Source: Verrucomicrobiaceae bacterium (GTDB taxonomy: Bacteria > Verrucomicrobiota > Verrucomicrobiia > Verrucomicrobiales > Verrucomicrobiaceae). Taken from it: a stretch of DNA of 64,000 bases. The notes beneath the pieces are model-generated. The model did not search any database. It was not told where the DNA came from and was given only the letters and a program-made list of their open reading frames with translations. The translations under genes were made by a program, and so were the position numbers. Shown here one piece after another: positions 1-64,000 of the stretch; position 1 is the first letter of the stretch, and every line of letters starts with the position of its first letter. The stretch is taken from NCBI GenBank assembly GCA_019694165.1, contig JAIBCL010000001.1, forward strand, positions 62,001-126,000, written 5' to 3'.

Positions 1-1208
1 TAAGCGCTGCCCATGATCGGCGCCCAGCTCGTCGCTCCCGTGCCACCGTGGCCCGCGTAGTATTCTTGATTCGGCAGCAGACCGTGATGATAGAGGCCCA
101 GCGTGTGGCCCACTTCGTGTGAAATGACCTCCGCGCAATTCTTGCCACCAATCAAATACGCCCAGCAGACCGGATCGCCCGACCAGTTGAACGAACCGAC
201 GATCGAACCGCCCGACGTACCCGAATACGGCGTCGCCACCATCGTCGGCGTGATGATCATGTGAACGCGGCTGCCCTCCGGCGCCTTGTCATACACGAGG
301 CGGTCCGTCGTCACATTGATGTTCATCGGCACGAAGTCCTCGGCCACCAGCTTCCACACATCGAAGATCTGCGCGTTCGAGAGACCCGATGCCGCCGCAT
401 CAAAATCACCCCAGTAAGCGAACGGTCCCGTCTCACCATCGAAGTCCAGATAGATCACCGCCGTCGCGCCCGGCAGACTTTGCAGAGGCGTCACAGTCTG
501 GTACACCGGATTCGGAATGTTCGTCGGATGCGTCTCCGGCGCGGCTTGATAGTCCGGCTGCGCAGCCGCGCACACCACATGCTCCATCACCGTCTCGCGC
601 ATCAGCGCACCCCTGCCCTGCCCGCCCCGCACCAATTCAAACGCCGCTCCGCTCGCATTCAGCACCGCATGACCCACCAGCCAGCCAGCCTTGCCGGCCA
701 CCGTCTGACGCTGGAAATAAAACCACCCGTTCTCCGGTGTCGCGAGTTTGCCACGCACCCACTGCACGCCGAGGCCATCGCGCTTCATCGCATCGATGCT
801 TCCGCTCGCCATGCGGCCGTCCGCCAGAGTGAACTCCGCCTTCTTCCCGCCCGCCTTCACCAGATTGTCGATGAAATCCGCCGGCACCTCGCGCGACGAC
901 GGATTCTTCGGTGCCAGCACCAGCGGACGGATGTCACGCGGCGCGTTCGCTTGATCCGTATCCAGCGGAGCAACGGACTGCCCGGCCTTCGTCTGCACCA
1001 CGAGCGCCTTCTCCGCGCGGCTCGGTCCTCGCCCAGCCTGCGGCTTCGCTTCAGCCGCGGAAGACACCTCGCTTTTGACCACTGCCTCCGACCCTGACGG
1101 AGAGAAAGCAGACTGACTTTGTTCACTGCCGAAACGGAGAACCACCCATCCGATGATTCCGACCGCAACGACCAACTGCACCATGATACCGAGCCGGGAA
1201 CTCTTCAT
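1..1208 (-). CDS. Secreted metzincin-like zinc metalloprotease, C-terminus beyond left edge
   Basis: The reading frame opens at an ATG at 1208-1206 and runs without a stop off the left edge, so at least 402 residues are present and the C-terminus is missing. The first ~20 residues are a hydrophobic stretch flanked by basic residues (signal peptide or anchor). A propeptide-like region follows. The catalytic motif HEVGHTLGLYH (HExxHxxGxxH, residues about 364-374) supplies three zinc histidines and the glutamate base of metzincins. Shortly before it are the segments AVIYLDFDGE and NINVTTDR, which are common in bacterial reprolysin-like proteases. It is probably exported and cleaves extracellular protein. 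The divergent neighbour is the KAP NTPase. Substrate and C-terminal sorting signals cannot be seen. Confidence 0.85.
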   Translation of the reverse strand, partial: MKSSRLGIMVQLVVAVGIIGWVVLRFGSEQSQSAFSPSGSEAVVKSEVSSAAEAKPQAGRGPSRAEKALVVQTKAGQSVAPLDTDQANAPRDIRPLVLAPKNPSSREVPADFIDNLVKAGGKKAEFTLADGRMASGSIDAMKRDGLGVQWVRGKLATPENGWFYFQRQTVAGKAGWLVGHAVLNASGAAFELVRGGQGRGALMRETVMEHVVCAAAQPDYQAAPETHPTNIPNPVYQTVTPLQSLPGATAVIYLDFDGETGPFAYWGDFDAAASGLSNAQIFDVWKLVAEDFVPMNINVTTDRLVYDKAPEGSRVHMIITPTMVATPYSGTSGGSIVGSFNWSGDPVCWAYLIGGKNCAEVISHEVGHTLGLYHHGLLPNQEYYAGHGGTGATSWAPIMGSA

Positions 1209-1342
1209 ATTGCCTGGATTTGTTTTGGTTTGAACGCCGGCTGGCCGCCAGCGCGCCAATTCAACCGGCAAATGCACAAAATGCCAAGACAAATCCACCC
1301 GCTGTTTTTCGGTCTTGCCAGAGACCGCCGTCGTATCGCAGG

Positions 1343-4300
1343 ATGAATGGCGAACGCGCAATCCCGATGTCCAAATCGCCTTCATCTTCTCCCGCTCCAC
1401 GCCGGCCGCTGAGCCGCCGTGCACGCCGGTGGATTCTCGCCACATGCGTCGTCACCTTCATGGTGGCCACCACCTTCGTGATCTTCGAAGACCCCTGGCC
1501 CGATGCCCACAACCCTCCCTCATGGCGCTCCTGGCAACGCTGGGTCTATCCGCTGGAGATCAACGCCCCGAACCGTCTGCCGCTGCTGCCGAAAGTGAAA
1601 TTCAACGACATGGCCGTCACGCCCGACGGCCAAAAGCTCTGGCTCGTCGGCGAGCATGGCATGATCATCCACAGCAAGGATGGCGGTGTGACGTGGGAGC
1701 GGCAGGGCGACAAAAACAACATCAATTGGACCATTCCCGCGAACGTTGGCAACAGCATCGACAGTCCGCCGCCAAAAACTAAAACTGAAAACAAAAAATC
1801 AGAGTCGCCTCCCCCCCAATCCACGCAGCCCGAGCCTCCTGCGAACAAACCGGCCGCCGCCCCTCCGGGTCCGAAAGCATCCTTCAAAGCGCCAGTGACG
1901 AAAGTCCGCGAAATCGGCGGCGCGCGTGTGGACGAGAGCCGGTTTCTAGCGGCGGACATCAGTGCCAGGAAGAGTGTCATCCCTCAAGGTGTTGTGCCAA
2001 TCGACCCTTCGTCGAGCAATCCCGATCCGAAAACCGCGCCGATTGATTCCTCGTCAGGCAAACCCGATTCCTCACCCAAACCAACGCCGTCGCCGCAACA
2101 GACCACGACGCCGGCCAGCACTTCTGCAATTGCAACTCCGCCGTCGAATCCCGAAATTGTCGCTCCTCCCAGCAACATCACTCCTACGCCGGCAGGCATG
2201 CCTGCTCTGCCGAATCTCCCTCTCACCGCGGCGATCTTGACGACTGACAAAGCCACCTTCCATTCCGTCTCCTTCACGCCCGATGGCAGAACTGGATACA
2301 CTCTTGCCATCTTCGAACCCACCCTCGTCGATTTGCCGTCGAACACACCGCGCTACTCGCAGTTGCTTGCCATCTTGAAAACGACTGATGGCGGGTCGCA
2401 CTGGCATGTCAGCGATTTCATCGGCGTGCCGGCCGAGGTGTTGCCAGAAGAGCCTCCGGGCCAAATCTTCGCAGGCAAAGACGGCGCGGGCTGGCTGAAC
2501 GCGAGAGGGCTTCCAGTTCGTGCGATTCATGGCAGGACTGATGAATGGTTCGATTTTCCAGTGCGGGTTTCGGAAAAAGAACCGGAGAAGACCTCGACGG
2601 TCACGGGGGCGGTCATGTCCTTCACCGCCGACGGAACCATCGGGTGGATAGTGGGCACGGCCGGTGAAGCCGGACCGGGCGGCCAGTGGATCATCGACAG
2701 CAGCGATACGCCGCCGATGATCCGCGCGCTGGAACGCACGGATTTTCGCCACACCGAGCGAATCATCGCCGGGAGTGACGGCAGGAGCGCCTTCATCGTG
2801 GGCTCAGAAGACGGCGCGTTTTATGTCACGCACGACAGTGCCGAAACTTGGCAACGTGTAGAAGTGCCGAAGCTGCGAATGTATCCAAATACCGATGACA
2901 CGCTCACATTCGGACGTGCCTACTGTCTCGAATCACCACATGGGGATGATCCCCCCGAGACCGATCCATTCGAACTGCTCGCCACCGCCGATGCAGGCGT
3001 GAACTGGACGAGCCAGAACAAGCTTTCGATGAAGGCATCGAAGATCATCGTCAGCACAGATGGCTCCGCCTGGATGCTCGGCGAGCTGGCTACGCTCGCC
3101 AAAGCGGACGGGCCGCTGGGTGAGTGGCGTTGCGTGACTCGCAACAACATCGGCGTCGAAGGACTGGAAGACAGCGTGGAAGCAGCGGCAAGTTCGTTCG
3201 CCGCGCCCTACGCCAAGCTCCCTGCACCCTTCTACTACCCGTTGCTCGCGCTGATCGGCCTCATCGGCTGGCGCGTCTCGGGCAAGACGCGCGAAGACGA
3301 GAATCCGACGGTGGAGGAAGCGATCGCGAATCATTACATCTCCGACAAGCCGCTCGCGCCCGGCCAGCCGGATGCGCTCGGCGCGCAGCGGCTCGCGCTG
3401 GGCCTCTCGAACTACATCCGCAATCGCAGCACCGGCCTGCCGCTGACCATCGCCGTCACGGGCGCGTGGGGCAGCGGGAAAAGCTCGGTGATGAATCTGC
3501 TGCGCGAGTCGCTGCTCACGAACGGCATGCGTCCCGTGTGGTTCAACGCCTGGCATCATCAAAACGAGGAGCATCTCCTCGCCGCGATGCTCGACAGCAT
3601 CCAGCAGCAGGCCGTGCCGCCGGTGTGGCATCCGGATGGCATGATGTTCCGAACGCGCCTCGCGTGGTCTCGATTGAAGAGCCGTTGGTTTTCCGCAGCG
3701 CTTTATCTGGCCGCCGCCGCGGCGGGCGTGACGCTGGTGACGGTGAACATCGATGTCTTCCGCAACTTCAAACTTGCCGAGGACTGGCTCGGAGGACTCG
3801 GCGGACTCGCTGGTGCGAGCGCCCTGCTCACCACACTCTGGCGGGCGCGCCAGGCTCTCGGCGCTTTCGGCGCCGATCCCGCGGAACTCCTCACCGCCGC
3901 TTCAAAGACCGCGCGCATCCGAGATCTCAAAGGCCAGACCAGCCTGCGCTACCAGTTCGCGCACGAGTTCCATGAGGTCACCCAGGCGATGGAGCCGGAG
4001 ATGCGGCTCGTCATATTTGTCGACGACCTCGACCGCTGCCGCCCGGAGCAGATGATGACCGTGCTGGAGAACATCAACTTCCTCACCACGTCGGGCGATT
4101 GTGTCGTGGTCCTGGGAATGGACGACGACGCCATCAAGGACTGCCTGGTGAAGCAGCTCGAATGGCGCATCGAATTGCAAGACGGTGGCAAGGAACTCAG
4201 CGGCGAGAAGCGCCGCGAGTTTGCCTCCCTGTGGCTGGAGAAGATGGTGCAGGTCAGCGTGGCCGTGCCGCTGGTCACCGCAGAGAACGCCGCCGATCTC

Positions 4301-5377
4301 ATGCAGGCGGCTTCAGCCTCACAGAAAACGCTGCGGCGAAGACCCGGCCATTCTGCACCGACCATGATCAGCGACTGGGTCCTCGACCACCGCGCCGCCA
4401 TCATGAAGCTCGCTGCGATGGTGTGCGCCATCGCCGCCAGCGTGGTGGTGATGGTTCAGCTTCCGAAGTTGCCAAAACTCCCGGAGAAACCTTCCGTCTT
4501 TTCGTTCACGGGTGCCGTCGTGAAACCTGCGGCCGCCTCGGGCGACTACCAAGTCGTCGGCCAATTGGTCGCGCAGTCCTCCGGCACCAAGAGCGACGAT
4601 CCCACTGGTCCGAAGGATGGCACGCCAACCACGGGCAGCAAATCCGTGAAGCCCGCCGGGAATACAACGTCCGGCCCGTCTAGTACCGCAGACTCTCAGG
4701 CCGCCGATGCCACCAGTGAAACAAAAGCCGGCAGAGGTTCAGCCGGCGATCTCCACAAGCAGTCGGTTGGGGAAACCAGGCCGCCTGACCTCAGCATGGA
4801 TCTGCCAAAGCGCTCCTTTCCCTGGTGGCTGCTGTTTGCAGCGCCCGGAGTGTATGCTTTGAACTATTTCGCCTGGCGCTTCATCCGCTCCCGGCTGCAT
4901 CCGGTCGTGGATGACTCGCCCGCGATGCGCGAGGCTCTCAAGGCATGGAGCACGCCGCTGTTACCCTTCCTCACCACGCCGCGCTCGCTGAAGGGTTTCG
5001 TGAACAAGGTGCGCTTTTACGAGATGATGAGCCGGGATATGGGTGATGATTCATCTGGTGCCACCAGCATTGCGCCGGACCTGCTCGTGGCTTTCGGCGC
5101 GCTCGGTTACTGCGCGCCGCAAGTCCTGACAGGCGACGGCATGACGACGACGCAGGGACTGGACAGCGGCTGCCAGGATGCGGCGGAGAAACTCATCAAC
5201 GCGCTTCGAGGCGACGCCGCTCTGCGCGCCCACTTCAAGATGCTCCGCCAGAGCTGGAAGAAACGCAGTGAGCCGGCCGCCGCCTCGGATGACGGCGCCG
5301 GTGCGAAAGCCGGCAGCGGCGCCGCGCCCCCCGCCGGGCAGATGCAGGCCCGTCCGATGTCCGAACAGACGACGTGA
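1343..5377 (+). CDS. KAP-family P-loop NTPase with N-terminal YCF48/BNR-like propeller and several membrane segments
   Basis: About 1344 residues. After a basic N-terminus there is a membrane segment (about 30-48), then a region with BNR/YCF48-like strand motifs such as MIIHSKDGGVTWERQG and GEDGAFYVTHDSAETWQ, interrupted by a long Pro/Ser/Thr-rich insert (about 150-290). A second membrane segment (about 630-645) leads into a KAP NTPase domain. Walker A is GAWGSGKSS at about 707-715 and Walker B is IFVDDLDRC at about 891-899. As is typical for KAP proteins, transmembrane pairs lie inside the NTPase region (about 787-832, 1020-1038 and 1160-1178). KAP proteins are membrane-associated STAND-related NTPases, some linked to phage exclusion. 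The topology suggests an exported sensor coupled to a cytoplasmic NTPase; that is inference. ATG at 1343 was chosen; 1367 is an alternative and the frame is open further upstream. Confidence 0.85.
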   Translation: MNGERAIPMSKSPSSSPAPRRPLSRRARRWILATCVVTFMVATTFVIFEDPWPDAHNPPSWRSWQRWVYPLEINAPNRLPLLPKVKFNDMAVTPDGQKLWLVGEHGMIIHSKDGGVTWERQGDKNNINWTIPANVGNSIDSPPPKTKTENKKSESPPPQSTQPEPPANKPAAAPPGPKASFKAPVTKVREIGGARVDESRFLAADISARKSVIPQGVVPIDPSSSNPDPKTAPIDSSSGKPDSSPKPTPSPQQTTTPASTSAIATPPSNPEIVAPPSNITPTPAGMPALPNLPLTAAILTTDKATFHSVSFTPDGRTGYTLAIFEPTLVDLPSNTPRYSQLLAILKTTDGGSHWHVSDFIGVPAEVLPEEPPGQIFAGKDGAGWLNARGLPVRAIHGRTDEWFDFPVRVSEKEPEKTSTVTGAVMSFTADGTIGWIVGTAGEAGPGGQWIIDSSDTPPMIRALERTDFRHTERIIAGSDGRSAFIVGSEDGAFYVTHDSAETWQRVEVPKLRMYPNTDDTLTFGRAYCLESPHGDDPPETDPFELLATADAGVNWTSQNKLSMKASKIIVSTDGSAWMLGELATLAKADGPLGEWRCVTRNNIGVEGLEDSVEAAASSFAAPYAKLPAPFYYPLLALIGLIGWRVSGKTREDENPTVEEAIANHYISDKPLAPGQPDALGAQRLALGLSNYIRNRSTGLPLTIAVTGAWGSGKSSVMNLLRESLLTNGMRPVWFNAWHHQNEEHLLAAMLDSIQQQAVPPVWHPDGMMFRTRLAWSRLKSRWFSAALYLAAAAAGVTLVTVNIDVFRNFKLAEDWLGGLGGLAGASALLTTLWRARQALGAFGADPAELLTAASKTARIRDLKGQTSLRYQFAHEFHEVTQAMEPEMRLVIFVDDLDRCRPEQMMTVLENINFLTTSGDCVVVLGMDDDAIKDCLVKQLEWRIELQDGGKELSGEKRREFASLWLEKMVQVSVAVPLVTAENAADLMQAASASQKTLRRRPGHSAPTMISDWVLDHRAAIMKLAAMVCAIAASVVVMVQLPKLPKLPEKPSVFSFTGAVVKPAAASGDYQVVGQLVAQSSGTKSDDPTGPKDGTPTTGSKSVKPAGNTTSGPSSTADSQAADATSETKAGRGSAGDLHKQSVGETRPPDLSMDLPKRSFPWWLLFAAPGVYALNYFAWRFIRSRLHPVVDDSPAMREALKAWSTPLLPFLTTPRSLKGFVNKVRFYEMMSRDMGDDSSGATSIAPDLLVAFGALGYCAPQVLTGDGMTTTQGLDSGCQDAAEKLINALRGDAALRAHFKMLRQSWKKRSEPAAASDDGAGAKAGSGAAPPAGQMQARPMSEQTT

Positions 5378-5421
5378 TCCGGCCGATGCGGGACGAACGA
5401 AGGCAGTGCCCGACGATTTCA

Positions 5422-5449
5422 TTGACACCTCACATCCGCTTCGGCTAAG
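5422..5449 (+). promoter_or_regulatory. Candidate sigma70-type promoter upstream of the chorismatase gene
   Basis: A perfect TTGACA at 5422-5427 is followed after 16 bases by GCTAAG, a weak -10 box. It is the only consensus-like site in the 5378-5585 gap. The weak -10 keeps confidence low. Confidence 0.3.
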
Positions 5450-5585
5450 AAGACGCCCGAACCGTGCAGCGACCACAGGGGTGCGATGAACGCAGGAAGT
5501 GTGCCGTGCCTCGCGACTCTTGTTGATCTGCTCCGCGGTTGCCGGTCGGCTCGACGTTTCCTGAAACAACCGCGACTTTTCCACA

Positions 5586-6542
5586 ATGGCGATCCAAACG
5601 GCAGACTCGGTATTCAAAGTTTCCTATGATGCGCGGCGCACGGAACTGACCAGCCTCGGGCGGGAGGCGGAATTGCGGCTGGCAATGCCGTGGCTTGCCG
5701 GAGCCTTTGCGGAGCATCTCGGCGGGCCGGCAGGCATGGTGCTCCGGAGAGGGCCGTTCATGGTCGCGGAACACGGTGACCAGATGACGGGCGCGGCCAT
5801 CGTGCCCGCATCCGACGGACTCGAAGCCGCCGCAGAGGGCATCTACCGGGAACTGCTGGCGACGTGTGGAGAGTTCCATCTTCACCGCATCTGGAACTAT
5901 GTGCCTCGCATCAATGACATGCAGGCCGGACTGGAACGCTACCAGCAGTTCAACATCGGACGCTGGGTGGCCTTCGAGGAGCGCTACGGGCGCGATTTGC
6001 GTGCATTCCTTCCAGCAGCCTCCGCAGTCGGCATCAAAGGCGACCATCTGGCCCTGATGTTCTCGGCGGGAAAACGCAGGCCGCTTTTTTTCGAAAACCC
6101 TTCCCAGGTGCCGGCCTACCACTATCCGCCTGACTACGGGCCGCGTCCGCCGGGCTTCGCGCGCGGCGTGGTCATCGAGGAGGCCGATGCGCGCACCGTC
6201 TTCCTTTCCGGCACGGCCAGCATCGAGGGACACCGCAGCGTGGGCGAGGGCGACTGGGACCTGCAATTCCGCACCACGCTGCACAATATCGAGACGATGC
6301 TCGGACGCATGGGCGTGCCCGAGGCGCTGCACGGCGACGCGTGGCGGCGGGGCGACGTGCTCGACGGCGGCTTCAAATGCTACCTGCGGCACCCTGAATC
6401 ACTCTGCGTCATGCAGGAGTTCTTTTTCGAACACACCGGCCTCGACGAGAGCCGGGTGTCATTCGTGCAGGCGGACATCTGCCGCAGGGAGCTGGACCTG
6501 GAGATTGAAGCCGCCATCCGGGCACCGTTGCCCCGTGCATGA
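5586..6542 (+). CDS. Chorismatase-like enzyme (FkbO/Hyg5/XanB2 family)
   Basis: 318 residues. Two blocks resemble the chorismatase fold: FHLHRIWNYVPRIN followed by LERYQQFNIGRWVAF (residues about 97-135), and VFLSGTASIEGHRSVGEGD (about 205-224), followed by the LQFRTTLHNIETML helix. Family members hydrolyse or eliminate chorismate to pyruvate plus a dihydroxycyclohexadiene carboxylate, 3-hydroxybenzoate or 4-hydroxybenzoate. Which product is made here cannot be told from sequence. There is no signal peptide, so it is probably cytoplasmic. Known relatives often sit in macrolide-starter, pigment or quinone gene clusters; here no polyketide or aryl-polyene genes are adjacent, and the next genes encode secreted proteins of unknown role. 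The family call is fairly secure, the product is not. Confidence 0.75.
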   Translation: MAIQTADSVFKVSYDARRTELTSLGREAELRLAMPWLAGAFAEHLGGPAGMVLRRGPFMVAEHGDQMTGAAIVPASDGLEAAAEGIYRELLATCGEFHLHRIWNYVPRINDMQAGLERYQQFNIGRWVAFEERYGRDLRAFLPAASAVGIKGDHLALMFSAGKRRPLFFENPSQVPAYHYPPDYGPRPPGFARGVVIEEADARTVFLSGTASIEGHRSVGEGDWDLQFRTTLHNIETMLGRMGVPEALHGDAWRRGDVLDGGFKCYLRHPESLCVMQEFFFEHTGLDESRVSFVQADICRRELDLEIEAAIRAPLPRA

Positions 6543-6687
6543 CACCGATGCACGCCACGCCGCCACCCGGAGCAAGCCATGCGCCATCCGGCGCGGATGG
6601 TCCTGCTTGTGAGGCTCCTCCGGGTCGATATGATGCGCCGCAAGACCACGCACGGCCAGCCGGCCGTCCGTCATCGACTTCCCGCCC

Positions 6688-7422
6688 GTGAATCCTGCAT
6701 TCCAATCCGCCGTCAGCATCACGAAGCTGCATTTGCTGCTCGCCGTGCTGGCCTCGGCGTGGACGGCGCAGGCTGCGGGGACAGGCAGCGTGCCTCCGAG
6801 GATGGAACTCGCCATGCTGCGTACGACTCACGAGATGTCGGTGCTCCGGGCCGGCGCACCCGCCCTCCGGCAGTATGCCACGGAACTGACGGCTCTCGAG
6901 AAACGCTGCGCAAAGAACCGCGACTACCCCGGAGCCATCGCCGCACGCAACGAACGCCAGACCATCGAAAAAGAGATCGCCCGCATCGAGAAGGAGGGAT
7001 TGCTTCTCAAGACGCGGGAGCAAAGCCTGCGCTCCGCATTGCTGCCGGATGAAATCGTGCTCATGCCGGAGCAGGCCGTGCTCTCCGGTGTGGAGCGCGA
7101 GCCGGGCACCGGCGCGCTCACCGGCTGGAAACGCTCCGGCGCGTCCGCCACCTGGAAGCTGCCCGACCTGCCGCCCGGCGGCTACGAAGTGCTCGTGCGC
7201 TATTCGAGCGACGCACTCGAGGGCGGCACGCTGCTGATTGCCGAGCAGACGTTTTCCCTCTCCGGCACCGCCGATACCACGCTCAAGGGGCCGGCCGAAA
7301 AAAACTTCGGCACGCTCAAGATCACGAATGGCGCGGGCAAGCTGACCATCAGCGCGCGGTCCGTGCTCAAGTCGAATCTGATGCATCTGTACTTTGTCAA
7401 ACTTCTGCCCGCAAACCGCTGA
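6688..7422 (+). CDS. Secreted protein of unknown function, helical N-terminus plus CBM-like beta domain (first of three related genes)
   Basis: 244 residues from a GTG start, with a signal peptide (about 1-29, cleavage near AQAAG). An Ala/Glu/Arg-rich helical segment (about 45-110) contains RDYPGAIAARNERQTIEKEI. It is followed by a beta-rich module whose core, GWKRSGASATWKLPDLPPGG then YEVLVRYSS, resembles carbohydrate-binding-like domains of PVC bacteria. The same helical-plus-beta plan recurs in the next two genes, and the downstream ATG begins one base after this stop, so the genes are almost certainly co-transcribed. No catalytic motif is visible. Role unknown; an extracellular or periplasmic structural or binding function is a guess. 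Confidence 0.7.
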   Translation: MNPAFQSAVSITKLHLLLAVLASAWTAQAAGTGSVPPRMELAMLRTTHEMSVLRAGAPALRQYATELTALEKRCAKNRDYPGAIAARNERQTIEKEIARIEKEGLLLKTREQSLRSALLPDEIVLMPEQAVLSGVEREPGTGALTGWKRSGASATWKLPDLPPGGYEVLVRYSSDALEGGTLLIAEQTFSLSGTADTTLKGPAEKNFGTLKITNGAGKLTISARSVLKSNLMHLYFVKLLPANR

Positions 7423-7423
7423 G

Positions 7424-9028
7424 ATGCACCTCAGATCGTCATCTGCCATCTCACTGCTAGCCGTCGCACTCATCTGCGGCGGCTGGTCGCAGGTGTGCGC
7501 CCAGCGGCCGGTGCCCAAGCCGGGCGGACCGGCCACGTCGCCTGCACCACCGCCGGATCCCGCGCCTTTGAAGGAACTGCGGCAGAGCTTCTTGAACGAC
7601 GTCCTGGCCGGATCGCAACAGCTCACCGCGCAGTTCAGCAATGCGCTGGTGAAGCTCGAAGATGAACTGGCGCTGTCGGGCGACTACGAAGACGCCATGC
7701 AGGTCCAGAAACGCCGCAGGGAGATCGACGCCATCCTCTCAAAGGCCCCGGCTGAAACCGGTCCGCCCGGCATTCCGATGACGACCAGCGCGGCGAAGAC
7801 GAGCAGCTCATCGATGATCGATGGTGAACTGCTCACCGGCTGGCGCACCAGTGGCAGCTACGCGGAATGGGCCATGCAGAAACTCACTCCCGGCCGCTAC
7901 GCCGTGCAGTTCTCATACGTTCTCACCGGCGTCTCCGCCACGACGAACGGCGAGTCCTCGCTGGCCTCGCGTTACTCGGCCGTCGATGTTGCAAAGTTCA
8001 AGCTCACCGAGGTATCGCTCCTCGCCTCCGCCGCGCTGAACACGCGCCTCATCGAATTGAACCGCACCGCGGACGCACTCACCTACGCCACGGTCTCCGT
8101 CGAGCCGCTGAGCATCTCGCACGCCTCGATCACGCTCCGGCTTGAGGCCATGCAGGGCTACCCTGCCAACACGATCCGCATCAAGGACGTGCGGCTGGTA
8201 CCGGTGGAGGACAAACCATCAGGCGCGCTCGCCACCATCACGCCCACCGGCGATGGCACCGGCGACCTGGAAGCCCTGCGCCAGGTGTTTCTCAAACAAC
8301 TGGCCGCGGCGCGCACGCCGCTCGTCACCGACTATCTGTCGCGGCTCAAGACTCTCGCCGCCCAGCCTTCCGTCCTGCACGACAAGGATTTGCTCGAAGA
8401 CATCGAGTCGGAGAAAAAGCGCGTCTCCGCAGGCCCCGCCTCCACGGCTGGTGCATCGGGCAGGAAGCGCGGCGGCCCTCCGGTCGGAGCCGCAGGCGCC
8501 GCAGGTCTCGACGGCTGGGAGGATCTGTCCGGCGTCCGGCTCGCGCCAGATTCGGCCAATACAACCGGCCGCTTCAAGGTCACCCATGACGGCCGCGAAT
8601 TCTGGGTGAAGCTCGCGTGGGTCCACTGCCTGCCCGCCTCCGAGAAAGACAAGGATGCCATCCACGCCGCCACACGGCATTTCAAGATCTCCGAGGAAGA
8701 CGCGCTCAGCATCGGCCGCGTGGCCCAGGAATTCGCCCGCGGGTATCTTGAGGATCGTCCGCTGCGCCTCCTCGTGCGCGGCAAGAAAGACCGTGAAGAA
8801 AAAAAGGACGATGCCGCGCCCGCTCTCGTATTCCTTGAAGATCTCGGCCTCTTTCAAACGGTGCTCGTCGATCATGGGTTCGCCGGACTCGCACCGCCTG
8901 AAGGCAGCGACCGCAAGCCGCTGCTCGAAGGCGCAATGCTGCGCATGCTCGGCGAGCACGAGCAGCAGGCCATGAAGCGCAGCCCCGCACCGGGCGCGTG
9001 GTCATTCCGCAACGAGGAGGACCGATGA
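7424..9028 (+). CDS. Secreted protein with duplicated helical/CBM-like module and a C-terminal SNase-like fold domain
   Basis: The start is the ATG at 7424, one base after the upstream stop, because it opens a clear signal peptide (MHLRSSSAISLLAVALICGG, cleavage after VCAQ). About 534 residues. A first helical unit (LKELRQSFLNDVLAGSQQL, DYEDAMQVQKRRREID) leads to a beta module with GWRTSGSYAEWAMQKLTPG. A second helical unit (LEALRQVFLKQLAAARTPL) follows. The last ~130 residues (DGREFWVKLAWVHCLP ... FQTVLVDHGFAGL) resemble the beta-barrel of staphylococcal nuclease-like domains, but I do not see the catalytic Arg/Glu set, so it is probably not an active nuclease. Function unknown. It overlaps the next gene by four bases (ATGA), indicating translational coupling. 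Confidence 0.7.
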   Translation: MHLRSSSAISLLAVALICGGWSQVCAQRPVPKPGGPATSPAPPPDPAPLKELRQSFLNDVLAGSQQLTAQFSNALVKLEDELALSGDYEDAMQVQKRRREIDAILSKAPAETGPPGIPMTTSAAKTSSSSMIDGELLTGWRTSGSYAEWAMQKLTPGRYAVQFSYVLTGVSATTNGESSLASRYSAVDVAKFKLTEVSLLASAALNTRLIELNRTADALTYATVSVEPLSISHASITLRLEAMQGYPANTIRIKDVRLVPVEDKPSGALATITPTGDGTGDLEALRQVFLKQLAAARTPLVTDYLSRLKTLAAQPSVLHDKDLLEDIESEKKRVSAGPASTAGASGRKRGGPPVGAAGAAGLDGWEDLSGVRLAPDSANTTGRFKVTHDGREFWVKLAWVHCLPASEKDKDAIHAATRHFKISEEDALSIGRVAQEFARGYLEDRPLRLLVRGKKDREEKKDDAAPALVFLEDLGLFQTVLVDHGFAGLAPPEGSDRKPLLEGAMLRMLGEHEQQAMKRSPAPGAWSFRNEEDR

Positions 9029-9813
9029 GCATGAAACACCGTCACGCACATTTTCTCCTTGGCATCCTGCTGGCCGCAGCGTGTGCAGCGAGCGCGCAGC
9101 CGGCGGCGGAGAAGACTGCGCCCGGAAAACCGCCGCCCGACAGACCGGCTGGCGACATGACGCCAGGCGCGCAGCGGCTCCGTGATTTCGAAGCCACCTA
9201 CCAGCAGGGCTTGCGCAAGATTCAGGCGCCGCTGCTCGCCGGCTACTTTTCCGAGCTGCAGCAACTGCTGGCCAGCTCACCCGCTGCCGATCAGGCTGCC
9301 ATACAGGCCGAGATCGCGCGCATTCAAAAGCTCATCACCGACGGCGGAGTGATCGATCTCGCCGCCGCCGCCGCTCCGCAGCCAGAGCCGCCGAAGTCCA
9401 TGCCCGCTCCGCGCAACCCGCCGGGAACTGTGCTCGTGCTGAAACCCTCCGCTGCCCGGGTCACTCCTCTTTCAGGATTGCTGCCAGGAGCCATCGCGCT
9501 CGGCGCTGCCGAGTGGCCGGTCGAGCACCTCGACGAAGGCAGCTACGACGTCGTCGCGCTCTATTCCCTGCCAGCCTTCACCGGCGCGGCGAGCATCATC
9601 ACCTCCGTCGGCGGCAAACGGAACGAACTCGCGCTCACGCCGGACAAAGCCATGCCCGTACCGGACCAGTTCCGAATCCTGCGGCTCGCGCATTTCGACT
9701 TCGATCACGACGTGAACAACGACACGCTCAAGATCGAACTCAAATCCGCCGACCTCCGCTCCATGCCGGTCAGGCAGGTGTTCGTGGTGAAGCCGAAGGC
9801 AAGGAACGAATAG
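9025..9813 (+). CDS. Secreted protein of unknown function (third of the related trio)
   Basis: 262 residues. The ATG at 9025 overlaps the upstream TGA (ATGA). A signal peptide (FLLGILLAAACAASAQ) precedes a helical segment (LRDFEATYQQGLRKIQAPLL ... AAIQAEIARIQKLI) and a beta module containing AAEWPVEHLDEGSYDVVALY, which parallels the CBM-like core of the two genes upstream. The trio therefore shares one module plan and probably arose by duplication. No enzymatic motif is visible. An imperfect hairpin lies just after the stop. Confidence 0.65.
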   Translation: MSMKHRHAHFLLGILLAAACAASAQPAAEKTAPGKPPPDRPAGDMTPGAQRLRDFEATYQQGLRKIQAPLLAGYFSELQQLLASSPAADQAAIQAEIARIQKLITDGGVIDLAAAAAPQPEPPKSMPAPRNPPGTVLVLKPSAARVTPLSGLLPGAIALGAAEWPVEHLDEGSYDVVALYSLPAFTGAASIITSVGGKRNELALTPDKAMPVPDQFRILRLAHFDFDHDVNNDTLKIELKSADLRSMPVRQVFVVKPKARNE

Positions 9814-9821
9814 GTCCGCCT

Positions 9822-9843
9822 GGCAGGCTGTCATGACAGTGCC
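9822..9843. terminator. Possible hairpin terminator between convergent genes
   Basis: GGCA-CTGTC pairs with GACAG-TGCC around a 2-base loop, with a 2-base bulge; the core CTGTCATGACAG is a perfect 12-base palindrome. It sits between convergent genes and a short GTTTT follows at 9849. The bulge and short T-run limit confidence; it could also be an operator-like palindrome. Confidence 0.35.
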
Positions 9844-9957
9844 GCCCCGTTTTCACATCGGCACAATCTGCAGACGGTCATGCGGTGTGAGTGACCGCAT
9901 GGACTCACTTGATCGGGCCAGGAGGAAGCGAATGGAAGACGGGAAGGATCTCGTAAC

Positions 9958-11904
9958 TCATGGTGCGATGCGGAGTGATTTGCCCGGAATCAAAAACATC
10001 CGCCCCGCTTCATTGCAGATGAGCAGGTTCGGGCCGTCTTTGCCGAGCATCGTGCCGACGGCTCCGGTTTCGTGTGCGCCGCCGGGTTGGATGATTCGAT
10101 TCTCGGCATCGCGGAAGGGCACGGGTCTGGCGAACTTCATGCGCTCGTTGCTGCCGGTGTTGAGCATGAGCAGCGGCGTGCCGAGCGTTTTCTTGCCGAT
10201 GGTGGGCATGGGCAGGCCAGTGTCGCGGTCGGGGATGGAGACGACGCGGCCGGTGCCGATGACGAAGTCGAGCGCGCCGTCGCCGTTCCAGTCGATGAGG
10301 TCGAGTTTGCAGCGTCCGCTCATGCCGCCGGGGCCGCCGCTGGTGCCGATGGGTTTGCCGTCGTCGAGCGTGAGCGCGCCGCCGTCGGCGACGTTGTAGT
10401 CGTCGATGCGCCAGTAGAGATGAAAGTGGTCGTCGCCATCGACGATGACGAGCGCGATGCGGTCGCCGATTTTCGCGAGCGCGGGCCGACAACGCCACAT
10501 GCCGTGCAGGTCGATGCCGTCGCAGTAAAGCGGATGCGCGGCGTCGAGCTGCGGCTGCGTCTTGGTGCCGCGATTGAGATAGATGTGGTAGTCGCCCGTG
10601 ATGTCGCCGGTGACGAGGTCGAGCGTGCCGTCGCCATTCCAATCAATCGCATTCGGCGAGAGATAACCCCAGCGCGCTTCGGGCAATCCCTGCAAGCTGC
10701 CGGAGTAACCAGCCTGCACCTGGATGTCGCGACCGGCGGCCTGCACGCGCGTCGCCGGGAGAAAGCGCGGCTCGTCATTGCTGCCGATGTTTTCAAAGAA
10801 GAGCACGAAGCCCTCGGAGTTGCCCGCGAGGATGTCGAGTTTGCCGTCGCCATTCCAATCCACCGTCGTCGGTGAGGGCAGCGTGCCTGCGTAGAGGTCG
10901 GCGTGCTCCTGCAAAACGGACACCGGCTGCGCAAACACCGGCGCGCCGGTCTTCGCCCACTGGCCGGTGAAGCGATAGAAATACAGCGAGCCTTCGCCGC
11001 ACGCGATGAGTCCGCCGGGATACGCGGCCACGCTCGGATTGATGCTCGGATGACGCAGCGCGTTGCCGTCTTCGCCCGCGACGAGCCGCTTCGCTTCGAG
11101 GTCGAATCCGCGCGCGGCTTGGTTGCGGTAGAAGATGAGATTGCCCTGTCGCGAGCCCGTGATGAGGTCGCGCTCGTGGCCCGGGCCGAGATTGATGCCC
11201 GTGATGCCGTGCATCGAAAAGAAGACCTCGTTTTTCGTCGCGGTGATTGGCTTCGCCTCACCCTTCGACGGCCAGCCGATGAGGTAACGATAGCGCAGTT
11301 CGCCCACCGCGATGCCTGATGAATTGAACGGCCGCCACTCCTCCGTGTTCGGGCTGCCCTCCGTGCCTTTGCCGCCGTTCGACATCTCGAACGCGATGTC
11401 AAAGCCCTCACCATTCGCAAGCAGGCCGAGGCTTCCGGGCGACTTCACCGACGCGGGCAATTTCTCGCGCTTCACCTCGCGGAACTCCATCGCGTCGCGT
11501 TCGAACTGCAACGTCACAAGCTCGCTCTTGTCCGTCCACAATCCGACGATGCTGCCGTCGCCGCGCTCGACGATGCAGCCCTGGTCCTTGAACGCGCACT
11601 TCACCTCCACGGGCTGCGCAAACACCGGCGCACCATCCGCCGCCGTGTCCACCCACTTGAACAAATGCACCGCCTGCGGCCCGCCGAACCCCGCGACAAA
11701 AAGGTCCGGCTGCTTCCCGCCAAACACATGCGCATGGCCGAGCACATGATGATTCAAATTCACCAGCGCGAGCGGCCCGGGACCCTTCGGCGCGGCGGAT
11801 GGCAGCGCCTTCGTGCCCGGCGGCAAATGAGGCTCGGCACCTTCGAGCATGCACGTTGTCGCGAGAACAATTGGGACGATGAGACCATTAATGAACGAGT
11901 TCAT
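9958..11904 (-). CDS. Secreted FG-GAP/VCBS repeat protein
   Basis: About 648 residues. The ATG at 11904 is chosen because it opens a signal peptide (MNSFINGLIVPIVLATTCML). At least three calcium-binding FG-GAP-type repeats are clear: DWNGDGKLDILAGNSEG, DWNGDGTLDLVTGDITGDY and DWNGDGALDFVIGTG, implying an integrin-alpha-like beta-propeller. No catalytic residues are recognised. The start lies 12 bases downstream of the stop of the GH32 gene on the same strand, so the two are probably one transcript. A role in binding or displaying the glycan attacked by the GH32 enzyme is inference from this linkage. Confidence 0.85.
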   Translation of the reverse strand: MNSFINGLIVPIVLATTCMLEGAEPHLPPGTKALPSAAPKGPGPLALVNLNHHVLGHAHVFGGKQPDLFVAGFGGPQAVHLFKWVDTAADGAPVFAQPVEVKCAFKDQGCIVERGDGSIVGLWTDKSELVTLQFERDAMEFREVKREKLPASVKSPGSLGLLANGEGFDIAFEMSNGGKGTEGSPNTEEWRPFNSSGIAVGELRYRYLIGWPSKGEAKPITATKNEVFFSMHGITGINLGPGHERDLITGSRQGNLIFYRNQAARGFDLEAKRLVAGEDGNALRHPSINPSVAAYPGGLIACGEGSLYFYRFTGQWAKTGAPVFAQPVSVLQEHADLYAGTLPSPTTVDWNGDGKLDILAGNSEGFVLFFENIGSNDEPRFLPATRVQAAGRDIQVQAGYSGSLQGLPEARWGYLSPNAIDWNGDGTLDLVTGDITGDYHIYLNRGTKTQPQLDAAHPLYCDGIDLHGMWRCRPALAKIGDRIALVIVDGDDHFHLYWRIDDYNVADGGALTLDDGKPIGTSGGPGGMSGRCKLDLIDWNGDGALDFVIGTGRVVSIPDRDTGLPMPTIGKKTLGTPLLMLNTGSNERMKFARPVPFRDAENRIIQPGGAHETGAVGTMLGKDGPNLLICNEAGRMFLIPGKSLRIAP

Positions 11905-11915
11905 GCTGAGTCGTG

Positions 11916-13616
11916 CTATCGCGTCGCGTTCGCCCACACCGACTTCAGCTCGTGCACATCAAGTGACACGAGCTTCGCTTCACCGCCGGACGCCGTGAGG
12001 TTGGGCGCGAGGCGGGCTTGGGCGTTGGGCATGTGCTGGAAGGCACCGAACTTGAAGCCCTTGTCGGTGAAGATCTCGATGAGGCAGTGGTCGCTGAGGA
12101 GACGGAACTCTAGGCGGCCTTCGCGGATGGGCATCGGCATGCTGGCTTTGCCGCTGGTGAGTTTTTGCTTCTTCACGTCGATGACGAAGGGCGTGCCGCG
12201 CAGGTCGAGGGTGATCTCGGTGGCGGTGCCGACGTCGATGACGGCGTGGAGATCGAAGAAAGGCGTCTGCACATCGCGGAGCGGATCGCTTTGCGCATCA
12301 AGCACACTGGCGGTGATGGCGTGATGCTTCGCGCGGAGCGTTTCGATCTCGCGCACGGGCTGCCAGACGAGGCGCGGGCCGCGACCGGTGTTTCGCAGCG
12401 TGATTTCGAGCGGGATGTTCATCATCTGCGTGAAGGGCATGCCGGGGAAAAAGTTGTCACCCATCTTGGCCCAGCCTTGCTGCACGACGCGGCCATCGCG
12501 CATGTCGCTGTAGTTTTGACCGGCGTAGTAGGCGCTGCCATACGGCCCGTGCAGCAGATCGCTGGTGCGCGTGAAGTTCCGCCCGTCGAAGTCGCCCACG
12601 AAATACTCGCCAAGGCCGCCGTGGACGATCCACTTCGTCTTTTCGGTGCCTTCGATCTTCATCGGAAAAAGATCCGGGCACTCCGCGAAACCGATGACGC
12701 TGCCTTCGCGTTTCCACTGCTTCAAATCAGGCGACGTGAAGAAGACGAACTCGCCCGATTTGCGCGTCGGGTCCTTCGGATCGATGGGCGGGAGCTTTTT
12801 GCCCTTCTCCGTGCAATGCAGGATCATGACCCAGCGCTGCGTGGGCTCGTGCCAGAAGACTTTGGGGTCGCGATTGTTGTGCGCCACCTCCGGCAGCACC
12901 GGATTGCCCGCATACTTCGTCCACGTGCGACCGCGATCATTGCTGAAGGCGAGCCGTTGATCGCGCGGTGGTCCCGTGGCGGTGTAGATGAGCACGAGCG
13001 GCGGTTCTTTGCCCGTCTGAAAGCCGGACGTGTTCTTCCAATCCACCACGCCCGAGCCGGAGAACATCATGCCCTCGTCCTCCGCATGAATCGCGATGGG
13101 CAGCTCCTCCCAATGCAGGAAATCGCGGCTCACCGCATGTCCCCAGCTCTTGCTGCCGCTCTTCACGCCGTAGGGATGCAATTGGTAAAACAGGTGATGC
13201 TCGCCGTCGTAGTGCAGCAGGCCGTTCGGATCATTCAACCGCCCGCGCATCGACGTGAAGTGAAACTGTGGCCGCCACGGCTCCGCATACATCGGCACGC
13301 TCGTCTTGATCGCATCACCACTCTCGATGGCCGCGATCACCGCCGCCGGTCCACGCAAAATCGCCGCCTGGCCCTTCCAAGCCGTGACATCGAGAAAGAC
13401 ATAAAAGTCCGGCTTCTTCTCGCTCGTGAACTCGATCTCAAACTCCCGCACCTTCTTCCCGCCGACCTCCAGCTTCACGAGCTGATTCGGCGCGTCTTTG
13501 CACACCGGCAGATTCAGCAACCGCGCATCGAGCGTGAGCGAACGCGTCGCTTCCTCTTGTGCGTGAGCATGAGCGAGGGACCAAATAGCGGCGATGAGGA
13601 GATGGCGGAGATTCAT
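11916..13616 (-). CDS. Secreted glycoside hydrolase family 32 (levanase/inulinase-type fructan hydrolase)
   Basis: 566 residues. The ATG at 13616 opens a signal peptide (MNLRHLLIAAIWSLAHAHAQ). All three GH32 catalytic signatures are present: the nucleophile Asp in RGRLNDPNG (D129), the transition-state stabiliser in NNRDPKVF (D250) and the acid/base Glu in FAECPDLF (E312). An extra ~90-residue beta-rich segment precedes the five-bladed propeller, and a C-terminal beta-sandwich follows. Family members hydrolyse beta-fructosyl bonds in sucrose, inulin or levan; export favours polymer degradation outside the cytoplasm. Levan versus inulin preference cannot be read from sequence. Upstream of the start lies a sialidase-like remnant. 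Confidence 0.92.
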   Translation of the reverse strand: MNLRHLLIAAIWSLAHAHAQEEATRSLTLDARLLNLPVCKDAPNQLVKLEVGGKKVREFEIEFTSEKKPDFYVFLDVTAWKGQAAILRGPAAVIAAIESGDAIKTSVPMYAEPWRPQFHFTSMRGRLNDPNGLLHYDGEHHLFYQLHPYGVKSGSKSWGHAVSRDFLHWEELPIAIHAEDEGMMFSGSGVVDWKNTSGFQTGKEPPLVLIYTATGPPRDQRLAFSNDRGRTWTKYAGNPVLPEVAHNNRDPKVFWHEPTQRWVMILHCTEKGKKLPPIDPKDPTRKSGEFVFFTSPDLKQWKREGSVIGFAECPDLFPMKIEGTEKTKWIVHGGLGEYFVGDFDGRNFTRTSDLLHGPYGSAYYAGQNYSDMRDGRVVQQGWAKMGDNFFPGMPFTQMMNIPLEITLRNTGRGPRLVWQPVREIETLRAKHHAITASVLDAQSDPLRDVQTPFFDLHAVIDVGTATEITLDLRGTPFVIDVKKQKLTSGKASMPMPIREGRLEFRLLSDHCLIEIFTDKGFKFGAFQHMPNAQARLAPNLTASGGEAKLVSLDVHELKSVWANATR

Positions 13617-13636
13617 GAGAGCGAGCTTCAAGAGAG

Positions 13637-13925
13637 TTACGGATTTGAAAACGACATCACCGGCACGCTCGTCATGTCGCAGCCGCGGAGGCCGTTGGTG
13701 GCGGCGGTGTAAACGATGCGGAGCAAGCCGTCGTGCTCGATGGTGCTGGGGTAACCCCAATGGGAGCGCTTGGCTCCGGCGGGCGGCATGCGCACGGGTG
13801 GCGATGGCTTGTCGAGCAGTCGAAACTGGCGGTCGAACTCGAACGGCCCGATTTGCTGAGCGCGAGCACGAGCGTGTTCCGGCTGCGCATGTTCGCGACG
13901 TTTTGGTCATGACGACGAAGTGATT
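13637..13925 (-). pseudogene. Decayed C-terminal remnant of a sialidase/BNR-type secreted protein
   Basis: Three consecutive minus-strand frames spell one family-like C-terminus: NHFVVM (13925-13908), then DQNVANMRSRNTLVLALSKS (13908-~13849), then PFEFDRQFRLLDKP ... HWGYPSTIEHDGLLRIVYTA ending at a TAA (13639-13637). The joins need two frameshifts and no N-terminal part is present, so this is a fragment rather than a working gene. The pattern resembles the tail of BNR/exo-alpha-sialidase-like proteins. It lies immediately upstream of the GH32 gene. Sequencing error could explain the shifts but not the missing N-terminus. Confidence 0.65.
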
Positions 13926-14063
13926 GCCTCAGCAGCTACGCGGATGCTGCAGCTATGCTGAGTGGCTGCGGCGTAGAGCAGCTATAGGAGGCGATCCGCC
14001 TGACACAAGGCGCACTGCGACCGCATTGCCCTTAGTTTTCCAAAGCATCGCGGCAGCCTGACC
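13926..14063. other. Intergenic stretch with small inverted repeats
   Basis: This lies between the sialidase remnant and the orphan C-terminal module. It holds a small hairpin (GCAGC ... GCTGC near 13931-13952) and a CTACGC/GCGTAG inverted pair (about 13937 and 13972). No gene is seen. Confidence 0.4.
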
Positions 14064-14486
14064 TTGGCAGTTCCACAGACACCAACTCCAGTCCCTGAGC
14101 CGGCCGATCCCGACAAAGACAGCCGCAGCAACCTGCTCGAATACGCCCTCGGCACGCAGCCCAAGACCTCCGACGCCTCCACCGCCCTGCCCGCCCTCGC
14201 GCGCAACGGCGCGAACGTCGAGTTCACTAGACAGCGCGACTGCACCAATGCCGATCTGATCTACATCTGCGAATCGTCCGACGACCTCGTCAACTGGACC
14301 CTGCAAACCTCCACCCGCGTCAGCACCGCCGGCAGAATCGAAACCATGCGCGCCACCGTGCTGGCCTGGCTCGCGAAGAAATTCTTCCGCCTGCGCATCG
14401 AGCGGCCAAAGGCACTCCCGGAGATAAGCGCGAGGCGCATTTTCGCTCGTCCCGACGGCGATTCCATCGGAGGCACTTCCTCTTGA
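14064..14486 (+). pseudogene. Orphan C-terminal module of a large secreted Verrucomicrobia protein
   Basis: The open frame (TTG at 14064, 140 codons) has no signal peptide. It begins with DPDKDSRSNLLEYALGTQP, a calcium-loop-like and 'LEYALGT' motif that normally sits near the C-terminus of long secreted proteins of this phylum; a related form, EEALGLDP, ends the 13-repeat propeller at 20297-23482. The following VEFTRQRDCTNADLIYICES and the W/RIE/KFFRLRIE spacing match the terminal beta module of such proteins. It is most likely the 3' stump of a deleted gene. Expression as a small protein is possible but unsupported. Confidence 0.55.
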
Positions 14487-14536
14487 CTGGTGTCGCGACA
14501 CCGCGATTCATCACGCCCCGATACCAACCCACCCAC

Positions 14537-15688
14537 ATGGAAACACGCAGAATTGGAATCATCATGAACGGCGTCACGGGACGCATGGGCACAAATCAGC
14601 ACCTCATCCGCTCGATCAAGGCGATCAGCGACCAGGGGGGGCTGAAGGTTTCGGACGATCTCACGTTGATGCCGGACCCGATTCTCACGGGACGTAGTCA
14701 TGACAAGCTCGCGGCACTCGCTGCGCGCACGGGAGTTTCCAAATTCACAACCGATCTCGACAGCGCCCTGGCATCGCCAGACTATGAGATCTTTTTCGAT
14801 GCGAGCGGCACGCTGCAGCGCGCAGGCTTCATCGAGCGCGCCGTGAAGGCGAAGAAGGCCATCTATTGCGAGAAACCTACGGCAGTGGAGACGAGCGAAG
14901 CGCTGCGCCTGGCCAAACTCTGCGAAGACGCCGGCGTGAAGAACGGCGTGGTGCAGGACAAGCTCTGGCTCACGGGCATCCGCAAATTCAAGCTGCTGCG
15001 CGATCAAGGTTTCTTCGGCCGCATTCTCAGCGTGCGCGGCGAGTTCGGTTACTGGGTTTTCACCGGCGAGCATGCCGACCAGCCGATCCAGCGTCCGTCT
15101 TGGAACTACCGCAAGGAAGACGGCGGCGGCATCATCGTCGATATGCTGTGCCACTGGCGCTACGTGATCGACAACCTGTTCGGCCCCGTGAAGTCCGTCT
15201 CGTGCCTCGGCGCGACGCATCTGCCGAAGCGCGTGGATGAAAAGGGCAAAACCTACGACTGCACCTCGGACGACGCCTGCTACGCAACTATCGAAACGGA
15301 GACCGGTGTCGTCTGCCAGTTCAACAGTTCATGGACGGTGCGCGTGCGCCGCGATGACCTCTTCACGATGCAGGTCGATGGCACGCATGGCTCGGCGATT
15401 GTCGGCCTGCGCAAGTGCTGGGTGCAGAGCCTCGGCTCCACGCCGCGTCCGATTTGGAATCCCGACATCGACCAGCCGATCGACTTCTTCGGTGGCTGGC
15501 AGGAAGTGCCCGACTGCACGACGTATGACAACGCGTTCAAGATTCAGTGGGAGGAGTTCCTCAAACACGTCGCACTCGACACGCCGTTCCCGTGGACGTT
15601 GCGCGAAGGCGCAAAGGGTGTGCAACTCGCGGAACTCGGATTGAAATCGTGGGAGCAGCGGCAGTGGCTTGATGTGCCCTCACTGTGA
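14537..15688 (+). CDS. Gfo/Idh/MocA-family oxidoreductase
   Basis: 383 residues from ATG 14537; there is no good start closer to the domain. The Rossmann nucleotide-binding segment is GIIMNGVTGRMG (residues about 7-18) and the family's EKP motif is at 112-114 (IYCEKPTAV). The C-terminal half has the alpha/beta substrate fold, with DGGGIIVDMLCHW typical of the family. These enzymes oxidise or reduce sugars, inositols or related polyols with NAD(P). The substrate is unknown; the gene lies between polysaccharide-utilisation genes, which is compatible with sugar catabolism. No signal peptide, so cytoplasmic. Confidence 0.85.
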   Translation: METRRIGIIMNGVTGRMGTNQHLIRSIKAISDQGGLKVSDDLTLMPDPILTGRSHDKLAALAARTGVSKFTTDLDSALASPDYEIFFDASGTLQRAGFIERAVKAKKAIYCEKPTAVETSEALRLAKLCEDAGVKNGVVQDKLWLTGIRKFKLLRDQGFFGRILSVRGEFGYWVFTGEHADQPIQRPSWNYRKEDGGGIIVDMLCHWRYVIDNLFGPVKSVSCLGATHLPKRVDEKGKTYDCTSDDACYATIETETGVVCQFNSSWTVRVRRDDLFTMQVDGTHGSAIVGLRKCWVQSLGSTPRPIWNPDIDQPIDFFGGWQEVPDCTTYDNAFKIQWEEFLKHVALDTPFPWTLREGAKGVQLAELGLKSWEQRQWLDVPSL

Positions 15689-15790
15689 AGCAGATGTCCG
15701 GCATGATCCGGAGTGCGCTGCTCAGCCGTCTCGTCCGTCCCCACCCTCACAGCCGCTCCGCACCCCCGTCGGAAATCCTGGCGAATTCCA

Positions 15791-16315
15791 CTACGCCGCG
15801 GTCACGCCGGCTCCGCCGGCTTTGGGCGCGTCGGCAGCGTCCGCAGCATTCGATCCACCGCCCGCGCCCGTCGCAGACGAGCCGAGGAGCCTGCGGAACA
15901 TTCGCTGGGGGAAGGACTGACCGGTCTCTTCGGATTGGAGCGATGCAGCCGCCTGGGATTTTGCCATCTCCCATGCGGGCGCGAAGCCAGGAGCATTGAT
16001 CATCATGTGCTTCTCGGCCCGTGCGAGCACCTCGAGTTCACGGTGGAGTTTGTTGTCCGGCTTTTCATTCAGCCGCGCCACCTGCATCCTCAAATTCTCG
16101 TTTTCCTGCGCCAGCCGCGCGCGCTCCTTGGTCACTTCCTGCGTGGTTCGCGCATCGAGTTCGAGCTTGTCCGAGAGGTGCGTCTTGTAGCGTTGAAACT
16201 CACGCTTTGTCTTCCAGTGGTTCCACAGGGACATAACAAGGAAGATGCCGCCAAACAGGATGCCATAGACGAAGGTATGGACGGGGTTCGAGAGGTTCTG
16301 GGTGATGTCGGACAT
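15791..16315 (-). CDS. Small membrane-anchored coiled-coil protein of unknown function
   Basis: 174 residues, starting at ATG 16315 (MSDITQNLSNPVHTFVYG). One N-terminal membrane segment (VYGILFGGIFLVMSLW, about 16-31) is followed by a long charged coiled coil (KREFQRYKTHLSDK ... ENENLRMQVARLNEK, about 37-95), then a segment with MINAPGFAPAWEMAKSQA and an Ala/Gly-rich tail. The topology recalls YhcB-type envelope proteins, but I see no specific homology. It is divergent from the P-loop ATPase gene at 16552; a functional link is not shown. Confidence 0.7.
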   Translation of the reverse strand: MSDITQNLSNPVHTFVYGILFGGIFLVMSLWNHWKTKREFQRYKTHLSDKLELDARTTQEVTKERARLAQENENLRMQVARLNEKPDNKLHRELEVLARAEKHMMINAPGFAPAWEMAKSQAAASLQSEETGQSFPQRMFRRLLGSSATGAGGGSNAADAADAPKAGGAGVTAA

Positions 16316-16551
16316 GGGCGGCGACGATAAACCACCTCGCGCGGAGTGTCTTCGATTTTTGTTGTAGCGCAGCCATGCCACCACGGCCTCTTGATCGTGA
16401 TCAGGCGTCTTTTTTGTCAAAGCCGCATTGCAATTTCGAGAAGAATCTTGGCTGAATGCAAAATGGACTTTCGTGTGCGGGCGAGTTGATATAAATACCC
16501 GAACGACTATTCCTGAGATAATCACCTTCTCCGCTTTCCCCTTTCCTGCTC

Positions 16552-18843
16552 GTGGCTGACACCGGACATCCCTCTACTTCCGCAACCACCTCGCCGGCGG
16601 ATTCTCCGTCGCCGCCCGACCCCGCCGCCGCACAGGCGCGCAACCGCCCGAATCCCTTCGCCGCCGACGTATGCGCCGACCCGCTGGATGTGGATGAGAC
16701 ACGTTCCGTCGCGGGGATGAACCGTGACGTGGTCAGCCAGATCGCAACGGCCATCGACGAGCGCCAACATCTGACTGGGCGGGCTGCGGGCAGCCCGCTG
16801 ATGCTGCTAACCGCGCCGCGGGCTGGTTATGGCAAGACGCATTTGCTTGGCCGTGTGGCGGCTGCCACCGGAGGGCAGGTCACCCTCGTGCCGCTCGCGT
16901 TTCGCCTGGAGGACGAAATCGGCCGCGCAGCCGTGGCATTGCGAGGCATCGAAGCACTGAACCGTGCTGCCGGCATGCGCGCCGGATGGAGCCGTCTGCG
17001 TGAGGTGTGTGCCGGCGTGTGCGCCACGCTGCTGCTTCGTTTGATCAAGGACGGACGGCTGCCATGCGCAAACCCCGACCAGGCCGTACGCGTGCTTTCA
17101 ACCGATCCCGGCGAGATCTTTGCCGCCCAGGGAAGCGCGCGGCTCATCGGCGACTGGCTGCGCAAGCACATCGCCCAGCTTCGCAAACCGCTGGCGGACA
17201 CCGCACTGGAACTTCTCGGTCACGCCAACGTCGCCGATCTGGAAAAGTGGGTGCAAGCCCTGCTCGCCGTCGCCAGTGACGGAGACTCCCGCAGCGTGGA
17301 TGCACTCCGCACGCTCGCCACGGGTGGAGCGGGCGAGGGCTGCGAGATGTGGCTGCGTCTGCTGGCCTCGTGGAGGTCCGTGGTGGTGCTGGTGGACCAT
17401 CTCGACGGCTTTTATCGCAACGAGCAGGCGGGCCTTCGCATCGCGATGCTGCTGCTGGATCTCACGGAACTCGATGGCGTGCATGTTGTGCTCAGCCTCA
17501 ATCAGGACGTATGGCAGGCCACCTTCGGCCACCACCTGCCCAGCGCCCTTGAGGACCGCCTCACCGCCTCCCAAGTGCTGCTGCGCGGCCTCGGGGCGGA
17601 TGATGCGGAGACGCTCATCTCGATGCGCCTCGATCAGGCCCGGGTGCCCGGTGATGAAGCAGCGAAGTTCTTGAAGTTCATCGATGTGAAGCGCCACTTC
17701 CTGGGCAGGCCGCTCGGCTCCGTCTCGGCGCGCGTGTTCTTGCGCCACGCGGCGCAGCAATGGATCGCCTTCCAGCATTCCGTGGATAGCGGCGCCGCAG
17801 ACCTAGATGAATCTGCCGACGACGAATCACTGCTGCCGGTCATCCAGGAAAATGCCGCCCGACCCGCGCACACGAGTGACGTGGCCGTTTTCGACGCACC
17901 GACTGGCGACTACATGAAGCGCGTGGCGGAGAGCCTGTCTGAACCGGTTGCCGCGCTCCCGCAGAATGAACCACCGCAGGCTCCGGCTCAGGCGCTGCCG
18001 CTCACGATCCCGCCCGCCGCGCCGGAAAGCAGCGGCCACCCCGCCCCAAAGGCCGCCGCCGACGCCGCCGTGGCCTCCATTCCCACCCTCGGTGCCGCTG
18101 CTTCCGCGCGCAGCGCCGGCGCTTTCGAGAAACTGCGCGACATGCTCGACAAGCTCCGCGCCGCCGACGCGCGCACAGCCACCGCCTCGAATGGCACCCA
18201 CGCGGCTGCAACCACCGCTCCCGCCAGCTACGATGCCACACTGGGCCGTGACGCCGTGCTTGGCCGCTTCGAAGCCCTGCGACTTCAAATGGCTGCCGAG
18301 GCGGAGTCCCGTCAGCTTGATCTTTCCAAGCTCGCCGACCTCGTGCGGCTGGCAGGCAAACGTTTCCCCCTCGTGCACTTCGATGAGGTCGAGCTGCCCG
18401 GTCTCACCGGCTCCTCCGCCGCACGCTGGATGCTCAAAGGCAGCGAGATCGTCTTCGGACTGTGCGATTTCTCCGACCGGCGTTACTGGCAGACGCTCGC
18501 CTCGTTCGCCGTAGGCAGGCAGGCGGCGCTCGTCGAAGCCGCCGAGTGCGCAGGCGAGCCGGCACCTCAATTCAAGATCATCGCATTCAAAAGTGATCGT
18601 GACAGCGCCGCGTGGAGCCAGCTCACAGCGAGCGGCGTCTTCCCGCCCGTGCTGCGGGATCACATCGATCCCTTGCATCTCGACGTCCGCAGCATCGCCG
18701 CCCTCTACGCCATGCAGCGCATGATCAAGGAGGCGCAGTCCGGCGCCATCAAGGCAGAGCCCGCGCAGGTCATGAGCGTGCTCGCGCGCGAACTCGACTT
18801 CTTCTGGAAACGCGTCACCCGCCCGCTGATGCAGACAAGGTGA
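16552..18843 (+). CDS. Uncharacterised P-loop ATPase (AAA/STAND-like)
   Basis: 763 residues from GTG 16552. After a Pro/Ser-rich N-terminus, a Walker A APRAGYGKTHLL lies at about 88-99 and a Walker B VVVLVDHLDGF at about 277-287, followed by HVVLSLNQDVW, which looks like sensor 1. The middle (about 430-540) is a Pro/Ala-rich linker. The C-terminal ~200 residues are well structured, with ARWMLKGSEIVFGLCDFSDR and YWQTLASFAVGRQ, and do not match a family I recognise. It lacks a signal peptide or clear membrane segment. It may be a regulatory or scaffold ATPase; function unknown. Confidence 0.75.
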   Translation: MADTGHPSTSATTSPADSPSPPDPAAAQARNRPNPFAADVCADPLDVDETRSVAGMNRDVVSQIATAIDERQHLTGRAAGSPLMLLTAPRAGYGKTHLLGRVAAATGGQVTLVPLAFRLEDEIGRAAVALRGIEALNRAAGMRAGWSRLREVCAGVCATLLLRLIKDGRLPCANPDQAVRVLSTDPGEIFAAQGSARLIGDWLRKHIAQLRKPLADTALELLGHANVADLEKWVQALLAVASDGDSRSVDALRTLATGGAGEGCEMWLRLLASWRSVVVLVDHLDGFYRNEQAGLRIAMLLLDLTELDGVHVVLSLNQDVWQATFGHHLPSALEDRLTASQVLLRGLGADDAETLISMRLDQARVPGDEAAKFLKFIDVKRHFLGRPLGSVSARVFLRHAAQQWIAFQHSVDSGAADLDESADDESLLPVIQENAARPAHTSDVAVFDAPTGDYMKRVAESLSEPVAALPQNEPPQAPAQALPLTIPPAAPESSGHPAPKAAADAAVASIPTLGAAASARSAGAFEKLRDMLDKLRAADARTATASNGTHAAATTAPASYDATLGRDAVLGRFEALRLQMAAEAESRQLDLSKLADLVRLAGKRFPLVHFDEVELPGLTGSSAARWMLKGSEIVFGLCDFSDRRYWQTLASFAVGRQAALVEAAECAGEPAPQFKIIAFKSDRDSAAWSQLTASGVFPPVLRDHIDPLHLDVRSIAALYAMQRMIKEAQSGAIKAEPAQVMSVLARELDFFWKRVTRPLMQTR

Positions 18844-19164
18844 GCCGAGGTGATGCGGCTGGAGGTGGAGGGAGTTGAGGTTGACCAAGCCAACACTGGA
18901 CCTCCTGCCGTGCGTGCTCGATGATCTCGGCAAACATCCGGCACCACCAGACCAAGGAGCACGGGCCGCGCCGAACCCGCCGCATCTGCCACGGCCACAC
19001 GCTCGGCGGCAGCACCGATGCGCAATCACTCGAAAACGCCCGGCGCGATGTTCCAGGTTGAGAATTGAACATTCACGGACCAGCATCGGCACCGTGTGCT
19101 CCGCGCACGCCAGCCGTCGTCGCACCGTCCACCCACGATTCACCATCCACCAACCTCCACCACC
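18844..19164. other. Intergenic, no gene recognised
   Basis: About 320 bases between the P-loop ATPase and the second Gfo/Idh/MocA gene. Short frames exist on both strands but none shows a domain, signal peptide or plausible ribosome-binding site. No clear terminator or promoter was seen. Confidence 0.5.
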
Positions 19165-20208
19165 ATGAACCCCGTCCGATTCGCGCTCGCAGGCTTTGGC
19201 GCCTGGGGAAAACTTCACGCCCAGTCCATCGCCGGAAATCCCGAGGCACGCCTGGCCGCAATAGCCGCGCCATCCGAAGCGTCGCGTGCCGAGGCACGGA
19301 AGGCGCATCCCGATGCGCGCATCTTCGCCGACGCCAGGGAGATGATCGCGCAGACGGACTTCGACATCATCGACATCGCCACGCCGAGCCACACGCATCG
19401 CGAGATCGCCACCGCAGCGATGGAAAAAGGAAAACACGTCCTGCTCGAGAAGCCCATGGCCATCACCCTCGAGGATTGCAAGGCCATCGTCGCCGCCGCG
19501 CAGAAGCACGCCGTTCACCTCGCCGTCGGTCACGAACTCCGTCTCTCATCCCAATGGGGCGAGATCAAACAAGTCATCGAGCGCGGCACCATCGGCGAGC
19601 CGCAGTACGTTCTGGTCGAGCTGCTCCGCAAGCCCTACCGCCTTGGCGCAAGCGGCTGGCGCTACGATCAGAACCGCGTCGGAAGCTGGGTGCTCGAGGA
19701 GCCGATTCATTTCTTCGATCTGGCCCGCTGGTACCTCGAAGGCAGCGGCGATCCCGTGGAACTCTACGCCTACGGAAACTCGCGCGACCCCCGGCGCCCC
19801 ACGCTCTACGACAACTTCAGCGCCATGTTCCGGTACGCCAACGGCAGCTACGCCGTCGTCTCCCAAACCCTCGCCGCATTCGAGCACCACCAGACCGTGA
19901 AAGTCAGCGGCACCAAGGGCGCACTATGGGCCGGATGGAGCGGCGCGCTCGACCGCACGCTGGAGCCCGAGTACTTCCTCAAGGTCTTCGACGGCGAGAA
20001 ACTCGAGAACGTAAAGATCGAAAAGCACAGCGGCGAGGTCTTCGAGTTGCGCGAGGAAATCGCGCAGTGTGTCGAGATGGTCCGCACCGGCCGGAAACCC
20101 ATCGCCACGGGACGCGATGGCCTTTGGTCCGCCGGCCTGTGTCTCGTGGCCGAGGAGAGCATCCGCCGGCAAAAGCCGCTGCCCGTGGGCGACATGTTGC
20201 GGATCTAG
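19165..20208 (+). CDS. Gfo/Idh/MocA-family oxidoreductase
   Basis: 347 residues. The ATG at 19165 directly precedes the Rossmann motif FALAGFGAWGKLHA (residues 6-19). The EKP motif is at 95-97 (LLEKPMAI) and GHELRLSSQWGEIKQ belongs to the family's central region; EEPIHFFDLARWYLEG carries the conserved His/Asp neighbourhood. These are NAD(P)-dependent sugar or polyol dehydrogenases. It is only distantly like the first such enzyme in this window (14537-15688), so they probably act on different substrates. Cytoplasmic; substrate unknown. Confidence 0.87.
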   Translation: MNPVRFALAGFGAWGKLHAQSIAGNPEARLAAIAAPSEASRAEARKAHPDARIFADAREMIAQTDFDIIDIATPSHTHREIATAAMEKGKHVLLEKPMAITLEDCKAIVAAAQKHAVHLAVGHELRLSSQWGEIKQVIERGTIGEPQYVLVELLRKPYRLGASGWRYDQNRVGSWVLEEPIHFFDLARWYLEGSGDPVELYAYGNSRDPRRPTLYDNFSAMFRYANGSYAVVSQTLAAFEHHQTVKVSGTKGALWAGWSGALDRTLEPEYFLKVFDGEKLENVKIEKHSGEVFELREEIAQCVEMVRTGRKPIATGRDGLWSAGLCLVAEESIRRQKPLPVGDMLRI

Positions 20209-20296
20209 CGAGCCAGCGGCCCCGCGCGCAGGTCAGGCCGCGCCGCATGAGGCACGCTCCAGACAGAAGAACGAGAGACAAAAGGCAACAGCGACC

Positions 20297-23200
20297 ATGC
20301 GGCGACTATTTTCCAGGTTTGAATGCATTTTGCTGGCGGCGGCCTGCCTGCCAGCCTCCGCACAACAACCGTATGCAGGAACCCGCCCGCCCAAGTTCCA
20401 CCAAATCAGACCTGAGGAGGGCACGCAACTCTCGCAACTCTCGAGCGGCCGCATTGCCATCAACCCGACGAAGAACGGCGCGACGTTGAAGGCAGTCATG
20501 CAGCGTCTCGAAGGCGAGGCCACGCCCGGAGGATTGTGGCTCACATCCACCGCCGATGAAGATCTCGGAAAAGCCAATCGATTTCGCGTCAAAGCCGTGG
20601 GGCTTGCGCGTGAAAGTACTGCTGACGCTCCTTCCCACTCTCATCAAAAAGATTCACATCTGACGGGAGGGGCCGCGTTACTCTACCCATTTGCAGCCAC
20701 GGGCATCGTGCGTGCGACCAAGGATGCCGCCGTTTACGTTCGTCCCGACATGATCGAGCAATACAGCGTGAGCACCGACGGTGTGCGCCAGGACTTCATC
20801 ATCACACAACGCCCGCCTGGCGCGGGCGACCGGCTCAGCATCGAACTAGCCGTCACAGGTGCGCGTGCCGAAACCGCCAGCTACGGAGCCAAGCTCATCA
20901 TCACCGCCACCGGTCGCGAACTGAGCTACGCACGCCTCAAAGTCACCGACGCCACCGGCATGGAATTGCACGCCGCGATGGAAGCCCCTTCTGCCGATCG
21001 TCTTCGCGTGAGGGTGGACGACACCGCCGCCACCTATCCCGTGCGCATCGATCCGACGTTCAGTGATGCGGATTGGATCGTGGTGAATCCCGGATTGTCC
21101 GGAGCTGACGACGAGGTTTACGCCATCGTCGCCGATGCTGGAGGGAATCTCTACTTCGGCGGCGACTTCAATTTCATCGGGACGACGGCAGCCAGTTGCA
21201 TCGCGAAGTGGGACGGCAGTCGATGGTCCACGCTAGGCGCAGGAATCGAAAGCAATTTCGGTTACGGCGTGCGCACATTGGCCGTCGGCGGCGGTTATCT
21301 CTATGCAGGCGGCTTTTTCAAAACTGCAGGGGGAGTCAGCACGAACTTTGTAGCCCGATGGGACGGTACCGCCTGGTCCCCGCTCGGCACGGGAACCGAT
21401 GGAGGAGTGTATGCGCTGGCCGTGAACGGCAGCGATTTGTATGCGGGAGGATCATTTACTGCCGCTGGCGGAGCGCCTGCCCAATACATCGCAAAATGGA
21501 ACGGCACCTCATGGTCCGCCCTCGGCACAGGAATGAATGCATGGGTTTACGCGCTGGCCGCAAGCGGAGGCTCCATCTATGCCGGCGGCGAATTCGGCAT
21601 CGCCGGAGGTGTGAACACTGGCCACGCAGCAAAGTGGGACGGCAACGGCTGGTCGGCCCTCGGTGCCGGCCCGAGTGAAGTTCATGCTTTCGTCATCGAC
21701 GGCGCGACGCTCTATGCCGGAGGTTACGGAGTCCAAAAGTGGGATGGGGCCACATGGTCGAACCTGCCATTCGGCGAAAACGATTTCGCGGGAGTTGTGT
21801 ACGCTCTCGCGCTGAAAGACGGTGAGCTGTACGCCGGCGGGCGCTTCACACCCAATGAGAACGCGGATGCCAATTCCATCGCCAAATGGAATGGCGTTGC
21901 CTGGCAGTCCCTCGGCTCGGGAATGGGTGGTGGCTTCAGCATTTCATTTCCTGTTTATGCGCTGGCAGTCCGAGATGGTGAACTCTACGCCGGGGGATCC
22001 TTCGGCACAGCGGGTGACGTAGGTGCCAATAATGTCGCAAAATGGGATGGCAGCACATGGTCGGCGCTCGTGGCCGGGATCGGACATCGCGCAGTAGGCC
22101 TCTATCCCAGCGTTTCCGCACTTGTTATGAACGGCGTCGATCTGTACGTCGGCGGAACTTTCACCACAGTGGGTGGAGTGAATGCCAGCCACGTCGCCAA
22201 ATGGAATGGCAGCAAGTGGTCGCCCCTCGGCTCAGGCGTGAATTTCATTGTCAATGCGCTGGCGGCGAACGGACCCGATCTTTATGCGGGCGGATGGTTC
22301 ACCACGGCGGGCGGCGAGAGCGCGAACTATGTGGCGAGATGGAATGGCACCGCTTGGTCGCCGCTGGGGTCGGGATTGAGCGGAAGTCCATACAACACGC
22401 ACGTCGATGCATTGGCCGTGAAAGACGGTGACTTGTATGCCGGCGGCGAATTCACGGCTGCTGGTGGAGTAACCGTGAATAACATCGCCAGATGGAACGG
22501 CAGCGCCTGGTCCGCGCTCGGCTCGGGCGTGGACGCATGGGTCTCTTCACTGGCCGTCACCGGCAGCGGCAACCTCTACGCCGGGGGAACCTTCGCCACG
22601 GCAGGAGGTCTGGCTGCCAATTGCATCGCCAGATGGGACGGTAGTTCCTGGTTCCCTCTTGGTTCGGGAATGAGCGGATCAAGTTCGGGGTCAAATCCCC
22701 GGGTCTCCGCGCTGGCAGTCAGCGGGAGCGATCTTTACGCTGGCGGATGGTTTAGTTTGGCCGGTGGCGTGAACGTCGGCGGGATTGCAAAATGGAACGG
22801 CAGCACATGGTCGGCACTCGGATCAGGGATGATCAGCAACGTCAGCGCCTTGGCTGCGAACGGCAATAATCTCTACGCTGGCGGATGGTTCAGTTCCGAT
22901 GGCGGCCTGGATTTCGGTGGAGTCGCCAATTGGGATGGGAGCGCCTGGTCGTATCTTGGCCGCGCCAATGGCACTGTCTCGGCAATGGCATTGCGCGGCA
23001 GTGATCTCTATGTTGGCGGCGACTTTTTCACCGTTGGCGGCACTTTCTCACCCTTCGTCGCCCGCGCCAATCTGACCGGCGGCAGCCTTGACAGCGATGG
23101 CGATGGATTGCTGGACCAATGGGAGATCGCTCACTTTGCTTTCCGCGATGCACACGGACCGAGCGACGACAATGACCACGACGGTTACAACAATCTGCTC

Positions 23201-23482
23201 GAGGAAGCGCTTGGACTGGATCCCCTCGTTTCGAATGCTGGCGGCCATCCGTCGATCGTCCGAGAAGGCGGCTATCTAACGATGACGGTCACCAAACAGC
23301 CAGGTGTGAGCTACGAAGTGCAAAGCGCCGGCACCTTGGAAGCCGGGCAGCCGGATTCATTCAGCCCCACGAGCACCACCGTGCTCGTCAATGATGGCAC
23401 GACCCTCAAGGTGCGCGACAACCTCCCGGCCACCGCACCCAGTCGCCGCTTCGTGCGCGTGAAGGTGACCGCAGCTCCGTAG
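20297..23482 (+). CDS. Large secreted protein with 13 'AKWNG..WS.LGSG' propeller repeats
   Basis: 1061 residues from ATG 20297, which opens a signal peptide (ILLAAACLPASAQQ). After a ~250-residue N-terminal region ending in YPVRIDPTFSD come about 13 repeats, each with a YAGG-F-TAGG strand pair and a KWNG-W-LGSG turn. They are spaced about 46-50 residues and cover roughly residues 270-920. The C-terminus has a calcium-loop motif DSDGDGLLDQWEIAHF, then DDNDHDGYNNLLEEALGLDP and a terminal beta module, the usual end of secreted proteins in this phylum. A beta-propeller-rich surface or extracellular protein, possibly adhesive, is likely; no enzymatic residues are seen. Confidence 0.85.
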   Translation: MRRLFSRFECILLAAACLPASAQQPYAGTRPPKFHQIRPEEGTQLSQLSSGRIAINPTKNGATLKAVMQRLEGEATPGGLWLTSTADEDLGKANRFRVKAVGLARESTADAPSHSHQKDSHLTGGAALLYPFAATGIVRATKDAAVYVRPDMIEQYSVSTDGVRQDFIITQRPPGAGDRLSIELAVTGARAETASYGAKLIITATGRELSYARLKVTDATGMELHAAMEAPSADRLRVRVDDTAATYPVRIDPTFSDADWIVVNPGLSGADDEVYAIVADAGGNLYFGGDFNFIGTTAASCIAKWDGSRWSTLGAGIESNFGYGVRTLAVGGGYLYAGGFFKTAGGVSTNFVARWDGTAWSPLGTGTDGGVYALAVNGSDLYAGGSFTAAGGAPAQYIAKWNGTSWSALGTGMNAWVYALAASGGSIYAGGEFGIAGGVNTGHAAKWDGNGWSALGAGPSEVHAFVIDGATLYAGGYGVQKWDGATWSNLPFGENDFAGVVYALALKDGELYAGGRFTPNENADANSIAKWNGVAWQSLGSGMGGGFSISFPVYALAVRDGELYAGGSFGTAGDVGANNVAKWDGSTWSALVAGIGHRAVGLYPSVSALVMNGVDLYVGGTFTTVGGVNASHVAKWNGSKWSPLGSGVNFIVNALAANGPDLYAGGWFTTAGGESANYVARWNGTAWSPLGSGLSGSPYNTHVDALAVKDGDLYAGGEFTAAGGVTVNNIARWNGSAWSALGSGVDAWVSSLAVTGSGNLYAGGTFATAGGLAANCIARWDGSSWFPLGSGMSGSSSGSNPRVSALAVSGSDLYAGGWFSLAGGVNVGGIAKWNGSTWSALGSGMISNVSALAANGNNLYAGGWFSSDGGLDFGGVANWDGSAWSYLGRANGTVSAMALRGSDLYVGGDFFTVGGTFSPFVARANLTGGSLDSDGDGLLDQWEIAHFAFRDAHGPSDDNDHDGYNNLLEEALGLDPLVSNAGGHPSIVREGGYLTMTVTKQPGVSYEVQSAGTLEAGQPDSFSPTSTTVLVNDGTTLKVRDNLPATAPSRRFVRVKVTAAP

Positions 23483-23685
23483 GGTGGGAATGGTCTGCGC
23501 CAAACCACGGCCGGCACGCTCTCCATTCAACCAGCAGATCTTCCCGCCTCGCTGTGTGTGCGGGCGGCTGTGAGGCGCACTTCACCGAATGTGAACGCAC
23601 TGGGTGACCGGTTGTCCGGCGTGGTGAGTTCTTGGCTGATGTCGGATACTTCGTCCGCCGGACAAACCGGTCCTGCATTCGCACC

Positions 23686-24870
23686 TCACGCCGCCTGCGC
23701 AAGGACCGGAGCGATCTCTGCATCGCTCAAGTAGCACGCGGGGTCGGGCGCCCACATGTCGCCGGTGGAGTTCAGGGCACGCACGCGGAAGCCGCCGCCG
23801 CAGATGTCGAGGAAGCGGCAGTCGTGGCAGCGGCCCTTGAGATGTAGCTTTCGATTCCGCAACGCATCGAGCGCGTCGTCTTTCTTACCGCGCCAGATTT
23901 CGCTGAACGGGCGTTCCTTCACGTTGCCAAGATTGAGGCTCTGCCAGAACTGGTCGGGGTGCACATTGCCCTGAGTGTCGATGTTGCCGATTCCGGTGCC
24001 GGAGCTGTTGTTGCCGCCGCCGTTCCAGCGCAGAAGATCAATCACCTGCTGCGCCCGTTCGGGATTCTCCTTGAGCAGGCGCAGATACAAGTAAGCGCCA
24101 TCGACCGGCTGATCGACCGTGAGCACCTCGCGCGGACGGCCATCGGCCACCCACTTCGCCGTGCGGTCGAGGATGCGGTTCACGGCATCGCGCGTGTCCT
24201 CGTGCGGCACCGCTACGAGACCGGAGCCACGGCCGCTGGGCACGAGATGGTAAAAGCAGACGCGCTCGATGTCCTCACGCTCTATGAAGTCGAGGATCTG
24301 ATCGAGGTCGTCGATGTTGTGGCGGGAAAGCGTCAATCGCAGGCCGACTTTTTGCCCGACCTTCTTGCAGTTGCGGAACGCCCCCACCGCCTTGTCGAAG
24401 GCACCCTGCTTGCCGCGGAAATGATCATGCGTGGCACCGATGCCATCGAGCGAGATGCCCACATACGAAAAGCCAAGCTCCTTGATGCGCGCGGCCTTTT
24501 CTTCGTCGATCAGCGTGCCGTTTGTCGAAAGCGTGAGGCGCAGGCCCTTCGAGCGTGCATAGGCCGCGAGATCGAAGAAGCGCGGATGAATCGTCGGTTC
24601 GCCGCCTGAGAGCAACAGCGCGGGGATTTGAAACTGTGCGAGATCGTCGATGACGGAAACGCACTGGTCCCAGTTCAACTCGCCGGGGTATTCCTTCGCA
24701 TCGGAGTCGGAGTAGCAGTGGATGCACTTGAGATTGCAGCGGCGGGTGATGTTCCAGACCACGATGGGTTTTCGCTCGGCGGCTGAGTTTGGCGAGCCGT
24801 GGCCGCGTCCGTAGCGGAGCGAGTCCATCGGCTGTGATTCGTCACAGTAAAGGCGCGTTAGGTTGATCAT
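23686..24870 (-). CDS. ahbC: AhbC/NirJ-like radical SAM protein of alternative heme biosynthesis
   Basis: 394 residues. The N-terminus LTRLYCDESQPMDSLRYGRG followed by KPIVVWNITRRCNLKCIHC closely follows AhbC-type proteins. The radical SAM cysteines CxxxCxxC are C45, C49 and C52. A GGEP motif (LLSGGEPTIHP) follows, and the C-terminus carries further cysteines (GRCHDCRFLDICGGGF ... DPACYL) for an auxiliary Fe-S cluster. AhbC converts 12,18-didecarboxysiroheme to Fe-coproporphyrin III; the related NirJ acts in heme d1 synthesis. No other ahb or nir gene is nearby, so the exact reaction is inferred. The heme-bearing cytochrome-like proteins lie just beyond the neighbouring xylanase. Confidence 0.75.
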   Translation of the reverse strand: MINLTRLYCDESQPMDSLRYGRGHGSPNSAAERKPIVVWNITRRCNLKCIHCYSDSDAKEYPGELNWDQCVSVIDDLAQFQIPALLLSGGEPTIHPRFFDLAAYARSKGLRLTLSTNGTLIDEEKAARIKELGFSYVGISLDGIGATHDHFRGKQGAFDKAVGAFRNCKKVGQKVGLRLTLSRHNIDDLDQILDFIEREDIERVCFYHLVPSGRGSGLVAVPHEDTRDAVNRILDRTAKWVADGRPREVLTVDQPVDGAYLYLRLLKENPERAQQVIDLLRWNGGGNNSSGTGIGNIDTQGNVHPDQFWQSLNLGNVKERPFSEIWRGKKDDALDALRNRKLHLKGRCHDCRFLDICGGGFRVRALNSTGDMWAPDPACYLSDAEIAPVLAQAA

Positions 24871-25084
24871 GCCCGACTAAACGCACGTCCGTGAATGCGC
24901 GCCTGCCGCATTTTGCGAATGAGTAGTTGGCGATTGTTGGCCGCGAGCGGAGCCTGTTGGCAGTGGCTGAAGGCCGCCCGCGCACTTGCTCCAGCAAGCA
25001 CCTGAAAGGTCCGCTGCATCACAAACGCAAACCACCTGCGGCTTCATATCCCACACGGAGCCCGACGGGACAGCCGCCTTGGCG
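24871..25084. other. Intergenic, no gene recognised
   Basis: Upstream side of the radical SAM gene and downstream of the cytochrome-tail remnant. No supported frame, hairpin terminator or clear promoter was seen. A GGCTGAAGGCC segment near 24964 only weakly resembles the REP cores found elsewhere in the window. Confidence 0.4.
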
Positions 25085-25222
25085 TCAATCCGTGCACGCT
25101 GAAGCTCGGCTCTGCTTTTTCGGCTGCTCTTTGAGCGACAAGATGAACGCCTTCACCTCGGCGAACTCCTGCGGCTTCAAGATGAGATTCATCGAATGCA
25201 TCAGGATGATCGGGGTGGCTGG
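25085..25222 (-). pseudogene. Remnant copy of the C-terminus of a cytochrome c/dehydrogenase-like protein
   Basis: Minus-strand translation gives PATPIILMHSMNLILKPQEF then AEVKAFILSLK and a short tail ending at TGA (25087-25085). This is a near copy of the tail of the gene at 26445-29495 (TATPISPMPPMKLILKPQEF, ADVKAFILSLK). A stop (TAG) stands directly upstream where the parent has the Tyr of GYTATPI, and no recognisable homology continues before it, so only the 3' end is present. It lies downstream of the GH10 gene on the same strand, while the intact parent lies upstream of it. Confidence 0.75.
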
Positions 25223-25290
25223 CTATCCCGTCGAGCCGATGACGCGATTCGCACCGCCACCGAGGTTGTCGGAGCGTGCTCGGCCAAGAT

Positions 25291-26430
25291 TCAGCGCTTC
25301 ACCTGCTCGGCTTCGTTGCGCGCTTTGATGACGGCGTCGAAGCATGGCTTCGGCGTGCCTTGACGGTCAAAGAGCAGCGGGTGGCTCGTTCGTCCACGGA
25401 TCGGAAAGTGATTCAGCCAGGAGCTGGCGTCGCTCACGCCCCAGAATGTCACGCGCTCAAGTGTGCGGCGGTGTTTGAGGAAGAGGGTGAAAAGGTCGGA
25501 ATAGCGATGCGCGAGGCGTTGCTGCATTTCCTCGGGCAACCCGGCGGTGTAAGGATCCATTTTGGGATCGGCGGCGAATTGTTGCGACACATCGGCCCCG
25601 CCGTCGCCCGGAGTGGGCAGCACATTCACATCCAGTTCGGTGATCATCACTTTCAATCCCAGCGCGGCGAAGGCTTCGATGGTTTCCTCGATCTTCGACG
25701 CCGACGGGCGCGTGAGTCCGTAGTGCCCCTGCAGCCCGACGCCTGTGACGGTCACGCCGGCCGCCAGCAGCTTGCGCAGCATCTCCACGGCTGCATTGCG
25801 CTTGGCATCCAGTTCCAGCGAGTAGTCATTGTAGTAGAGTCCGACGTCAGGATCAGCTTCGTGCGCGAACTGGAAAGCCTTCGCGATGTAATCTTCGCCG
25901 AGAATGTCGAGCCACGGAGACTTCCGCAGCGTGCCATCATCGTTGAGGGCCTCGTTGACGACATCCCAGCCGCGGACTCTGCCTTTGTAGCGTCCCACGA
26001 TCGCGTGAATGTGCTCCCTCATTCGCTGAAGCAGTTTTTCTTTTGCCACTGGTTTCCCGTCGGACTCGCGAAAGACCCAGCCAGGCATCTGCGAATGCCA
26101 GACGAGGGTGTGGCCGATCACAGCCATGCCATGCGCCTCTCCAAAGCTCACGAACCGATCGGCTTCCCGGAAGTCATAGCGATCCGTCTCCCGGTGCACC
26201 ACACCCCATTTCAAGGCGTTCTCCGGCGTGATGGAATTGAAATGGCGCCGAATGATCTCCGCTTCCGCACGACTTCCGCCATGCGGACTGATTTCACCTC
26301 GGACCTGCCAGTCATTCAATGCCGTGCCGATCAGGAAATCATCACGGAACACCTCTTTCAAAGCTGGCTCCGCCGCTCGCGACGAGATGGTGAGTAGAGC
26401 CAGGCAGAATTTGATAAAGCGGAGCCGCAT
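25291..26430 (-). CDS. Secreted GH10 endo-beta-1,4-xylanase
   Basis: 379 residues. The start is ATG 26430, which gives a short hydrophobic signal segment (RFIKFCLALLTISSRAA). The GH10 TIM-barrel signatures are present: the WHSQMPGW region, the acid/base Glu in WDVVNEAL (E160) and the nucleophile Glu in VMITELDV (E265), with GLQGHYGL between. The length fits a single-domain GH10 enzyme. It cleaves internal beta-1,4 bonds in xylan, outside the cytoplasm. It lies 14 bases downstream of the large cytochrome-like gene and probably shares its transcript. A remnant of that gene's 3' end lies on its other side. Confidence 0.93.
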   Translation of the reverse strand: MRLRFIKFCLALLTISSRAAEPALKEVFRDDFLIGTALNDWQVRGEISPHGGSRAEAEIIRRHFNSITPENALKWGVVHRETDRYDFREADRFVSFGEAHGMAVIGHTLVWHSQMPGWVFRESDGKPVAKEKLLQRMREHIHAIVGRYKGRVRGWDVVNEALNDDGTLRKSPWLDILGEDYIAKAFQFAHEADPDVGLYYNDYSLELDAKRNAAVEMLRKLLAAGVTVTGVGLQGHYGLTRPSASKIEETIEAFAALGLKVMITELDVNVLPTPGDGGADVSQQFAADPKMDPYTAGLPEEMQQRLAHRYSDLFTLFLKHRRTLERVTFWGVSDASSWLNHFPIRGRTSHPLLFDRQGTPKPCFDAVIKARNEAEQVKR

Positions 26431-26444
26431 TGGGGCAGTATCCC

Positions 26445-29400
26445 TTACTTCAAGCTCAGGATAAAGGCTTTCACATCGGCGAACTCCTGCGGCTTCAGGA
26501 TGAGCTTCATCGGCGGCATGGGGCTGATGGGCGTGGCGGTGTAGCCTTCGGCGAGCTTGGCGTTCGGATTCACAAGCGACTCGGTGATGTAGGCTTCGTC
26601 CTTGCGGCCGGCGATGCCGTCGAGCGCAGGACCGACGGCACTGCCCTGCCCTTTGAGCATGTGGCAGTTTTTGCAGGCAGCTACGGGGTGGTTCCAAAAG
26701 ATGTTCTCGCCGCGCTTCGGATTGCCAGCCAGCGCGTTCTCGTCTTCATTTTCCACCGGCACGATCTCGCACAGCTTCACCTCGTCGAAGTAGCCATCGC
26801 CTTTGGCCACATGCAGGATGTTGATGCTGGCCGTTGCCTTGTCCTTGTTCGTGAAGATGACTTCGACCTCGTTCCAATCGGTGTCCCTTTTCGTGATCTT
26901 GTTCGTCTCGGCGCGGCCGATGTGATCGTTGAAGCTGACCTTGCCCTTCAGTGCGTGCGTTTTTACCCAGCCGCTGAGGCGATACTTCGTATTCGGCTTG
27001 AGCGGCACATCTTGATAGAAGCTGGTGTCAGCATCAGCGCGTGTGATGCAACGAATGGCGCTCTTCCCGCTGTGCGTGTTCCCTTCGCCAGTGACGACCT
27101 TCCATTCAGCCTTCGCATTGCCTTCCTTCTTTGGCTCGCCGCCGTAGTCACGGCGCTTCCAGCCTTCCGGGAAACCGTCTTTGCCGATCTTCTCGAGGTC
27201 GCCGTTCACGAGCAGGTTCGGGCCTTCCTTGAAGCCTTGTGCCTGATGTTTCTTCGTGAGCACCCGCGCGGCTTCACTGAGCCATTCGTCGCCGATCACG
27301 ACCGGATCACCGGCGAGTTTCGTGACGAGATGCTTGATCTCCGGAGTGGTCTCGAACTCGGCCAGCTTCACGAATGCGGCGAGTCGCGTGTTCAAATCGG
27401 GATCACTGATGACACCTGCGCCGAAGAAGAGGTCCTGCGATTTCTTGTCTGTGCCGAGAGCTCGGATGGCATTTCGGCGGAGCTTGGCGTCTTTTGAGAG
27501 CAAAGCGGCGCGATGCGTGGCTTCGTCGAGTTTGCCGAGGCCGTGGACGGTCCAGAGAGCGTGGATGGCACCAATATGGCTGCCATTTGATGCGATCATC
27601 TCGTTGAACATCGCGACATCGCTACGCCCCAGCTTTTTGAGACCCGCAATTCCGTCTATCACATTTCCTTCGCTGGAGTTCTTGGCCGGCACGATCTCCG
27701 CTACAAAAGATCGGGGTGGGTTCTGCAGCATCATGCGCTGCGCCGTCAATCGCCAGAATTGGAGCGGACTTTTAATGCGTGGCTCCCAATCCGCCTGCTG
27801 TGCCATCTCTCTAGGAAACGCTTTTGTTTCGACCTTCGCCCCCTTGGCGAAGACACGGTAAATCCGCCCGCGCTCATGATCTCGCAGCGGGTTCTCATGC
27901 GCACCGCCGCCGCCGGTCTTCGCCTCGAAGCCGCCGCGTTCTTTGCTCGGCGTGGGGTTGTGCTGGATGATGAAATTCTGCCAGTCGGCGATCCACACGG
28001 CACCGTCGGGACCGACTTCGGCATGGACGGGCGAGGTCCACTCATCGCTGCTGGCGAAGAGATTGAAGGCATCCTTCGCGGTGTAGCCCGCGCCCTGCGG
28101 CGCCACTTTCATGAGCGACACCACCTTCATCGTCGGCTCGCAAACCATCGCGCAGCCTTGGAATCGCGCGGGCAGTGCGGGTGACTCAATAAAGTTCGAT
28201 CCTGCCGCCGCCGTGTAGCCGCCAAAGACGTCCACCTGACGGAAGTTTGGCGTGATCGTGTGGCATTGATCGACCTCATTGATCTTCTTCGCGCTCATGC
28301 CGTTCACGCCTTTCGGAAACGCCGTCGCCGGAATGCCGCCGAAGAACAGCGGCGCGCCATTCGCTGTGCCGCCGAACTGATCGCCCGCGTCGTTCGTGCT
28401 GTGGCCCCACGAGTTGTTCGTGAACTGATGCAGAAACTCCAACGCACTGCCGTCGGGCTTGAAGCGATACGTGCCCATCGAGAACTGCTTCGTCTCGCCG
28501 CCGATCTGTCCGTCAAAGCCGCTGTAGCCCACGCAGCCGTAGATCCAGTTGTCGAAGCCGTAGTGCAGATTGCTCGCCTGCGCGTGCGTGTCGCGGATGC
28601 CCCAGCCGGTCATGATTTCCTTCCGCACATCGGCCTTGTCGTCGCCGTTCGTGTCCTTCAGAAAAAGAAAACGCGGCGGCTGGCTGACGATGACGCCGCC
28701 ATTCACGAGCACGAGACCGGTCGGGATGTTCAGCTTGTCGGCGAAGACCGTGAACTTGTCCGCTTTGCCGTCGCCGTCGGTGTCCTCGCAGATCTTGATG
28801 TCGTCGTGGCCTTCGCCGTTCTCGATGACACCATGCGGGTAGTCGCGCGTCTCGGCGATCCAGCAGCGACCGCGCTCATCCCAGGCCATGGCGATCGGCT
28901 TCGTGATGTCGGGCTCGCTCGCGAAGAGTTTTAATTCGCAATCCGCCGGCACTTGCGTGCGCTCCATGCTTCCCTTCGTGCTCATCGGGAACTGGAAGGT
29001 CACCGGCTCCTTGCGCTTCTCGTAGTTCGCCACGGTGTCACGCTTCTCGCGCTTCTCCGGCTCGCGCTGCTTCAAAAAGGCCTCGTAATCCGCGCGACGC
29101 TCGCTGCTCAATGCGGCGAGGATTTGCTCCTTCGCCTTCGCCACGAAGGCTGCGTCATCTTCCTTGTCCTTCTCCGGGAACGCGGGCTTCACGACCGGGA
29201 TCGACAACGGCTTGCCGCTGCTGATGTCGATGCCATCGGAGATGACCACATCGAAGACAGCCGGATCAAATTGGCCTAATCGGTCAACAGCATCTGTTGC
29301 GTTGGACACGGCTTCGAAGTCGAACCAGATCGCATCACGACCGAGATCACGCATCAGCACATGGCAACGCTTGCCGCTGGTGCGCTCGGGAGTGTCATGA

Positions 29401-29495
29401 CCGACGAACAGGACGCGTACGGGACCCGTGGCGGCGTATGCCGCAAGCGAGAAAGCGAATGATGAAACGAGCAGGAGCCTGGTGAACCGGATCAT
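26445..29495 (-). CDS. PVC-type membrane-bound dehydrogenase-like protein with CBM-like domain and C-terminal cytochrome c
   Basis: About 1016 residues; ATG 29495 opens a signal peptide (FTRLLLVSSFAFSLAAYAA). A ThuA-like N-terminal segment (VRVLFVGHDTPERTSGKRCH) is followed by the large propeller domain common in Planctomycetes and Verrucomicrobia (AMAWDERGRCWIAETRDYPH, DTDGDGKADKFTVFADKLN). After a helical region comes a CBM-like beta-sandwich (NLLVNGDLEKIG ... YFDEVKLCEI). The C-terminus is a cytochrome c domain with one heme motif CKNCH and a Met-rich PMPPM loop for an axial ligand. Such proteins are proposed to oxidise sugars or polyols and pass electrons on; the substrate is unknown. Heme attachment implies periplasmic maturation. 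Confidence 0.85.
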   Translation of the reverse strand: MIRFTRLLLVSSFAFSLAAYAATGPVRVLFVGHDTPERTSGKRCHVLMRDLGRDAIWFDFEAVSNATDAVDRLGQFDPAVFDVVISDGIDISSGKPLSIPVVKPAFPEKDKEDDAAFVAKAKEQILAALSSERRADYEAFLKQREPEKREKRDTVANYEKRKEPVTFQFPMSTKGSMERTQVPADCELKLFASEPDITKPIAMAWDERGRCWIAETRDYPHGVIENGEGHDDIKICEDTDGDGKADKFTVFADKLNIPTGLVLVNGGVIVSQPPRFLFLKDTNGDDKADVRKEIMTGWGIRDTHAQASNLHYGFDNWIYGCVGYSGFDGQIGGETKQFSMGTYRFKPDGSALEFLHQFTNNSWGHSTNDAGDQFGGTANGAPLFFGGIPATAFPKGVNGMSAKKINEVDQCHTITPNFRQVDVFGGYTAAAGSNFIESPALPARFQGCAMVCEPTMKVVSLMKVAPQGAGYTAKDAFNLFASSDEWTSPVHAEVGPDGAVWIADWQNFIIQHNPTPSKERGGFEAKTGGGGAHENPLRDHERGRIYRVFAKGAKVETKAFPREMAQQADWEPRIKSPLQFWRLTAQRMMLQNPPRSFVAEIVPAKNSSEGNVIDGIAGLKKLGRSDVAMFNEMIASNGSHIGAIHALWTVHGLGKLDEATHRAALLSKDAKLRRNAIRALGTDKKSQDLFFGAGVISDPDLNTRLAAFVKLAEFETTPEIKHLVTKLAGDPVVIGDEWLSEAARVLTKKHQAQGFKEGPNLLVNGDLEKIGKDGFPEGWKRRDYGGEPKKEGNAKAEWKVVTGEGNTHSGKSAIRCITRADADTSFYQDVPLKPNTKYRLSGWVKTHALKGKVSFNDHIGRAETNKITKRDTDWNEVEVIFTNKDKATASINILHVAKGDGYFDEVKLCEIVPVENEDENALAGNPKRGENIFWNHPVAACKNCHMLKGQGSAVGPALDGIAGRKDEAYITESLVNPNAKLAEGYTATPISPMPPMKLILKPQEFADVKAFILSLK

Positions 29496-29552
29496 GGCGC
29501 CCATCCATGAAACGGAATGTCCAGAATGCAACGCCTGGAGCGGCCGGCGGCA

Positions 29553-32500
29553 TCACTTCAGCGTCTGCAGCCACGCCACAAGATCGGCCAAACCTTGCGC
29601 GCCGATTGTCGCAGCGAGTCCGGGTGGCATGAGTGAGTCCTTCATCTCCGCCTTCTTGGCGATGCTTGACTTCTTGACCGCAATCGCTGCACCACCCGCG
29701 ACCTTCAGAGTCAACTCGCTGTCCGTCTCGCTCACGATGTAGCCGACGATGGTTTGGCCTTCCTTTGTCATGATCGTCTCACCATGGAAGCTGTGCTCGA
29801 TGGCGGCGCTCGGATACAGCACGGCGGTGAAGAGCCCGTCTTTGCTGAGCTTGTTGCCGATCTGCGAGAGGTCGGGGCCGAAGTCGATGAACTGGCCTTT
29901 CACACGATGGCAGGCCACGCAGCCCGCCTGCATGAACATCTGCTGTCCCTTGCCTGCGTCGCCTTTGAGCTTCATGAGTTCGGGGATGGTGGGGAAGTTC
30001 TGCAAGCCTTGCGCGGCGGGCAAAGGCAGGGCGCTCGCGGCCTCGCTGCGCACTCCGGCATCGGTGCTGCGACTGAGGGCGAGCGCGGCGGTGGTGAGCT
30101 GGGCTTCGGGCAATTTCTTCTCGCTGTGCCAGCGCAGGATGTTGCGCGCGCCTTCGCTGGTGAGAGCGAGGGCTTCGATGGCCGTGTTGCGCACGCCGTT
30201 GTCCTTGAGCTTCCAGAACGCCTGGTTCAAGACGGCGACGCTCGCGCGATCACCTACGCGGCCCAGCACGTTCACCAGCGCGGTGGCGCTCTTCGGATCA
30301 GACTTCTCTAGCAAGGCCGTCGTGCCATCGCGATTCGCCGCCAGCATCTTCGCGGCGGTGATCGACTCCGGCGCGTTCGGGTTCGCGAGGATGTAATCGA
30401 GCAGTTCCTTCTCGAAGCCCGTGAGGTTCAGTCGCTCGACGAGTGAGACAAACTCCGGCTTGCCGATCACCGGTTTCAACAGCGAGTCGAGCCGTGCTTG
30501 AGCCGCCGGGTCCTTCGAGAGTTGATCCCGCGAGAGCAAGGCGACGGACGCAAGTGCGGTTTCGCTGTCGGCTTTGAGGAAGATTTCGAGCGCGGCTTTG
30601 GCAACTTCGGCGGGGTGGTTGTATTGAAGGAGTTGGAGGGAGCGGAGGAGGCGAAGAGAATTCGCTTTGATCCATGCTTGGACATCTCCGGTGAGATTTG
30701 CTGTCAGGCCAGTGGCGAGGGACTGAGTCACAGAACTGCTGCGGACTCGAAGTGAGATCTCCAACTGACCCAACTGACCAGATTGGTTCGACGCTTGCCC
30801 GGACTTCTTTAGCGAATTGGCAAATAAAGTGTCGGCTCGCGATTGCCACGCCAAATCTCCAGCAATGCCAAGGGCTTCGACCGTCCACCGATCCGAGCTT
30901 CCAATTTGGTCTGCGATGTCTGCCCAGAGTTCACTGGCAGCGGACGATGGATCGAACCGCAGCGCAATCGCCGCCTCGCGGCGCACGGCGGCGGACGAGT
31001 CCTTCACGACCTTCGCCACGACCTCGCGCAGCTTCTCTGGCTGCTCGCGATACAACTGCCGCGCCGCACGGATCGCGGTGATGCGGATGTTTTCGTCGCT
31101 GTCGCTGAGCGCGGTGGCGAGTGTATTCCCGGGCTTTAGCCCGTCTGGCTTGGTTTGCAGAGCTGGCTTCGCATTCGATGGCGCTCCAGCCTGCTGCGGT
31201 TGGGCGGCCTGAAGGCCGGGAATACTTCTCTCCAGCGATGCCAGCAGCCACAACGCCCGCGCTCGGTGCTGCGGCTCGGCTTTCTTGTCTTCGAACAATG
31301 CACGGATGCGCTCGACCGGTGCGTCCGGTTTGCTGAGGGCATGCCAGCCTCCATAGCGCGCCGATTCATTGGGAGATTTCAAATCTAAAAACGCTGGCGT
31401 CCACTGGTCTCCGCGAGTGATTCTTTGCACAGGGTCATACCTTTCCGCCGCCTTCGTCGTCACGCGGAACAACCGTCCACGCGTCACATCCCCCATGCCG
31501 TGGCCGCCGACGCCCGGATCATACCAGTCGGCGACGATGAGCGAACCATCCGGTGCCACCGCCACATCGCTCGGCCTGAACCAGCGATCACGCGCAGCAC
31601 CATCGAGGATGTTCACGATCTCTGCCTTGTAGCCTGCGCCTTCGGGCTGGGTGACATAGGCACGCACGACGTTGGGACCAGCATCGCAGTGAATCGGCAT
31701 CCCCTTGAAAATCGATGGCAGCAGATCGCCTTCATAGACTTGCATGCCGGTGGGTGAGCCTGCGCCGGTTTGAAGGAGGTTCGGAATCACGCCGGGATCG
31801 TTTTGATGCCAGTGGCGTTTCGGGATCTCGTCCTCCCAACCGATGCGCGGTGTCTGCCAGCCGGCGCCGGTCATCTCGTCGGAGTAGCCGTAGTTGCCGA
31901 ACTCCATGACGTAGTTGATGCGCACGCCTTTGTTGCCGTCGTCGTCGTTGTCGGACTGCCACATCGTGCCGAACGAATCCACGGCGACCTCCCAGTTGTT
32001 GCGGAAGTTCCAGGCGAGCACCTCGACGTTGCTGCCGTCGAGTTCGCAGCGGAAGACCATGCCCTGCTGATAGGGGCGGTTGTTTTGATTGGTGCACTTC
32101 ACGCCGTGGATGTCGGTGATGAGGTTGCCGTCCTTGTCGCAGAGCTGCTTGCCGGCGTTGCCAAAGTTGAAGTAAAGGCGGCCATCGGGGCCGAAGTGGA
32201 AGGCGTGGATGCCGTGGTCGTGCTGTGCGCCGCCGATCTTGGTAAACATCAATTCTTTGCGGTCGGCCTTGTCGTCGTTGTTGTCGTCGATGAGCCAGAA
32301 CACGTCATCGCCGCAGGAGATGAGCGCCTTGTTGCCGAGCACGCAGATGCCGTGCGCGCTGTCCACATCGTGGCCCTGGTAGAAGACGGTGGACTTGTCG
32401 GCTTTGCCGTCGTGGTCGGTGTCTTCGAGGATGAGGATGCGGTCGCCCTCCTTGCGCTCGCCGAGGTGCTTGCGGTAGTTCACGACCTCGCACACCCACA

Positions 32501-33146
32501 CGCGACCGCGTGCGTCGATGTCGATGCTGCTCGGGCTGGCCATCATCGGCTCGCTGGCAAAGAGCTGCACGACGCACTCGGGATGCACGTCCAGGCTCGC
32601 GATGGCATCGGCGGGGTCGTGCGTGGCTTCGTCACTGGACTTGATCTCACCAGGGTTCTCCGTGTAAACCGCGAACACGACGCTGTCGCTGCCTTGCTTG
32701 CTGCCACCTTCATCGAGCGCGCCGCGTGCTTTGAATCGTTGCGCACCATCTGGCAGGTTGAAGGCGATCACGCTGTTGGCATGCGTGCCGATGCCATACT
32801 CGATGGCCTTGCCTGCGCTGCGCAGCTCACCGCCGCTCGCATTCGCGTTCACACGCACTTTGCCCCAGCCGGACTTCGCAGACTTCCACTCGACGTCCGT
32901 GAGCTTCTTTTCGGACGAGTCGGACATGATCAGACGCGGCTCGGCCCAGTCTGCCCAGTCAGCGGTGAAGCCATTGCCGCCATCAGTGACGACGAGGAAC
33001 AGCTCCTTCGCGCCCTTCAACTCGACGTCGATGTCCACCGAGTGGCCCGGCGTCTGGGTATTGAGGAGCTTGCTTTGAAACAACGGCTTCGGCGCGGCAA
33101 ACGCGGCGGTCGATGCGAGGGCGAGGACAAGAATGCGGTCGAGCAT
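29553..33146 (-). CDS. PVC-type dehydrogenase-like protein with NPCBM domain, HEAT repeats and C-terminal cytochrome c
   Basis: 1197 residues; ATG 33146 opens a signal peptide (DRILVLALASTAAFAAP). An NPCBM-like domain (VDIDVELKGAKELFLVVTDG ... YGIGTHANSVIAFNLP, about 35-150) precedes the propeller domain (SSIDIDARGRVWVCEVVNYR). A long HEAT-repeat region (about 590-1050) follows. A cytochrome c domain with CVACHRVKG closes the protein. It probably anchors on glycans and moves electrons from sugar oxidation, by analogy with related PVC proteins. The HEAT region contains an in-frame insert encoded by a REPIN-like element at 31123-31225, which adds about 34 residues (roughly IPGLQAAQ to LKPGNT). 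The gene is just upstream of its paralogue on the same strand. Confidence 0.87.
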   Translation of the reverse strand: MLDRILVLALASTAAFAAPKPLFQSKLLNTQTPGHSVDIDVELKGAKELFLVVTDGGNGFTADWADWAEPRLIMSDSSEKKLTDVEWKSAKSGWGKVRVNANASGGELRSAGKAIEYGIGTHANSVIAFNLPDGAQRFKARGALDEGGSKQGSDSVVFAVYTENPGEIKSSDEATHDPADAIASLDVHPECVVQLFASEPMMASPSSIDIDARGRVWVCEVVNYRKHLGERKEGDRILILEDTDHDGKADKSTVFYQGHDVDSAHGICVLGNKALISCGDDVFWLIDDNNDDKADRKELMFTKIGGAQHDHGIHAFHFGPDGRLYFNFGNAGKQLCDKDGNLITDIHGVKCTNQNNRPYQQGMVFRCELDGSNVEVLAWNFRNNWEVAVDSFGTMWQSDNDDDGNKGVRINYVMEFGNYGYSDEMTGAGWQTPRIGWEDEIPKRHWHQNDPGVIPNLLQTGAGSPTGMQVYEGDLLPSIFKGMPIHCDAGPNVVRAYVTQPEGAGYKAEIVNILDGAARDRWFRPSDVAVAPDGSLIVADWYDPGVGGHGMGDVTRGRLFRVTTKAAERYDPVQRITRGDQWTPAFLDLKSPNESARYGGWHALSKPDAPVERIRALFEDKKAEPQHRARALWLLASLERSIPGLQAAQPQQAGAPSNAKPALQTKPDGLKPGNTLATALSDSDENIRITAIRAARQLYREQPEKLREVVAKVVKDSSAAVRREAAIALRFDPSSAASELWADIADQIGSSDRWTVEALGIAGDLAWQSRADTLFANSLKKSGQASNQSGQLGQLEISLRVRSSSVTQSLATGLTANLTGDVQAWIKANSLRLLRSLQLLQYNHPAEVAKAALEIFLKADSETALASVALLSRDQLSKDPAAQARLDSLLKPVIGKPEFVSLVERLNLTGFEKELLDYILANPNAPESITAAKMLAANRDGTTALLEKSDPKSATALVNVLGRVGDRASVAVLNQAFWKLKDNGVRNTAIEALALTSEGARNILRWHSEKKLPEAQLTTAALALSRSTDAGVRSEAASALPLPAAQGLQNFPTIPELMKLKGDAGKGQQMFMQAGCVACHRVKGQFIDFGPDLSQIGNKLSKDGLFTAVLYPSAAIEHSFHGETIMTKEGQTIVGYIVSETDSELTLKVAGGAAIAVKKSSIAKKAEMKDSLMPPGLAATIGAQGLADLVAWLQTLK
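31123..31225. repeat. REPIN-like palindromic repeat element inside a coding sequence
   Basis: The left arm is GTATTCCCGGGCTTTAGCCC (31123-31142). The reverse complement of the right arm (31206-31225) is GTATTCCCGGCCTTCAGGCC. Each arm contains its own hairpin core (GGGCT/AGCCC and GGCCT/AGGCC). The differences between arms are compensatory, so both hairpins and the long-range inverted pairing are kept. This is the layout of REP doublets (REPINs) moved by RAYT transposases. It lies within the HEAT region of the 29553-33146 gene without breaking the frame. Confidence 0.7.
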
Positions 33147-33263
33147 AAAGGGCGGGCTTTACGGGTGAGGGGCGGAAAGTGTTGCAAGCTCTCCCTCAAT
33201 CGCAAGACGCGCCGGCACATTTCCAAATCACTCCCCTCGCGAAAGCACCGGCATTGAGCCACC

Positions 33264-34466
33264 ATGAGACGCATGAACCCGCTCGTCCTCATCAACGGCA
33301 CCGCCATCCTGCCCGACCGCCTGCTGCCCGATGCGACTGTTGTTTGTCGCGACGGATGCATCGAATCCGTCGGCACAAAATCAAAACGCATTCCAAAGGA
33401 CGCGACGGTGGTCGATGCACGCGGCGGATACATCTCTCCCGGCTTCATCGACATCCATGTGCACGGCGGCGAAGGCGCGGATTTCATGGACGGCACGCCG
33501 GATGCGGTGCGCGCCGCTTGTCGCGCCCACGCGCGGCATGGCACGACGACGATCTTCCCCACGACGACGACCGGCTCGGTGGAGCAATTGACGGCGATGA
33601 TCGAAAGCTGCGCCGCGGTGAAATTGACGTGGTCTGCCGCGGACGGCGCGCGGATCGAAGGCGTGCATCTCTACGGTCCCTACTTCGCACCAGACAAGGT
33701 CGGCTGTCATTCATTGAAGGGCCGCCGGTCGCCCGAGGCGGAGGAATACGCGCGCTACTTTGCCAGCGGCATGATCAAGATCGCCACCTGCGCGGCGGAG
33801 CTGCCGGGAGCGGAGGCGTTTTATCGTGCGGCCAGAAAGCACCGCTGCCTGATCACATGCGGCCACTCGAATGCGAGCTGGGGCGAGATGCAGCGCGCGT
33901 TCAAGGCAGGCATGAGGCATGTCGATCATTTCTGGTGCGCGATGAGTTCCGTGCCGTCGATGCGGCAGCGGTTCAATGTGCCGATGCAGGCCAGCATGGC
34001 GGAGTTCGTGCTCGCGAATGCGGACATGAGCACCGAGGTCATCGCCGACGGCTGCCACCTTGCGCCCGAGTTGCTGGAGTTCGCGTGGCGGATGAAAGGC
34101 GCGTCACGGCTGATGCTGGTGACGGATTCCAATCGAGCGCTCGACCTCCCGCCCGGCAAGTATCGCTTCGGCACGAAGGACGACGGCTCGTGGTTCCAAA
34201 GCGATGGCAAAGTCGGCTGGGCGCCGAATGGCAGCCTCGCCAGCAGCATCGTAGGCATGGACCACATGGTGCGGCACTTTGCCAAAGCCACGAGCGCACC
34301 GCTGCATGATGTCATCCGCATGGCCAGCCTCACGCCCGCGGAGCGCACGGGTATCGCGAAACAAACGGGGAGCCTCGAAAAAGGCAAACGCGCGGATTTG
34401 CTGTTGCTGGGGCGGCGGCTGGAGGTGCGGCGGACATTTGTCGGCGGCGAGGAGATCACGAGCTGA
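33264..34466 (+). CDS. N-acetylglucosamine-6-phosphate deacetylase-like amidohydrolase
   Basis: 400 residues; ATG 33264 or 33273. Amidohydrolase signatures are present: PGFIDIHVHGG (H65, H67), CGHSNASW (H201), VDHFWCAM (H222) and VTDSN (catalytic Asp, about residue 286). The overall order matches NagA, which removes acetate from GlcNAc-6-phosphate in amino-sugar recycling. One key residue differs: in E. coli NagA the first metal ligand is the Glu of an EGP motif, but here the motif reads HLYGPYF, with Tyr138 at that place. Activity or metal use may therefore differ. No nagB or PTS gene is adjacent. Confidence 0.8.
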   Translation: MRRMNPLVLINGTAILPDRLLPDATVVCRDGCIESVGTKSKRIPKDATVVDARGGYISPGFIDIHVHGGEGADFMDGTPDAVRAACRAHARHGTTTIFPTTTTGSVEQLTAMIESCAAVKLTWSAADGARIEGVHLYGPYFAPDKVGCHSLKGRRSPEAEEYARYFASGMIKIATCAAELPGAEAFYRAARKHRCLITCGHSNASWGEMQRAFKAGMRHVDHFWCAMSSVPSMRQRFNVPMQASMAEFVLANADMSTEVIADGCHLAPELLEFAWRMKGASRLMLVTDSNRALDLPPGKYRFGTKDDGSWFQSDGKVGWAPNGSLASSIVGMDHMVRHFAKATSAPLHDVIRMASLTPAERTGIAKQTGSLEKGKRADLLLLGRRLEVRRTFVGGEEITS

Positions 34467-34558
34467 ATGCCAAGCCCCCCGTGCGCCTTGCCGGGCACCG
34501 CTTGAGGTTTCCACTTTTCAACGGGCGGCCCGCTGCCTAGCATCCACCTCATCCGGCT

Positions 34559-36859
34559 ATGTCTGTGCCGCACGTATTCATCAGTCACTCGTCAAAGGAC
34601 CGCCAATTCATCGAACGGGTGCTGCTGCCGCCGCTGCGCGAGCATGGCGTGCGCACATGGTTTTCTCCGCACGACATCCCGAGCCGGGCCGACTGGGAGA
34701 AGACGATTCGCGCGGCGCTCAACGAATGCGACTGGTTCCTCGTCGCCCTGTCACCTGACGCGATCAAATCCGACTGGGTGCAGGCCGAGGTACACTGGGC
34801 GCTCGACAACCGCAAAGGCCGCTTTGTCTCCACCATCCTCGAGACCTGCACGCCTTCCGATTTGCATCTCCAGCTCATCCGCTACCAGCACATCGACTTC
34901 CGCGGCGACACCGCCGCCGCGATCCGCAAGCTGCTCGCCGTCTGGTCGCTTGAGGAGCAGCGCTCGCTGGCCGTCGAGTTCATGTGCCGCGACGAACCGG
35001 CGGCGCCAGCCCGCACCGTACTCGTGCATGTGCGCGATCTGGTGCGCATCGGCCGTGCGCCAAACTGCGACCTGCTGATCAATTCCCCGTGCGTCTCGCG
35101 CTTTCATGCATTCATCGAACACGAGGCGCGCGAGGGAAAGCTCTGGCTTATCACCACCGGCGCCAAAGCCGGCACGCGAGTAAACGGAAACGTTGTCACG
35201 GAGAGAGTTGCGCTGGCGGAGGGCGACAAGATCGAGGCGGGCGATGCCACGATCATTGTCCAGCGGATCATCAGCTCCAAAGTCGAACCTGCCAGAGCCG
35301 AAAGTGACACGGAGCGGCCGGTGTCTGTTTCAGTCCGGCGGGCCGTGCCGTCCCGACGGAAGCACGGCGATGTCATCAAGGACGAGGAACGCGAGCGGCC
35401 AGCGGCTGCACGGAAGCAGACGCCGGACGCCGCCCGTCGTGTGGAGCGCGCGGAAGCCGCGAGAAGGAGAAAGCAAGAGAAGGCCCGGCAGGCCGAGGAA
35501 GCCAAAGCCGCATGGACAAAGGCGGTTTATGAAAATGCCGAGGCGGAGATCATGGCTGCCAAACGCAACGATGCACTCAAAGCCGCGGAGACCGAAACAG
35601 GCCAGCGCCAGAATCACGATGCCCTCGCGACGGCGGCGGATGACGGGCCGACCATGCGAGCCGCCGCCACCACCGTCGGGACAACCCGTCAAGATGCAGC
35701 CATCGTGGCCGGACAGCCGGCAGCGGCAGCACCGCCGGCCTCGCCCAGCCGGCCTCAGCTTCCCGTTTTCTCTTCGGCCACGGGAAAGGAACCGACGGAC
35801 TGGATCCACTTCCAGTGCAGCGTGTGCGGGATCATGGTGGCCGTGCCCGGGCAGTTGGCCGGCAAACAGGGGCGCTGTGAGCGGTGCGCGCAGAGGATCA
35901 CGGCAGCGCGACATTCCCTGCCGCTGTCAGCGCCGTCGGCTGGCCCTCGTTCCACAGCCTCCATCTCGCCGCTGTCGGCGATTAAGAACCCACCGGGTGC
36001 AGCCGCCGCCTGTGCGCAGGCAAGGCAGAGCTATGCGACCGGCGACTATGCAAAGGCACAGGAGCAGTTCTCCCAGGCCATCCAAGTTGAATCCGGCAAG
36101 GCGTCTCACTACGCGGAGCGGGCCGCCGTCTGGTGCAAACTGGGCAAGCCGGACGATGCAGTTGCCGACCTTTCGACCGCCATCGCGCTGGAGCCGGAAA
36201 ACACCAGCTTCTACAATCAACGCGGAATCGTGACGGCCTTCACGCTGGCGAAATACGCGGAGGCATTGGCGGACTTCAACAAGGTGATCGGCTCCGCGCG
36301 ACCATCCGCCGTCAATTATCATCATCGGGGGAGGACGCTGTCATTCCTCGGCAAGCATGTCGAGGCGCTGGCCGACCATGAGAAGGCGATTGAGCTGGGC
36401 GGAAAGGACGCCGTCTACTATTGCTTTCGCGGAGTCGCCCGCAGGAATCTGGGAGACTTGGCCGGCGCCATGGCGGACCTGGACCGGGCGCTTGCGATCG
36501 ACCCCAAGCACGCCTTCACGATCCAGATCAGGAACGGGCTGCTGGAGACAGCGAATCAGGCAAGGCTGGCCGAACTGCGCAAAACAGCCGAGGAGCGATT
36601 CGCGCGGGAACACTGGGAGACGGCCGCAATGGCGTTTGAAGAGCTGCTTGCGCTGGGGCAGCCTCTGGGCACGCATGGCCCGCGGCTCGTACGATGCCTG
36701 CTGAACGCCCACGAGATGCTGCTTGATGCGCATGCACGCCGGATCGAGGAAATCCTTGGGCAGCTCGAACGCGAGAAGCTCGTCGAGACGGCCAAAACGC
36801 TTCGGACTGAGTTTGACAAAAAGAAGCGTGGCAGTCGTCGCTCTTGGCTCAATTGGTAG
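34559..36859 (+). CDS. TIR-FHA-zinc ribbon-TPR multidomain protein
   Basis: 766 residues. Domain order: TIR (about 4-125, FISHSSKDRQFIERV, with E77 in SDWVQAEV at the place of the catalytic NADase Glu of enzymatic TIRs); FHA (about 150-240, with IGRAPNC and the phosphothreonine-binding SRFHAF); a Lys/Glu-rich charged helix (about 270-350); a short zinc ribbon (CSVCG ... CERCAQ, about 419-450); and at least four TPR units (about 480-690). No signal peptide or membrane segment. FHA binds phosphothreonine, TPRs bind proteins, and TIR domains either cleave NAD or act as adaptors. This suggests a phosphorylation-controlled TIR effector or scaffold; that is inference. It lies 13 bases upstream of a small secreted protein gene. 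Confidence 0.9.
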   Translation: MSVPHVFISHSSKDRQFIERVLLPPLREHGVRTWFSPHDIPSRADWEKTIRAALNECDWFLVALSPDAIKSDWVQAEVHWALDNRKGRFVSTILETCTPSDLHLQLIRYQHIDFRGDTAAAIRKLLAVWSLEEQRSLAVEFMCRDEPAAPARTVLVHVRDLVRIGRAPNCDLLINSPCVSRFHAFIEHEAREGKLWLITTGAKAGTRVNGNVVTERVALAEGDKIEAGDATIIVQRIISSKVEPARAESDTERPVSVSVRRAVPSRRKHGDVIKDEERERPAAARKQTPDAARRVERAEAARRRKQEKARQAEEAKAAWTKAVYENAEAEIMAAKRNDALKAAETETGQRQNHDALATAADDGPTMRAAATTVGTTRQDAAIVAGQPAAAAPPASPSRPQLPVFSSATGKEPTDWIHFQCSVCGIMVAVPGQLAGKQGRCERCAQRITAARHSLPLSAPSAGPRSTASISPLSAIKNPPGAAAACAQARQSYATGDYAKAQEQFSQAIQVESGKASHYAERAAVWCKLGKPDDAVADLSTAIALEPENTSFYNQRGIVTAFTLAKYAEALADFNKVIGSARPSAVNYHHRGRTLSFLGKHVEALADHEKAIELGGKDAVYYCFRGVARRNLGDLAGAMADLDRALAIDPKHAFTIQIRNGLLETANQARLAELRKTAEERFAREHWETAAMAFEELLALGQPLGTHGPRLVRCLLNAHEMLLDAHARRIEEILGQLEREKLVETAKTLRTEFDKKKRGSRRSWLNW

Positions 36860-36872
36860 TATTTTCGCGATC

Positions 36873-37304
36873 ATGAAAACATCTCGATGCCTTGCGTTCG
36901 CGGTCGCGGTCCTCGCCGTTTCATCAAACCTCCATGCCGCTGACCCGCTGACGAAACTGGCGTCCATCCATGATTTCGCCTTCGGGGGTGTCGGGTTCAC
37001 GGGGATCACCTCGAAGGGTGAGGTCGCGTTTCGCGAAGTGATGGAGCGCAAGACGGCGGCGGCGGACTTTCTGGCGCTGCTGGATTCGGGGAATCCGCAG
37101 GCGAAGTGCTATGCGCTGGTCGGTTTGCGGTTGCTCGATCCGACGGCGTTCGGCACGCAGGTGAAGCGATTTGAGAAGGACAAGACAAAAGTCTCCACCA
37201 TGGCGGGCTGCATGATCTCGGAGCAGTTGATGCTGTCGGTGGTGGCGAACATCTCGGCGGGGCGATACGACGAGCAGGCGAAGCGGAAGGACGTGCGAAG
37301 GTGA
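36873..37304 (+). CDS. Small secreted protein of unknown function
   Basis: 143 residues. ATG 36873 opens a signal peptide (CLAFAVAVLAVSSNLHAAD). The mature part is mostly helical, with VMERKTAAADFLALLDSGNP and QAKCYALVGLRLLDPTAFG resembling a HEAT-like pair; GCMISEQLMLSVVANISAG follows. No family is recognised. It starts 13 bases after the TIR-FHA-TPR stop, and its own stop almost abuts the ppnP region, so a common transcript is likely. Whether it works with the TIR protein is not shown. Confidence 0.65.
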   Translation: MKTSRCLAFAVAVLAVSSNLHAADPLTKLASIHDFAFGGVGFTGITSKGEVAFREVMERKTAAADFLALLDSGNPQAKCYALVGLRLLDPTAFGTQVKRFEKDKTKVSTMAGCMISEQLMLSVVANISAGRYDEQAKRKDVRR

Positions 37305-37354
37305 TGCGGACCGGGCTTGCCGCGCGCGGGTTCATCGTCTATCGCTCGCGCCCT

Positions 37355-37687
37355 ATGCCTGCCATCCCCACCGAGTTCCCCGGAGTCACCGCCGTCGCGA
37401 AAGCCAACGTGTATTTCGACGGCAAGGTCGTCAGCCACACCATTCTCTGCCCGGACGGCAGCAAGAAGACGCTCGGCCTGATTTATCCGGGTGACTTTCA
37501 CTTCGGCACCGCCAAGGCGGAACGCATGGAAGTCGTGGCGGGCGACTGCGTGGTAAAACTCGACGGCAGCGACACCAAGACGGGCTACACCGGCGGCCAG
37601 TTCTTCGACGTGCCGGCAAACAGCGGCTTCGACATCTCGGTGGCCGGCGGGATATGCGAGTACATCTGCTCGTTCCTCGACTCGTGA
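37355..37687 (+). CDS. ppnP: Pyrimidine/purine nucleoside phosphorylase PpnP
   Basis: 110 residues. ATG 37355 gives the usual length for this small cupin-fold family (about 95-110). YFDGKVVSHTI, KTLGLIYPGDFHFGTAKAE and ERMEVVAGDCVVKLDG follow the PpnP/YaiE pattern, ending FFDVPANSGFDISVAG. PpnP splits many nucleosides with phosphate to base and ribose-1-phosphate. An upstream start at 37301 would overlap the preceding stop and add 18 unlikely residues. It lies between the small secreted protein and ispF on the same strand. Confidence 0.88.
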   Translation: MPAIPTEFPGVTAVAKANVYFDGKVVSHTILCPDGSKKTLGLIYPGDFHFGTAKAERMEVVAGDCVVKLDGSDTKTGYTGGQFFDVPANSGFDISVAGGICEYICSFLDS

Positions 37688-37702
37688 CCCGACCGTGCAG
37701 CC

Positions 37703-38176
37703 ATGACTCGCACAGGCATCGGCTATGACGTGCATCCGTTTGAAGACGGCCGGCCGCTTGTGCTCGGCGGCGTCACGATCCCGCACCCGCGCGGGCTGAA
37801 GGGCCACTCGGATGCCGACGTGCTCTGCCACGCCATCGCCGACGCCGTGCTCGGCGCGCTCGGCGAGCCGGACATCGGCCATTTTTTTCCGCCGGGCGAT
37901 CCGGCGATCAAGGGCATCAGCAGCCTGAAGATTCTCGAGAAATGCGCGGCCCTCGCGGCGGAGAAGGGTGCGCGCATCGGGAACATCGACGCATCGCTCA
38001 TCGCCGAAGCGCCGAAGGTCCTGCCTCACGCTTCAGCGATGAAAGCGCACATCAGCACCGCACTGGGCATCACTCCCGGCCAGGTGGGCCTCAAGGCCAC
38101 GACCAACGAGAAGCTCGGCTTCGTCGGCCGCGGCGAAGGCATCGCGGCGATGGCAGTGGCGTGCATCGAAATGTAA
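37703..38176 (+). CDS. ispF: 2-C-methyl-D-erythritol 2,4-cyclodiphosphate synthase IspF
   Basis: 157 residues, normal for the family. The metal ligands are visible in GIGYDVHPF (Asp8, His10) and KGHSDADVLCHA (His42 region). The conserved C-terminal KATTNEKLGFVGRGEGIAA is complete. IspF makes the cyclic diphosphate in the non-mevalonate isoprenoid pathway. It starts 16 bases after ppnP and is followed by a strong hairpin, so it probably ends this transcript. Confidence 0.97.
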   Translation: MTRTGIGYDVHPFEDGRPLVLGGVTIPHPRGLKGHSDADVLCHAIADAVLGALGEPDIGHFFPPGDPAIKGISSLKILEKCAALAAEKGARIGNIDASLIAEAPKVLPHASAMKAHISTALGITPGQVGLKATTNEKLGFVGRGEGIAAMAVACIEM

Positions 38177-38183
38177 GGACACA

Positions 38184-38213
38184 AAGAAGGGCGGAACATT
38201 GTCCGCCCTTCTT
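38184..38213. terminator. Bidirectional hairpin terminator between ispF and the aminotransferase gene
   Basis: A perfect 12-base stem, AAGAAGGGCGGA / TCCGCCCTTCTT, with a 6-base loop lies in the short gap between convergent genes. A/T-rich ends on both sides suit termination in either direction. Confidence 0.85.
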
Positions 38214-38265
38214 CCCGAGTCTTTTTCTCCTTCGCCGGCAATGGTGGCCGGCATTCTATTCCTGG

Positions 38266-39432
38266 TTAGTGTTGCGCACAGAATTCCTCGAAGCGGTCCA
38301 TGCCGCCGTTGATGACGTCGAGACCGGTGGCGTAGCTGAAGCGGACGGTGTGCTCGGCTCCGAAGGCCACGCCGGGAACGGCGGCAACCTTGGCCTTGCT
38401 GAGCAGCTTCTCGCAGAAGTTCACGCTCTTGATGCCGATGGGCTCGATGTTCACGAGGAAATAGAATGCGCCGAGCGGCTCGACGACGCGCACGTTCTTG
38501 ATGCCCTGCAGGCGGTTCAGCATGTACTGGCGGCGCACGTCGAACTCGTCGCGCATGTCGGCCACGATCTGCTGATCACCCTGGAGCGCCGCGATGGCGC
38601 CGAATTGCGCAAAGGTCGTGGGATTCGATGTCGTGTGGCTTTGCAGCGTGTCGATGGCGTCGGCGATCTTTTTCGGCGCCGCGGTGTAGCCAAGGCGCCA
38701 GCCGGTCATGGCGTAGGCCTTGGAGAAGCCGTTGATGGTGATCGTGTGCTCGTAAATATCCTTGCTGAGCGAAGCGAGGCTGACGTGCTTGTTCCCGCCA
38801 TAGACGAGCTTTTCGTAGATCTCGTCGGAAAGGATCACGATGCCTTCGCCCACAGCGATCTCGCCGAGCTTGCGAAGCTCGTCCTCGCTGTAAACGGAGC
38901 CGGTCGGATTGCCGGGAGAGTTGATGATGATCATCTTCGTCAGCGGGGACATGGCGTCCTCGAACTCCTCGGGCGTGATCTTCCAGCCGTTCTCCTGCTT
39001 CGTGTCCACGATCACCGGCACACCGCCGACGAGGCGGACCATTTCGGGATAGCTGGTCCAATACGGCGCGGGAATGATGACTTCGTCGCCCGGATTCACG
39101 GTGGCGAGGATGGCGTTGTAGCACGAGTGCTTCGCGCCGCAGTTCACGCTGATCTGGCCGGCTTCGTACTGCAGGTTGTTGTCCACCATCAGCTTGGCTG
39201 CGATGGCCTCGCGCAGTTCCACGAGACCGGCGCTCTCGGTGTAGCGGGTCTGGCCGTCATTGAGCGCCTTGATCGCGGCCTGCACGATGTGGTTGGGCGT
39301 GTTGAAGTCAGGCTCGCCGGCGCCGAAGCTAAGCACGTCCACACCCTGCTTCTTGAGAGCCTTCGCCTGGCTGGTGATCGAGAGGGTCATCGAGGGCGCC
39401 ACTTCGGCGACGTTTTTTGCGATAAAATCCAT
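38266..39432 (-). CDS. aspC: Class I aspartate aminotransferase
   Basis: 388 residues. The PLP-binding lysine lies in INGFSKAYAMTGWRLGY. NSPGNPTGSVYSEDEL and LSDEIYEKLVYGG are the standard cofactor and substrate motifs of the AAT I-gamma group, and the N-terminus MDFIAKNVAEVAPSMTLSIT is typical of bacterial aspartate transaminases. It moves the amino group between aspartate and 2-oxoglutarate; related enzymes may also accept prephenate. A TTGACA-like -35 lies upstream on the minus strand (39499-39494) without a good -10. Confidence 0.93.
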   Translation of the reverse strand: MDFIAKNVAEVAPSMTLSITSQAKALKKQGVDVLSFGAGEPDFNTPNHIVQAAIKALNDGQTRYTESAGLVELREAIAAKLMVDNNLQYEAGQISVNCGAKHSCYNAILATVNPGDEVIIPAPYWTSYPEMVRLVGGVPVIVDTKQENGWKITPEEFEDAMSPLTKMIIINSPGNPTGSVYSEDELRKLGEIAVGEGIVILSDEIYEKLVYGGNKHVSLASLSKDIYEHTITINGFSKAYAMTGWRLGYTAAPKKIADAIDTLQSHTTSNPTTFAQFGAIAALQGDQQIVADMRDEFDVRRQYMLNRLQGIKNVRVVEPLGAFYFLVNIEPIGIKSVNFCEKLLSKAKVAAVPGVAFGAEHTVRFSYATGLDVINGGMDRFEEFCAQH

Positions 39433-39637
39433 GGAGATGCTGTGGGTAGGTCAGGGTTAAAATGGGCGGCTAAGAAGGACGTTTTCGAGGTATTGTCAAC
39501 AAATGGAACCGACCATCAGGGCGGGGTTTTTGCGAGGCGCCGCTGTCGCCACACGAATGGGGGACGAAACACTGCCGTCGAGCCACACCAGGCCATCTCC
39601 CGCACATTGCGCGGGTCCCGGCCTTCGGGGAGCAGAT

Positions 39638-41077
39638 TCACCTCCTGCTCACTGGCGATGGTTTTTCCGCGGGCAGTTGCGGACCCTTGTCCGGCGGCAT
39701 GGACTGATGCCAGCTCATGGCAGCCTGCTTGAGCCGTGCGACGACCTCGGGGTGGTCGCTCGCGCAGTCGTGCCTCTCCCCGCGGTCCGCCTCCATGTCG
39801 TAAAGCGATGCATTCAGGCCGTCATACTCGCACAGCAGCTTCCAGCGGCCTTCACGCACGCTCAGGTCCGGCTGTGACTCGGCGATGTGCGGCAGCCAGT
39901 TCTTCCGATCCGGCGGGCGACGCCAGAAGACCGGCGCCTGCCGCGACGCGGTGCCACGGCCCAGCAAGACAGGAGCGAGATCTTCTCCATCAAAGCTGAC
40001 GCCCGACGGCTTCTTCACGCCGGCGATAGTGAGCATCGACGGAACGAGATCAAAGGCGGCGAAGACGGACGTCTCGTTGCGCGTGCCTGCCCTGCCCTTC
40101 TCCATCAATCCAGGCGCCCACGCGATAAGCGGGGAGCGCGTGCCGCCTTCGTAGATGGTGGTCTTCCAGCCGCGGAACGGACCGTGACTGCCGCCGCTGG
40201 GCTCGGGGCCGTTGTCGGAGCAAAAGAGCAGCAGGGTGTTGTCGCGCAGTGCTGCGTCACTCCGCAGCCGCTCAAAAAACTTGCCAAGCTGCCGGTCCAT
40301 CTCTTCGAGCACGGCGCGGTACATCTCGTGCTTCGAGTGCCCCCACTTCTCGACGGGCGGCCACCAGGGGCTGTGCACGTCGTCGGGCCAGAGATTGATG
40401 AAGAAGGGCTTCTTTTCAATTCGCGCCTTGTCGATGAATGCGAGCGCAGCATCGACGAATCCGGTTGTGATCCGTGAGCGCAGCATCCACGTCACCGGCT
40501 GGCCGAGACGCTCGGCATCCTGCCATATTTTGCCGGGCTTTTCATCGCCGGGCTTCAAAGTCAGCGGCAGCAGCTTCGCTCCCATGCCCTCGAAGTTGGT
40601 GAGCGACGCATCAAATCCATACGCACTGATGGGCGGCGCGTCGTCCACGTCGCGCTGGCCGCCGAGGTGCCACTTGCCGAAGTGACCCGTCGCATAGCCG
40701 GCATCATGCAGGATGCGCGCGGTCGTCGGCGCCTTCACATCGAGCCAGTCGGCCACGCCGCGCCGCGCATTCGTCGCGCGACCGTCGAGATACGATGTGA
40801 TGCGCCAGCGCTGCGGATACTGCCCGGTGGTCAGCGCGCAGCGTGAGGCGGAGCAGATGGGTGAGTTCACGTAGAACTGGGTGAAGCGGATGCCCTCGGA
40901 AGCGATGCGATCGATGTTCGGCGTCCTGGCATCCTCATTGCCGAAGCACGACAGATCGCCCCAGCCCATGTCGTCGATGAGCACCATGACGATGTTCGGA
41001 CGCTGGCCGGCGGCACCGGCCCGGTCCGCAGGCCCGACCATGAAGAACAACAACAACAGACAGGCGGCGCATTTCAT
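39638..41077 (-). CDS. Secreted type I sulfatase
   Basis: 479 residues; ATG 41077 opens a signal peptide (KCAACLLLLFFMVGPADRAG). The formylglycine motif is C75-S-A-S-R in NSPICSASRC, and the metal-binding VLIDDMGWGD and CSDNGPEPSGG motifs are present. The enzyme desulfates an aryl or carbohydrate sulfate after conversion of C75 to formylglycine. No catalytic FGE is seen in the window, so maturation must use one elsewhere or another route. It heads a minus-strand block of secreted hydrolases, consistent with sulfated-polysaccharide degradation. The stop is at 39640-39638. Confidence 0.93.
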   Translation of the reverse strand: MKCAACLLLLFFMVGPADRAGAAGQRPNIVMVLIDDMGWGDLSCFGNEDARTPNIDRIASEGIRFTQFYVNSPICSASRCALTTGQYPQRWRITSYLDGRATNARRGVADWLDVKAPTTARILHDAGYATGHFGKWHLGGQRDVDDAPPISAYGFDASLTNFEGMGAKLLPLTLKPGDEKPGKIWQDAERLGQPVTWMLRSRITTGFVDAALAFIDKARIEKKPFFINLWPDDVHSPWWPPVEKWGHSKHEMYRAVLEEMDRQLGKFFERLRSDAALRDNTLLLFCSDNGPEPSGGSHGPFRGWKTTIYEGGTRSPLIAWAPGLMEKGRAGTRNETSVFAAFDLVPSMLTIAGVKKPSGVSFDGEDLAPVLLGRGTASRQAPVFWRRPPDRKNWLPHIAESQPDLSVREGRWKLLCEYDGLNASLYDMEADRGERHDCASDHPEVVARLKQAAMSWHQSMPPDKGPQLPAEKPSPVSRR

Positions 41078-41129
41078 TGGCCCAGAGTTGCACACGGGGC
41101 CACGGCCCGTCAAACATCGCGACGCACGA

Positions 41130-41999
41130 TCACTCGAACCGCAAGGAATTCTCCACTTCGGCCAGCGCGCCATCGCCCGCCGCTCCGGCGAGGATTTTGC
41201 GCGATTCCACGTCGTCACTGAGCACCGCCTTCAAAAACGCTACGGTGTAGCTCTCGAAGATCGCGCGCCGCTTCGCATCGCTCCGGCCGCAGGCGATCTG
41301 ACCAAGAATGTCCGTGGGCGACTCCGGATCGAGGTGGGTGGCGCCGCGTACTTTTGCAACGAACTTCGGCCCGTGCAGCGCCAGTGCGAGCCGGCGCGAA
41401 TTGCCGCTCATGTTCCACGCCTGTGGCTCGCCGCGCAGGATGGCGCATGGAGCGTTCACTGCGCCCGCCACACGCAGCCATGACTCGTCCATGCCGACGG
41501 GATCAAGGCCGACCCACGCGTCCACCGGACGTTGAGCCATCGCGAGAAACGTGGTCAGCCCCCCCATCGAAAAGCCCGCCAGCGCCGCGCGCTGCGACGG
41601 CCTCGCCAGGAGTGCCAACCGGCCGCTGCGCAATTCGTCGGGCAGCGCCGCCAACACCCGTGCATTCAAGGCATGATCCGCGAGCGCCGGCTGGGTGGGC
41701 ACTGCCACAATGAACCCGTGCCCGGCCAGCAGCGCGCCCCAGCCGGCCATGTACCGCTTCGTGCGCGTGAATCCGTGCGCCACCACCACGAGCGGCGCTT
41801 CCGTGACCCGCGGCGGGTAATACATGGTCACGGACACGTCTTGTCCGGCGAGCACCAAGTGCAGATGTTCCTTGCGCACGCCGGCAGGCAGAACCGGCGC
41901 ACGGGTCCGTGTGGTGCTGTAAACAAACGCCGACAGCAACGCGCCACCGATGAAAAGACGCCGCAACCGCAGCCATGGTTTGCCACGCAAGAGATTCAT
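41130..41999 (-). CDS. Membrane-anchored alpha/beta hydrolase
   Basis: 289 residues from ATG 41999 (MNLLRGKPWLRLRRLFIGG); a GTG at 42038 would add 13 residues. One N-terminal membrane or signal segment is followed by an alpha/beta-hydrolase fold with an oxyanion region VVVAHGFTRTKRYMAG and nucleophile elbow GFSMGG. The late Asp (VGLDPVG) and His (ATHLDPESP) fit the triad. It resembles chlorophyllase/dienelactone-hydrolase-like esterases; the substrate is unknown. It lies between the sulfatase and the SGNH hydrolase genes. Confidence 0.82.
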   Translation of the reverse strand: MNLLRGKPWLRLRRLFIGGALLSAFVYSTTRTRAPVLPAGVRKEHLHLVLAGQDVSVTMYYPPRVTEAPLVVVAHGFTRTKRYMAGWGALLAGHGFIVAVPTQPALADHALNARVLAALPDELRSGRLALLARPSQRAALAGFSMGGLTTFLAMAQRPVDAWVGLDPVGMDESWLRVAGAVNAPCAILRGEPQAWNMSGNSRRLALALHGPKFVAKVRGATHLDPESPTDILGQIACGRSDAKRRAIFESYTVAFLKAVLSDDVESRKILAGAAGDGALAEVENSLRFE

Positions 42000-42056
42000 C
42001 AGGTCGTTCGCACTTGATCGAGGCGCTTCGGATTCCACCGCATCCCGGGCTGCGGA

Positions 42057-43289
42057 TCACCTCGCCGTCTCGACTTTGATCACATGCTTCACCGGCACCA
42101 GCTTTGCGTGGGCTTCGGCGTCGAGCTTCTCCTGCTTCGCCATCATCTTCTGCTTCAGCGTGTTCATCGCGGCGGCGAACTCAGGATCGGCCTTCGCGTC
42201 GGCAGCGAAGTTGCGGAAATTGGTGACCATTCCTTTGATCATCGGCGTCTCGTAGGCCTGCTTGTTGTTCACGGCGACTACGAGCGCGATGAAAGGCGCA
42301 TCGAGCGGCGACTTGTCGAACTCAGCAGCGAGGTTGATGCCCGCGCTGAGTTGCTCTTTCGTGAACTCCTTCGCTTCCATGCCCCAGGTAACCATTGCCT
42401 TCGCGCCGTCGAGGTTCTTCACGCGCAGCGTGTATCGGTTCAGCTCTTCGTCGAACTTGCAGAAGGCAGTGATCTTCCGCATCTCGGGCTCCAGGAAGAA
42501 CGGCCACTTCGAGCTCGTGATCTCGGCCACGCCGTTGCTGCCTGTGACGGCGTGACCATCGCTGCCTGTGCTCGCGCCCTTCATATCCACCGTGATGGTG
42601 CCGATGTTGCCGTCGAGGCCGAGACCCTTCAGAAACGCCGCAGCCATGAGCAGATGACCATTCGGCCCCGGATGCACGCCATCGCGACCGCACACATCGT
42701 AGTCCGCGCCGAGCTTCGCCTTCGCAGCGGCCATCGCCCTGATCATCTCATCATGCACATCGGCGAAGGCCGTGTGAAACTCAGCGGCCAGCTTTTTGTC
42801 GATGTCACGCAGGTGCGCGAGGTTGTCGTTGTATTGATCCGCTGTCGCGCCCGGCTTCACGAAATACTTCGTGTCCACCGCACCCGGCGAGCCCGCCACG
42901 ATGTTCGTCACACCGACTTTCTTCAGACCGGTCAAGACAACGCGCATCCACTTCTCGTAATCCGCGCCGATCGCCGGTGCATACGGCACGTAATGACCAT
43001 CGTTCATGCCGTAGCACGTCGTCGCCACCGTCGGATTGAAGACGCTCAGGTCATTCTCCAGCCGATTGCTGAATGCGATCGCCGTCTCGCCGCCCCATCC
43101 GAACTGGAAGCACTTGATGTCCTTCCGTCCGGTGCAGGCGAGCAGATACGTTTCGATGAATCGCGAGTAGAGCTTCTGCTCCGTGATCGAGTCACCGATG
43201 ATGGCGACGCGCGCGTTCGGAGGCAGTTGCAATTCGGCGAACGCCGGCGCCGCAAGAAGGATGGAAGCGAGCAGAGTGCGAATGTTCAT
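42057..43289 (-). CDS. Secreted SGNH/GDSL-family hydrolase
   Basis: 410 residues; ATG 43289 opens a signal peptide (IRTLLASILLAAPAFAELQ). Block I GDSITEQ (Ser34), block II GWGGE, block III GMND and block V DGVHP are all present, so the Ser-Asp-His catalysis is complete. The extra C-terminal ~150 residues are helical. SGNH enzymes in polysaccharide-degrading bacteria often remove acetyl groups from xylan or pectin, which would fit the GH10 enzyme, but the substrate is inferred only. Confidence 0.9.
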   Translation of the reverse strand: MNIRTLLASILLAAPAFAELQLPPNARVAIIGDSITEQKLYSRFIETYLLACTGRKDIKCFQFGWGGETAIAFSNRLENDLSVFNPTVATTCYGMNDGHYVPYAPAIGADYEKWMRVVLTGLKKVGVTNIVAGSPGAVDTKYFVKPGATADQYNDNLAHLRDIDKKLAAEFHTAFADVHDEMIRAMAAAKAKLGADYDVCGRDGVHPGPNGHLLMAAAFLKGLGLDGNIGTITVDMKGASTGSDGHAVTGSNGVAEITSSKWPFFLEPEMRKITAFCKFDEELNRYTLRVKNLDGAKAMVTWGMEAKEFTKEQLSAGINLAAEFDKSPLDAPFIALVVAVNNKQAYETPMIKGMVTNFRNFAADAKADPEFAAAMNTLKQKMMAKQEKLDAEAHAKLVPVKHVIKVETAR

Positions 43290-43375
43290 GGAAAGGGTCG
43301 ATAGGTTCTGTTCAGAAACGCCGGGCGCCGTGCATTGCAATCGGCATTTTGGGCGCAGATTCCGGCGCGCCGAGT

Positions 43376-45394
43376 TCACGGCCCAGTCGGCAGCGCTTTG
43401 AGCCACGCGAGGTTGAAGACGTAGTGATTGCGGCTGCTGATGAGCTGGATGCGGCCGTCGCGGGTCTGGATGGCGGCGAGGTAGCCGTTGTGCTCGGCGC
43501 GGGTGTCGCTGAGCGGGAACATGTTGCGGTCGATGCCGTTCACTGTGCGCTCTTTGCCGCCGGGAGTGACGAGACGCTTGTGCGGCCACGTTTTGCCGTC
43601 GTCGAAGGAAATCGCGGCGAAGAGGCCTGCGCCGTTGAAGTCGCCATTTTGGCTTTGGAAAATCAGGCCGTTCGGTTTGCGGGCATTGGCAGAGAGATCG
43701 GTGAATGAGCAAAAGAGCAGCGGGCCTTCGCGCAGGCGGATGAGCACCTGGCGCTGCACGCTGCTGATGGCGGGGAACTCGGTTGGCTGATGGGTCCAGG
43801 TCTTGCCGCCGTCGCTGGAGAAGCTGACGGGGGTTTTGAAGTTGAAGGCTTTTTGCTCGGATTCGCTGTTGAGGCGGCCGAAACTCATCAAGCGACCATC
43901 ATTGAGCTCGACGATGGGCGCGTGAATGCCTGCGTGACGGGCGGAGCTGCCGTTGCGATGCGCGAGTTTCTTGTCGGTGATGGGTTCCGAGGTCCATGTC
44001 TTGCCGCCATCGTTGCTCTTGGTGAGGCTGGTGGTGGTGACGTCCTGCGTCATCCAGATCGTGCCATCGCGGCTGCGCATGAGTTGGTTTCCGATTTCAC
44101 TCCACGGTTGGATGATCTGCGGCTTGCTCCATGTGACACCGTTGTCGGTGCTGTGGCGCACGATGTTCTCGCGCAAGCCTCGGGCCAGGTGGAAGAGTGT
44201 TTTGTCGCCATCCCACCAGAGCTTCGGTGCGTGATCATTCACGTCCGCGCCATCCCAGAAGAGCGATGCAGGCTCCCACTCGTTCGCACCGAGCCGCAGA
44301 CGGCTGGCGAGGTTGTTCAGCTCCGTGCCGGCCTCATCGACGCAGGAATACCACACCGCGAGCAGATCGCCGTTCGGGCATTCGGCGATGGCGGGACTGT
44401 GATTGTGCCGGGAGAACGTTGGACCAAAGGAATTCGGCTCCACTTTGACGAAGGGCTTCGGTCCTTCAAAGAAGGGCACGTCCTGCGGCGGCAGCTCGAT
44501 CTTCGGCGTGCTCTGCGAAACGTTCTGCGCATGCAAGGCAGGCTTTGGCAACGGTAGTTTCTCGTTCTTCGGCCACTCGCCGAGCACAACTCGGAAGCCG
44601 ATTTTGTCGTTCACTGCCTCGGGCACCCAGGAAGTACGGTTTGCGGAGCGCAGCAGCCGCGTCTGCACCGAATGACTGCCTCCACGAATGACACGAAAAT
44701 CCCCATCGACGCGACCGAGCGGATCGGTCTGATCCGCAGCCTCATACGGCCCATACCAGTCCGCGCACCACTCGGCGACGTTGCCATGCATGTCGAAAAG
44801 GCCCCACCCATTCGCCGGAGTGCGTCCGACCTTCAGCGAGAGCTTCGTGGCCTTCGGCTGAAACTCCGGTGGCAGCTTTTCGTCCGGAAAAAAGCGATCT
44901 CGCACGCCCGTGTCGTTCGGCCACGAGTGAAAAGCGGCCGGAAGCGCATCGCCGGTGTGAAACAGCGTCTTGGTGCCCGCACGGCAAGCAAACTCCCACT
45001 CCGCCTCCGTCGGCAGGCGATAGATTCTGTTCTCCTTCTCCGACAACCACCCGCAAAACGCCACCGCATCGTTCCAACTCACCTCCGTGACCGCATCGTC
45101 GTCGTTTTGACCGCGATGCTTCGGATCAAACTGCCGATACTGCCCCACCGTGACCTCCGTGGCGCTCAAATGAAACGCCTGCGTGATCGTCACGCGATGC
45201 GCTGGCTTCTCATCCCAGTCCGCATCATCAAACTTTCCCGCGTGCTCTTTCACGTTGAAGTCCGCTGCCGGTCCATCCTGCCCCATGATGAAACTTCCCG
45301 GAGAAAGCGGCACCAGCTTCATGCCGATGGAGTTCGTGACCGTTTCGGCGGAGAGCAACGAACTGAGGGCTAGGAGAATGAGAATGGGGCGCAT
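43376..45394 (-). CDS. Secreted fusion of SUMF/FGE-like domain and sialidase-like propeller
   Basis: 672 residues; ATG 45394 opens a short signal peptide. The first ~290 residues are a SUMF1/FGE-fold domain (GMKLVPLSPGSFIMGQ ... YRLPTEAEWEFACRAG ... MHGNVAEWCADWYG ... FRVIRGGSHSVQTRLLRSAN). The two catalytic cysteines that classical FGEs carry near RGGS are absent here. A C-terminal sialidase-like region follows (HNHSPAIAECPNGDLLAVWY, and Asp-box-like SNDGGKTWTSEP and SFSSDGGKTWTHQP). The SUMF part is therefore probably a binding or structural domain. The fusion may bind or cleave a sulfated or sialylated glycan; the substrate is unknown. Confidence 0.85.
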   Translation of the reverse strand: MRPILILLALSSLLSAETVTNSIGMKLVPLSPGSFIMGQDGPAADFNVKEHAGKFDDADWDEKPAHRVTITQAFHLSATEVTVGQYRQFDPKHRGQNDDDAVTEVSWNDAVAFCGWLSEKENRIYRLPTEAEWEFACRAGTKTLFHTGDALPAAFHSWPNDTGVRDRFFPDEKLPPEFQPKATKLSLKVGRTPANGWGLFDMHGNVAEWCADWYGPYEAADQTDPLGRVDGDFRVIRGGSHSVQTRLLRSANRTSWVPEAVNDKIGFRVVLGEWPKNEKLPLPKPALHAQNVSQSTPKIELPPQDVPFFEGPKPFVKVEPNSFGPTFSRHNHSPAIAECPNGDLLAVWYSCVDEAGTELNNLASRLRLGANEWEPASLFWDGADVNDHAPKLWWDGDKTLFHLARGLRENIVRHSTDNGVTWSKPQIIQPWSEIGNQLMRSRDGTIWMTQDVTTTSLTKSNDGGKTWTSEPITDKKLAHRNGSSARHAGIHAPIVELNDGRLMSFGRLNSESEQKAFNFKTPVSFSSDGGKTWTHQPTEFPAISSVQRQVLIRLREGPLLFCSFTDLSANARKPNGLIFQSQNGDFNGAGLFAAISFDDGKTWPHKRLVTPGGKERTVNGIDRNMFPLSDTRAEHNGYLAAIQTRDGRIQLISSRNHYVFNLAWLKALPTGP

Positions 45395-45412
45395 GCGAGA
45401 GAGGGTGAACGC

Positions 45413-46393
45413 TCACTTCCGCTGCCACTTGTCGTCTTTCTCCATCACCGAGCACGGACCTTCGCCATTCAGCCACGCTTTGGCCTCGGCGTCGCCTTTG
45501 AGGAAGGCGTCCCAGAAGGCGGTGCTGAGGGCGAGGATGACGCGATGGTGATTGGGATTGCGATTCGCGCCTTCGCCGGGCAGGGTGCGTTCGCTGAAGG
45601 CACCGTGCTCGGCTTCGTGGAGGACGAGTTCGTATTTGTCGCCGGGCGGCAGCGCGGGATAGACGCCGAGACGCGAGTCGAGATCGCCGCCGATGGTCAT
45701 CGCACCGATGCGGGCGATGTCATTCGTGCCGGTCATGAGCAGCCATGGCAGTGTGACGCTGCCAAACGCACGCTCGGCGCTGCCTGCAGCGGGCACGCTG
45801 GGGCTCATCATGATCGCAGCCTTGATTCGAGGATCGGTGAAGCGAGCGCGGCCGACGGGCAGGCTTTGTCCGCTGACGGCTTGCGTCGTCACTGCGCCGA
45901 AGGAGTGGCCGGACATGCCCACGCGAGTGAGATCGAGCCTGCCGCGCAAGGCATGCGCCTCTTCCGCATTCCAGCGCGTGAGTTGATCGAGCACCGCCGG
46001 GATGTCGGCCACGCGCAGCATGAAGTTTTCCAAGCTCGCGGCCTGCTTCATCGCCATCGGGATCTGTGCGGGGCGTTGGCCGCGCAACACTGATTCATCG
46101 CTGCCGGGATGCTGCACAAAGACGACGGCATAGCCGCGTGCGGACCAGTGCTTGCCGAGATACGGGTTGTTCTGGCACGAGCCGCCGAGTCCGTGGCTGA
46201 AAAGCACGACCGGCGCGGCTTTGGCCGTCGCAGGCAGATACACGCGGACGGGCAGCTCGCGATTCCGCTTCGCATCGCGCACCACGAAGTCCGTCGGACC
46301 GTTGATCACTGCCTCGGGCAGTTTCAGCGGATCATACGATGCGGCGCTCGAAAGCAGCGCCGGGAGAGCGAGAAATGCGATGATGTAATTCAT
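45413..46393 (-). CDS. Secreted alpha/beta hydrolase, PAF-acetylhydrolase-like
   Basis: 326 residues; ATG 46393 opens a signal peptide (IIAFLALPALLSSAAS). The oxyanion region VVLFSHGLGGSCQNN and nucleophile elbow GHSFGA resemble platelet-activating-factor acetylhydrolase and dienelactone-hydrolase-like families. The C-terminal MTGTNDIARI and HEAEHGAFS give the Asp and His of the triad. It lies 19 bases upstream of the SUMF-sialidase fusion and opens the minus-strand hydrolase block. An ester or lactone substrate is likely; its identity is unknown. Confidence 0.82.
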   Translation of the reverse strand: MNYIIAFLALPALLSSAASYDPLKLPEAVINGPTDFVVRDAKRNRELPVRVYLPATAKAAPVVLFSHGLGGSCQNNPYLGKHWSARGYAVVFVQHPGSDESVLRGQRPAQIPMAMKQAASLENFMLRVADIPAVLDQLTRWNAEEAHALRGRLDLTRVGMSGHSFGAVTTQAVSGQSLPVGRARFTDPRIKAAIMMSPSVPAAGSAERAFGSVTLPWLLMTGTNDIARIGAMTIGGDLDSRLGVYPALPPGDKYELVLHEAEHGAFSERTLPGEGANRNPNHHRVILALSTAFWDAFLKGDAEAKAWLNGEGPCSVMEKDDKWQRK

Positions 46394-46654
46394 GGTTGAT
46401 GAGCGTCCGTCGGGCGGTCGTCATGGGCTGGCCCGGGGACTTTTCCTTGAATCGCGGCGACCGCGAGTCGTTGCGGACGCGAGGCCGAAACAGAGTCGGT
46501 TTCCCGATCTGGACGATTGGCATCATGTCGTGTGAGGCCGACCAGAAAGTCGGGAAACTTTTGGTTGCCAACCCGGGGCTTTGTGGTTCCTTCGCCGCCT
46601 CCAAAACCAGACAAAAACCAATCAACGCCTGACAAGGAGTCAGACACAACCTAC

Positions 46655-46912
46655 ATGAGCGCAGCAACAGCAGACACCAAGACGTTCCAATTGCACGACA
46701 AGGACACCGGCAGCGCCGATGTGCAGGTCGCCCTGCTTACGGAACGCATCAACCATCTCACGCAGCACCTTTCGACGCATGTGAAGGACCACTCCACCCG
46801 GCGCGGGCTTCTGAAGATGGTTGCGCGCCGCCGGAAGCTTCTCGACTACCTCAAGCTCACCGCCGAGGAACGCTACACGAAGCTCCTCAAGTCCCTCGGC
46901 CTCCGCCGCTAG
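46655..46912 (+). CDS. rpsO: 30S ribosomal protein S15
   Basis: 85 residues, close to the usual 88-89. The conserved [32 protein letters not shown] and RRKLLDYLK segments are present. ATG 46655 gives the standard N-terminus; the AAGGAG at 46634-46639 is 15 bases upstream, a wide spacing. S15 binds 16S rRNA early in 30S assembly. The rpsO-pnp order is widely conserved, and in E. coli S15 represses its own translation through a leader pseudoknot; no such structure was assigned here. Confidence 0.97.
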
Positions 46913-46926
46913 TTTTTCCCTCCACC

Positions 46927-46957
46927 AAGGGCGATGCGTTTCAAGCGCGTCGCCCTT
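46927..46957 (+). terminator. Hairpin after rpsO, terminator or attenuator before pnp
   Basis: A 12-base stem (AAGGGCGATGCG with CGCGTCGCCCTT, one G-T pair) and 7-base loop follow the rpsO stop by 14 bases, then TTGTGTTT. It may reduce read-through into pnp. Confidence 0.65.
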
Positions 46958-47227
46958 TGTGTTTGCGGAGGATAAGCTGGAAATGGCTGACCCGCTGGCG
47001 GCAGTCGTCTTGAGCGACCGCATTCGCCGGCAAATCCATCGGGGATCATGCCTGATCCGCCAGTTTTCCTGACCGGCTGAAGCCGGGACTCCAACTCCAG
47101 GATTCCAGCACTCCATCGCAATGCGACGACCCCTGCTGAGGTCAACCTAATCAGCCACCTTCATCGCGCAGCCCGCTGCCCCCAATTTCCTAACACAACA
47201 AACAAAGAAGAAAGAAACCAAGACATC
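46958..47227. other. rpsO-pnp intergenic, includes a REP-like palindrome
   Basis: No gene was recognised. CCGGCTGAAGCCGG at 47073-47086 is a hairpin related in core to the arms of the 31123-31225 element, here followed by GACTCCAACTCC; it is alone, without an inverted partner. The pnp start at 47228 is preceded by an AC-rich leader with AAGAAAGAAACC at 47210-47221. Confidence 0.45.
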
Positions 47228-49366
47228 ATGTCCATCCATACCGTAACCCCAGTCGTCGGCTCGACGCCGATTGAGATTCAAACCGGCAAGCTCGCGAAAC
47301 TCGCGGACGGCGCCGTCACCGTGCGCCTCGGTGAAACCATCGTCATCGTCACAGCCGTCTCCGCCACCAAGGTCAAGGAAGGCCAGGATTTCTTCCCGCT
47401 CTCAGTCGAGTACAAGGAGAAGGCATCGGCGGCGGGCCGCTTCCCTGGCGGCTACTTCAAGCGCGAAGGACGGCCCACCGAAAAGGAAATCCTCACCTGC
47501 CGCATGACGGACCGCCCGCTGCGTCCGCTCTTCCCGAAAGGTTACTATTACGACACACAGATCGTCGCCATCCTGCTCAGCGCGGACGGTGAAAACGATC
47601 CCGACATTTGCGCGATGAACGGTGCATCCGCCGCGCTGTGCGTGTCTGACATTCCCTTTGCCGGCCCTGTCGGCGCGGTTCGTGTGGGTCGCATCGGCGG
47701 CCAGTTCATCATCAATCCGACGCAAAGCCAGCGTCTCGAAAGCGACCTCGACCTCGTCTATGTCGGCAACAAGACCGACGTCATCATGATCGAAGGAGCA
47801 GCCAACGAACTGCCCGAGGACGAGTTCATCCGTGCCCTGCACGTCGCGCAAAGCGAAGTGGTCAAACTCGTCGCCGCGCAGGAAGAACTCACCCGTCTGG
47901 CCGGCAAGCCGAAGCGCGAAGTGCCGCTCATGCTGGTGAAGGACGAACTGCTCGAAGTGGCCTACCAGGTCGCGGGTGATCGCATTGAAGGCGCTCTCTA
48001 CACGCCCTCGAAAGTCGCGCGCGGCAAGGCCGTCGGCGCGCTCAAGGATGAAGTCGAGGCAGCCATCAAGGCGAAGTTCCCCGAAGCCACGAACTTCGAA
48101 ATCAGCCAGGCGTTCGACTACCTGCAGAAGAAAGCCTTCCGTGTCTCCATCCTCGACAAGAAGCATCGCTGCGATGGTCGTGGCATCGACCAGATTCGTC
48201 AGCTCTCCGGCGAGGCCAACGTGCTGCCACGCACGCACGGCTCCGCCTTGTTTGCCCGCGGCGAAACCCAGGCGCTCGCCATCGCCACGCTCGCTCCCGC
48301 AGACGAAGCCCAGGAAATGGACACCTACGCCGGCGGCCCCGACTCGAAGCGCTTCATCCTGCATTACAACTTCCCGCCCTTCTCCGTCGGCGAGACCGGC
48401 CGCTTCGGCGGACAGAACCGCCGCGAGATCGGTCACGGTGCTCTCGCCGAGCGCTCCATCGAGCCGGTCATCCCGCCGAAGGAAAAATTCCCCTATGCCA
48501 TCCGCGTCAGCAGCGAGGTCATGGAATCGAACGGCTCCACCTCGATGGCCTCCGTTTGCTCCGGCGTCATGGCGCTCATGGATGCAGGCGTGCCGCTCAA
48601 GAGCCCCGTCGGCGGGATCAGCGTCGGCCTTGTGACTGAATACGATGGTGACAACATGAAGCGCTACCTCACCCTGCTCGACATCATCGGCAGCGAGGAC
48701 CACTTCGGCGACATGGACTTCAAGCTCTGCGGCACCGACGCCGGCGTCACTGGCTACCAGCTCGACTTGAAGCTCCCGGGCATCCCACTGGCGATCCTCG
48801 AAGAAGCCATCGCCAAGGCCAAGACCGGCCGCGGCGAAGTGCTGCGCGCCATGTCAGCCGCCATCAGCGAAGTCAAACCGCTCAGCCCGCACGCCCCGCG
48901 CATCGAGATTCTCAAGATCAACCCCGAAAAGATCGGCGAACTCATCGGGCCCGGCGGCAAGAACATCAAAGCGATCCAGGCCGAGTCCGGCGCCGAGATC
49001 AGCATCGAGGACGACGGCACCGTGTACATCTACGCCACCCGCAAGGAAGGCATGGAGCGCGCCGTCGAACTCGTCAGCGGCGTCAGCGCCGAGCCGGAAG
49101 TGGGCAAGACCTACACAGGCAAGGTTGTCAGCACCACAAACTTCGGCGCCTTCATGCGCCTCTTCGGCAACAAGGACGGCCTCATCCACATCTCCGAACT
49201 CGCCGACTTCCGTGTCAACAAGACCGAAGACGTCGTCAAGGTCGGCGACATGGTCACCGCCAAGTGCATCGGCATCGATGACAAAGGCCGCGTGAAGATG
49301 AGCCGCAAGGTCGCCATGAAGGAAGCCGACGCGAAAGCACGCGGCGAAGCTCCGGCGGCACAGTAA
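47228..49366 (+). CDS. pnp: Polyribonucleotide nucleotidyltransferase (PNPase)
   Basis: 712 residues, normal length. Two RNase PH domains ([20 protein letters not shown] in the first; [20 protein letters not shown] and [20 protein letters not shown] in the second) are followed by a KH domain ([16 protein letters not shown]) and an S1 domain ([20 protein letters not shown]). The enzyme degrades RNA 3' to 5' with phosphate and can add tails. It follows rpsO in the usual order and ends at a strong intrinsic terminator. Confidence 0.98.
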
Positions 49367-49392
49367 GGCAAGCTCACAAGCACTCACGAGAA

Positions 49393-49422
49393 CGGCAGCC
49401 CGGAGACGGGCTGTCGTTTTTT
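49393..49422 (+). terminator. Intrinsic terminator of pnp
   Basis: CGGCAGCCCG pairs with CGGGCTGTCG (one G-T pair) around GAGA, followed at once by TTTTTT. It lies 26 bases after the pnp stop. Confidence 0.92.
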
Positions 49423-49432
49423 CTTCCGTGCA

Positions 49433-49717
49433 TTCGAGCCCTACCAAGACCGCCACCCCGAGCCTGCCGACATTTTCATCCTCATCGCAGTCGCCGACAG
49501 CAGCCTGCGCCTCGACCGCGAAGGAAAAATTCCGCTCCATGCCGCGTGCGACATTCCCGAGACCTGGCTCGTCGATGTGGTCGACCAGACGCTCACCGTC
49601 TTCACCCAGCCCACGCCCACCGGCTACCAACAAAGCGCCGCTTTCAAGAGCGGCGACACTTTTCGTCTCGCGCAGTTTCCGGACGTGGAGATCGCGATGA
49701 GCGAGCTGGGCTGGTAA
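49433..49717 (+). pseudogene. Remnant of a Uma2-family (DUF820) endonuclease-like gene, N-terminus missing
   Basis: The frame from 49433 reads FEPYQDRHPEPADIFILIAV, then ADSSLRLDREGKIPLHAACD, then IPETWLVDVVDQTLTVFTQP, ending at TAA 49715. This matches the C-terminal half of Uma2 proteins, including the Asp-Ile and Glu-x-Trp-Leu/Ile-Val-Asp core. No start codon or N-terminal half exists, and the pnp terminator lies immediately upstream, so it is a truncated copy. Uma2 genes are often scattered in multiple copies and associated with genome rearrangement. Confidence 0.8.
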
Positions 49718-49810
49718 AGGGATTGCGATACGGTGGATCGGCATGACGGCGGCTGTGGAATCCCCGCTTGACTCGCGGTTCATGCGTCCCGATTCCTGCG
49801 CTCAGTCAAC

Positions 49811-50572
49811 ATGCTCACCAAACGCATCATCCCCTGCCTCGACGTACACGCGGGCCGCGTGGTCAAAGGCACCAAGTTCCTCAATCTCCGGGACGCCGGC
49901 GATCCCGTCGAGTGCGCCAAGGCCTACAACGACCAGGGTGCGGACGAGCTGGTGTTTCTCGACATCACGGCCTCGTCGGACGAACGCAAGACCATGGTGG
50001 ACGTGGTCGAGCGCACGGCGGCCAGTTGCTTCATGCCGCTGACGGTTGGCGGCGGAATCCGCACCGTGGAGGACATGCGCGAGATGCTTCTGGCAGGCGC
50101 GGACAAGGTGGGCGTGAACACCGCCGCCGTGAAGACACCGGGGGTGATCGACGCGGCCGCAGAGGCATTCGGCTGCCAGTGCCTCGTCGTGGCCATCGAC
50201 GCGAAGCGGAACGACCGCGGCTCGTGGACCGTATTCACCCACGGCGGGCGCAATCCCACCGAACTTGATGCCGTGCAATGGGCCGCCGAAGTCTGCAAAC
50301 GCGGCGCGGGAGAGATCCTGCTCACCAGCATGGACGCCGACGGCACAAAGGCCGGCTATGACATCGCGCTCACGCGGGCGGTCAGTGAAGCCGTGAGCAT
50401 TCCGGTCATCGCCAGCGGCGGAGCGGGCAGCCTCGATCACATGGCCGAAGTGCTGCGCGATGGCAAAGCTGACGCCGTACTGGCGGCGAGCATCTTCCAC
50501 TTCGGCGAATACTCGGTCGGCGACGTGAAGAAATACCTCGCCGGCCATGGAGTGCCGGTCAGGAGCCTGTAG
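49811..50572 (+). CDS. hisF: Imidazole glycerol phosphate synthase cyclase subunit HisF
   Basis: 253 residues, normal. The catalytic aspartates are in [13 protein letters not shown] (Asp11) and VVAIDAKR (about Asp130), and the phosphate-binding TVGGGIRT and ASGGAGS loops are complete. With HisH it forms IGP and AICAR in histidine synthesis. No hisH or other his gene is adjacent, so the pathway is dispersed. Confidence 0.97.
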
Positions 50573-50590
50573 CGCAGGGGTTTCCGCACC

Positions 50591-50611
50591 GTGTCTGTCG
50601 CGGACAGACAC
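50591..50611. terminator. Hairpin between convergent hisF and EF-hand gene
   Basis: A perfect 9-base stem GTGTCTGTC / GACAGACAC with a 3-base loop lies 18 bases after the hisF stop and 7 bases beyond the EF-hand gene stop. No T-run follows on either strand, so it may be a weak or factor-assisted bidirectional terminator. Confidence 0.6.
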
Positions 50612-50617
50612 AGCCGC

Positions 50618-51316
50618 CTACTGGGCCGGCTGCTGCCTCTGTTGCGGAGGAGGTCCGGGCGGCTTCGCCTGCATCTCGTCACGCTCGATCCTTTTGTCAC
50701 CGTTCTTGTCGGCGGCTTTGAAGCGCATCTCCGCCTGATGCTGGGCCAGCGCGCGGTTCTCGTTGATGTCCAGCATTCCATCGTGGTTTGCATCACCACG
50801 CGTCAGGAGCACCTCGCCGTCCGGCGGCGGCGGGCCACCGCCGCCGTTGCCATTTCCCTGCGCCGCACCGTCGGACCGCATCGACTGACGGTGCTTCGCC
50901 GCGCCGTCGAGTTCCTTTTTCGTGAGCTTCCCGTCGTAATCACGGTCCATGCGCGAGAAGCGCGCATCGGCCTCATGGAGGGCAAAATCCATATGCTCCT
51001 TGAGCGTGATGACACCATCGTGATCGGCATCGACTCGCGCCATCGCCTCCTCGGCGGACATCGTCGGCTTCGGCGGCGGCGGGCGCTGGCCTCCGGCATC
51101 CGGCCGCTGGCCGTTCGGCGGAGGGCGCTGACCATTCGGCGGCGGCGGACGCCTGCCCTCGGCGACGGCGGGATCCCGAGGTGGCGGCCCGCCATTGTAG
51201 CGCTGAGGCGGCAACGGGCGTGGAGGAGGCGGTGATTCGTGCGAAGCGCAAGCCACCAGGGACATAACGGCGGCAGCGGCGAGCACCCAACGGCACAGGG
51301 CAGAGTCGAATCGCAT
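50618..51316 (-). CDS. Pro-rich EF-hand lipoprotein
   Basis: 232 residues. A lipobox SLVACAS ends the signal peptide, predicting a lipidated Cys. A Pro/Arg/Gly-rich linker (about 28-82) precedes four EF-hand loops: DADHDGVITLKE, DRDYDGKLTKKE, DANHDGMLDINE and DKNGDKRIERDE. Most keep the calcium-binding Asp/Asn pattern. It probably binds calcium at the outer face of a membrane; partner unknown. A perfect palindrome lies 36 bases upstream of the start, shared with the divergent trmL. Confidence 0.85.
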   Translation of the reverse strand: MRFDSALCRWVLAAAAVMSLVACASHESPPPPRPLPPQRYNGGPPPRDPAVAEGRRPPPPNGQRPPPNGQRPDAGGQRPPPPKPTMSAEEAMARVDADHDGVITLKEHMDFALHEADARFSRMDRDYDGKLTKKELDGAAKHRQSMRSDGAAQGNGNGGGGPPPPDGEVLLTRGDANHDGMLDINENRALAQHQAEMRFKAADKNGDKRIERDEMQAKPPGPPPQQRQQPAQ

Positions 51317-51351
51317 AGTGCGGCCAACCTAGTCTCAAAGGAAAAACGCAC

Positions 51352-51369
51352 AAGCCCGCGCGCGGGCTT
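51352..51369. repeat. Perfect 18-base palindrome between divergent genes
   Basis: AAGCCCGCG / CGCGGGCTT without a loop, between divergent starts at 51316 (minus) and 51406 (plus). Downstream on the minus strand a T-run follows after a short gap, so it may be an attenuator for the EF-hand gene, or an operator. Confidence 0.6.
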
Positions 51370-51405
51370 CTTGCACCCACGACCGGCGTCGCCAATGGAT
51401 GCCGT

Positions 51406-51864
51406 GTGCTGCACATCGTCCTCCACGAACCCGAGATCCCGCACAACACCGGAGCGGTCGGCCGCCTGTGTCTGGCCACGGCGGCACGTCTGCACCTCAT
51501 CAAGCCTCTCGGTTTCAGCCTTGAAGACCGCCATCTCAGGCGCGCGGGTCTCGACTACTGGCACGAAGTCGATGTCCATGTCTGGGACTCGCTCGAAGCA
51601 CTTCGCTGCACCGCCGCGCCAGGCGCGGAGTTTTTCTTTCTCACCACAAAGACGGACCGGTCTTACTGGAACGCAGCACTCACCGCTGAGGAGTGCTATC
51701 TCGTCTTCGGTCCCGAGACACGCGGCCTGCCCGCCACACTTCTCGCGCGCGAAGCCGCGAGGACGCTCCGCATTCCCATGGAAGGCACGCGCAGCCTGAA
51801 TCTGGCCACCGCCGTCGGCATCGTGATGTACGAAGCCATGCGCCAGCGCATCGGCCGCGTCTGA
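51406..51864 (+). CDS. trmL: tRNA (cytidine/uridine-2'-O)-methyltransferase TrmL-like (SPOUT)
   Basis: 152 residues, starting at GTG 51406. The N-terminal PEIPHNTGAVGRLC, central LVFGPETRGLP and C-terminal EGTRSLNLATAVGIVMYE make the SPOUT knot that binds S-adenosylmethionine. TrmL methylates the ribose of the wobble base 34 in tRNA-Leu. It is followed by miaA, another anticodon-loop modification enzyme, after a gap of about 90 bases. Confidence 0.92.
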   Translation: MLHIVLHEPEIPHNTGAVGRLCLATAARLHLIKPLGFSLEDRHLRRAGLDYWHEVDVHVWDSLEALRCTAAPGAEFFFLTTKTDRSYWNAALTAEECYLVFGPETRGLPATLLAREAARTLRIPMEGTRSLNLATAVGIVMYEAMRQRIGRV

Positions 51865-51953
51865 GCGACCGGCAAAACCATTGCCGCACATGCGCCACGC
51901 TGCCGGACGACGGTCGAGTTGAGCAGTGCCCAGGTCCGGTGAATGGTCGCACC

Positions 51954-52865
51954 ATGCCTTCACCACTCTACATCGTCGGCCCCACGGCTTCGGGGAAGTC
52001 GGCGGTGGCGCTTGCGCTGGCGGAGCGCATCGGCGGCGAGATCGTGAATGCGGATGCGTTCCAGCTTTATCGAAAGCTCGACATCGTGACGGCGAAACCG
52101 ACGGCGCAGGAGCGGGCGCGCGTACCGCATCATCTCTACGACGTGCTCGATCCATCGGAGAATTGCGATGCGCAGCGGTATCGGGAGATGGCGATGCCGC
52201 TGGTCGCGGAGATTGGCGCGGGAGGCCGCGTGCCGATTGTCGTCGGCGGCTCGGGCCTGTATTTGAAAGCGCTCACACACGGATTGGCCGAGCTGCCGAG
52301 AGGCGACGAATCTCTGCGCGCGCAATTCGACGGCATGACCCTGGAGGAGAAGACGACGTGGCTGCTGCAACTCGACCCAAACGCCGGCATGAACGTGAAC
52401 CTGCGCAATCCGCGCTACGTCGAGCGCGCGCTGGAGGTATGCCTGCTCACAGGTCTGCCGCAATCGGAGCTGCGGCAGACCTTTGGCACCGCGCAGCCGG
52501 ATGCACGCGGTGTGTTTTTAGCGTGGGACCGCACGCAGCTCTATGAGCGCATCAATCAGCGCGTGCGCAGCATGATCGAAGCGGGCTTGGTGGAGGAGGT
52601 GCGCCGATTGTCGCACGAGTCAGACCTGTCCGACACTTCGGAGAAGGCCATCGGCATCCGCGAGGTGCGCGCGTTTCTCTCCGGCCAGTGCACGCTCGAA
52701 GCAGCCATCGACGCGATGCAGCAGGCCACGCGGCGCTACGCCAAGCGCCAGATGACGTGGTTCCGAAGGGAGACGTGGCTGCAAACGATTTGCCTCGCAC
52801 CGGAAACGACGGCAGACTCGACCACCCAGATGATTCTGGAGCTGTTTCCCGATCTGAAGCCATGA
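51954..52865 (+). CDS. miaA: tRNA dimethylallyltransferase MiaA
   Basis: 303 residues; ATG 51954 directly precedes the P-loop GPTASGKS (residues 9-16). The substrate-binding NADAFQLYRKLD replaces the more usual DSMQVY wording but keeps the Asp/Ala-Gln-Leu-Tyr core, and GGSGLYLKALTHG follows. The C-terminal ATRRYAKRQMTWFR is standard. MiaA transfers dimethylallyl to A37 in tRNAs reading UNN codons. Its stop overlaps the aroB start (ATGA). Confidence 0.96.
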   Translation: MPSPLYIVGPTASGKSAVALALAERIGGEIVNADAFQLYRKLDIVTAKPTAQERARVPHHLYDVLDPSENCDAQRYREMAMPLVAEIGAGGRVPIVVGGSGLYLKALTHGLAELPRGDESLRAQFDGMTLEEKTTWLLQLDPNAGMNVNLRNPRYVERALEVCLLTGLPQSELRQTFGTAQPDARGVFLAWDRTQLYERINQRVRSMIEAGLVEEVRRLSHESDLSDTSEKAIGIREVRAFLSGQCTLEAAIDAMQQATRRYAKRQMTWFRRETWLQTICLAPETTADSTTQMILELFPDLKP

Positions 52866-53959
52866 GCCAGCCCGCGCATCACACCGTCCACGTCAATCTC
52901 GGCAGCCGGAGCTACGACGTGCTGGTGGGTGATGGCGTGCTGCAAAACTTGGGACAACAGATGGTGACACGCGGTCTGCCCCAACGCGTGGCGGTCTTCA
53001 CGAACAAGGAGGTGGGCGCGAAGCATCTGAAGCCGGTGATGAAGAGCCTGGCGGCGGCGGGCCTGAAGGCGGTGGCTTTTGAAATGCCGGCCACGGAGAA
53101 AGCGGGCAAGAGCATGAAGGCGGCGGAGAAGGCGTGCCGCGACATGGTGAAGGCGGGCTTTGACCGCAAGACGACGGTGGTGGCGCTCGGCGGCGGGGTG
53201 ATCGGCGATGCGGCGGGTTTCGTGGCGGCGATCTACCAGCGCGGCGTGCCGTTTGTGCAACTGCCGACGACGGTGCTGTCGATGGTGGACAGCTCGGTGG
53301 GCGGCAAGACGGGCGTGAACCTGATCCCGGAGGCGAAGAACATCATCGGGGCGTTTCACCAGCCGCGGCTGGTGATCGCGGACTCGAAGACGCTGCGGAC
53401 GCTGCCGAAGCGGGAGTGGAACTCGGGCTTCGCCGAGATCATCAAGCACGCGGCGATCCGGGATGCGAAGATGTTTGAGGAGATCGAGAAGGTGGCGAAG
53501 CGCAAAGGCGATCTCGCGGCGCTCATCGCGCGCAATGTGGCGATCAAGGCGAGCGTGGTGGAGGCGGACGAGCACGAGACGAGCGGCCTGCGTGCGCTGC
53601 TGAATTTCGGCCACACGATCGGCCACGGCATCGAGGCGGCGGCGGGCTACGGCAAGCTGCTGCACGGTGAGGCGATCAGCCTCGGCCTCGTGGCGGCGGC
53701 GCGTTTGTCGGTGCGGAACTCGGGACTCGAAGCGGCGGGCGCGGAACGCATCCGCGACATGCTCGCGCGTTTCGATCTGCCGGTGAGGCTGCCGAAATGG
53801 CTGCGCACGGCGGAGATCGTGAAGCATCTGATGCACGACAAGAAGTTCGACGCCGGCAAGATTCGCTTCGTGCTGCTGCGCGATCTCGGCGACGCGTTCG
53901 TGAGCCAGCAGATCACGCTGGACCAGATCAAGGAGGAGATCGAGGAACTGCGCCGGTGA
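52862..53959 (+). CDS. aroB: 3-dehydroquinate synthase AroB
   Basis: 365 residues; ATG 52862 overlaps the miaA stop. The NAD-binding GGGVIGDAAGF, the PTTVLSMVDSSVGGKTGVN segment and zinc ligands in NFGHTIGHG and LLHGEAIS are present. It turns DAHP into 3-dehydroquinate, the second step of the shikimate pathway that supplies chorismate, the substrate of the chorismatase-like enzyme elsewhere in this window. It is followed after 12 bases by dprA. Confidence 0.97.
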   Translation: MSQPAHHTVHVNLGSRSYDVLVGDGVLQNLGQQMVTRGLPQRVAVFTNKEVGAKHLKPVMKSLAAAGLKAVAFEMPATEKAGKSMKAAEKACRDMVKAGFDRKTTVVALGGGVIGDAAGFVAAIYQRGVPFVQLPTTVLSMVDSSVGGKTGVNLIPEAKNIIGAFHQPRLVIADSKTLRTLPKREWNSGFAEIIKHAAIRDAKMFEEIEKVAKRKGDLAALIARNVAIKASVVEADEHETSGLRALLNFGHTIGHGIEAAAGYGKLLHGEAISLGLVAAARLSVRNSGLEAAGAERIRDMLARFDLPVRLPKWLRTAEIVKHLMHDKKFDAGKIRFVLLRDLGDAFVSQQITLDQIKEEIEELRR

Positions 53960-53971
53960 GAGCGCCGCGAC

Positions 53972-55072
53972 ATGACGAGGACGGAGGCATACATCGCGCT
54001 GAATTTGCTGCCGAAAATCGGGCCGGTGCGTGTGCGGCGGCTGCTGGAGAAATTCGGCACGCCGGAACGGGCGCTGGGGGCGCAGACAGGCGAGATCACG
54101 CTCGTGGAGGGCTTCAGCACCGAGCTGGCAGGGACGGTGGCGCATTGGGAGGAGCACATCGACTTGCAGAAGGAGCTGGCGAGGATCGCGGAGCTTGGTT
54201 TGAAGATCGTGACGCGTGAAGACGAAGTTTATCCACCGCTGCTGAAGCAGATTCACGATCCGCCCGTGGTGCTCTACGTATGGGGCGAGCTTACGAAGCG
54301 CGACCACAACGCCATTGGAGTCGTCGGTTCGCGCGGCGCGACGGCTTATGGCATGGCGATGACGAAGAAGCTGTCGTTTCAGATCGCCTACGCCGGCTAC
54401 ACGGTGATCAGTGGACTGGCACGCGGCATCGACACGACGGCGCACGAAGCGGCGCTGGCCGCGAAGGGCAGGACGGTGGGGGTGCTGGGCTGCGGCATCG
54501 GGCAGTTTTATCCGCCGGAAAACAAGGCCCTCGGCGAGCGCATGACGCACTGCGGCGCGGTCGTGAGCGAGTATCCGGTGGACCGCATCGCGGACAAGCA
54601 GACGTTTCCGTATCGCAACCGCATCGTGGCGGGATGGAGCTGCGGCCTGCTCGTGACGGAAGCACCCGCGCGGAGCGGATCGCTGATCACCGCGCAGCAG
54701 GCGGTGGAGCAAGGGCGCACGGTGTATGCCGTGCCAGGAAACATCGACCGGCCCACCTCGATGGGCTGCAACCGCCTGATCCAGCAGGGCGCGAAGCTCG
54801 TGATGGATGGCGGAGACATTCTCGATGACTTGATGACCTTGTTTCCCACCGCGCCCCTGGCTCCGAAGGTGGAAGAACCGAAACCGGCGGTGGAACTCAC
54901 GCTCGACGAAGAGATTCTCCATCGGGCGCTCGGCGTCGATGAAGTCCACATCAACGACTTGATCGAACGGTCAGGGCTGACGCCAGCCACAGTTTCCTCG
55001 ACGCTGATGCGGCTGGAGATGAAGCGGCTCGTCCGCCCGCTGCCTGGCAAGCGCTACACGCGGCTGGTTTGA
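53972..55072 (+). CDS. dprA: DNA-processing protein DprA
   Basis: 366 residues. An N-terminal helical (SAM/HhH-like) region precedes the Rossmann domain with VVGSRGATAYG, SGLARGIDTTAHEAAL and FPYRNRIVAG. The C-terminal winged-helix domain (LIERSGLTPATVSSTLMRLE) is present. DprA loads RecA on single strands taken up in natural transformation. It is cotranscribed with miaA and aroB by spacing. No other competence gene is nearby. Confidence 0.97.
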   Translation: MTRTEAYIALNLLPKIGPVRVRRLLEKFGTPERALGAQTGEITLVEGFSTELAGTVAHWEEHIDLQKELARIAELGLKIVTREDEVYPPLLKQIHDPPVVLYVWGELTKRDHNAIGVVGSRGATAYGMAMTKKLSFQIAYAGYTVISGLARGIDTTAHEAALAAKGRTVGVLGCGIGQFYPPENKALGERMTHCGAVVSEYPVDRIADKQTFPYRNRIVAGWSCGLLVTEAPARSGSLITAQQAVEQGRTVYAVPGNIDRPTSMGCNRLIQQGAKLVMDGGDILDDLMTLFPTAPLAPKVEEPKPAVELTLDEEILHRALGVDEVHINDLIERSGLTPATVSSTLMRLEMKRLVRPLPGKRYTRLV

Positions 55073-55102
55073 GAGCCGGGGATACAGGCGAGCGAGACTC
55101 CG

Positions 55103-55555
55103 CTAGATCTCAAAAGTGACGGCCTCCTGCGGCGGATCGTTGGCGATGATGTCGGCGATGGTGGTGGCATTGAACCAGCCGCGCACGGAATCACGCAGGG
55201 AGGAAAACGTGCGGGCGAGCGGGCATCCACCGGGGAGGCCGCACTCGCAGCGCGCGCCGGATTTGTCGAGCGCGATGGTACAGGCTACGGGATCGAACGC
55301 ACCGTCGAAGGGGAAAACCACCTGCCCGAGGCTGATCTGCGCGGGCGGCACGGCAAGCTGGTAACCGCCGCCCGCACCGCGCTTGCTGCGCAGGAGGCCA
55401 TTGTTTTTGAGCACTACGAGCACCTGCTCGAGCATCTTGATCGGGATGCGCTCGGCCGCGGAGAGTTCGTGATTGAGGAAGGTCGTTCCCATGGGCGAGC
55501 GCGCCATCGCCGCGAGGGCGCGGAGGGCATGCTCGGCTTTCCGGGAGATTCTCAT
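55103..55555 (-). CDS. Rrf2-family transcriptional regulator, probably Fe-S binding
   Basis: 150 residues from ATG 55555. The N-terminal winged helix (MRISRKAEHALRALAAMA ... LRSKRGAGGGYQLAVPP) is typical. Cysteines at about 99 (DPVACTIAL), then CECGLPGGC (about 110-118), resemble the cluster-binding region of IscR/NsrR-type proteins, though the spacing differs from IscR. A redox or NO sensor is possible. Its targets are unknown; no isc or suf gene is adjacent. It converges with dprA. Confidence 0.87.
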   Translation of the reverse strand: MRISRKAEHALRALAAMARSPMGTTFLNHELSAAERIPIKMLEQVLVVLKNNGLLRSKRGAGGGYQLAVPPAQISLGQVVFPFDGAFDPVACTIALDKSGARCECGLPGGCPLARTFSSLRDSVRGWFNATTIADIIANDPPQEAVTFEI

Positions 55556-55869
55556 GGCGGTGGGCGCACAGTCCGCAGCCGTGCGGGCACGGTCAACGGT
55601 GAATGCACGCGAACAGTGCGCGGCGCAGGGCTTGCGAATGAATTGCTCCTGAGTGAATTCCCACGGATTCAGGGCGACCACGGATTGAGCTTCTTCTGAA
55701 CCCATCTGTGGAATCCTGAATCTTGCGGGGCAAATCATGGATTTGAGGCTCGCGCTTTCGGTTCATGCATAAGCCCTGTGCGCGGCGCCTTCGCCGAGGA
55801 TTGATGCCGAGGAGCGGCGCGACTGGTCATTGACTCCGGCGGCGAATCTGGGGATTCTCGCCACAGCGG
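55556..55869. other. Intergenic between divergent rrf2 and rarA, no gene recognised
   Basis: About 314 bases. The Rrf2 reading frame stays open upstream to 55738, but the added residues do not resemble the family. No clear promoter or hairpin was seen. Confidence 0.45.
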
Positions 55870-57240
55870 ATGAGCGACGATTTGTTTGGATCGAGTGCAA
55901 TGAACGACGCGGGGCCGGGCGAGGTGACGAGCGCCAGCGCCCCGCTGGCCGCGCGCATGAGGCCGCGCCGTCTCGCGGAGTACATCGGCCAGAAGCACAT
56001 CCTCGCCGAGGGGAAACTGCTCCGCCGCGCCATCGAGTCGGACCGTTTTTCGTCGCTCATTTTCTACGGCCCGCCGGGCGTGGGAAAGACGACGCTGGCG
56101 ACGATCATCTCGCGGGAGACGAAGTCGCGCTTCGTCACGCACAGCGGCGTGGAGAGCAATGTGGCCGACATCCGCCGCGAGGCGGATGTGGCCGCGCAGC
56201 ACCTGCGGCTGAACGGACAGACGACGATCCTCTTTGTGGACGAGATCCACCGCTTCAACAAGGCGCAGCAGGACGTGCTGCTGCCGCATCTTGAGCGCGG
56301 CACGCTGCGCTTCATCGGCGCGACGACGCACAATCCCTACTTTTACGTAAACAGTCCGCTCGTGAGCCGCTCGCAGGTCTTCACGCTTGAGCCTTTGGGA
56401 GCGGAGGATTTGGAAGCGCTGATCGAGGCCGCAGTCGCAGATGAGGAACGTGGCCTCGGCAGGCTCCATGTGCGCATCACACCCGAAGCGCGCCGCCATC
56501 TGGCCGCCATCGCCGACGGCGACGCGCGCAAGTGCCTCAATGCCCTCGAACTGGCAGCCTTGAGCACGCCGATGAGCGCGGACGGCGGGACCCTCATCGA
56601 CCTCGCCACCGCCGAGGAGTCCGCCCAGCAGAAGACCATTGTCTATGATGGCGACGGCGACGCGCACTACGACACCATCAGCGCCTTCATCAAGTCCATG
56701 CGCGGGTCCGATCCCGACGCGGCGATCTACTGGCTGGCGAAGATGCTGCATGCCGGGGAGGACATCCGCTTCATCGCACGCCGCATCGTGATCTGTGCCA
56801 GCGAAGACGTGGGCATGGCCGACTCGAACGCGCTCCGGGTGGCCGTGGCCGCACAGCAGGCGGTGGAGTTCATCGGCATGCCTGAGGCGCGAATCCCGCT
56901 GGCTCATGCCACGATCTACGTGGCCACTGCGCCAAAGAGCAACCGCGCCTACCTCGCCATCGACAAGGCGCTCGAAGATGTGCGGCATGGCCGCACCCTC
57001 GCCGTCCCGCCGCATTTACGGACGAAGTCCCGCAAAAAACTAGCCGCCAGTTCCGGCACCTCAGCCGCCGAACTGGACTACAAATACTCCCACGACGCGG
57101 ACGACGGCTTTATCCCCCAGGCGTACCTGCCGGAAGGCCGCATCTATTACGAGCCGGGCACAAACGGTCTCGAAGCCCGGATCAGGGAGCGACTGGAACA
57201 GTGGCGGGAACGGGCGGCCAAAGCAGACGGCCAGTCTTGA
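55870..57240 (+). CDS. rarA: Replication-associated recombination protein A (RarA/MgsA)
   Basis: 456 residues. RMRPRRLAEYIGQKHILAEG, Walker A FYGPPGVGKTTLA and Walker B LFVDEIHRFNKAQQD are exact for the family, followed by sensor 1 GATTHNPYFY. The C-terminal tetramer region ends with SHDADDGFIPQAYLPEG and YYEPGTNG, also typical. It is an AAA+ clamp-loader-like protein acting at stalled forks. The frame could also start at the internal ATG MNDAGPGE at 55900. Confidence 0.96.
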   Translation: MSDDLFGSSAMNDAGPGEVTSASAPLAARMRPRRLAEYIGQKHILAEGKLLRRAIESDRFSSLIFYGPPGVGKTTLATIISRETKSRFVTHSGVESNVADIRREADVAAQHLRLNGQTTILFVDEIHRFNKAQQDVLLPHLERGTLRFIGATTHNPYFYVNSPLVSRSQVFTLEPLGAEDLEALIEAAVADEERGLGRLHVRITPEARRHLAAIADGDARKCLNALELAALSTPMSADGGTLIDLATAEESAQQKTIVYDGDGDAHYDTISAFIKSMRGSDPDAAIYWLAKMLHAGEDIRFIARRIVICASEDVGMADSNALRVAVAAQQAVEFIGMPEARIPLAHATIYVATAPKSNRAYLAIDKALEDVRHGRTLAVPPHLRTKSRKKLAASSGTSAAELDYKYSHDADDGFIPQAYLPEGRIYYEPGTNGLEARIRERLEQWRERAAKADGQS

Positions 57241-57344
57241 GTCCGACGAACGGGAGAGTTGGCAACTGAATGGCGCAGCTTGGTTTTGTTCGGCTTGCCT
57301 GACCTCCACATAATATAGATTGCATGGTTAATATATAATTGGGA

Positions 57345-57372
57345 TTGAGTTCGTCGCTATTTTTGCTACAAT
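57345..57372 (+). promoter_or_regulatory. Candidate promoter of the 3D-domain lipoprotein gene
   Basis: TTGAGT at 57345-57350 and TACAAT at 57367-57372, with 16 bases between, in a strikingly AT-rich stretch (57310-57390) 25 bases before the ATG. Confidence 0.55.
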
Positions 57373-57396
57373 TATCAAAATTCATAATCGACTGCT

Positions 57397-58155
57397 ATGA
57401 AACATGATTGCTTGATCCGTTTCCTGTTGCTGCTCGGCGTAGCCTTCGCGCCATCCTGCGCGCTCCAGTCCCCCCTGGCATCCAAGTCCCAAAAACTCGA
57501 ACCCGGCACCCGCTACGAAGTGCGTCAAGCCGTGGCTGCCGGAGACGCCTTCCGGCCTTACCAAATGACGAGTTACTTCTTTGTCGTTGAGGCGACACAG
57601 CCTCCGCTCCTCGCCGCCATTCGTCCGGAAGTGCGGCCGCCTTTGCGGCTGCCAGCCGGCGTGGACCAACTCGCCAACGTCCGCACGACCGCCTACTGTC
57701 ACGACGAGTCCGACCATCTGGCCTACGGACACCTCAACGCGGTGGGCACGTTTCTCAAATACGGTGCGTTGCGCAGCGCGGCAGCGGACTGGTCGCGCTA
57801 CCCGGTGGGCACCCGGTTCCGCATCGCCAGCGAGCCAGGCGTCGTGTATGAGGTGGACGACTACGGCAGCGCCCTGGTTGGCACGGGAACCATCGACCTT
57901 TACCGCCCGACGCAGGCAAAGATGAACGACTGGGGTGTGCGCAATGTGGATATCGAAGTCATTCAGTGGGGATCCTATGAGCGCAGCCAGCGCCTGCTTC
58001 ATGGCCGGACTCATTACCCGCATGTGCGCCAGATGTTCAACGACATCCAGCGCCGCCTCGGCTCTCAGCCCGCCGTCAGCACCAGGACCACGCCGATCAC
58101 CGCGATGAGCGAGCCTGCCAAGGTGATGCCGCCGGGCCTGTCGCCGTCCATATAG
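57397..58155 (+). CDS. Lipoprotein with 3D (DPBB) domain
   Basis: 252 residues. A signal peptide ends in a lipobox-like APSCA (Cys21). The middle (about 97-200) is a 3D-type double-psi barrel: VRTTAYCHDESDHLAYG, SAAADWSRYPVGTRFRI, YEVDDYGSAL and GTGTIDLYRP supply the three aspartates. Such domains occur in lytic transglycosylases and other cell-wall proteins, but no MltA catalytic domain is present. It probably acts at the envelope on peptidoglycan. Its last 91 bases overlap the convergent EamA transporter gene. Confidence 0.82.
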   Translation: MKHDCLIRFLLLLGVAFAPSCALQSPLASKSQKLEPGTRYEVRQAVAAGDAFRPYQMTSYFFVVEATQPPLLAAIRPEVRPPLRLPAGVDQLANVRTTAYCHDESDHLAYGHLNAVGTFLKYGALRSAAADWSRYPVGTRFRIASEPGVVYEVDDYGSALVGTGTIDLYRPTQAKMNDWGVRNVDIEVIQWGSYERSQRLLHGRTHYPHVRQMFNDIQRRLGSQPAVSTRTTPITAMSEPAKVMPPGLSPSI

Positions 58156-58961
58156 GCCGCCATCGGGATCACCAAGATCGGGGTCGTCGCCGTGATGGAC
58201 AGCACGACCGTACTCGAGGTCTGGCCCAACGCCCACTGGAAGCAGCTCACACCGAGCACCGGCCCGAATACCGCCGCGCCCACCACCCACCACGACCAAC
58301 CACGGCGGACGCTGTCAGCAACGACCAAACGGCGGCCTACCGCCGATGCCAGCCACCACACGAACACTGAAAGCACAAAGCCAGGCACCACCCGCACGCA
58401 CGCCTCGCTGATGCCCGTAAAGTGATCGCCCGCGGCCAGCGCCTTCGCCTTCGCAACGCGCGTGAACGTCGCCCCGAGTCCCTGGCCTGCGCCCGCCCCG
58501 ATTGCGGCGATGATCCCGACGAGCGGACGCCCGCCAGCCGCACGCGGCATATGCACCTGCCGGCTCAGAGCGATGACCACACCGGCGATGATAAGCGCGC
58601 AATAGAAACTCTGGAGCACGCCGGGCCTGCCGCCGGTCAGGCACCATTCGCCAACGGTGCCGAAGACCGGCGCCGCGCACAGATTGATCAACAGTGTGAG
58701 CCGCGCGCCGAGGTGCGGATAGGCTAGAAAAAGCGCGATATCCCCTGCCCCGAAGCCGATGGCACCGCTCACCACCAGCCACGGGATCGCCGGTGAAGCC
58801 AGCGGCACCGGCGAGATCAGCCAGGCCATCACGCCGAGCAGGGTCATCGCAATGCCGAGCCGGATCATGTTTGCACGCAGCGGTCCGAGCGCACTGGCAC
58901 TGCGCTGGCCGCACATGCCCGAGCACGCGAAAAAGAAGGCGGTCAGGACGGCGGCGGGCAT
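58065..58961 (-). CDS. EamA/DMT-family membrane transporter
   Basis: 298 residues; ATG 58961 starts the first membrane helix (PAAVLTAFFFACSGMCGQR). About ten hydrophobic segments in two EamA halves are seen (for example AIPWLVVSGAIGFGAGDIAL and GGITLAGSLIAVIGVVLVLT). Members export or import small metabolites or amino acids; the substrate is unknown. Its 3' end overlaps the tail of the 3D lipoprotein gene by 91 bases. Confidence 0.87.
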   Translation of the reverse strand: MPAAVLTAFFFACSGMCGQRSASALGPLRANMIRLGIAMTLLGVMAWLISPVPLASPAIPWLVVSGAIGFGAGDIALFLAYPHLGARLTLLINLCAAPVFGTVGEWCLTGGRPGVLQSFYCALIIAGVVIALSRQVHMPRAAGGRPLVGIIAAIGAGAGQGLGATFTRVAKAKALAAGDHFTGISEACVRVVPGFVLSVFVWWLASAVGRRLVVADSVRRGWSWWVVGAAVFGPVLGVSCFQWALGQTSSTVVLSITATTPILVIPMAAYMDGDRPGGITLAGSLIAVIGVVLVLTAG

Positions 58962-59073
58962 CGATTGCGGCTTTGGAAAAGACAGGGCGCAGCCATTGCC
59001 ACGCACGAAGCACCCGGGCAACGAACTTTCTGGTGCGAGCGGCGCCGGTCCGTGCGTTACTCCGCGCCACATC

Positions 59074-59928
59074 ATGGCATCGGCAGTTCCCGCATTCGTC
59101 TGGTTCAACGGAAGCATCATTCCCGCCGGGGATGTGCGCATCTCTCCCTTCGATCACGGATTCCTCGTCGGCGACGGCGCGTTTGAGACGCTCATCTCGT
59201 ACGCCGGCGTCCCGTTCGCGCAACGGCGGCACTGGGAGAGGCTGCGCCACTCGTGCGAAAGTCTCGGCATCGCCACGCCGGATGCCAGGGTACTCTACCA
59301 GGGCATGCTCGACGTCATGACAGCCAACCAGATGCCCGATGCGCGCCTGCGCATCACCGTCACCAGTGGCGAGGGCCCGCTCGGCTCTGACAAGGGCGAC
59401 CACCCGCCCACCGTCACCATCGCATGCGGCACTTTGAAGCCATGGCCGGAGACTGAAACGCTCGTCACCGTACCCTGGCCACGCAACGAACGCGGCGCGC
59501 TCGCAGGCGTGAAAACCATCTCCTATGCTGAAAATGTCCGCGCCCTTGCCTTTGCAAAGCAGAGCGGCGGCGGCGAAGCGCTCTTTGCCAACACACGCAG
59601 CGAGGCGTGCGAAGGCACCGGCAGCAACATCTTCTTCGTCGGCAACTCCGCGGTGATCACGCCTCCGCTTTCGTCCGGCTGCCTCGCCGGTGTGAGCCGC
59701 GCGCTCGTCATCGAGCTCTGCCGCCGCAACGCCATCCCCGTCACCGAGCGCGCCGTCCCGATGGGCGAGCTGGCGTCCTTCGACGAAATCTTCCTCTCCT
59801 CCACCACCCGCGAGGTTCAGGCCGTCGCGCGCATCGACTCCGTCACGCCGCCCGCTGCACCCGGGCCGGTCACCAACCGGCTTCGCCTGCTGTTCAAGGA
59901 ACTCGCTGCGTCGGATTTGGATCCGTGA
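59074..59928 (+). CDS. Class IV (BCAT/ADCL-type) PLP aminotransferase
   Basis: 284 residues from ATG 59074. SPFDHGFLVGDGAFET is the N-terminal signature; the PLP lysine is in GVKTISYAENVRALAFAK, and CEGTGSNIFFV, TPPLSSGCLAGVSRA and FLSSTTREVQAV complete the fold-type IV pattern. The family includes branched-chain and D-amino-acid transaminases and aminodeoxychorismate lyase (PabC). The sequence does not decide; a pabC role would need a pabA/pabB partner, which is not here. Confidence 0.87.
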   Translation: MASAVPAFVWFNGSIIPAGDVRISPFDHGFLVGDGAFETLISYAGVPFAQRRHWERLRHSCESLGIATPDARVLYQGMLDVMTANQMPDARLRITVTSGEGPLGSDKGDHPPTVTIACGTLKPWPETETLVTVPWPRNERGALAGVKTISYAENVRALAFAKQSGGGEALFANTRSEACEGTGSNIFFVGNSAVITPPLSSGCLAGVSRALVIELCRRNAIPVTERAVPMGELASFDEIFLSSTTREVQAVARIDSVTPPAAPGPVTNRLRLLFKELAASDLDP

Positions 59929-59983
59929 TCAAGTCCAGGCAGTGGGAGCGGGGGATTGCGCTCTGCCACGAGCGGTTCCGGTA

Positions 59984-60199
59984 TCATTCGGCCGCCACGC
60001 CCGGTTCGGGACGCAGCAAAATGGGAATCCCGTCTTCGATCGCATAAACGTGTGCGCCGTCTTCGGATGCGAGAGCCGGCTCAGCTTCAGGCAAGGACGC
60101 CGCGAGCTTTTCCTCAGCCGTGGCAAAGCGCAGCGGTTGCTTCGTTGCTGGGCAGCGGAGGAGCGGGAGGGTGGATTCGAGCCAGGTGAGGTCGGGCAT
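59984..60199 (-). CDS. Trm112-like small protein (UPF0434 family)
   Basis: 71 residues from ATG 60199. LLRCPATKQPLRFAT and YAIEDGIPILLRPE are the conserved ends of Trm112/YcaR-like zinc or zinc-less adaptor proteins; the first Cys is kept but the other zinc cysteines are not. In other organisms Trm112 activates methyltransferases; in bacteria the role is less clear. Its start is two bases from the stop of the next gene upstream. Confidence 0.82.
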   Translation of the reverse strand: MPDLTWLESTLPLLRCPATKQPLRFATAEEKLAASLPEAEPALASEDGAHVYAIEDGIPILLRPEPGVAAE

Positions 60200-60201
60200 G
60201 G

Positions 60202-60582
60202 TCAAGGATTGGCCGAACGACGATACTGTTCTTTGAGCTGGATGAGCGATGATGCGGTTTGGATCAGTGTGATTCCAGCCATTCCGAGACCAAGCATGAC
60301 CCCAAAACCAATGATGCCCCGATGAGAATCGCACGCATTCCATGCGCGAACGGACACTTGAGCGAGCATGAGTCCAAGAAAATAGAATAAGGAAGAGCCG
60401 TTCAAAAGCGCGTTGAAAAAAGCCCACAGCAAGGTCTCTCCCGCAAAGTCGTAGGCCAGTTTTGGCGGGCAGTTCGGCGCTAGAATTATCAGCTTCGTAA
60501 GCAAGAGAATGTAGATGCCCCAACGAAAAATGTGCGGATTTGCGTCTTGTTGGTCACCCGGTGTCCGCATCGTGCGCGCCAA
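60202..60582 (-). CDS. Small integral membrane protein of unknown function
   Basis: 126 residues with three likely membrane helices (GIYILLLTKLIILAP, FYFLGLMLAQVSV and GIIGFGVMLGLGMAGITLI). No family is recognised. It is directly upstream of the Trm112-like gene on the same strand, with a two-base gap that suggests coupled translation. Confidence 0.65.
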   Translation of the reverse strand: MARTMRTPGDQQDANPHIFRWGIYILLLTKLIILAPNCPPKLAYDFAGETLLWAFFNALLNGSSLFYFLGLMLAQVSVRAWNACDSHRGIIGFGVMLGLGMAGITLIQTASSLIQLKEQYRRSANP

Positions 60583-60591
60583 TTGAAGCTT

Positions 60592-61746
60592 TCACCCCAC
60601 CGCCACGCTCGGATCAATCTCTCTCGACCACGCAGTGATGCCACCGGCGACATTGTGGACGTCGGTGAAGCCGTTTTGACGAAGGATGCCGACGGCTTTC
60701 GCGCTGCGGCCGCCGGCTTTGCAGTGGACGAGAATCTTCTGATCGCGCGGCAGCTCGCCGAGGCGGGATTCGAGTTCCCCGAGCGGGATGAGCTTCGAGC
60801 CTTCGATGCAGCCGACGGCGTATTCGGTCGGCTCGCGCACGTCGAGAAGGAAGTGGGGCGCTTTTGTTTGGCGCGCTTCGTGAAGATCTTGGACGGTCAC
60901 GGTTGGGATGTCGGGTGTGTTCGAATTGCTCATGCCGCAGAAGCCTTGGTAGTCGATTGGTTCAGTGATGGTGGGGTTGATGCCGCAGACGGGGCACTCT
61001 GGATCACGCCGAAGCTGCACGGTGCGGAAGCGCATGGCAAGCGTGTCGAGGTGCAGCAGCTTGGCGAGCAATGGCGCGCCGATGCCGGCGATGATCTTGA
61101 TCGCCTCCAGCGCCTGCATCGAGCCGACGATGCCCGGCAGCACACCGAGCACGCCGCCTTCCGCGCACGTCGGCACGAGTCCGGGCGGCGGAGGCTGCGG
61201 CACCATGCAGCGGTAGCATGGCCCGCCGAGATGCGGCGCAAAGACGCTGACCTGTCCCTCAAAGCGTAGGATCGAGCCGTAGATGTTCGCTTTGCGCTGC
61301 CACACGCAGACGTCGTTGCTGAGGTAGCGCGTGGGGAAATTGTCCGTGCCATCGAGCACTACATCGTAGTTCGCGACGAGTTCGCGTGCATTTGCGGAAG
61401 TGAAGAGCGCGACGTGCGGCTCGATGACGATGTGCGGATTGATGCCGAGCAGCCGATCCTTCGCGGCATCCAGCTTCTTCCGGCCGATGTCGGCGGTGCT
61501 GTACAAAATCTGCCGCTGCAGATTCGACGCATCGACCGTATCCGCATCGACGATGCCGATGCGCCCCACGCCCGCCGCCGCGAGATACATCGTCACCGGC
61601 GACCCCAGCCCACCCGCGCCGATGCACAGCACGCTGCCCGCCTTCAATTTCCTCTGCGCCTCGATGCCAAACTCGGGGATCGCGAGATGACGCGCGTAGC
61701 GCTGCAGCTCGGCGGTGGAAAATTCAAGTTCGGCGGTGGACGGCAT
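60592..61746 (-). CDS. moeZ: MoeB/ThiF-like E1 adenylyltransferase fused to rhodanese (MoeZ/MOCS3-type)
   Basis: 384 residues. The ATP-binding GAGGLGSPVTMYLA is at about 43-56; zinc ligands are GGPCYRCM and ECPVCG, and the conserved E1 Cys is in PTCAEGG. The C-terminal ~110 residues form a rhodanese domain with active-site Cys in LVHCKAGGRSAK. Such proteins adenylate a ubiquitin-like sulfur carrier C-terminus and then supply sulfur for molybdopterin or thiamine. No moaD/thiS gene is adjacent. Confidence 0.93.
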   Translation of the reverse strand: MPSTAELEFSTAELQRYARHLAIPEFGIEAQRKLKAGSVLCIGAGGLGSPVTMYLAAAGVGRIGIVDADTVDASNLQRQILYSTADIGRKKLDAAKDRLLGINPHIVIEPHVALFTSANARELVANYDVVLDGTDNFPTRYLSNDVCVWQRKANIYGSILRFEGQVSVFAPHLGGPCYRCMVPQPPPPGLVPTCAEGGVLGVLPGIVGSMQALEAIKIIAGIGAPLLAKLLHLDTLAMRFRTVQLRRDPECPVCGINPTITEPIDYQGFCGMSNSNTPDIPTVTVQDLHEARQTKAPHFLLDVREPTEYAVGCIEGSKLIPLGELESRLGELPRDQKILVHCKAGGRSAKAVGILRQNGFTDVHNVAGGITAWSREIDPSVAVG

Positions 61747-61912
61747 GCGGCAAGTAAGCCGCGCGCGCTGGTCTTCAACAACAAGAATGTCTGCGCGCGA
61801 AGCCGGGCCTCACGGCCTCGTGCACGAGACGACGGTTCGAAAAACGATCCGCCTCCCCTGTCACGAACTGGCGGCCACGCAAAGCGCAACGCAGCGCTGC
61901 GGGCCGGCCGGC

Positions 61913-63229
61913 TCACTGCCCTGCCCCGCGCCGCACGGCCAGTGCCTCACCCACCACGCGCATCAGATCGGGTGCTTCGTAGGGTTTTGGCAGCGCAAGT
62001 TTGAAGCCAAACCCGCCGGGATCGAGCATCGCGGGATCAGAAGTGTTGCCGCTGGAGACGATGGCGACGATCCCCGGGTCCGCCTGGCGGAGCAGTTCCA
62101 TCGCGCGCAGCCCGCCCATGCCGCTGGGGATGGTGAGATCAATGATGGCGAGGTCGATGGTCTTGCCCGCGCTCATGGCCTCGCGGTAGCGCAGCACGGC
62201 CTCGCCGCCTTCGGAACTCTCGATGACCTCGAAACCCTTCGAGCGCAGGATGCGCACGATCATTCCGCGCAGCAGCAGATCGTCCTCAAGGATGAGCACG
62301 CGGTGGAAGGACGGCGCGGGCGGCTGCGGCGCGGCAGGCTGCGGCGGCGCATCAGCCACCGGTGCGGCCCGGGTGCCGGGCGGCTTCGTTACGATCTCGA
62401 AGATCGCCCGCTTGAAGTCCGCCACGCTCTGATAGCGCTGCGCGCGGTCCTGCATGAGCGCGCGCACGACGACGCCGTCGAGGCGCGGATCGGTGCCCGC
62501 GTGTGCCGAGGGCGACTGCCATGCGCCGCGCGGCATGGTGCCGGTGAGCATCTGGTAAAGCAGCACGCCGAGCGCGTAGATGTCCGCGCGGTGGTCGATG
62601 TCCGGCAGCGCATCGTGCTGCTCCGGCGCGGCGTAGTCCGGCGTGCCGAGCGCCATGTTGGTGTGCGTGACAAAGGCGTCCGGCTGGTCCAGCCGCTTCG
62701 CCAGCCCGAAGTCCGTGAGCTTCACGCGCCCGTCGTTCGAGAGCATGATGTTTGCCGGCTTGATGTCGCGATGCACGATGCCGCGGCTGTGCGCGAATTC
62801 CAAGGCATCACAGACAGGCGCGATGACGCGCATCGCCAGGTCCGGCGTCATCTGCCCCGCGCTCATCACCTGGTGCAGGTCCGTGCCCTCGACGAACTCC
62901 ATCACCAGAAACAGATAGTCTGCGCCGATGAGGCCGAAATCATGCACGCTCACAATGTTCGGGTGATTGAGCTGCGCCATGGCCTGCGCCTCGAGCCGGA
63001 AGCGCTCGGCGTAGCGGTAGTCCTGTCCATGGCTGCGGTGCAGGATCTTGATCGCCACCTGCCGGCCCAGCGTCAATTGCCGCCCCAGATACACCGCCCC
63101 CATGCCGCCGGAGGCGATCAGCCGCTCAAACACATACCCGCCCGGTGTCAGGCGCGTGAGTTCCTCCGGCGGAGGATAGCTCGGCGTCGCGTGAGCGGGA
63201 CCGGGAGAGATGGCATGGGCGGTCTGCAT
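61913..63229 (-). CDS. Soluble Ser/Thr protein kinase fused to a C-terminal receiver domain
   Basis: 438 residues; ATG 63229 is chosen because upstream frame lacks any domain. The Hanks-type kinase is complete: IASGGMGAVYLG, the VAIKIL lysine (K61), VHRDIKPAN (D155) and DFGLAKR (D173). After a Pro/Ala-rich linker (about 284-305) comes a response-regulator receiver domain: acidic patch LEDD (E315-D317), phospho-acceptor D364 in IIDLTIP and Lys415 in LPKPY. No membrane segment, unlike many bacterial PknB-type kinases. It joins Ser/Thr and two-component signalling in one chain. Its target is unknown; an FHA protein lies 27 kb away. Confidence 0.93.
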   Translation of the reverse strand: MQTAHAISPGPAHATPSYPPPEELTRLTPGGYVFERLIASGGMGAVYLGRQLTLGRQVAIKILHRSHGQDYRYAERFRLEAQAMAQLNHPNIVSVHDFGLIGADYLFLVMEFVEGTDLHQVMSAGQMTPDLAMRVIAPVCDALEFAHSRGIVHRDIKPANIMLSNDGRVKLTDFGLAKRLDQPDAFVTHTNMALGTPDYAAPEQHDALPDIDHRADIYALGVLLYQMLTGTMPRGAWQSPSAHAGTDPRLDGVVVRALMQDRAQRYQSVADFKRAIFEIVTKPPGTRAAPVADAPPQPAAPQPPAPSFHRVLILEDDLLLRGMIVRILRSKGFEVIESSEGGEAVLRYREAMSAGKTIDLAIIDLTIPSGMGGLRAMELLRQADPGIVAIVSSGNTSDPAMLDPGGFGFKLALPKPYEAPDLMRVVGEALAVRRGAGQ

Positions 63230-63619
63230 GAGGGAATGGCAGCGGGAAAGTTCGGGACAAACGCGAAATGCCGCAAGCATTCTCTTTGAGCGGACCGGCG
63301 ATTTTGTCTGCTCGCGGAGCCCGGCACGGCAGTCCCGCATTCCCGAAAACGTCAGTGCGCCGCCGCAACGCCCGCCCCGCACTTCCGGCCATGAAGCCGC
63401 GTGAGACGAATGCGAAGCACCGGAGTGACCGGCCGCCGGAAAGGAAGCCCGCCACGTCCGCCGCCTCGGACGCTTCGCTCCACAGCATTTGCTCTTGCCC
63501 ACCAATCCCCGGCACGACTACTCTCAACGGCACCATCACTCCCCGATGAAATCCCGGCCCACACTCTTCCTCAGCGGCGTGTCACACCAGTTCGCGATTC
63601 TTGACCGAAGGAGGGCGGC
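63230..63619. other. Intergenic between divergent kinase and TIR gene, no gene recognised
   Basis: About 390 bases. Short frames on both strands have no domain or start context. A good ribosome-binding site (AAGGAGGG) lies at its right end, before the TIR ATG. Confidence 0.5.
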
Positions 63620-64000
63620 ATGAGCACAAAGACTGTCTTCATCAGCTACCGACGCGACTCGACGGGCAAGCTCTTTGGTCGGTCGATCAAGGAAGCTCTC
63701 ACCCATTTTGGATACGATGTGTTTCTCGATGTCGATCGCCTCGACGCGGGAAAGTGGGCCGCCCAAATCCTGACTCAAGTGCCGCTCCGGTCCCATTTCC
63801 TGTTGCTCCTCACACCGGGCTCTTTGGACCGCTGCGCGCAGGAGGACGATTGGGTCCGGAAGGAGTTGCTTGCTGCGATCCATTCCGGACGGAACATCGT
63901 TCCCGTTCGCGAAGAGTCGGTGAACTTGGACGAACTCAACACCTGCTGCCCGGAGTGCGTGAAGGCGCTCTTCGATTATCAGATTGCCACCGTCCAGCAC
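63620..64000 (+). CDS. TIR-domain protein, C-terminus beyond right edge
   Basis: At least 127 residues; ATG 63620 is preceded by AAGGAGGGCGGC (63608-63619), a strong ribosome-binding site. TVFISYRRDSTGKLFGRSI begins the TIR fold, FGYDVFLDVDRLDAG is box 2-like, and WVRKELLAAI puts a Glu at the catalytic NADase position. The fused domains, if any, are cut off. TIR proteins often sense and act in phage defence or signalling; a role cannot be assigned without the rest. Confidence 0.87.
   Translation, partial: MSTKTVFISYRRDSTGKLFGRSIKEALTHFGYDVFLDVDRLDAGKWAAQILTQVPLRSHFLLLLTPGSLDRCAQEDDWVRKELLAAIHSGRNIVPVREESVNLDELNTCCPECVKALFDYQIATVQH

Follow-up and report, generated by a model that had tools for sequence, protein, structure and literature searches.

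The window, a stretch of 64,000 nucleotides from a bacterium of the family Verrucomicrobiaceae, carries on its minus strand two consecutive cytochrome genes, a GH10 xylanase gene and a radical SAM/SPASM gene, with a short remnant of a cytochrome gene lying between the last two (Table 1). The likely start codon of the intact cytochrome gene that precedes the xylanase is an ATG near 29495, and matches to this gene at E<=1e-100 were obtained in 41 of the 57 genomes searched, its own genome included. The xylanase starts 14 bases past the cytochrome stop codon, and its assignment to GH10 comes from a full-length match to PF00331 above the Pfam cut-off (E 8e-102, 341 bits, residues 24-369 against positions 2-310 of the 311 in the profile). 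The radical SAM gene is 86-87% identical to copies in genomes G010 and G017 and is probably an inherited neighbour; no strong cytochrome tail was found in the 29 loci of this gene that were scanned. A Pfam scan of 26 window proteins, out of about 42 candidates, detected neither an integrase nor a transposase. Elsewhere the window encodes a large protein with repeated beta-propeller units (DUF5122/Rax2) and 70-base DNA repeats (20069-23482), a protein with TIR-FHA-TPR architecture (34559-36859), and a protein with a chorismatase N-terminal domain of the FkbO/Hyg5-like kind (5586-6542).

Table 1. Genes and gene parts around the xylanase, in reading order (positions in the window)
Feature	Position	Strand	Basis or remark
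Second DUF7133-type cytochrome gene	29553-33146	minus	first in reading order
Intact gene of the DUF7133 + CBM_4_9 + Cytochrom_C protein	26445-29531	minus	Pfam domains
Repeated core in the intact gene: last 21 codons, ATG..LSLK	26448-26510	minus	
GH10 xylanase gene	25291-26430	minus	Pfam PF00331
Stretch of 62 bases without assignment, xylanase stop to remnant	25229-25290	minus	profile match begins at 25228
Outer cytochrome tail (remnant), 100 bases	25129-25228	minus	profile search, E 3.6e-23
Remnant upstream part, homologous but ruined	25193-25228	minus	6/12 codons changed, one to a stop
Remnant core, 21 codons ATG..LSLK	25130-25192	minus	against consensus: 10 base differences, 1 amino-acid change (D>E)
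EQPKK-Q extension of the remnant	25112-25129	minus	resembles the EQPKK/EQPKR gene ends in G005 and G008
Radical SAM/SPASM gene beyond the remnant	23686-24870	minus	Pfam

The preliminary description of this DNA had reported that the tail of the cytochrome gene recurs, in the same orientation, on the far side of the xylanase, and a direct-repeat search combined with alignment controls confirmed it. The repeat pairs 25139-25228 with 26457-26546 (90 nt, 79% identity), both copies being on the minus strand with the GH10 reading frame in between. Its local alignment scores 89, whereas 186 other stretches of the window gave no score above 36 and 300 shuffles none above 35, and a chance similarity of the two tails was thereby rejected. 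When the tail peptide was searched against its own genome, the two copies were returned at E 2e-22 and 1e-8 and the next best match at 0.13; the repeat is beyond chance, and this genome holds no further strong copy. Some details of the earlier account needed adjustment. A remnant does exist, but the limits given for it, 25085-25222, fall 6 bases short of the homology found by profile search at one end and overrun it at the other, the matching peptide reported as LILKPQEF-x-VKAFILSLK is in fact LILKPQEFA-x-VKAFILSLK, and the longest identical run common to both tails measures 22 bases instead of 20.

The outer tail had been regarded as a copy of the intact gene's tail, a view that is not supported; it is probably the 3' end of a second version of the cytochrome gene that had diverged. 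The outer and inner cores differ at 13 of 63 bases, and among their 21 codons 8 differ synonymously and 2 with an amino-acid change, while the tails of six other genomes are closer to the remnant core, from which they differ at 10 bases. Random substitution of the consensus (20,000 trials) changed 7.0 codons on average, and at most one changed codon was obtained in none of the trials under uniform substitution and in a fraction of 0.0001 under transition-biased substitution; the remnant core therefore derives from a working gene under selection. After LSLK the remnant continues with EQPKK, an ending that belongs to other genera: the cytochrome gene ends with EQPKK in G005 and with EQPKR in G008, and this region of the remnant agrees with them at 14 of 18 and 15 of 18 bases, respectively, compared with 9 for the best of 60 other tails. 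Either score is reached at only 2 of 127,964 window positions, one of which is the remnant. At the position of the stop codon of G005 and G008 the remnant reads CAG, and its core is of the common MNLILKPQEF type where theirs is MGLILKPQEL. MNLILK has an asparagine that is common in the family; the remnant retains it, whereas the intact neighbour has a lysine at this position.

Upstream of the core the picture changes abruptly. The preceding 12 codons of the remnant are still recognisable but carry 12 base differences, and the SPMPP codons directly upstream, unchanged in 60 of 60 intact genes, are changed in four out of five cases. The best split between changed and unchanged codons falls just before the ATG, with a permutation p of 0.036 that is weak and post hoc. 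Such a sharp edge could come from a joint formed by recombination, or from selection acting on the core, but is not what an evenly decaying stub would show.

Second tails were also sought in relatives. The remnant peptide was matched in 59 of 68 family genomes, its own counted, and the cytochrome loci of these 59 together with that of G038, a member of another family, formed a set of 60 loci (750,776 bases). In five of them (G029, G017, G086, G088 and G072) the sequence ends less than 1,300 bases past the stop codon, where a second tail as distant as that of the window could escape. Strong second tails were present in three loci, namely that of the window's own genome (G000, E 4e-21) and those of G061 (5e-20) and G068 (3e-21), and a search of 68 genomes for the tail DNA pattern matched 47, three of them twice (backward control, 0). 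A further candidate in G030 (E 0.005) was discarded, as its sequence reads like the end of a different cytochrome-type gene. Among named records, the first 57 of 80 loci were scanned; the tail was found in 52 of them and a second tail only in L168 (Prosthecobacter sp. VE4, NZ_JACSRD010000098.1), which, judged by its layout, appears to be the same locus as that of G061. A search for direct repeats in the 60 loci yielded 37 rows, three of which are the tails, and the repeats inspected by eye in four genomes contain no gene end. Intergenic repeats that look palindrome-like by eye were seen near the cytochrome gene, in L158 (G061) past the second tail and, within genus g2, in L061 (G002) and L068 (G018).

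The cargo between the tails of G061 and G068 differs from the xylanase: it is a reading frame of 114 and 112 residues, respectively, which has no Pfam match and, judged by eye from its sequence, looks like a zinc-ribbon membrane protein. Beyond it, the second tail consists of 63 coding bases plus a stop and starts at the same ATG as the remnant core; the two genomes differ there at 5 codons, all synonymously. The same cargo, shortened, follows the cytochrome gene of G064 without a second tail. Elsewhere in the family the cargo frame found one match (G013, E 0.009), and none of 387 genomes sampled from the phylum had it, although this sample contained no carriers and hence no positive control. 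The flank gene downstream of G061's second tail lies within 10 bases of the cytochrome stop codon in G067 and G060, which likely represent the empty site for G061. About 90 further bases, absent in G067, separate the second tail of G061 from that flank gene. An esterase gene occupies the interval between the cytochrome gene and the same flank in G027, G079 and G035. These two observations leave some doubt whether the empty state is the ancestral one. For the window's genome no empty site was found, as its radical SAM flank was unmatched in up to 9 kb beyond the gene in the 59 other loci. Since G061, G068 and G064 share one cargo, there may have been only two events in all. In G061 and G068 the outer tail looks native and the inner one foreign, by a few bases, but G064 does not fit simply into this assignment, which is given no weight here.

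The xylanase has a sporadic distribution. GH10 genes were detected at E<=1e-60 in 7 of 68 family genomes, and only those of the window and of G009 reach 1e-100. Relatives in which a xylanase always accompanies an intact second gene with this tail had been named beforehand as evidence against a duplication or insertion; the family search listed no intact gene with the remnant's tail, and the xylanase type occurs in 2 of 68 genomes at E<=1e-100. In its tree the xylanase groups most closely with G009 (58-59%) and G221 (support 84), while the GH10s of G034, G002 and G013 branch elsewhere, and the window's gene looks either acquired or lost by most relatives. The G009 xylanase has no cytochrome-gene match within its 19.5 kb. 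A quick rpoB tree places the window's genome and G001 as sisters (93% identity) near G010 and G011, and in an equally quick tree of the cytochrome gene the window's copy stands beside G010, G011 and group g9, a position compatible with descent. The cytochrome gene of the sister genome G001 (L055) nests inside genus g9, unlike its rpoB, which reflects either a transfer or a misbinned contig. In G038 (L064, 6121-8494) the order is cytochrome, esterase, xylanase (GH10), and in G050 (L073, 5460-9047) an esterase-xylanase (GH10) fusion precedes a cytochrome-type gene; the GH10s of these two genomes form a clade of their own, separate from that of the window. Xylanase and cytochrome genes thus meet repeatedly, perhaps for functional reasons, and their pairing in the window need not be tied to the stub. 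A recent arrival from a virus or plasmid was rejected: the exact tail pattern had 0 matches and the cargo frame no relative in viral contigs, and six plasmid records matched the window stretch partially, the five listed all being annotated as xylanase.

An insertion between the two tails, as originally proposed, is thus a good candidate, although the idea that the inner tail was copied to the outer position finds no support. The locus holds a mosaic fragment with an ending of another type, and two other genomes combine a different cargo with the same left edge. Our leading explanation, held tentatively and with somewhat less than even confidence, is that DNA bearing the xylanase entered by recombination within the final 21 codons, which are conserved, and that a tail from a different version of the gene was stranded in the process. 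Incoming DNA would recombine with the chromosome within these codons, the cytochrome gene would keep a working end now followed by the xylanase, and the other gene end would stay beyond the cargo, as in icd/icdC of Escherichia coli; the agent could be an integrase or ordinary homologous recombination. This route, like the assignment of one of the two ends as native at this site, is what we infer from these features. The main competitor, a serious possibility to which we give an only slightly lower probability, is that a second full cytochrome gene of the EQPKK type once lay downstream of the xylanase, an ordinary neighbour, and that a deletion left only its last ~33 codons. Plain deletion can leave a bare 3' stub in this gene family: between G012 and G018, with flanks about 89.5% identical, ~2.6 kb of a cytochrome paralogue are gone from G012, a single-contig genome in which the last ~81 codons remain as a bare 3' end (L337, 5194-5442), and the whole gene stands at the same place in G018 (L329). 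Like the remnant, this stub is an isolated end of the same gene family, but it is longer, was left by a deletion and has no visible cargo. A 40-residue cytochrome stub is also known from G496 (L339, 6101-6217), where it ends a frame of 147 residues whose first part looks unrelated. Further in favour of a deletion, G581 (L342) carries three tandem full copies of the gene family, G630 has two matches 4.1 kb apart that are probably tandem copies, and the xylanase of another clade that follows cytochrome and esterase genes in G038 suggests that the pairing may be functional. Against it, a stub that decays evenly would not combine a clean core with a ruined upstream part, in G061 and G068 the second tail begins at the same ATG, and an intact gene with the EQPKK ending was seen at the same place in no family genome (none in the 59 other loci, including the five that end early). 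Joining at the tail is slightly preferred, since it accounts for the sharp boundary, for the mostly synonymous differences and for the recurrence with another cargo.

Two other explanations carry little weight. That the neighbour's own tail was partially duplicated and diverged afterwards would suit the shared orientation and the identical run, but is improbable given the EQPKK ending, the nearly exclusively synonymous differences and the asparagine that the remnant retains. Least probable of all, the stranded tail may have been conserved for a function of its own, as a short peptide from the ATG or as a DNA or RNA site; all three second tails start at an ATG and the codons differing between G061 and G068 are all synonymous, but by eye the ATG has no ribosome-binding site immediately in front of it, in the window the frame continues into sequence that is unrelated, and second tails occur in only 3 of 60 loci. 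If recombination in the tail is the correct explanation, single metabolic genes can settle at the end of a protein-coding gene with neither phage nor integron machinery in evidence, and the marked scar left there would allow such gains to be traced in genomes; if a deletion is, the locus warns that short gene-end repeats flanking a gene need not mean insertion. A broader proposal, which we consider unlikely, is that the conserved last 21 codons repeatedly serve as a junction for small cargo units lacking an integrase, such as the xylanase here and the small frame of G061 and G068. Each unit would come in with a replacement end and leave the old one behind, and recombination of one end with the other would excise it cleanly. 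A limited literature search, covering titles and the openings of abstracts, returned no description of such a layout.

The closest precedent for a stranded tail is icd/icdC of E. coli K-12, in which the element e14 is inserted within the gene. There the gene retains a complete reading frame, a further 3' end follows the insert, and few of the base exchanges change an amino acid; for icdC, 165 bp, 12 exchanges and 2 conservative changes are given (PMC11148124). The window locus resembles it in that the cytochrome gene remains complete, another 3' end follows the xylanase, and the two ends differ mostly synonymously. The insert in E. coli is a prophage, whereas here it is one xylanase gene, with the copies 1,318 bases apart, and in G061 and G068 the cargo frame, with copies about 455 bases apart; no integrase was found in either, the gene between the window's tails being a GH10.

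Planctomycete-specific cytochrome c (PSCyt) genes of Verrucomicrobia are described as lying near sulfatase genes and in some cases carrying carbohydrate-binding domains (mSphere 2017, PMC5615132); the window's cytochrome gene is alike in having a CBM_4_9 domain and a xylanase neighbour, and its other Pfam domains are DUF7133 and Cytochrom_C. Immediately upstream of SPMPP, the cytochrome loci of relatives have one of two five-codon tracts, YTATP or FEKLG, which take turns from lineage to lineage as if exchanged by recombination.

Follow-up and report, generated by a model that had tools for sequence, protein, structure and literature searches.

The cytochrome gene and its palindromic insert

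The window, that is, the whole stretch of 64,000 nucleotides that was analysed, comes from a Verrucomicrobiaceae genome of 7.8 Mb in 66 contigs, labelled G000 here, with relatives labelled G005, G006, G010, G024 and so on. On its minus strand, an open reading frame at 29553-33146 codes for a protein of 1197 residues, which profile matches identify as a PVC-type heme-binding CxxCH protein of DUF7133-HEAT-cytochrome c architecture: the NCBIfam profiles TIGR02604 and TIGR02603 match it at 307.6 and 124.1 bits, and a domain search recovers PF23500, HEAT_2 and Cytochrom_C, and likewise an NPCBM domain. The DUF7133 domain (residues 178-543; 31518-32615, minus strand) lies upstream of a 103-bp insert at 31123-31225, delineated by its arm pair, its repeat family and a comparison of linkers, which is read in frame as residues 641-675 (SIPGLQAAQPQQAGAPSNAKPALQTKPDGLKPGNT). 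The HEAT_2 match (residues 676-731; 30954-31121, minus strand) begins directly after the insert, the cytochrome c domain occupies residues 1066-1113 (29808-29951, minus strand), and the list of open reading frames shows the host frame free of stops across the entire insert.

The insert comprises two inverted 21-nt hairpin arms (GTATTCCCGGGCTTTAGCCCG and CGGCCTGAAGGCCGGGAATAC) within about 100 bp, complementary at 18 of 21 positions (86%) and separated by a spacer of 61 nt (31144-31204), which agrees with the roughly 60 bases estimated in an earlier, sequence-only reading of this DNA. The left arm (31123-31143, plus strand), the 3' arm in the sense of the gene, combines a GGGC-TTTA-GCCC hairpin with the tag GTAT, where the consensus of its family has GTAG, and is read as DGLKPGNT. 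The right arm (31205-31225, minus strand), the 5' arm in gene sense, carries GTATTCCC followed by a GGCC-TTCA-GGCC hairpin, which on the forward strand is GGCC-TGAA-GGCC, and is read as SIPGLQA. Between the two arms one stem pair is exchanged from G-C to C-G, the compensatory base change that had been noticed from the letters, and the loop also differs. The region of the insert folds more strongly as single-stranded DNA than do shuffled versions (z of -3.9). The complementarity of the arms, by itself, is not extraordinary for a gene of 3.6 kb, as one of 25 Markov shuffles equals it; being weak as a sole statistic, it was dropped in that role.

In the AlphaFold model, computed with 26 sequences, residues 643-672 (31131-31220, minus strand) form a predicted coil between the HEAT helices 625-641 and 672-680, with a pLDDT below 50, a value likewise expected where few aligned homologues cover a stretch, as against near 90 for the solenoid and a mean of 76.6 for the protein. 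The insert is thus predicted to be an unstructured loop between two HEAT helices, and the model is consistent, as regards structure, with the earlier suggestion that the element adds a linker.

A dispersed repeat family and its candidate transposases

The sequence-only reading had proposed a REPIN-like element within a cytochrome gene and, as checks, a search of the genome for the arms and for a RAYT transposase gene, together with an alignment of orthologues lacking the insert. The arms indeed recur across both the genome and the bacterial family. At three mismatches alone the arm search returned few copies; with the motif then generalised, the consensus GTAGTNNNGNGCTTNAGCNC has 44 exact matches in the whole genome, 22 per strand, as against none for a reversed-pattern control, and elsewhere in the repeat family the arm takes the form GTAGT..GCTTNAGC. 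A census drawn from pattern searches together with 31 retrieved regions yields about 25 inverted pairs (dimers), four of them within one tandem array, so that the repeat is dispersed, multi-copy and mostly arranged as inverted doublets. The commonest dimer measures 93 bp, counted from GTAG to CTAC, and AAA and TTT frequently flank it. Spacers vary in both sequence and length and are unconserved between copies; homology of the insert to other members therefore rests on the terminal ~25 nt, with the exception of one intergenic dimer, also of 103 bp (G000:C38:186535), which is 71% identical to it. The repeat is present in most of the Verrucomicrobiaceae genomes examined and all but missing in the order's other families. 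In a separate locus (G000:C30:131044-131668) four tandem dimers with a period of 169 bp adjoin the end of an ORF of 1011 codons.

It is on the genome-wide arm family and the intergenic sibling, rather than on complementarity, that we take the insert as real. A chance quasi-palindrome within a low-complexity linker, with no mobile element involved, might be entertained, given that the linker is hypervariable and rich in Ala, Pro and Gln and that a shuffled gene can attain equal complementarity; yet chance would have to account for arms matching both the dispersed family and the sibling, as well as for the same peptide signature in unrelated genes (see below), and we regard it as extremely improbable.

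The outer hairpin ends, which read GTAG in the genomic family, both read GTAT in the insert. One TnpAREP no longer cleaved when GTAG was altered at its third and fourth positions (PMC8266576), and in light of this the substitution in both arms implies that this copy is probably immobile. The insert is thus probably a decayed, REPIN-derived copy rather than an intact REPIN. The copy in the G017 orthologue has GTAA in both arms; such matching departures from GTAG within a copy suggest, from sequence comparison, that the two arms may be corrected against each other.

As for the transposase, the genome codes for five RAYT-like proteins at 34-39% identity to a RAYT of G024, and no copy of this repeat occurs within about 1.5 kb of any of these five genes; none being flanked by the repeat, they were rejected as cognate RAYTs, and the proposed search was borne out with respect to the presence of such genes alone. 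In contrast, relatives do carry RAYT genes associated with the repeat: that of G024 (contig C36; ~220 aa; 79.3 bits to NF047646, for which the cut-off is 80) has arrays of it on both sides, and two RAYT genes of G005 (contigs C26 and C88) are likewise flanked on both sides. We infer that the repeat was mobilised by a RAYT of the G024 type.

A RAYT-like gene was also noticed in passing inside the leucyl-tRNA synthetase gene. The only leuS found in G000 (C22:231900-235900) codes for 1135 residues, as against ~875 in relatives, and between positions 362 and 366 of TIGR00396 its frame runs through an entire RAYT-like transposase. An exact 24-nt inverted repeat (GGGGAACAGGCGTCTCGCCTGTTC) brackets this transposase, such that a whole REP-RAYT-REP unit is read through. 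In G006, which belongs to another genus, leuS (C121:85500-89100) is built alike at this position, with another REP and a RAYT that has diverged.

Filled and empty sites in orthologues

Orthologues of the host gene across Verrucomicrobiaceae, at 69-82% identity, include both filled and empty versions of the site. The linker spans 57 residues here versus 24-26 in distant orthologues, which lack the insert; this accords with the earlier estimate of about 34 added residues. The closest orthologue, that of G010, has a linker of 43 residues without the repeat, and that of G011, also among the closest, has no repeat either. Divergent dimers of the same type occupy the same linker in G017, G034, G024 and Prosthecobacter VE4. 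In eight distinct orthologues we instead observed a different element of ~100 bp with hairpin arms at the same linker (peptide SAGGPAHSKTLP...KRPGVLQPSGAFE); several genomes contain multiple copies of its arm. A third candidate palindrome type, GGGACTTGCCAAGTCCC / GCGGGAGTTGGCAACTCCCGC, occurs at the linker in G032 and was seen only among orthologues of the host gene.

The repeat-bearing orthologues are scattered over the gene tree, and their distribution might in principle reflect a single entry of a REPIN in the common ancestor of the Verrucomicrobiaceae followed by many losses or replacements, with no recurrent targeting. Such a history would explain why the 3' junction (TTLA-AL-D) is equally placed in G000, G017, G034, G024 and Prosthecobacter VE4, and, with spacers decaying fast, an old homology would be difficult to recognise. 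However, the repeat label requires five changes on the tree, at least four of them forced by strongly supported branches; the closest orthologues are without the repeat; the 5' junction shifts by several residues between orthologues; and other species have a different palindromic element at the site. We accordingly consider a single ancestral entry unlikely. The comparison instead suggests that the same linker took up palindromic elements several times in these relatives and may be an insertion hotspot. More broadly, though at somewhat less than even odds, the linker between the first HEAT repeats in DUF7133-type heme proteins might be where mobile palindromes of unrelated families land again and again, with RAYT-type elements repeatedly supplying this one large protein family with new loop sequence and thereby driving its linker diversity.

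In-frame copies in other genes and the origin of the loop

REPs are usually treated as intergenic elements, and the sequence-only reading had likewise taken doublets to be normally intergenic. In this genome a coding insertion is not exceptional: eight of the ~25 dimers lie in frame inside long open genes, and the remainder are intergenic or close to the ends of genes, in some cases directly abutting an ORF end (distance 0). Their hosts are an Rhs-type protein, a Ser/Thr kinase, a TPR protein and four DUF7133-type genes with five dimers among them. All eight translate the 3' arm in a single frame, as GLKPxTT or a close variant, and the 5' arm has two solutions, SSxGLQP and VVxxFSP; in the former the TTT loop is altered, so that CTT TAG gives no stop. 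Dimer length modulo 3 leaves a remainder of 1 in the SSxGLQP set and 2 in the VVxxFSP set, as against 0 in the common intergenic form of 93 bp, and only 18 of 102 frames are open in the non-genic dimers. The in-frame state of eight out of eight is in part a matter of ascertainment, since in-frame copies are the survivors. The genes of all eight run on the minus strand of the respective contig, which is probably due to chance, contig orientation being arbitrary.

Domain borders are where most of the remaining intragenic dimers are found. That of the kinase follows a membrane helix, which was read by eye from the sequence, and a gene on G000 contig C18 has two dimers, the first between DUF7133 (50-464) and HEAT_2 (491-573) and the second immediately preceding cytochrome c (952 on). 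Nine out of ten homologues of this gene have neither dimer; G024 has both, with the open frame retained at 73% protein identity. This gene and the host-gene linker, with their filled and empty orthologous sites, provide indirect evidence for mobility. In the orthologue on G024 contig C59, the insert after RLAPK has its 5' arm tandemly doubled (GTCATTCCGAGCGCTAGCTCGGAC AAAGTAGTTCCGAGCTTTAGCTCG) and is still in frame. Elsewhere, a DUF7133 gene of 1870 codons (G000:C23) and one of 1871 in G024 (G024:C2:17057-19185) both have repeat arms ~2.1 kb apart, perhaps representing old insertions common to both genera. Three Rhs-type paralogues (G000:C22:277142, 280301 and 283025) contain one arm-like GTAGTCAAGAGCTTCAGCTC each, read as VVKSFSS; having a single arm only, these (C22:277142-283044) were left out of the count of REPIN insertions.

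These in-gene copies also bear on whether the loop has been co-opted, for instance to tune the spacing of the HEAT solenoid or the binding of a partner, and is kept by selection. The persistence of both C18 dimers in G024 would fit such a role, as would the presence of five of the eight in-frame dimers in DUF7133-type heme proteins, this being a raw count on few events (four of seven genes), unscaled for gene-family size. Against it, loop sequence and length vary freely among orthologues of the host gene, many of which have no such loop, and the loop is predicted to be disordered; co-option is, in our view, quite improbable.

Based on these observations we propose, with a probability of about 0.9, that this segment of 103 bp represents a decayed REPIN in a DUF7133-HEAT-cytochrome c gene, free of stop codons and kept as a tolerated disordered loop. 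It would derive from a family of paired, inverted GTAG-type REP hairpins with a spacer which spread through the Verrucomicrobiaceae and which a RAYT (HUH) transposase presumably used to mobilise in single-stranded form. A copy would have entered between two HEAT helices of the host gene, or arrived there via gene transfer, in a frame without a stop codon; the loop, presumably translated in vivo and neutral, could then have been retained because an alpha-solenoid tolerates a disordered segment on its surface.

In-frame REP dimers are already known from Opitutus and Rickettsia. GTAG REP dimers within ORFs have been reported, most of them in Opitutus terrae, and were suggested to occupy flexible linkers or loops; different REPs were also noted at about the same recB site in two Xanthomonas species (Di Nocera et al. 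2013, PMC3733652). Like the insert, the dimers of O. terrae, also a member of Verrucomicrobiota, are inverted GTAG hairpins 20-100 bp apart that are intragenic and add 20-30 residues. Those cases involve DNA repair genes, whereas the hosts here are mainly DUF7133-HEAT-cytochrome proteins, with at least two palindrome types in one linker in different species. The inverted doublet, the variable spacer and the RAYT adjoining the repeat in relatives recall the REPINs and RAYTs of Pseudomonas (Bertels and Rainey 2011, PMC3116915), which were analysed in extragenic space; unlike these, the present repeat has a low copy number (~25 dimers) and no cognate RAYT found in G000. The Rickettsia palindromic elements, in frame in many unrelated genes (PMC10969869, PMC3733652), are the classic analogue by description, although according to these papers RPE-4 and RPE-6 belong to the CGTC type and the elements reach about 150 bp. 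In layout only, the short palindrome, whose TTTA loop follows GTAG at a distance of a few bases, resembles REPtron Mb of Marinomonas, a different host, from group 3 TnpAREP (PMC8266576). What this locus adds is the DUF7133-type host family, the evidence from empty sites, and the finding that different palindromes have used one and the same linker.

The locus thus offers an orthologue-controlled case of a REP-type element turned protein-coding, documented by empty sites, by the reading frames that are used, by a predicted structure and by candidate RAYTs from related genomes. Should the linker truly be a hotspot, its orthologues would form a natural series for asking how often the mobile DNA of bacteria feeds into protein loops and if any of these come to have a function.
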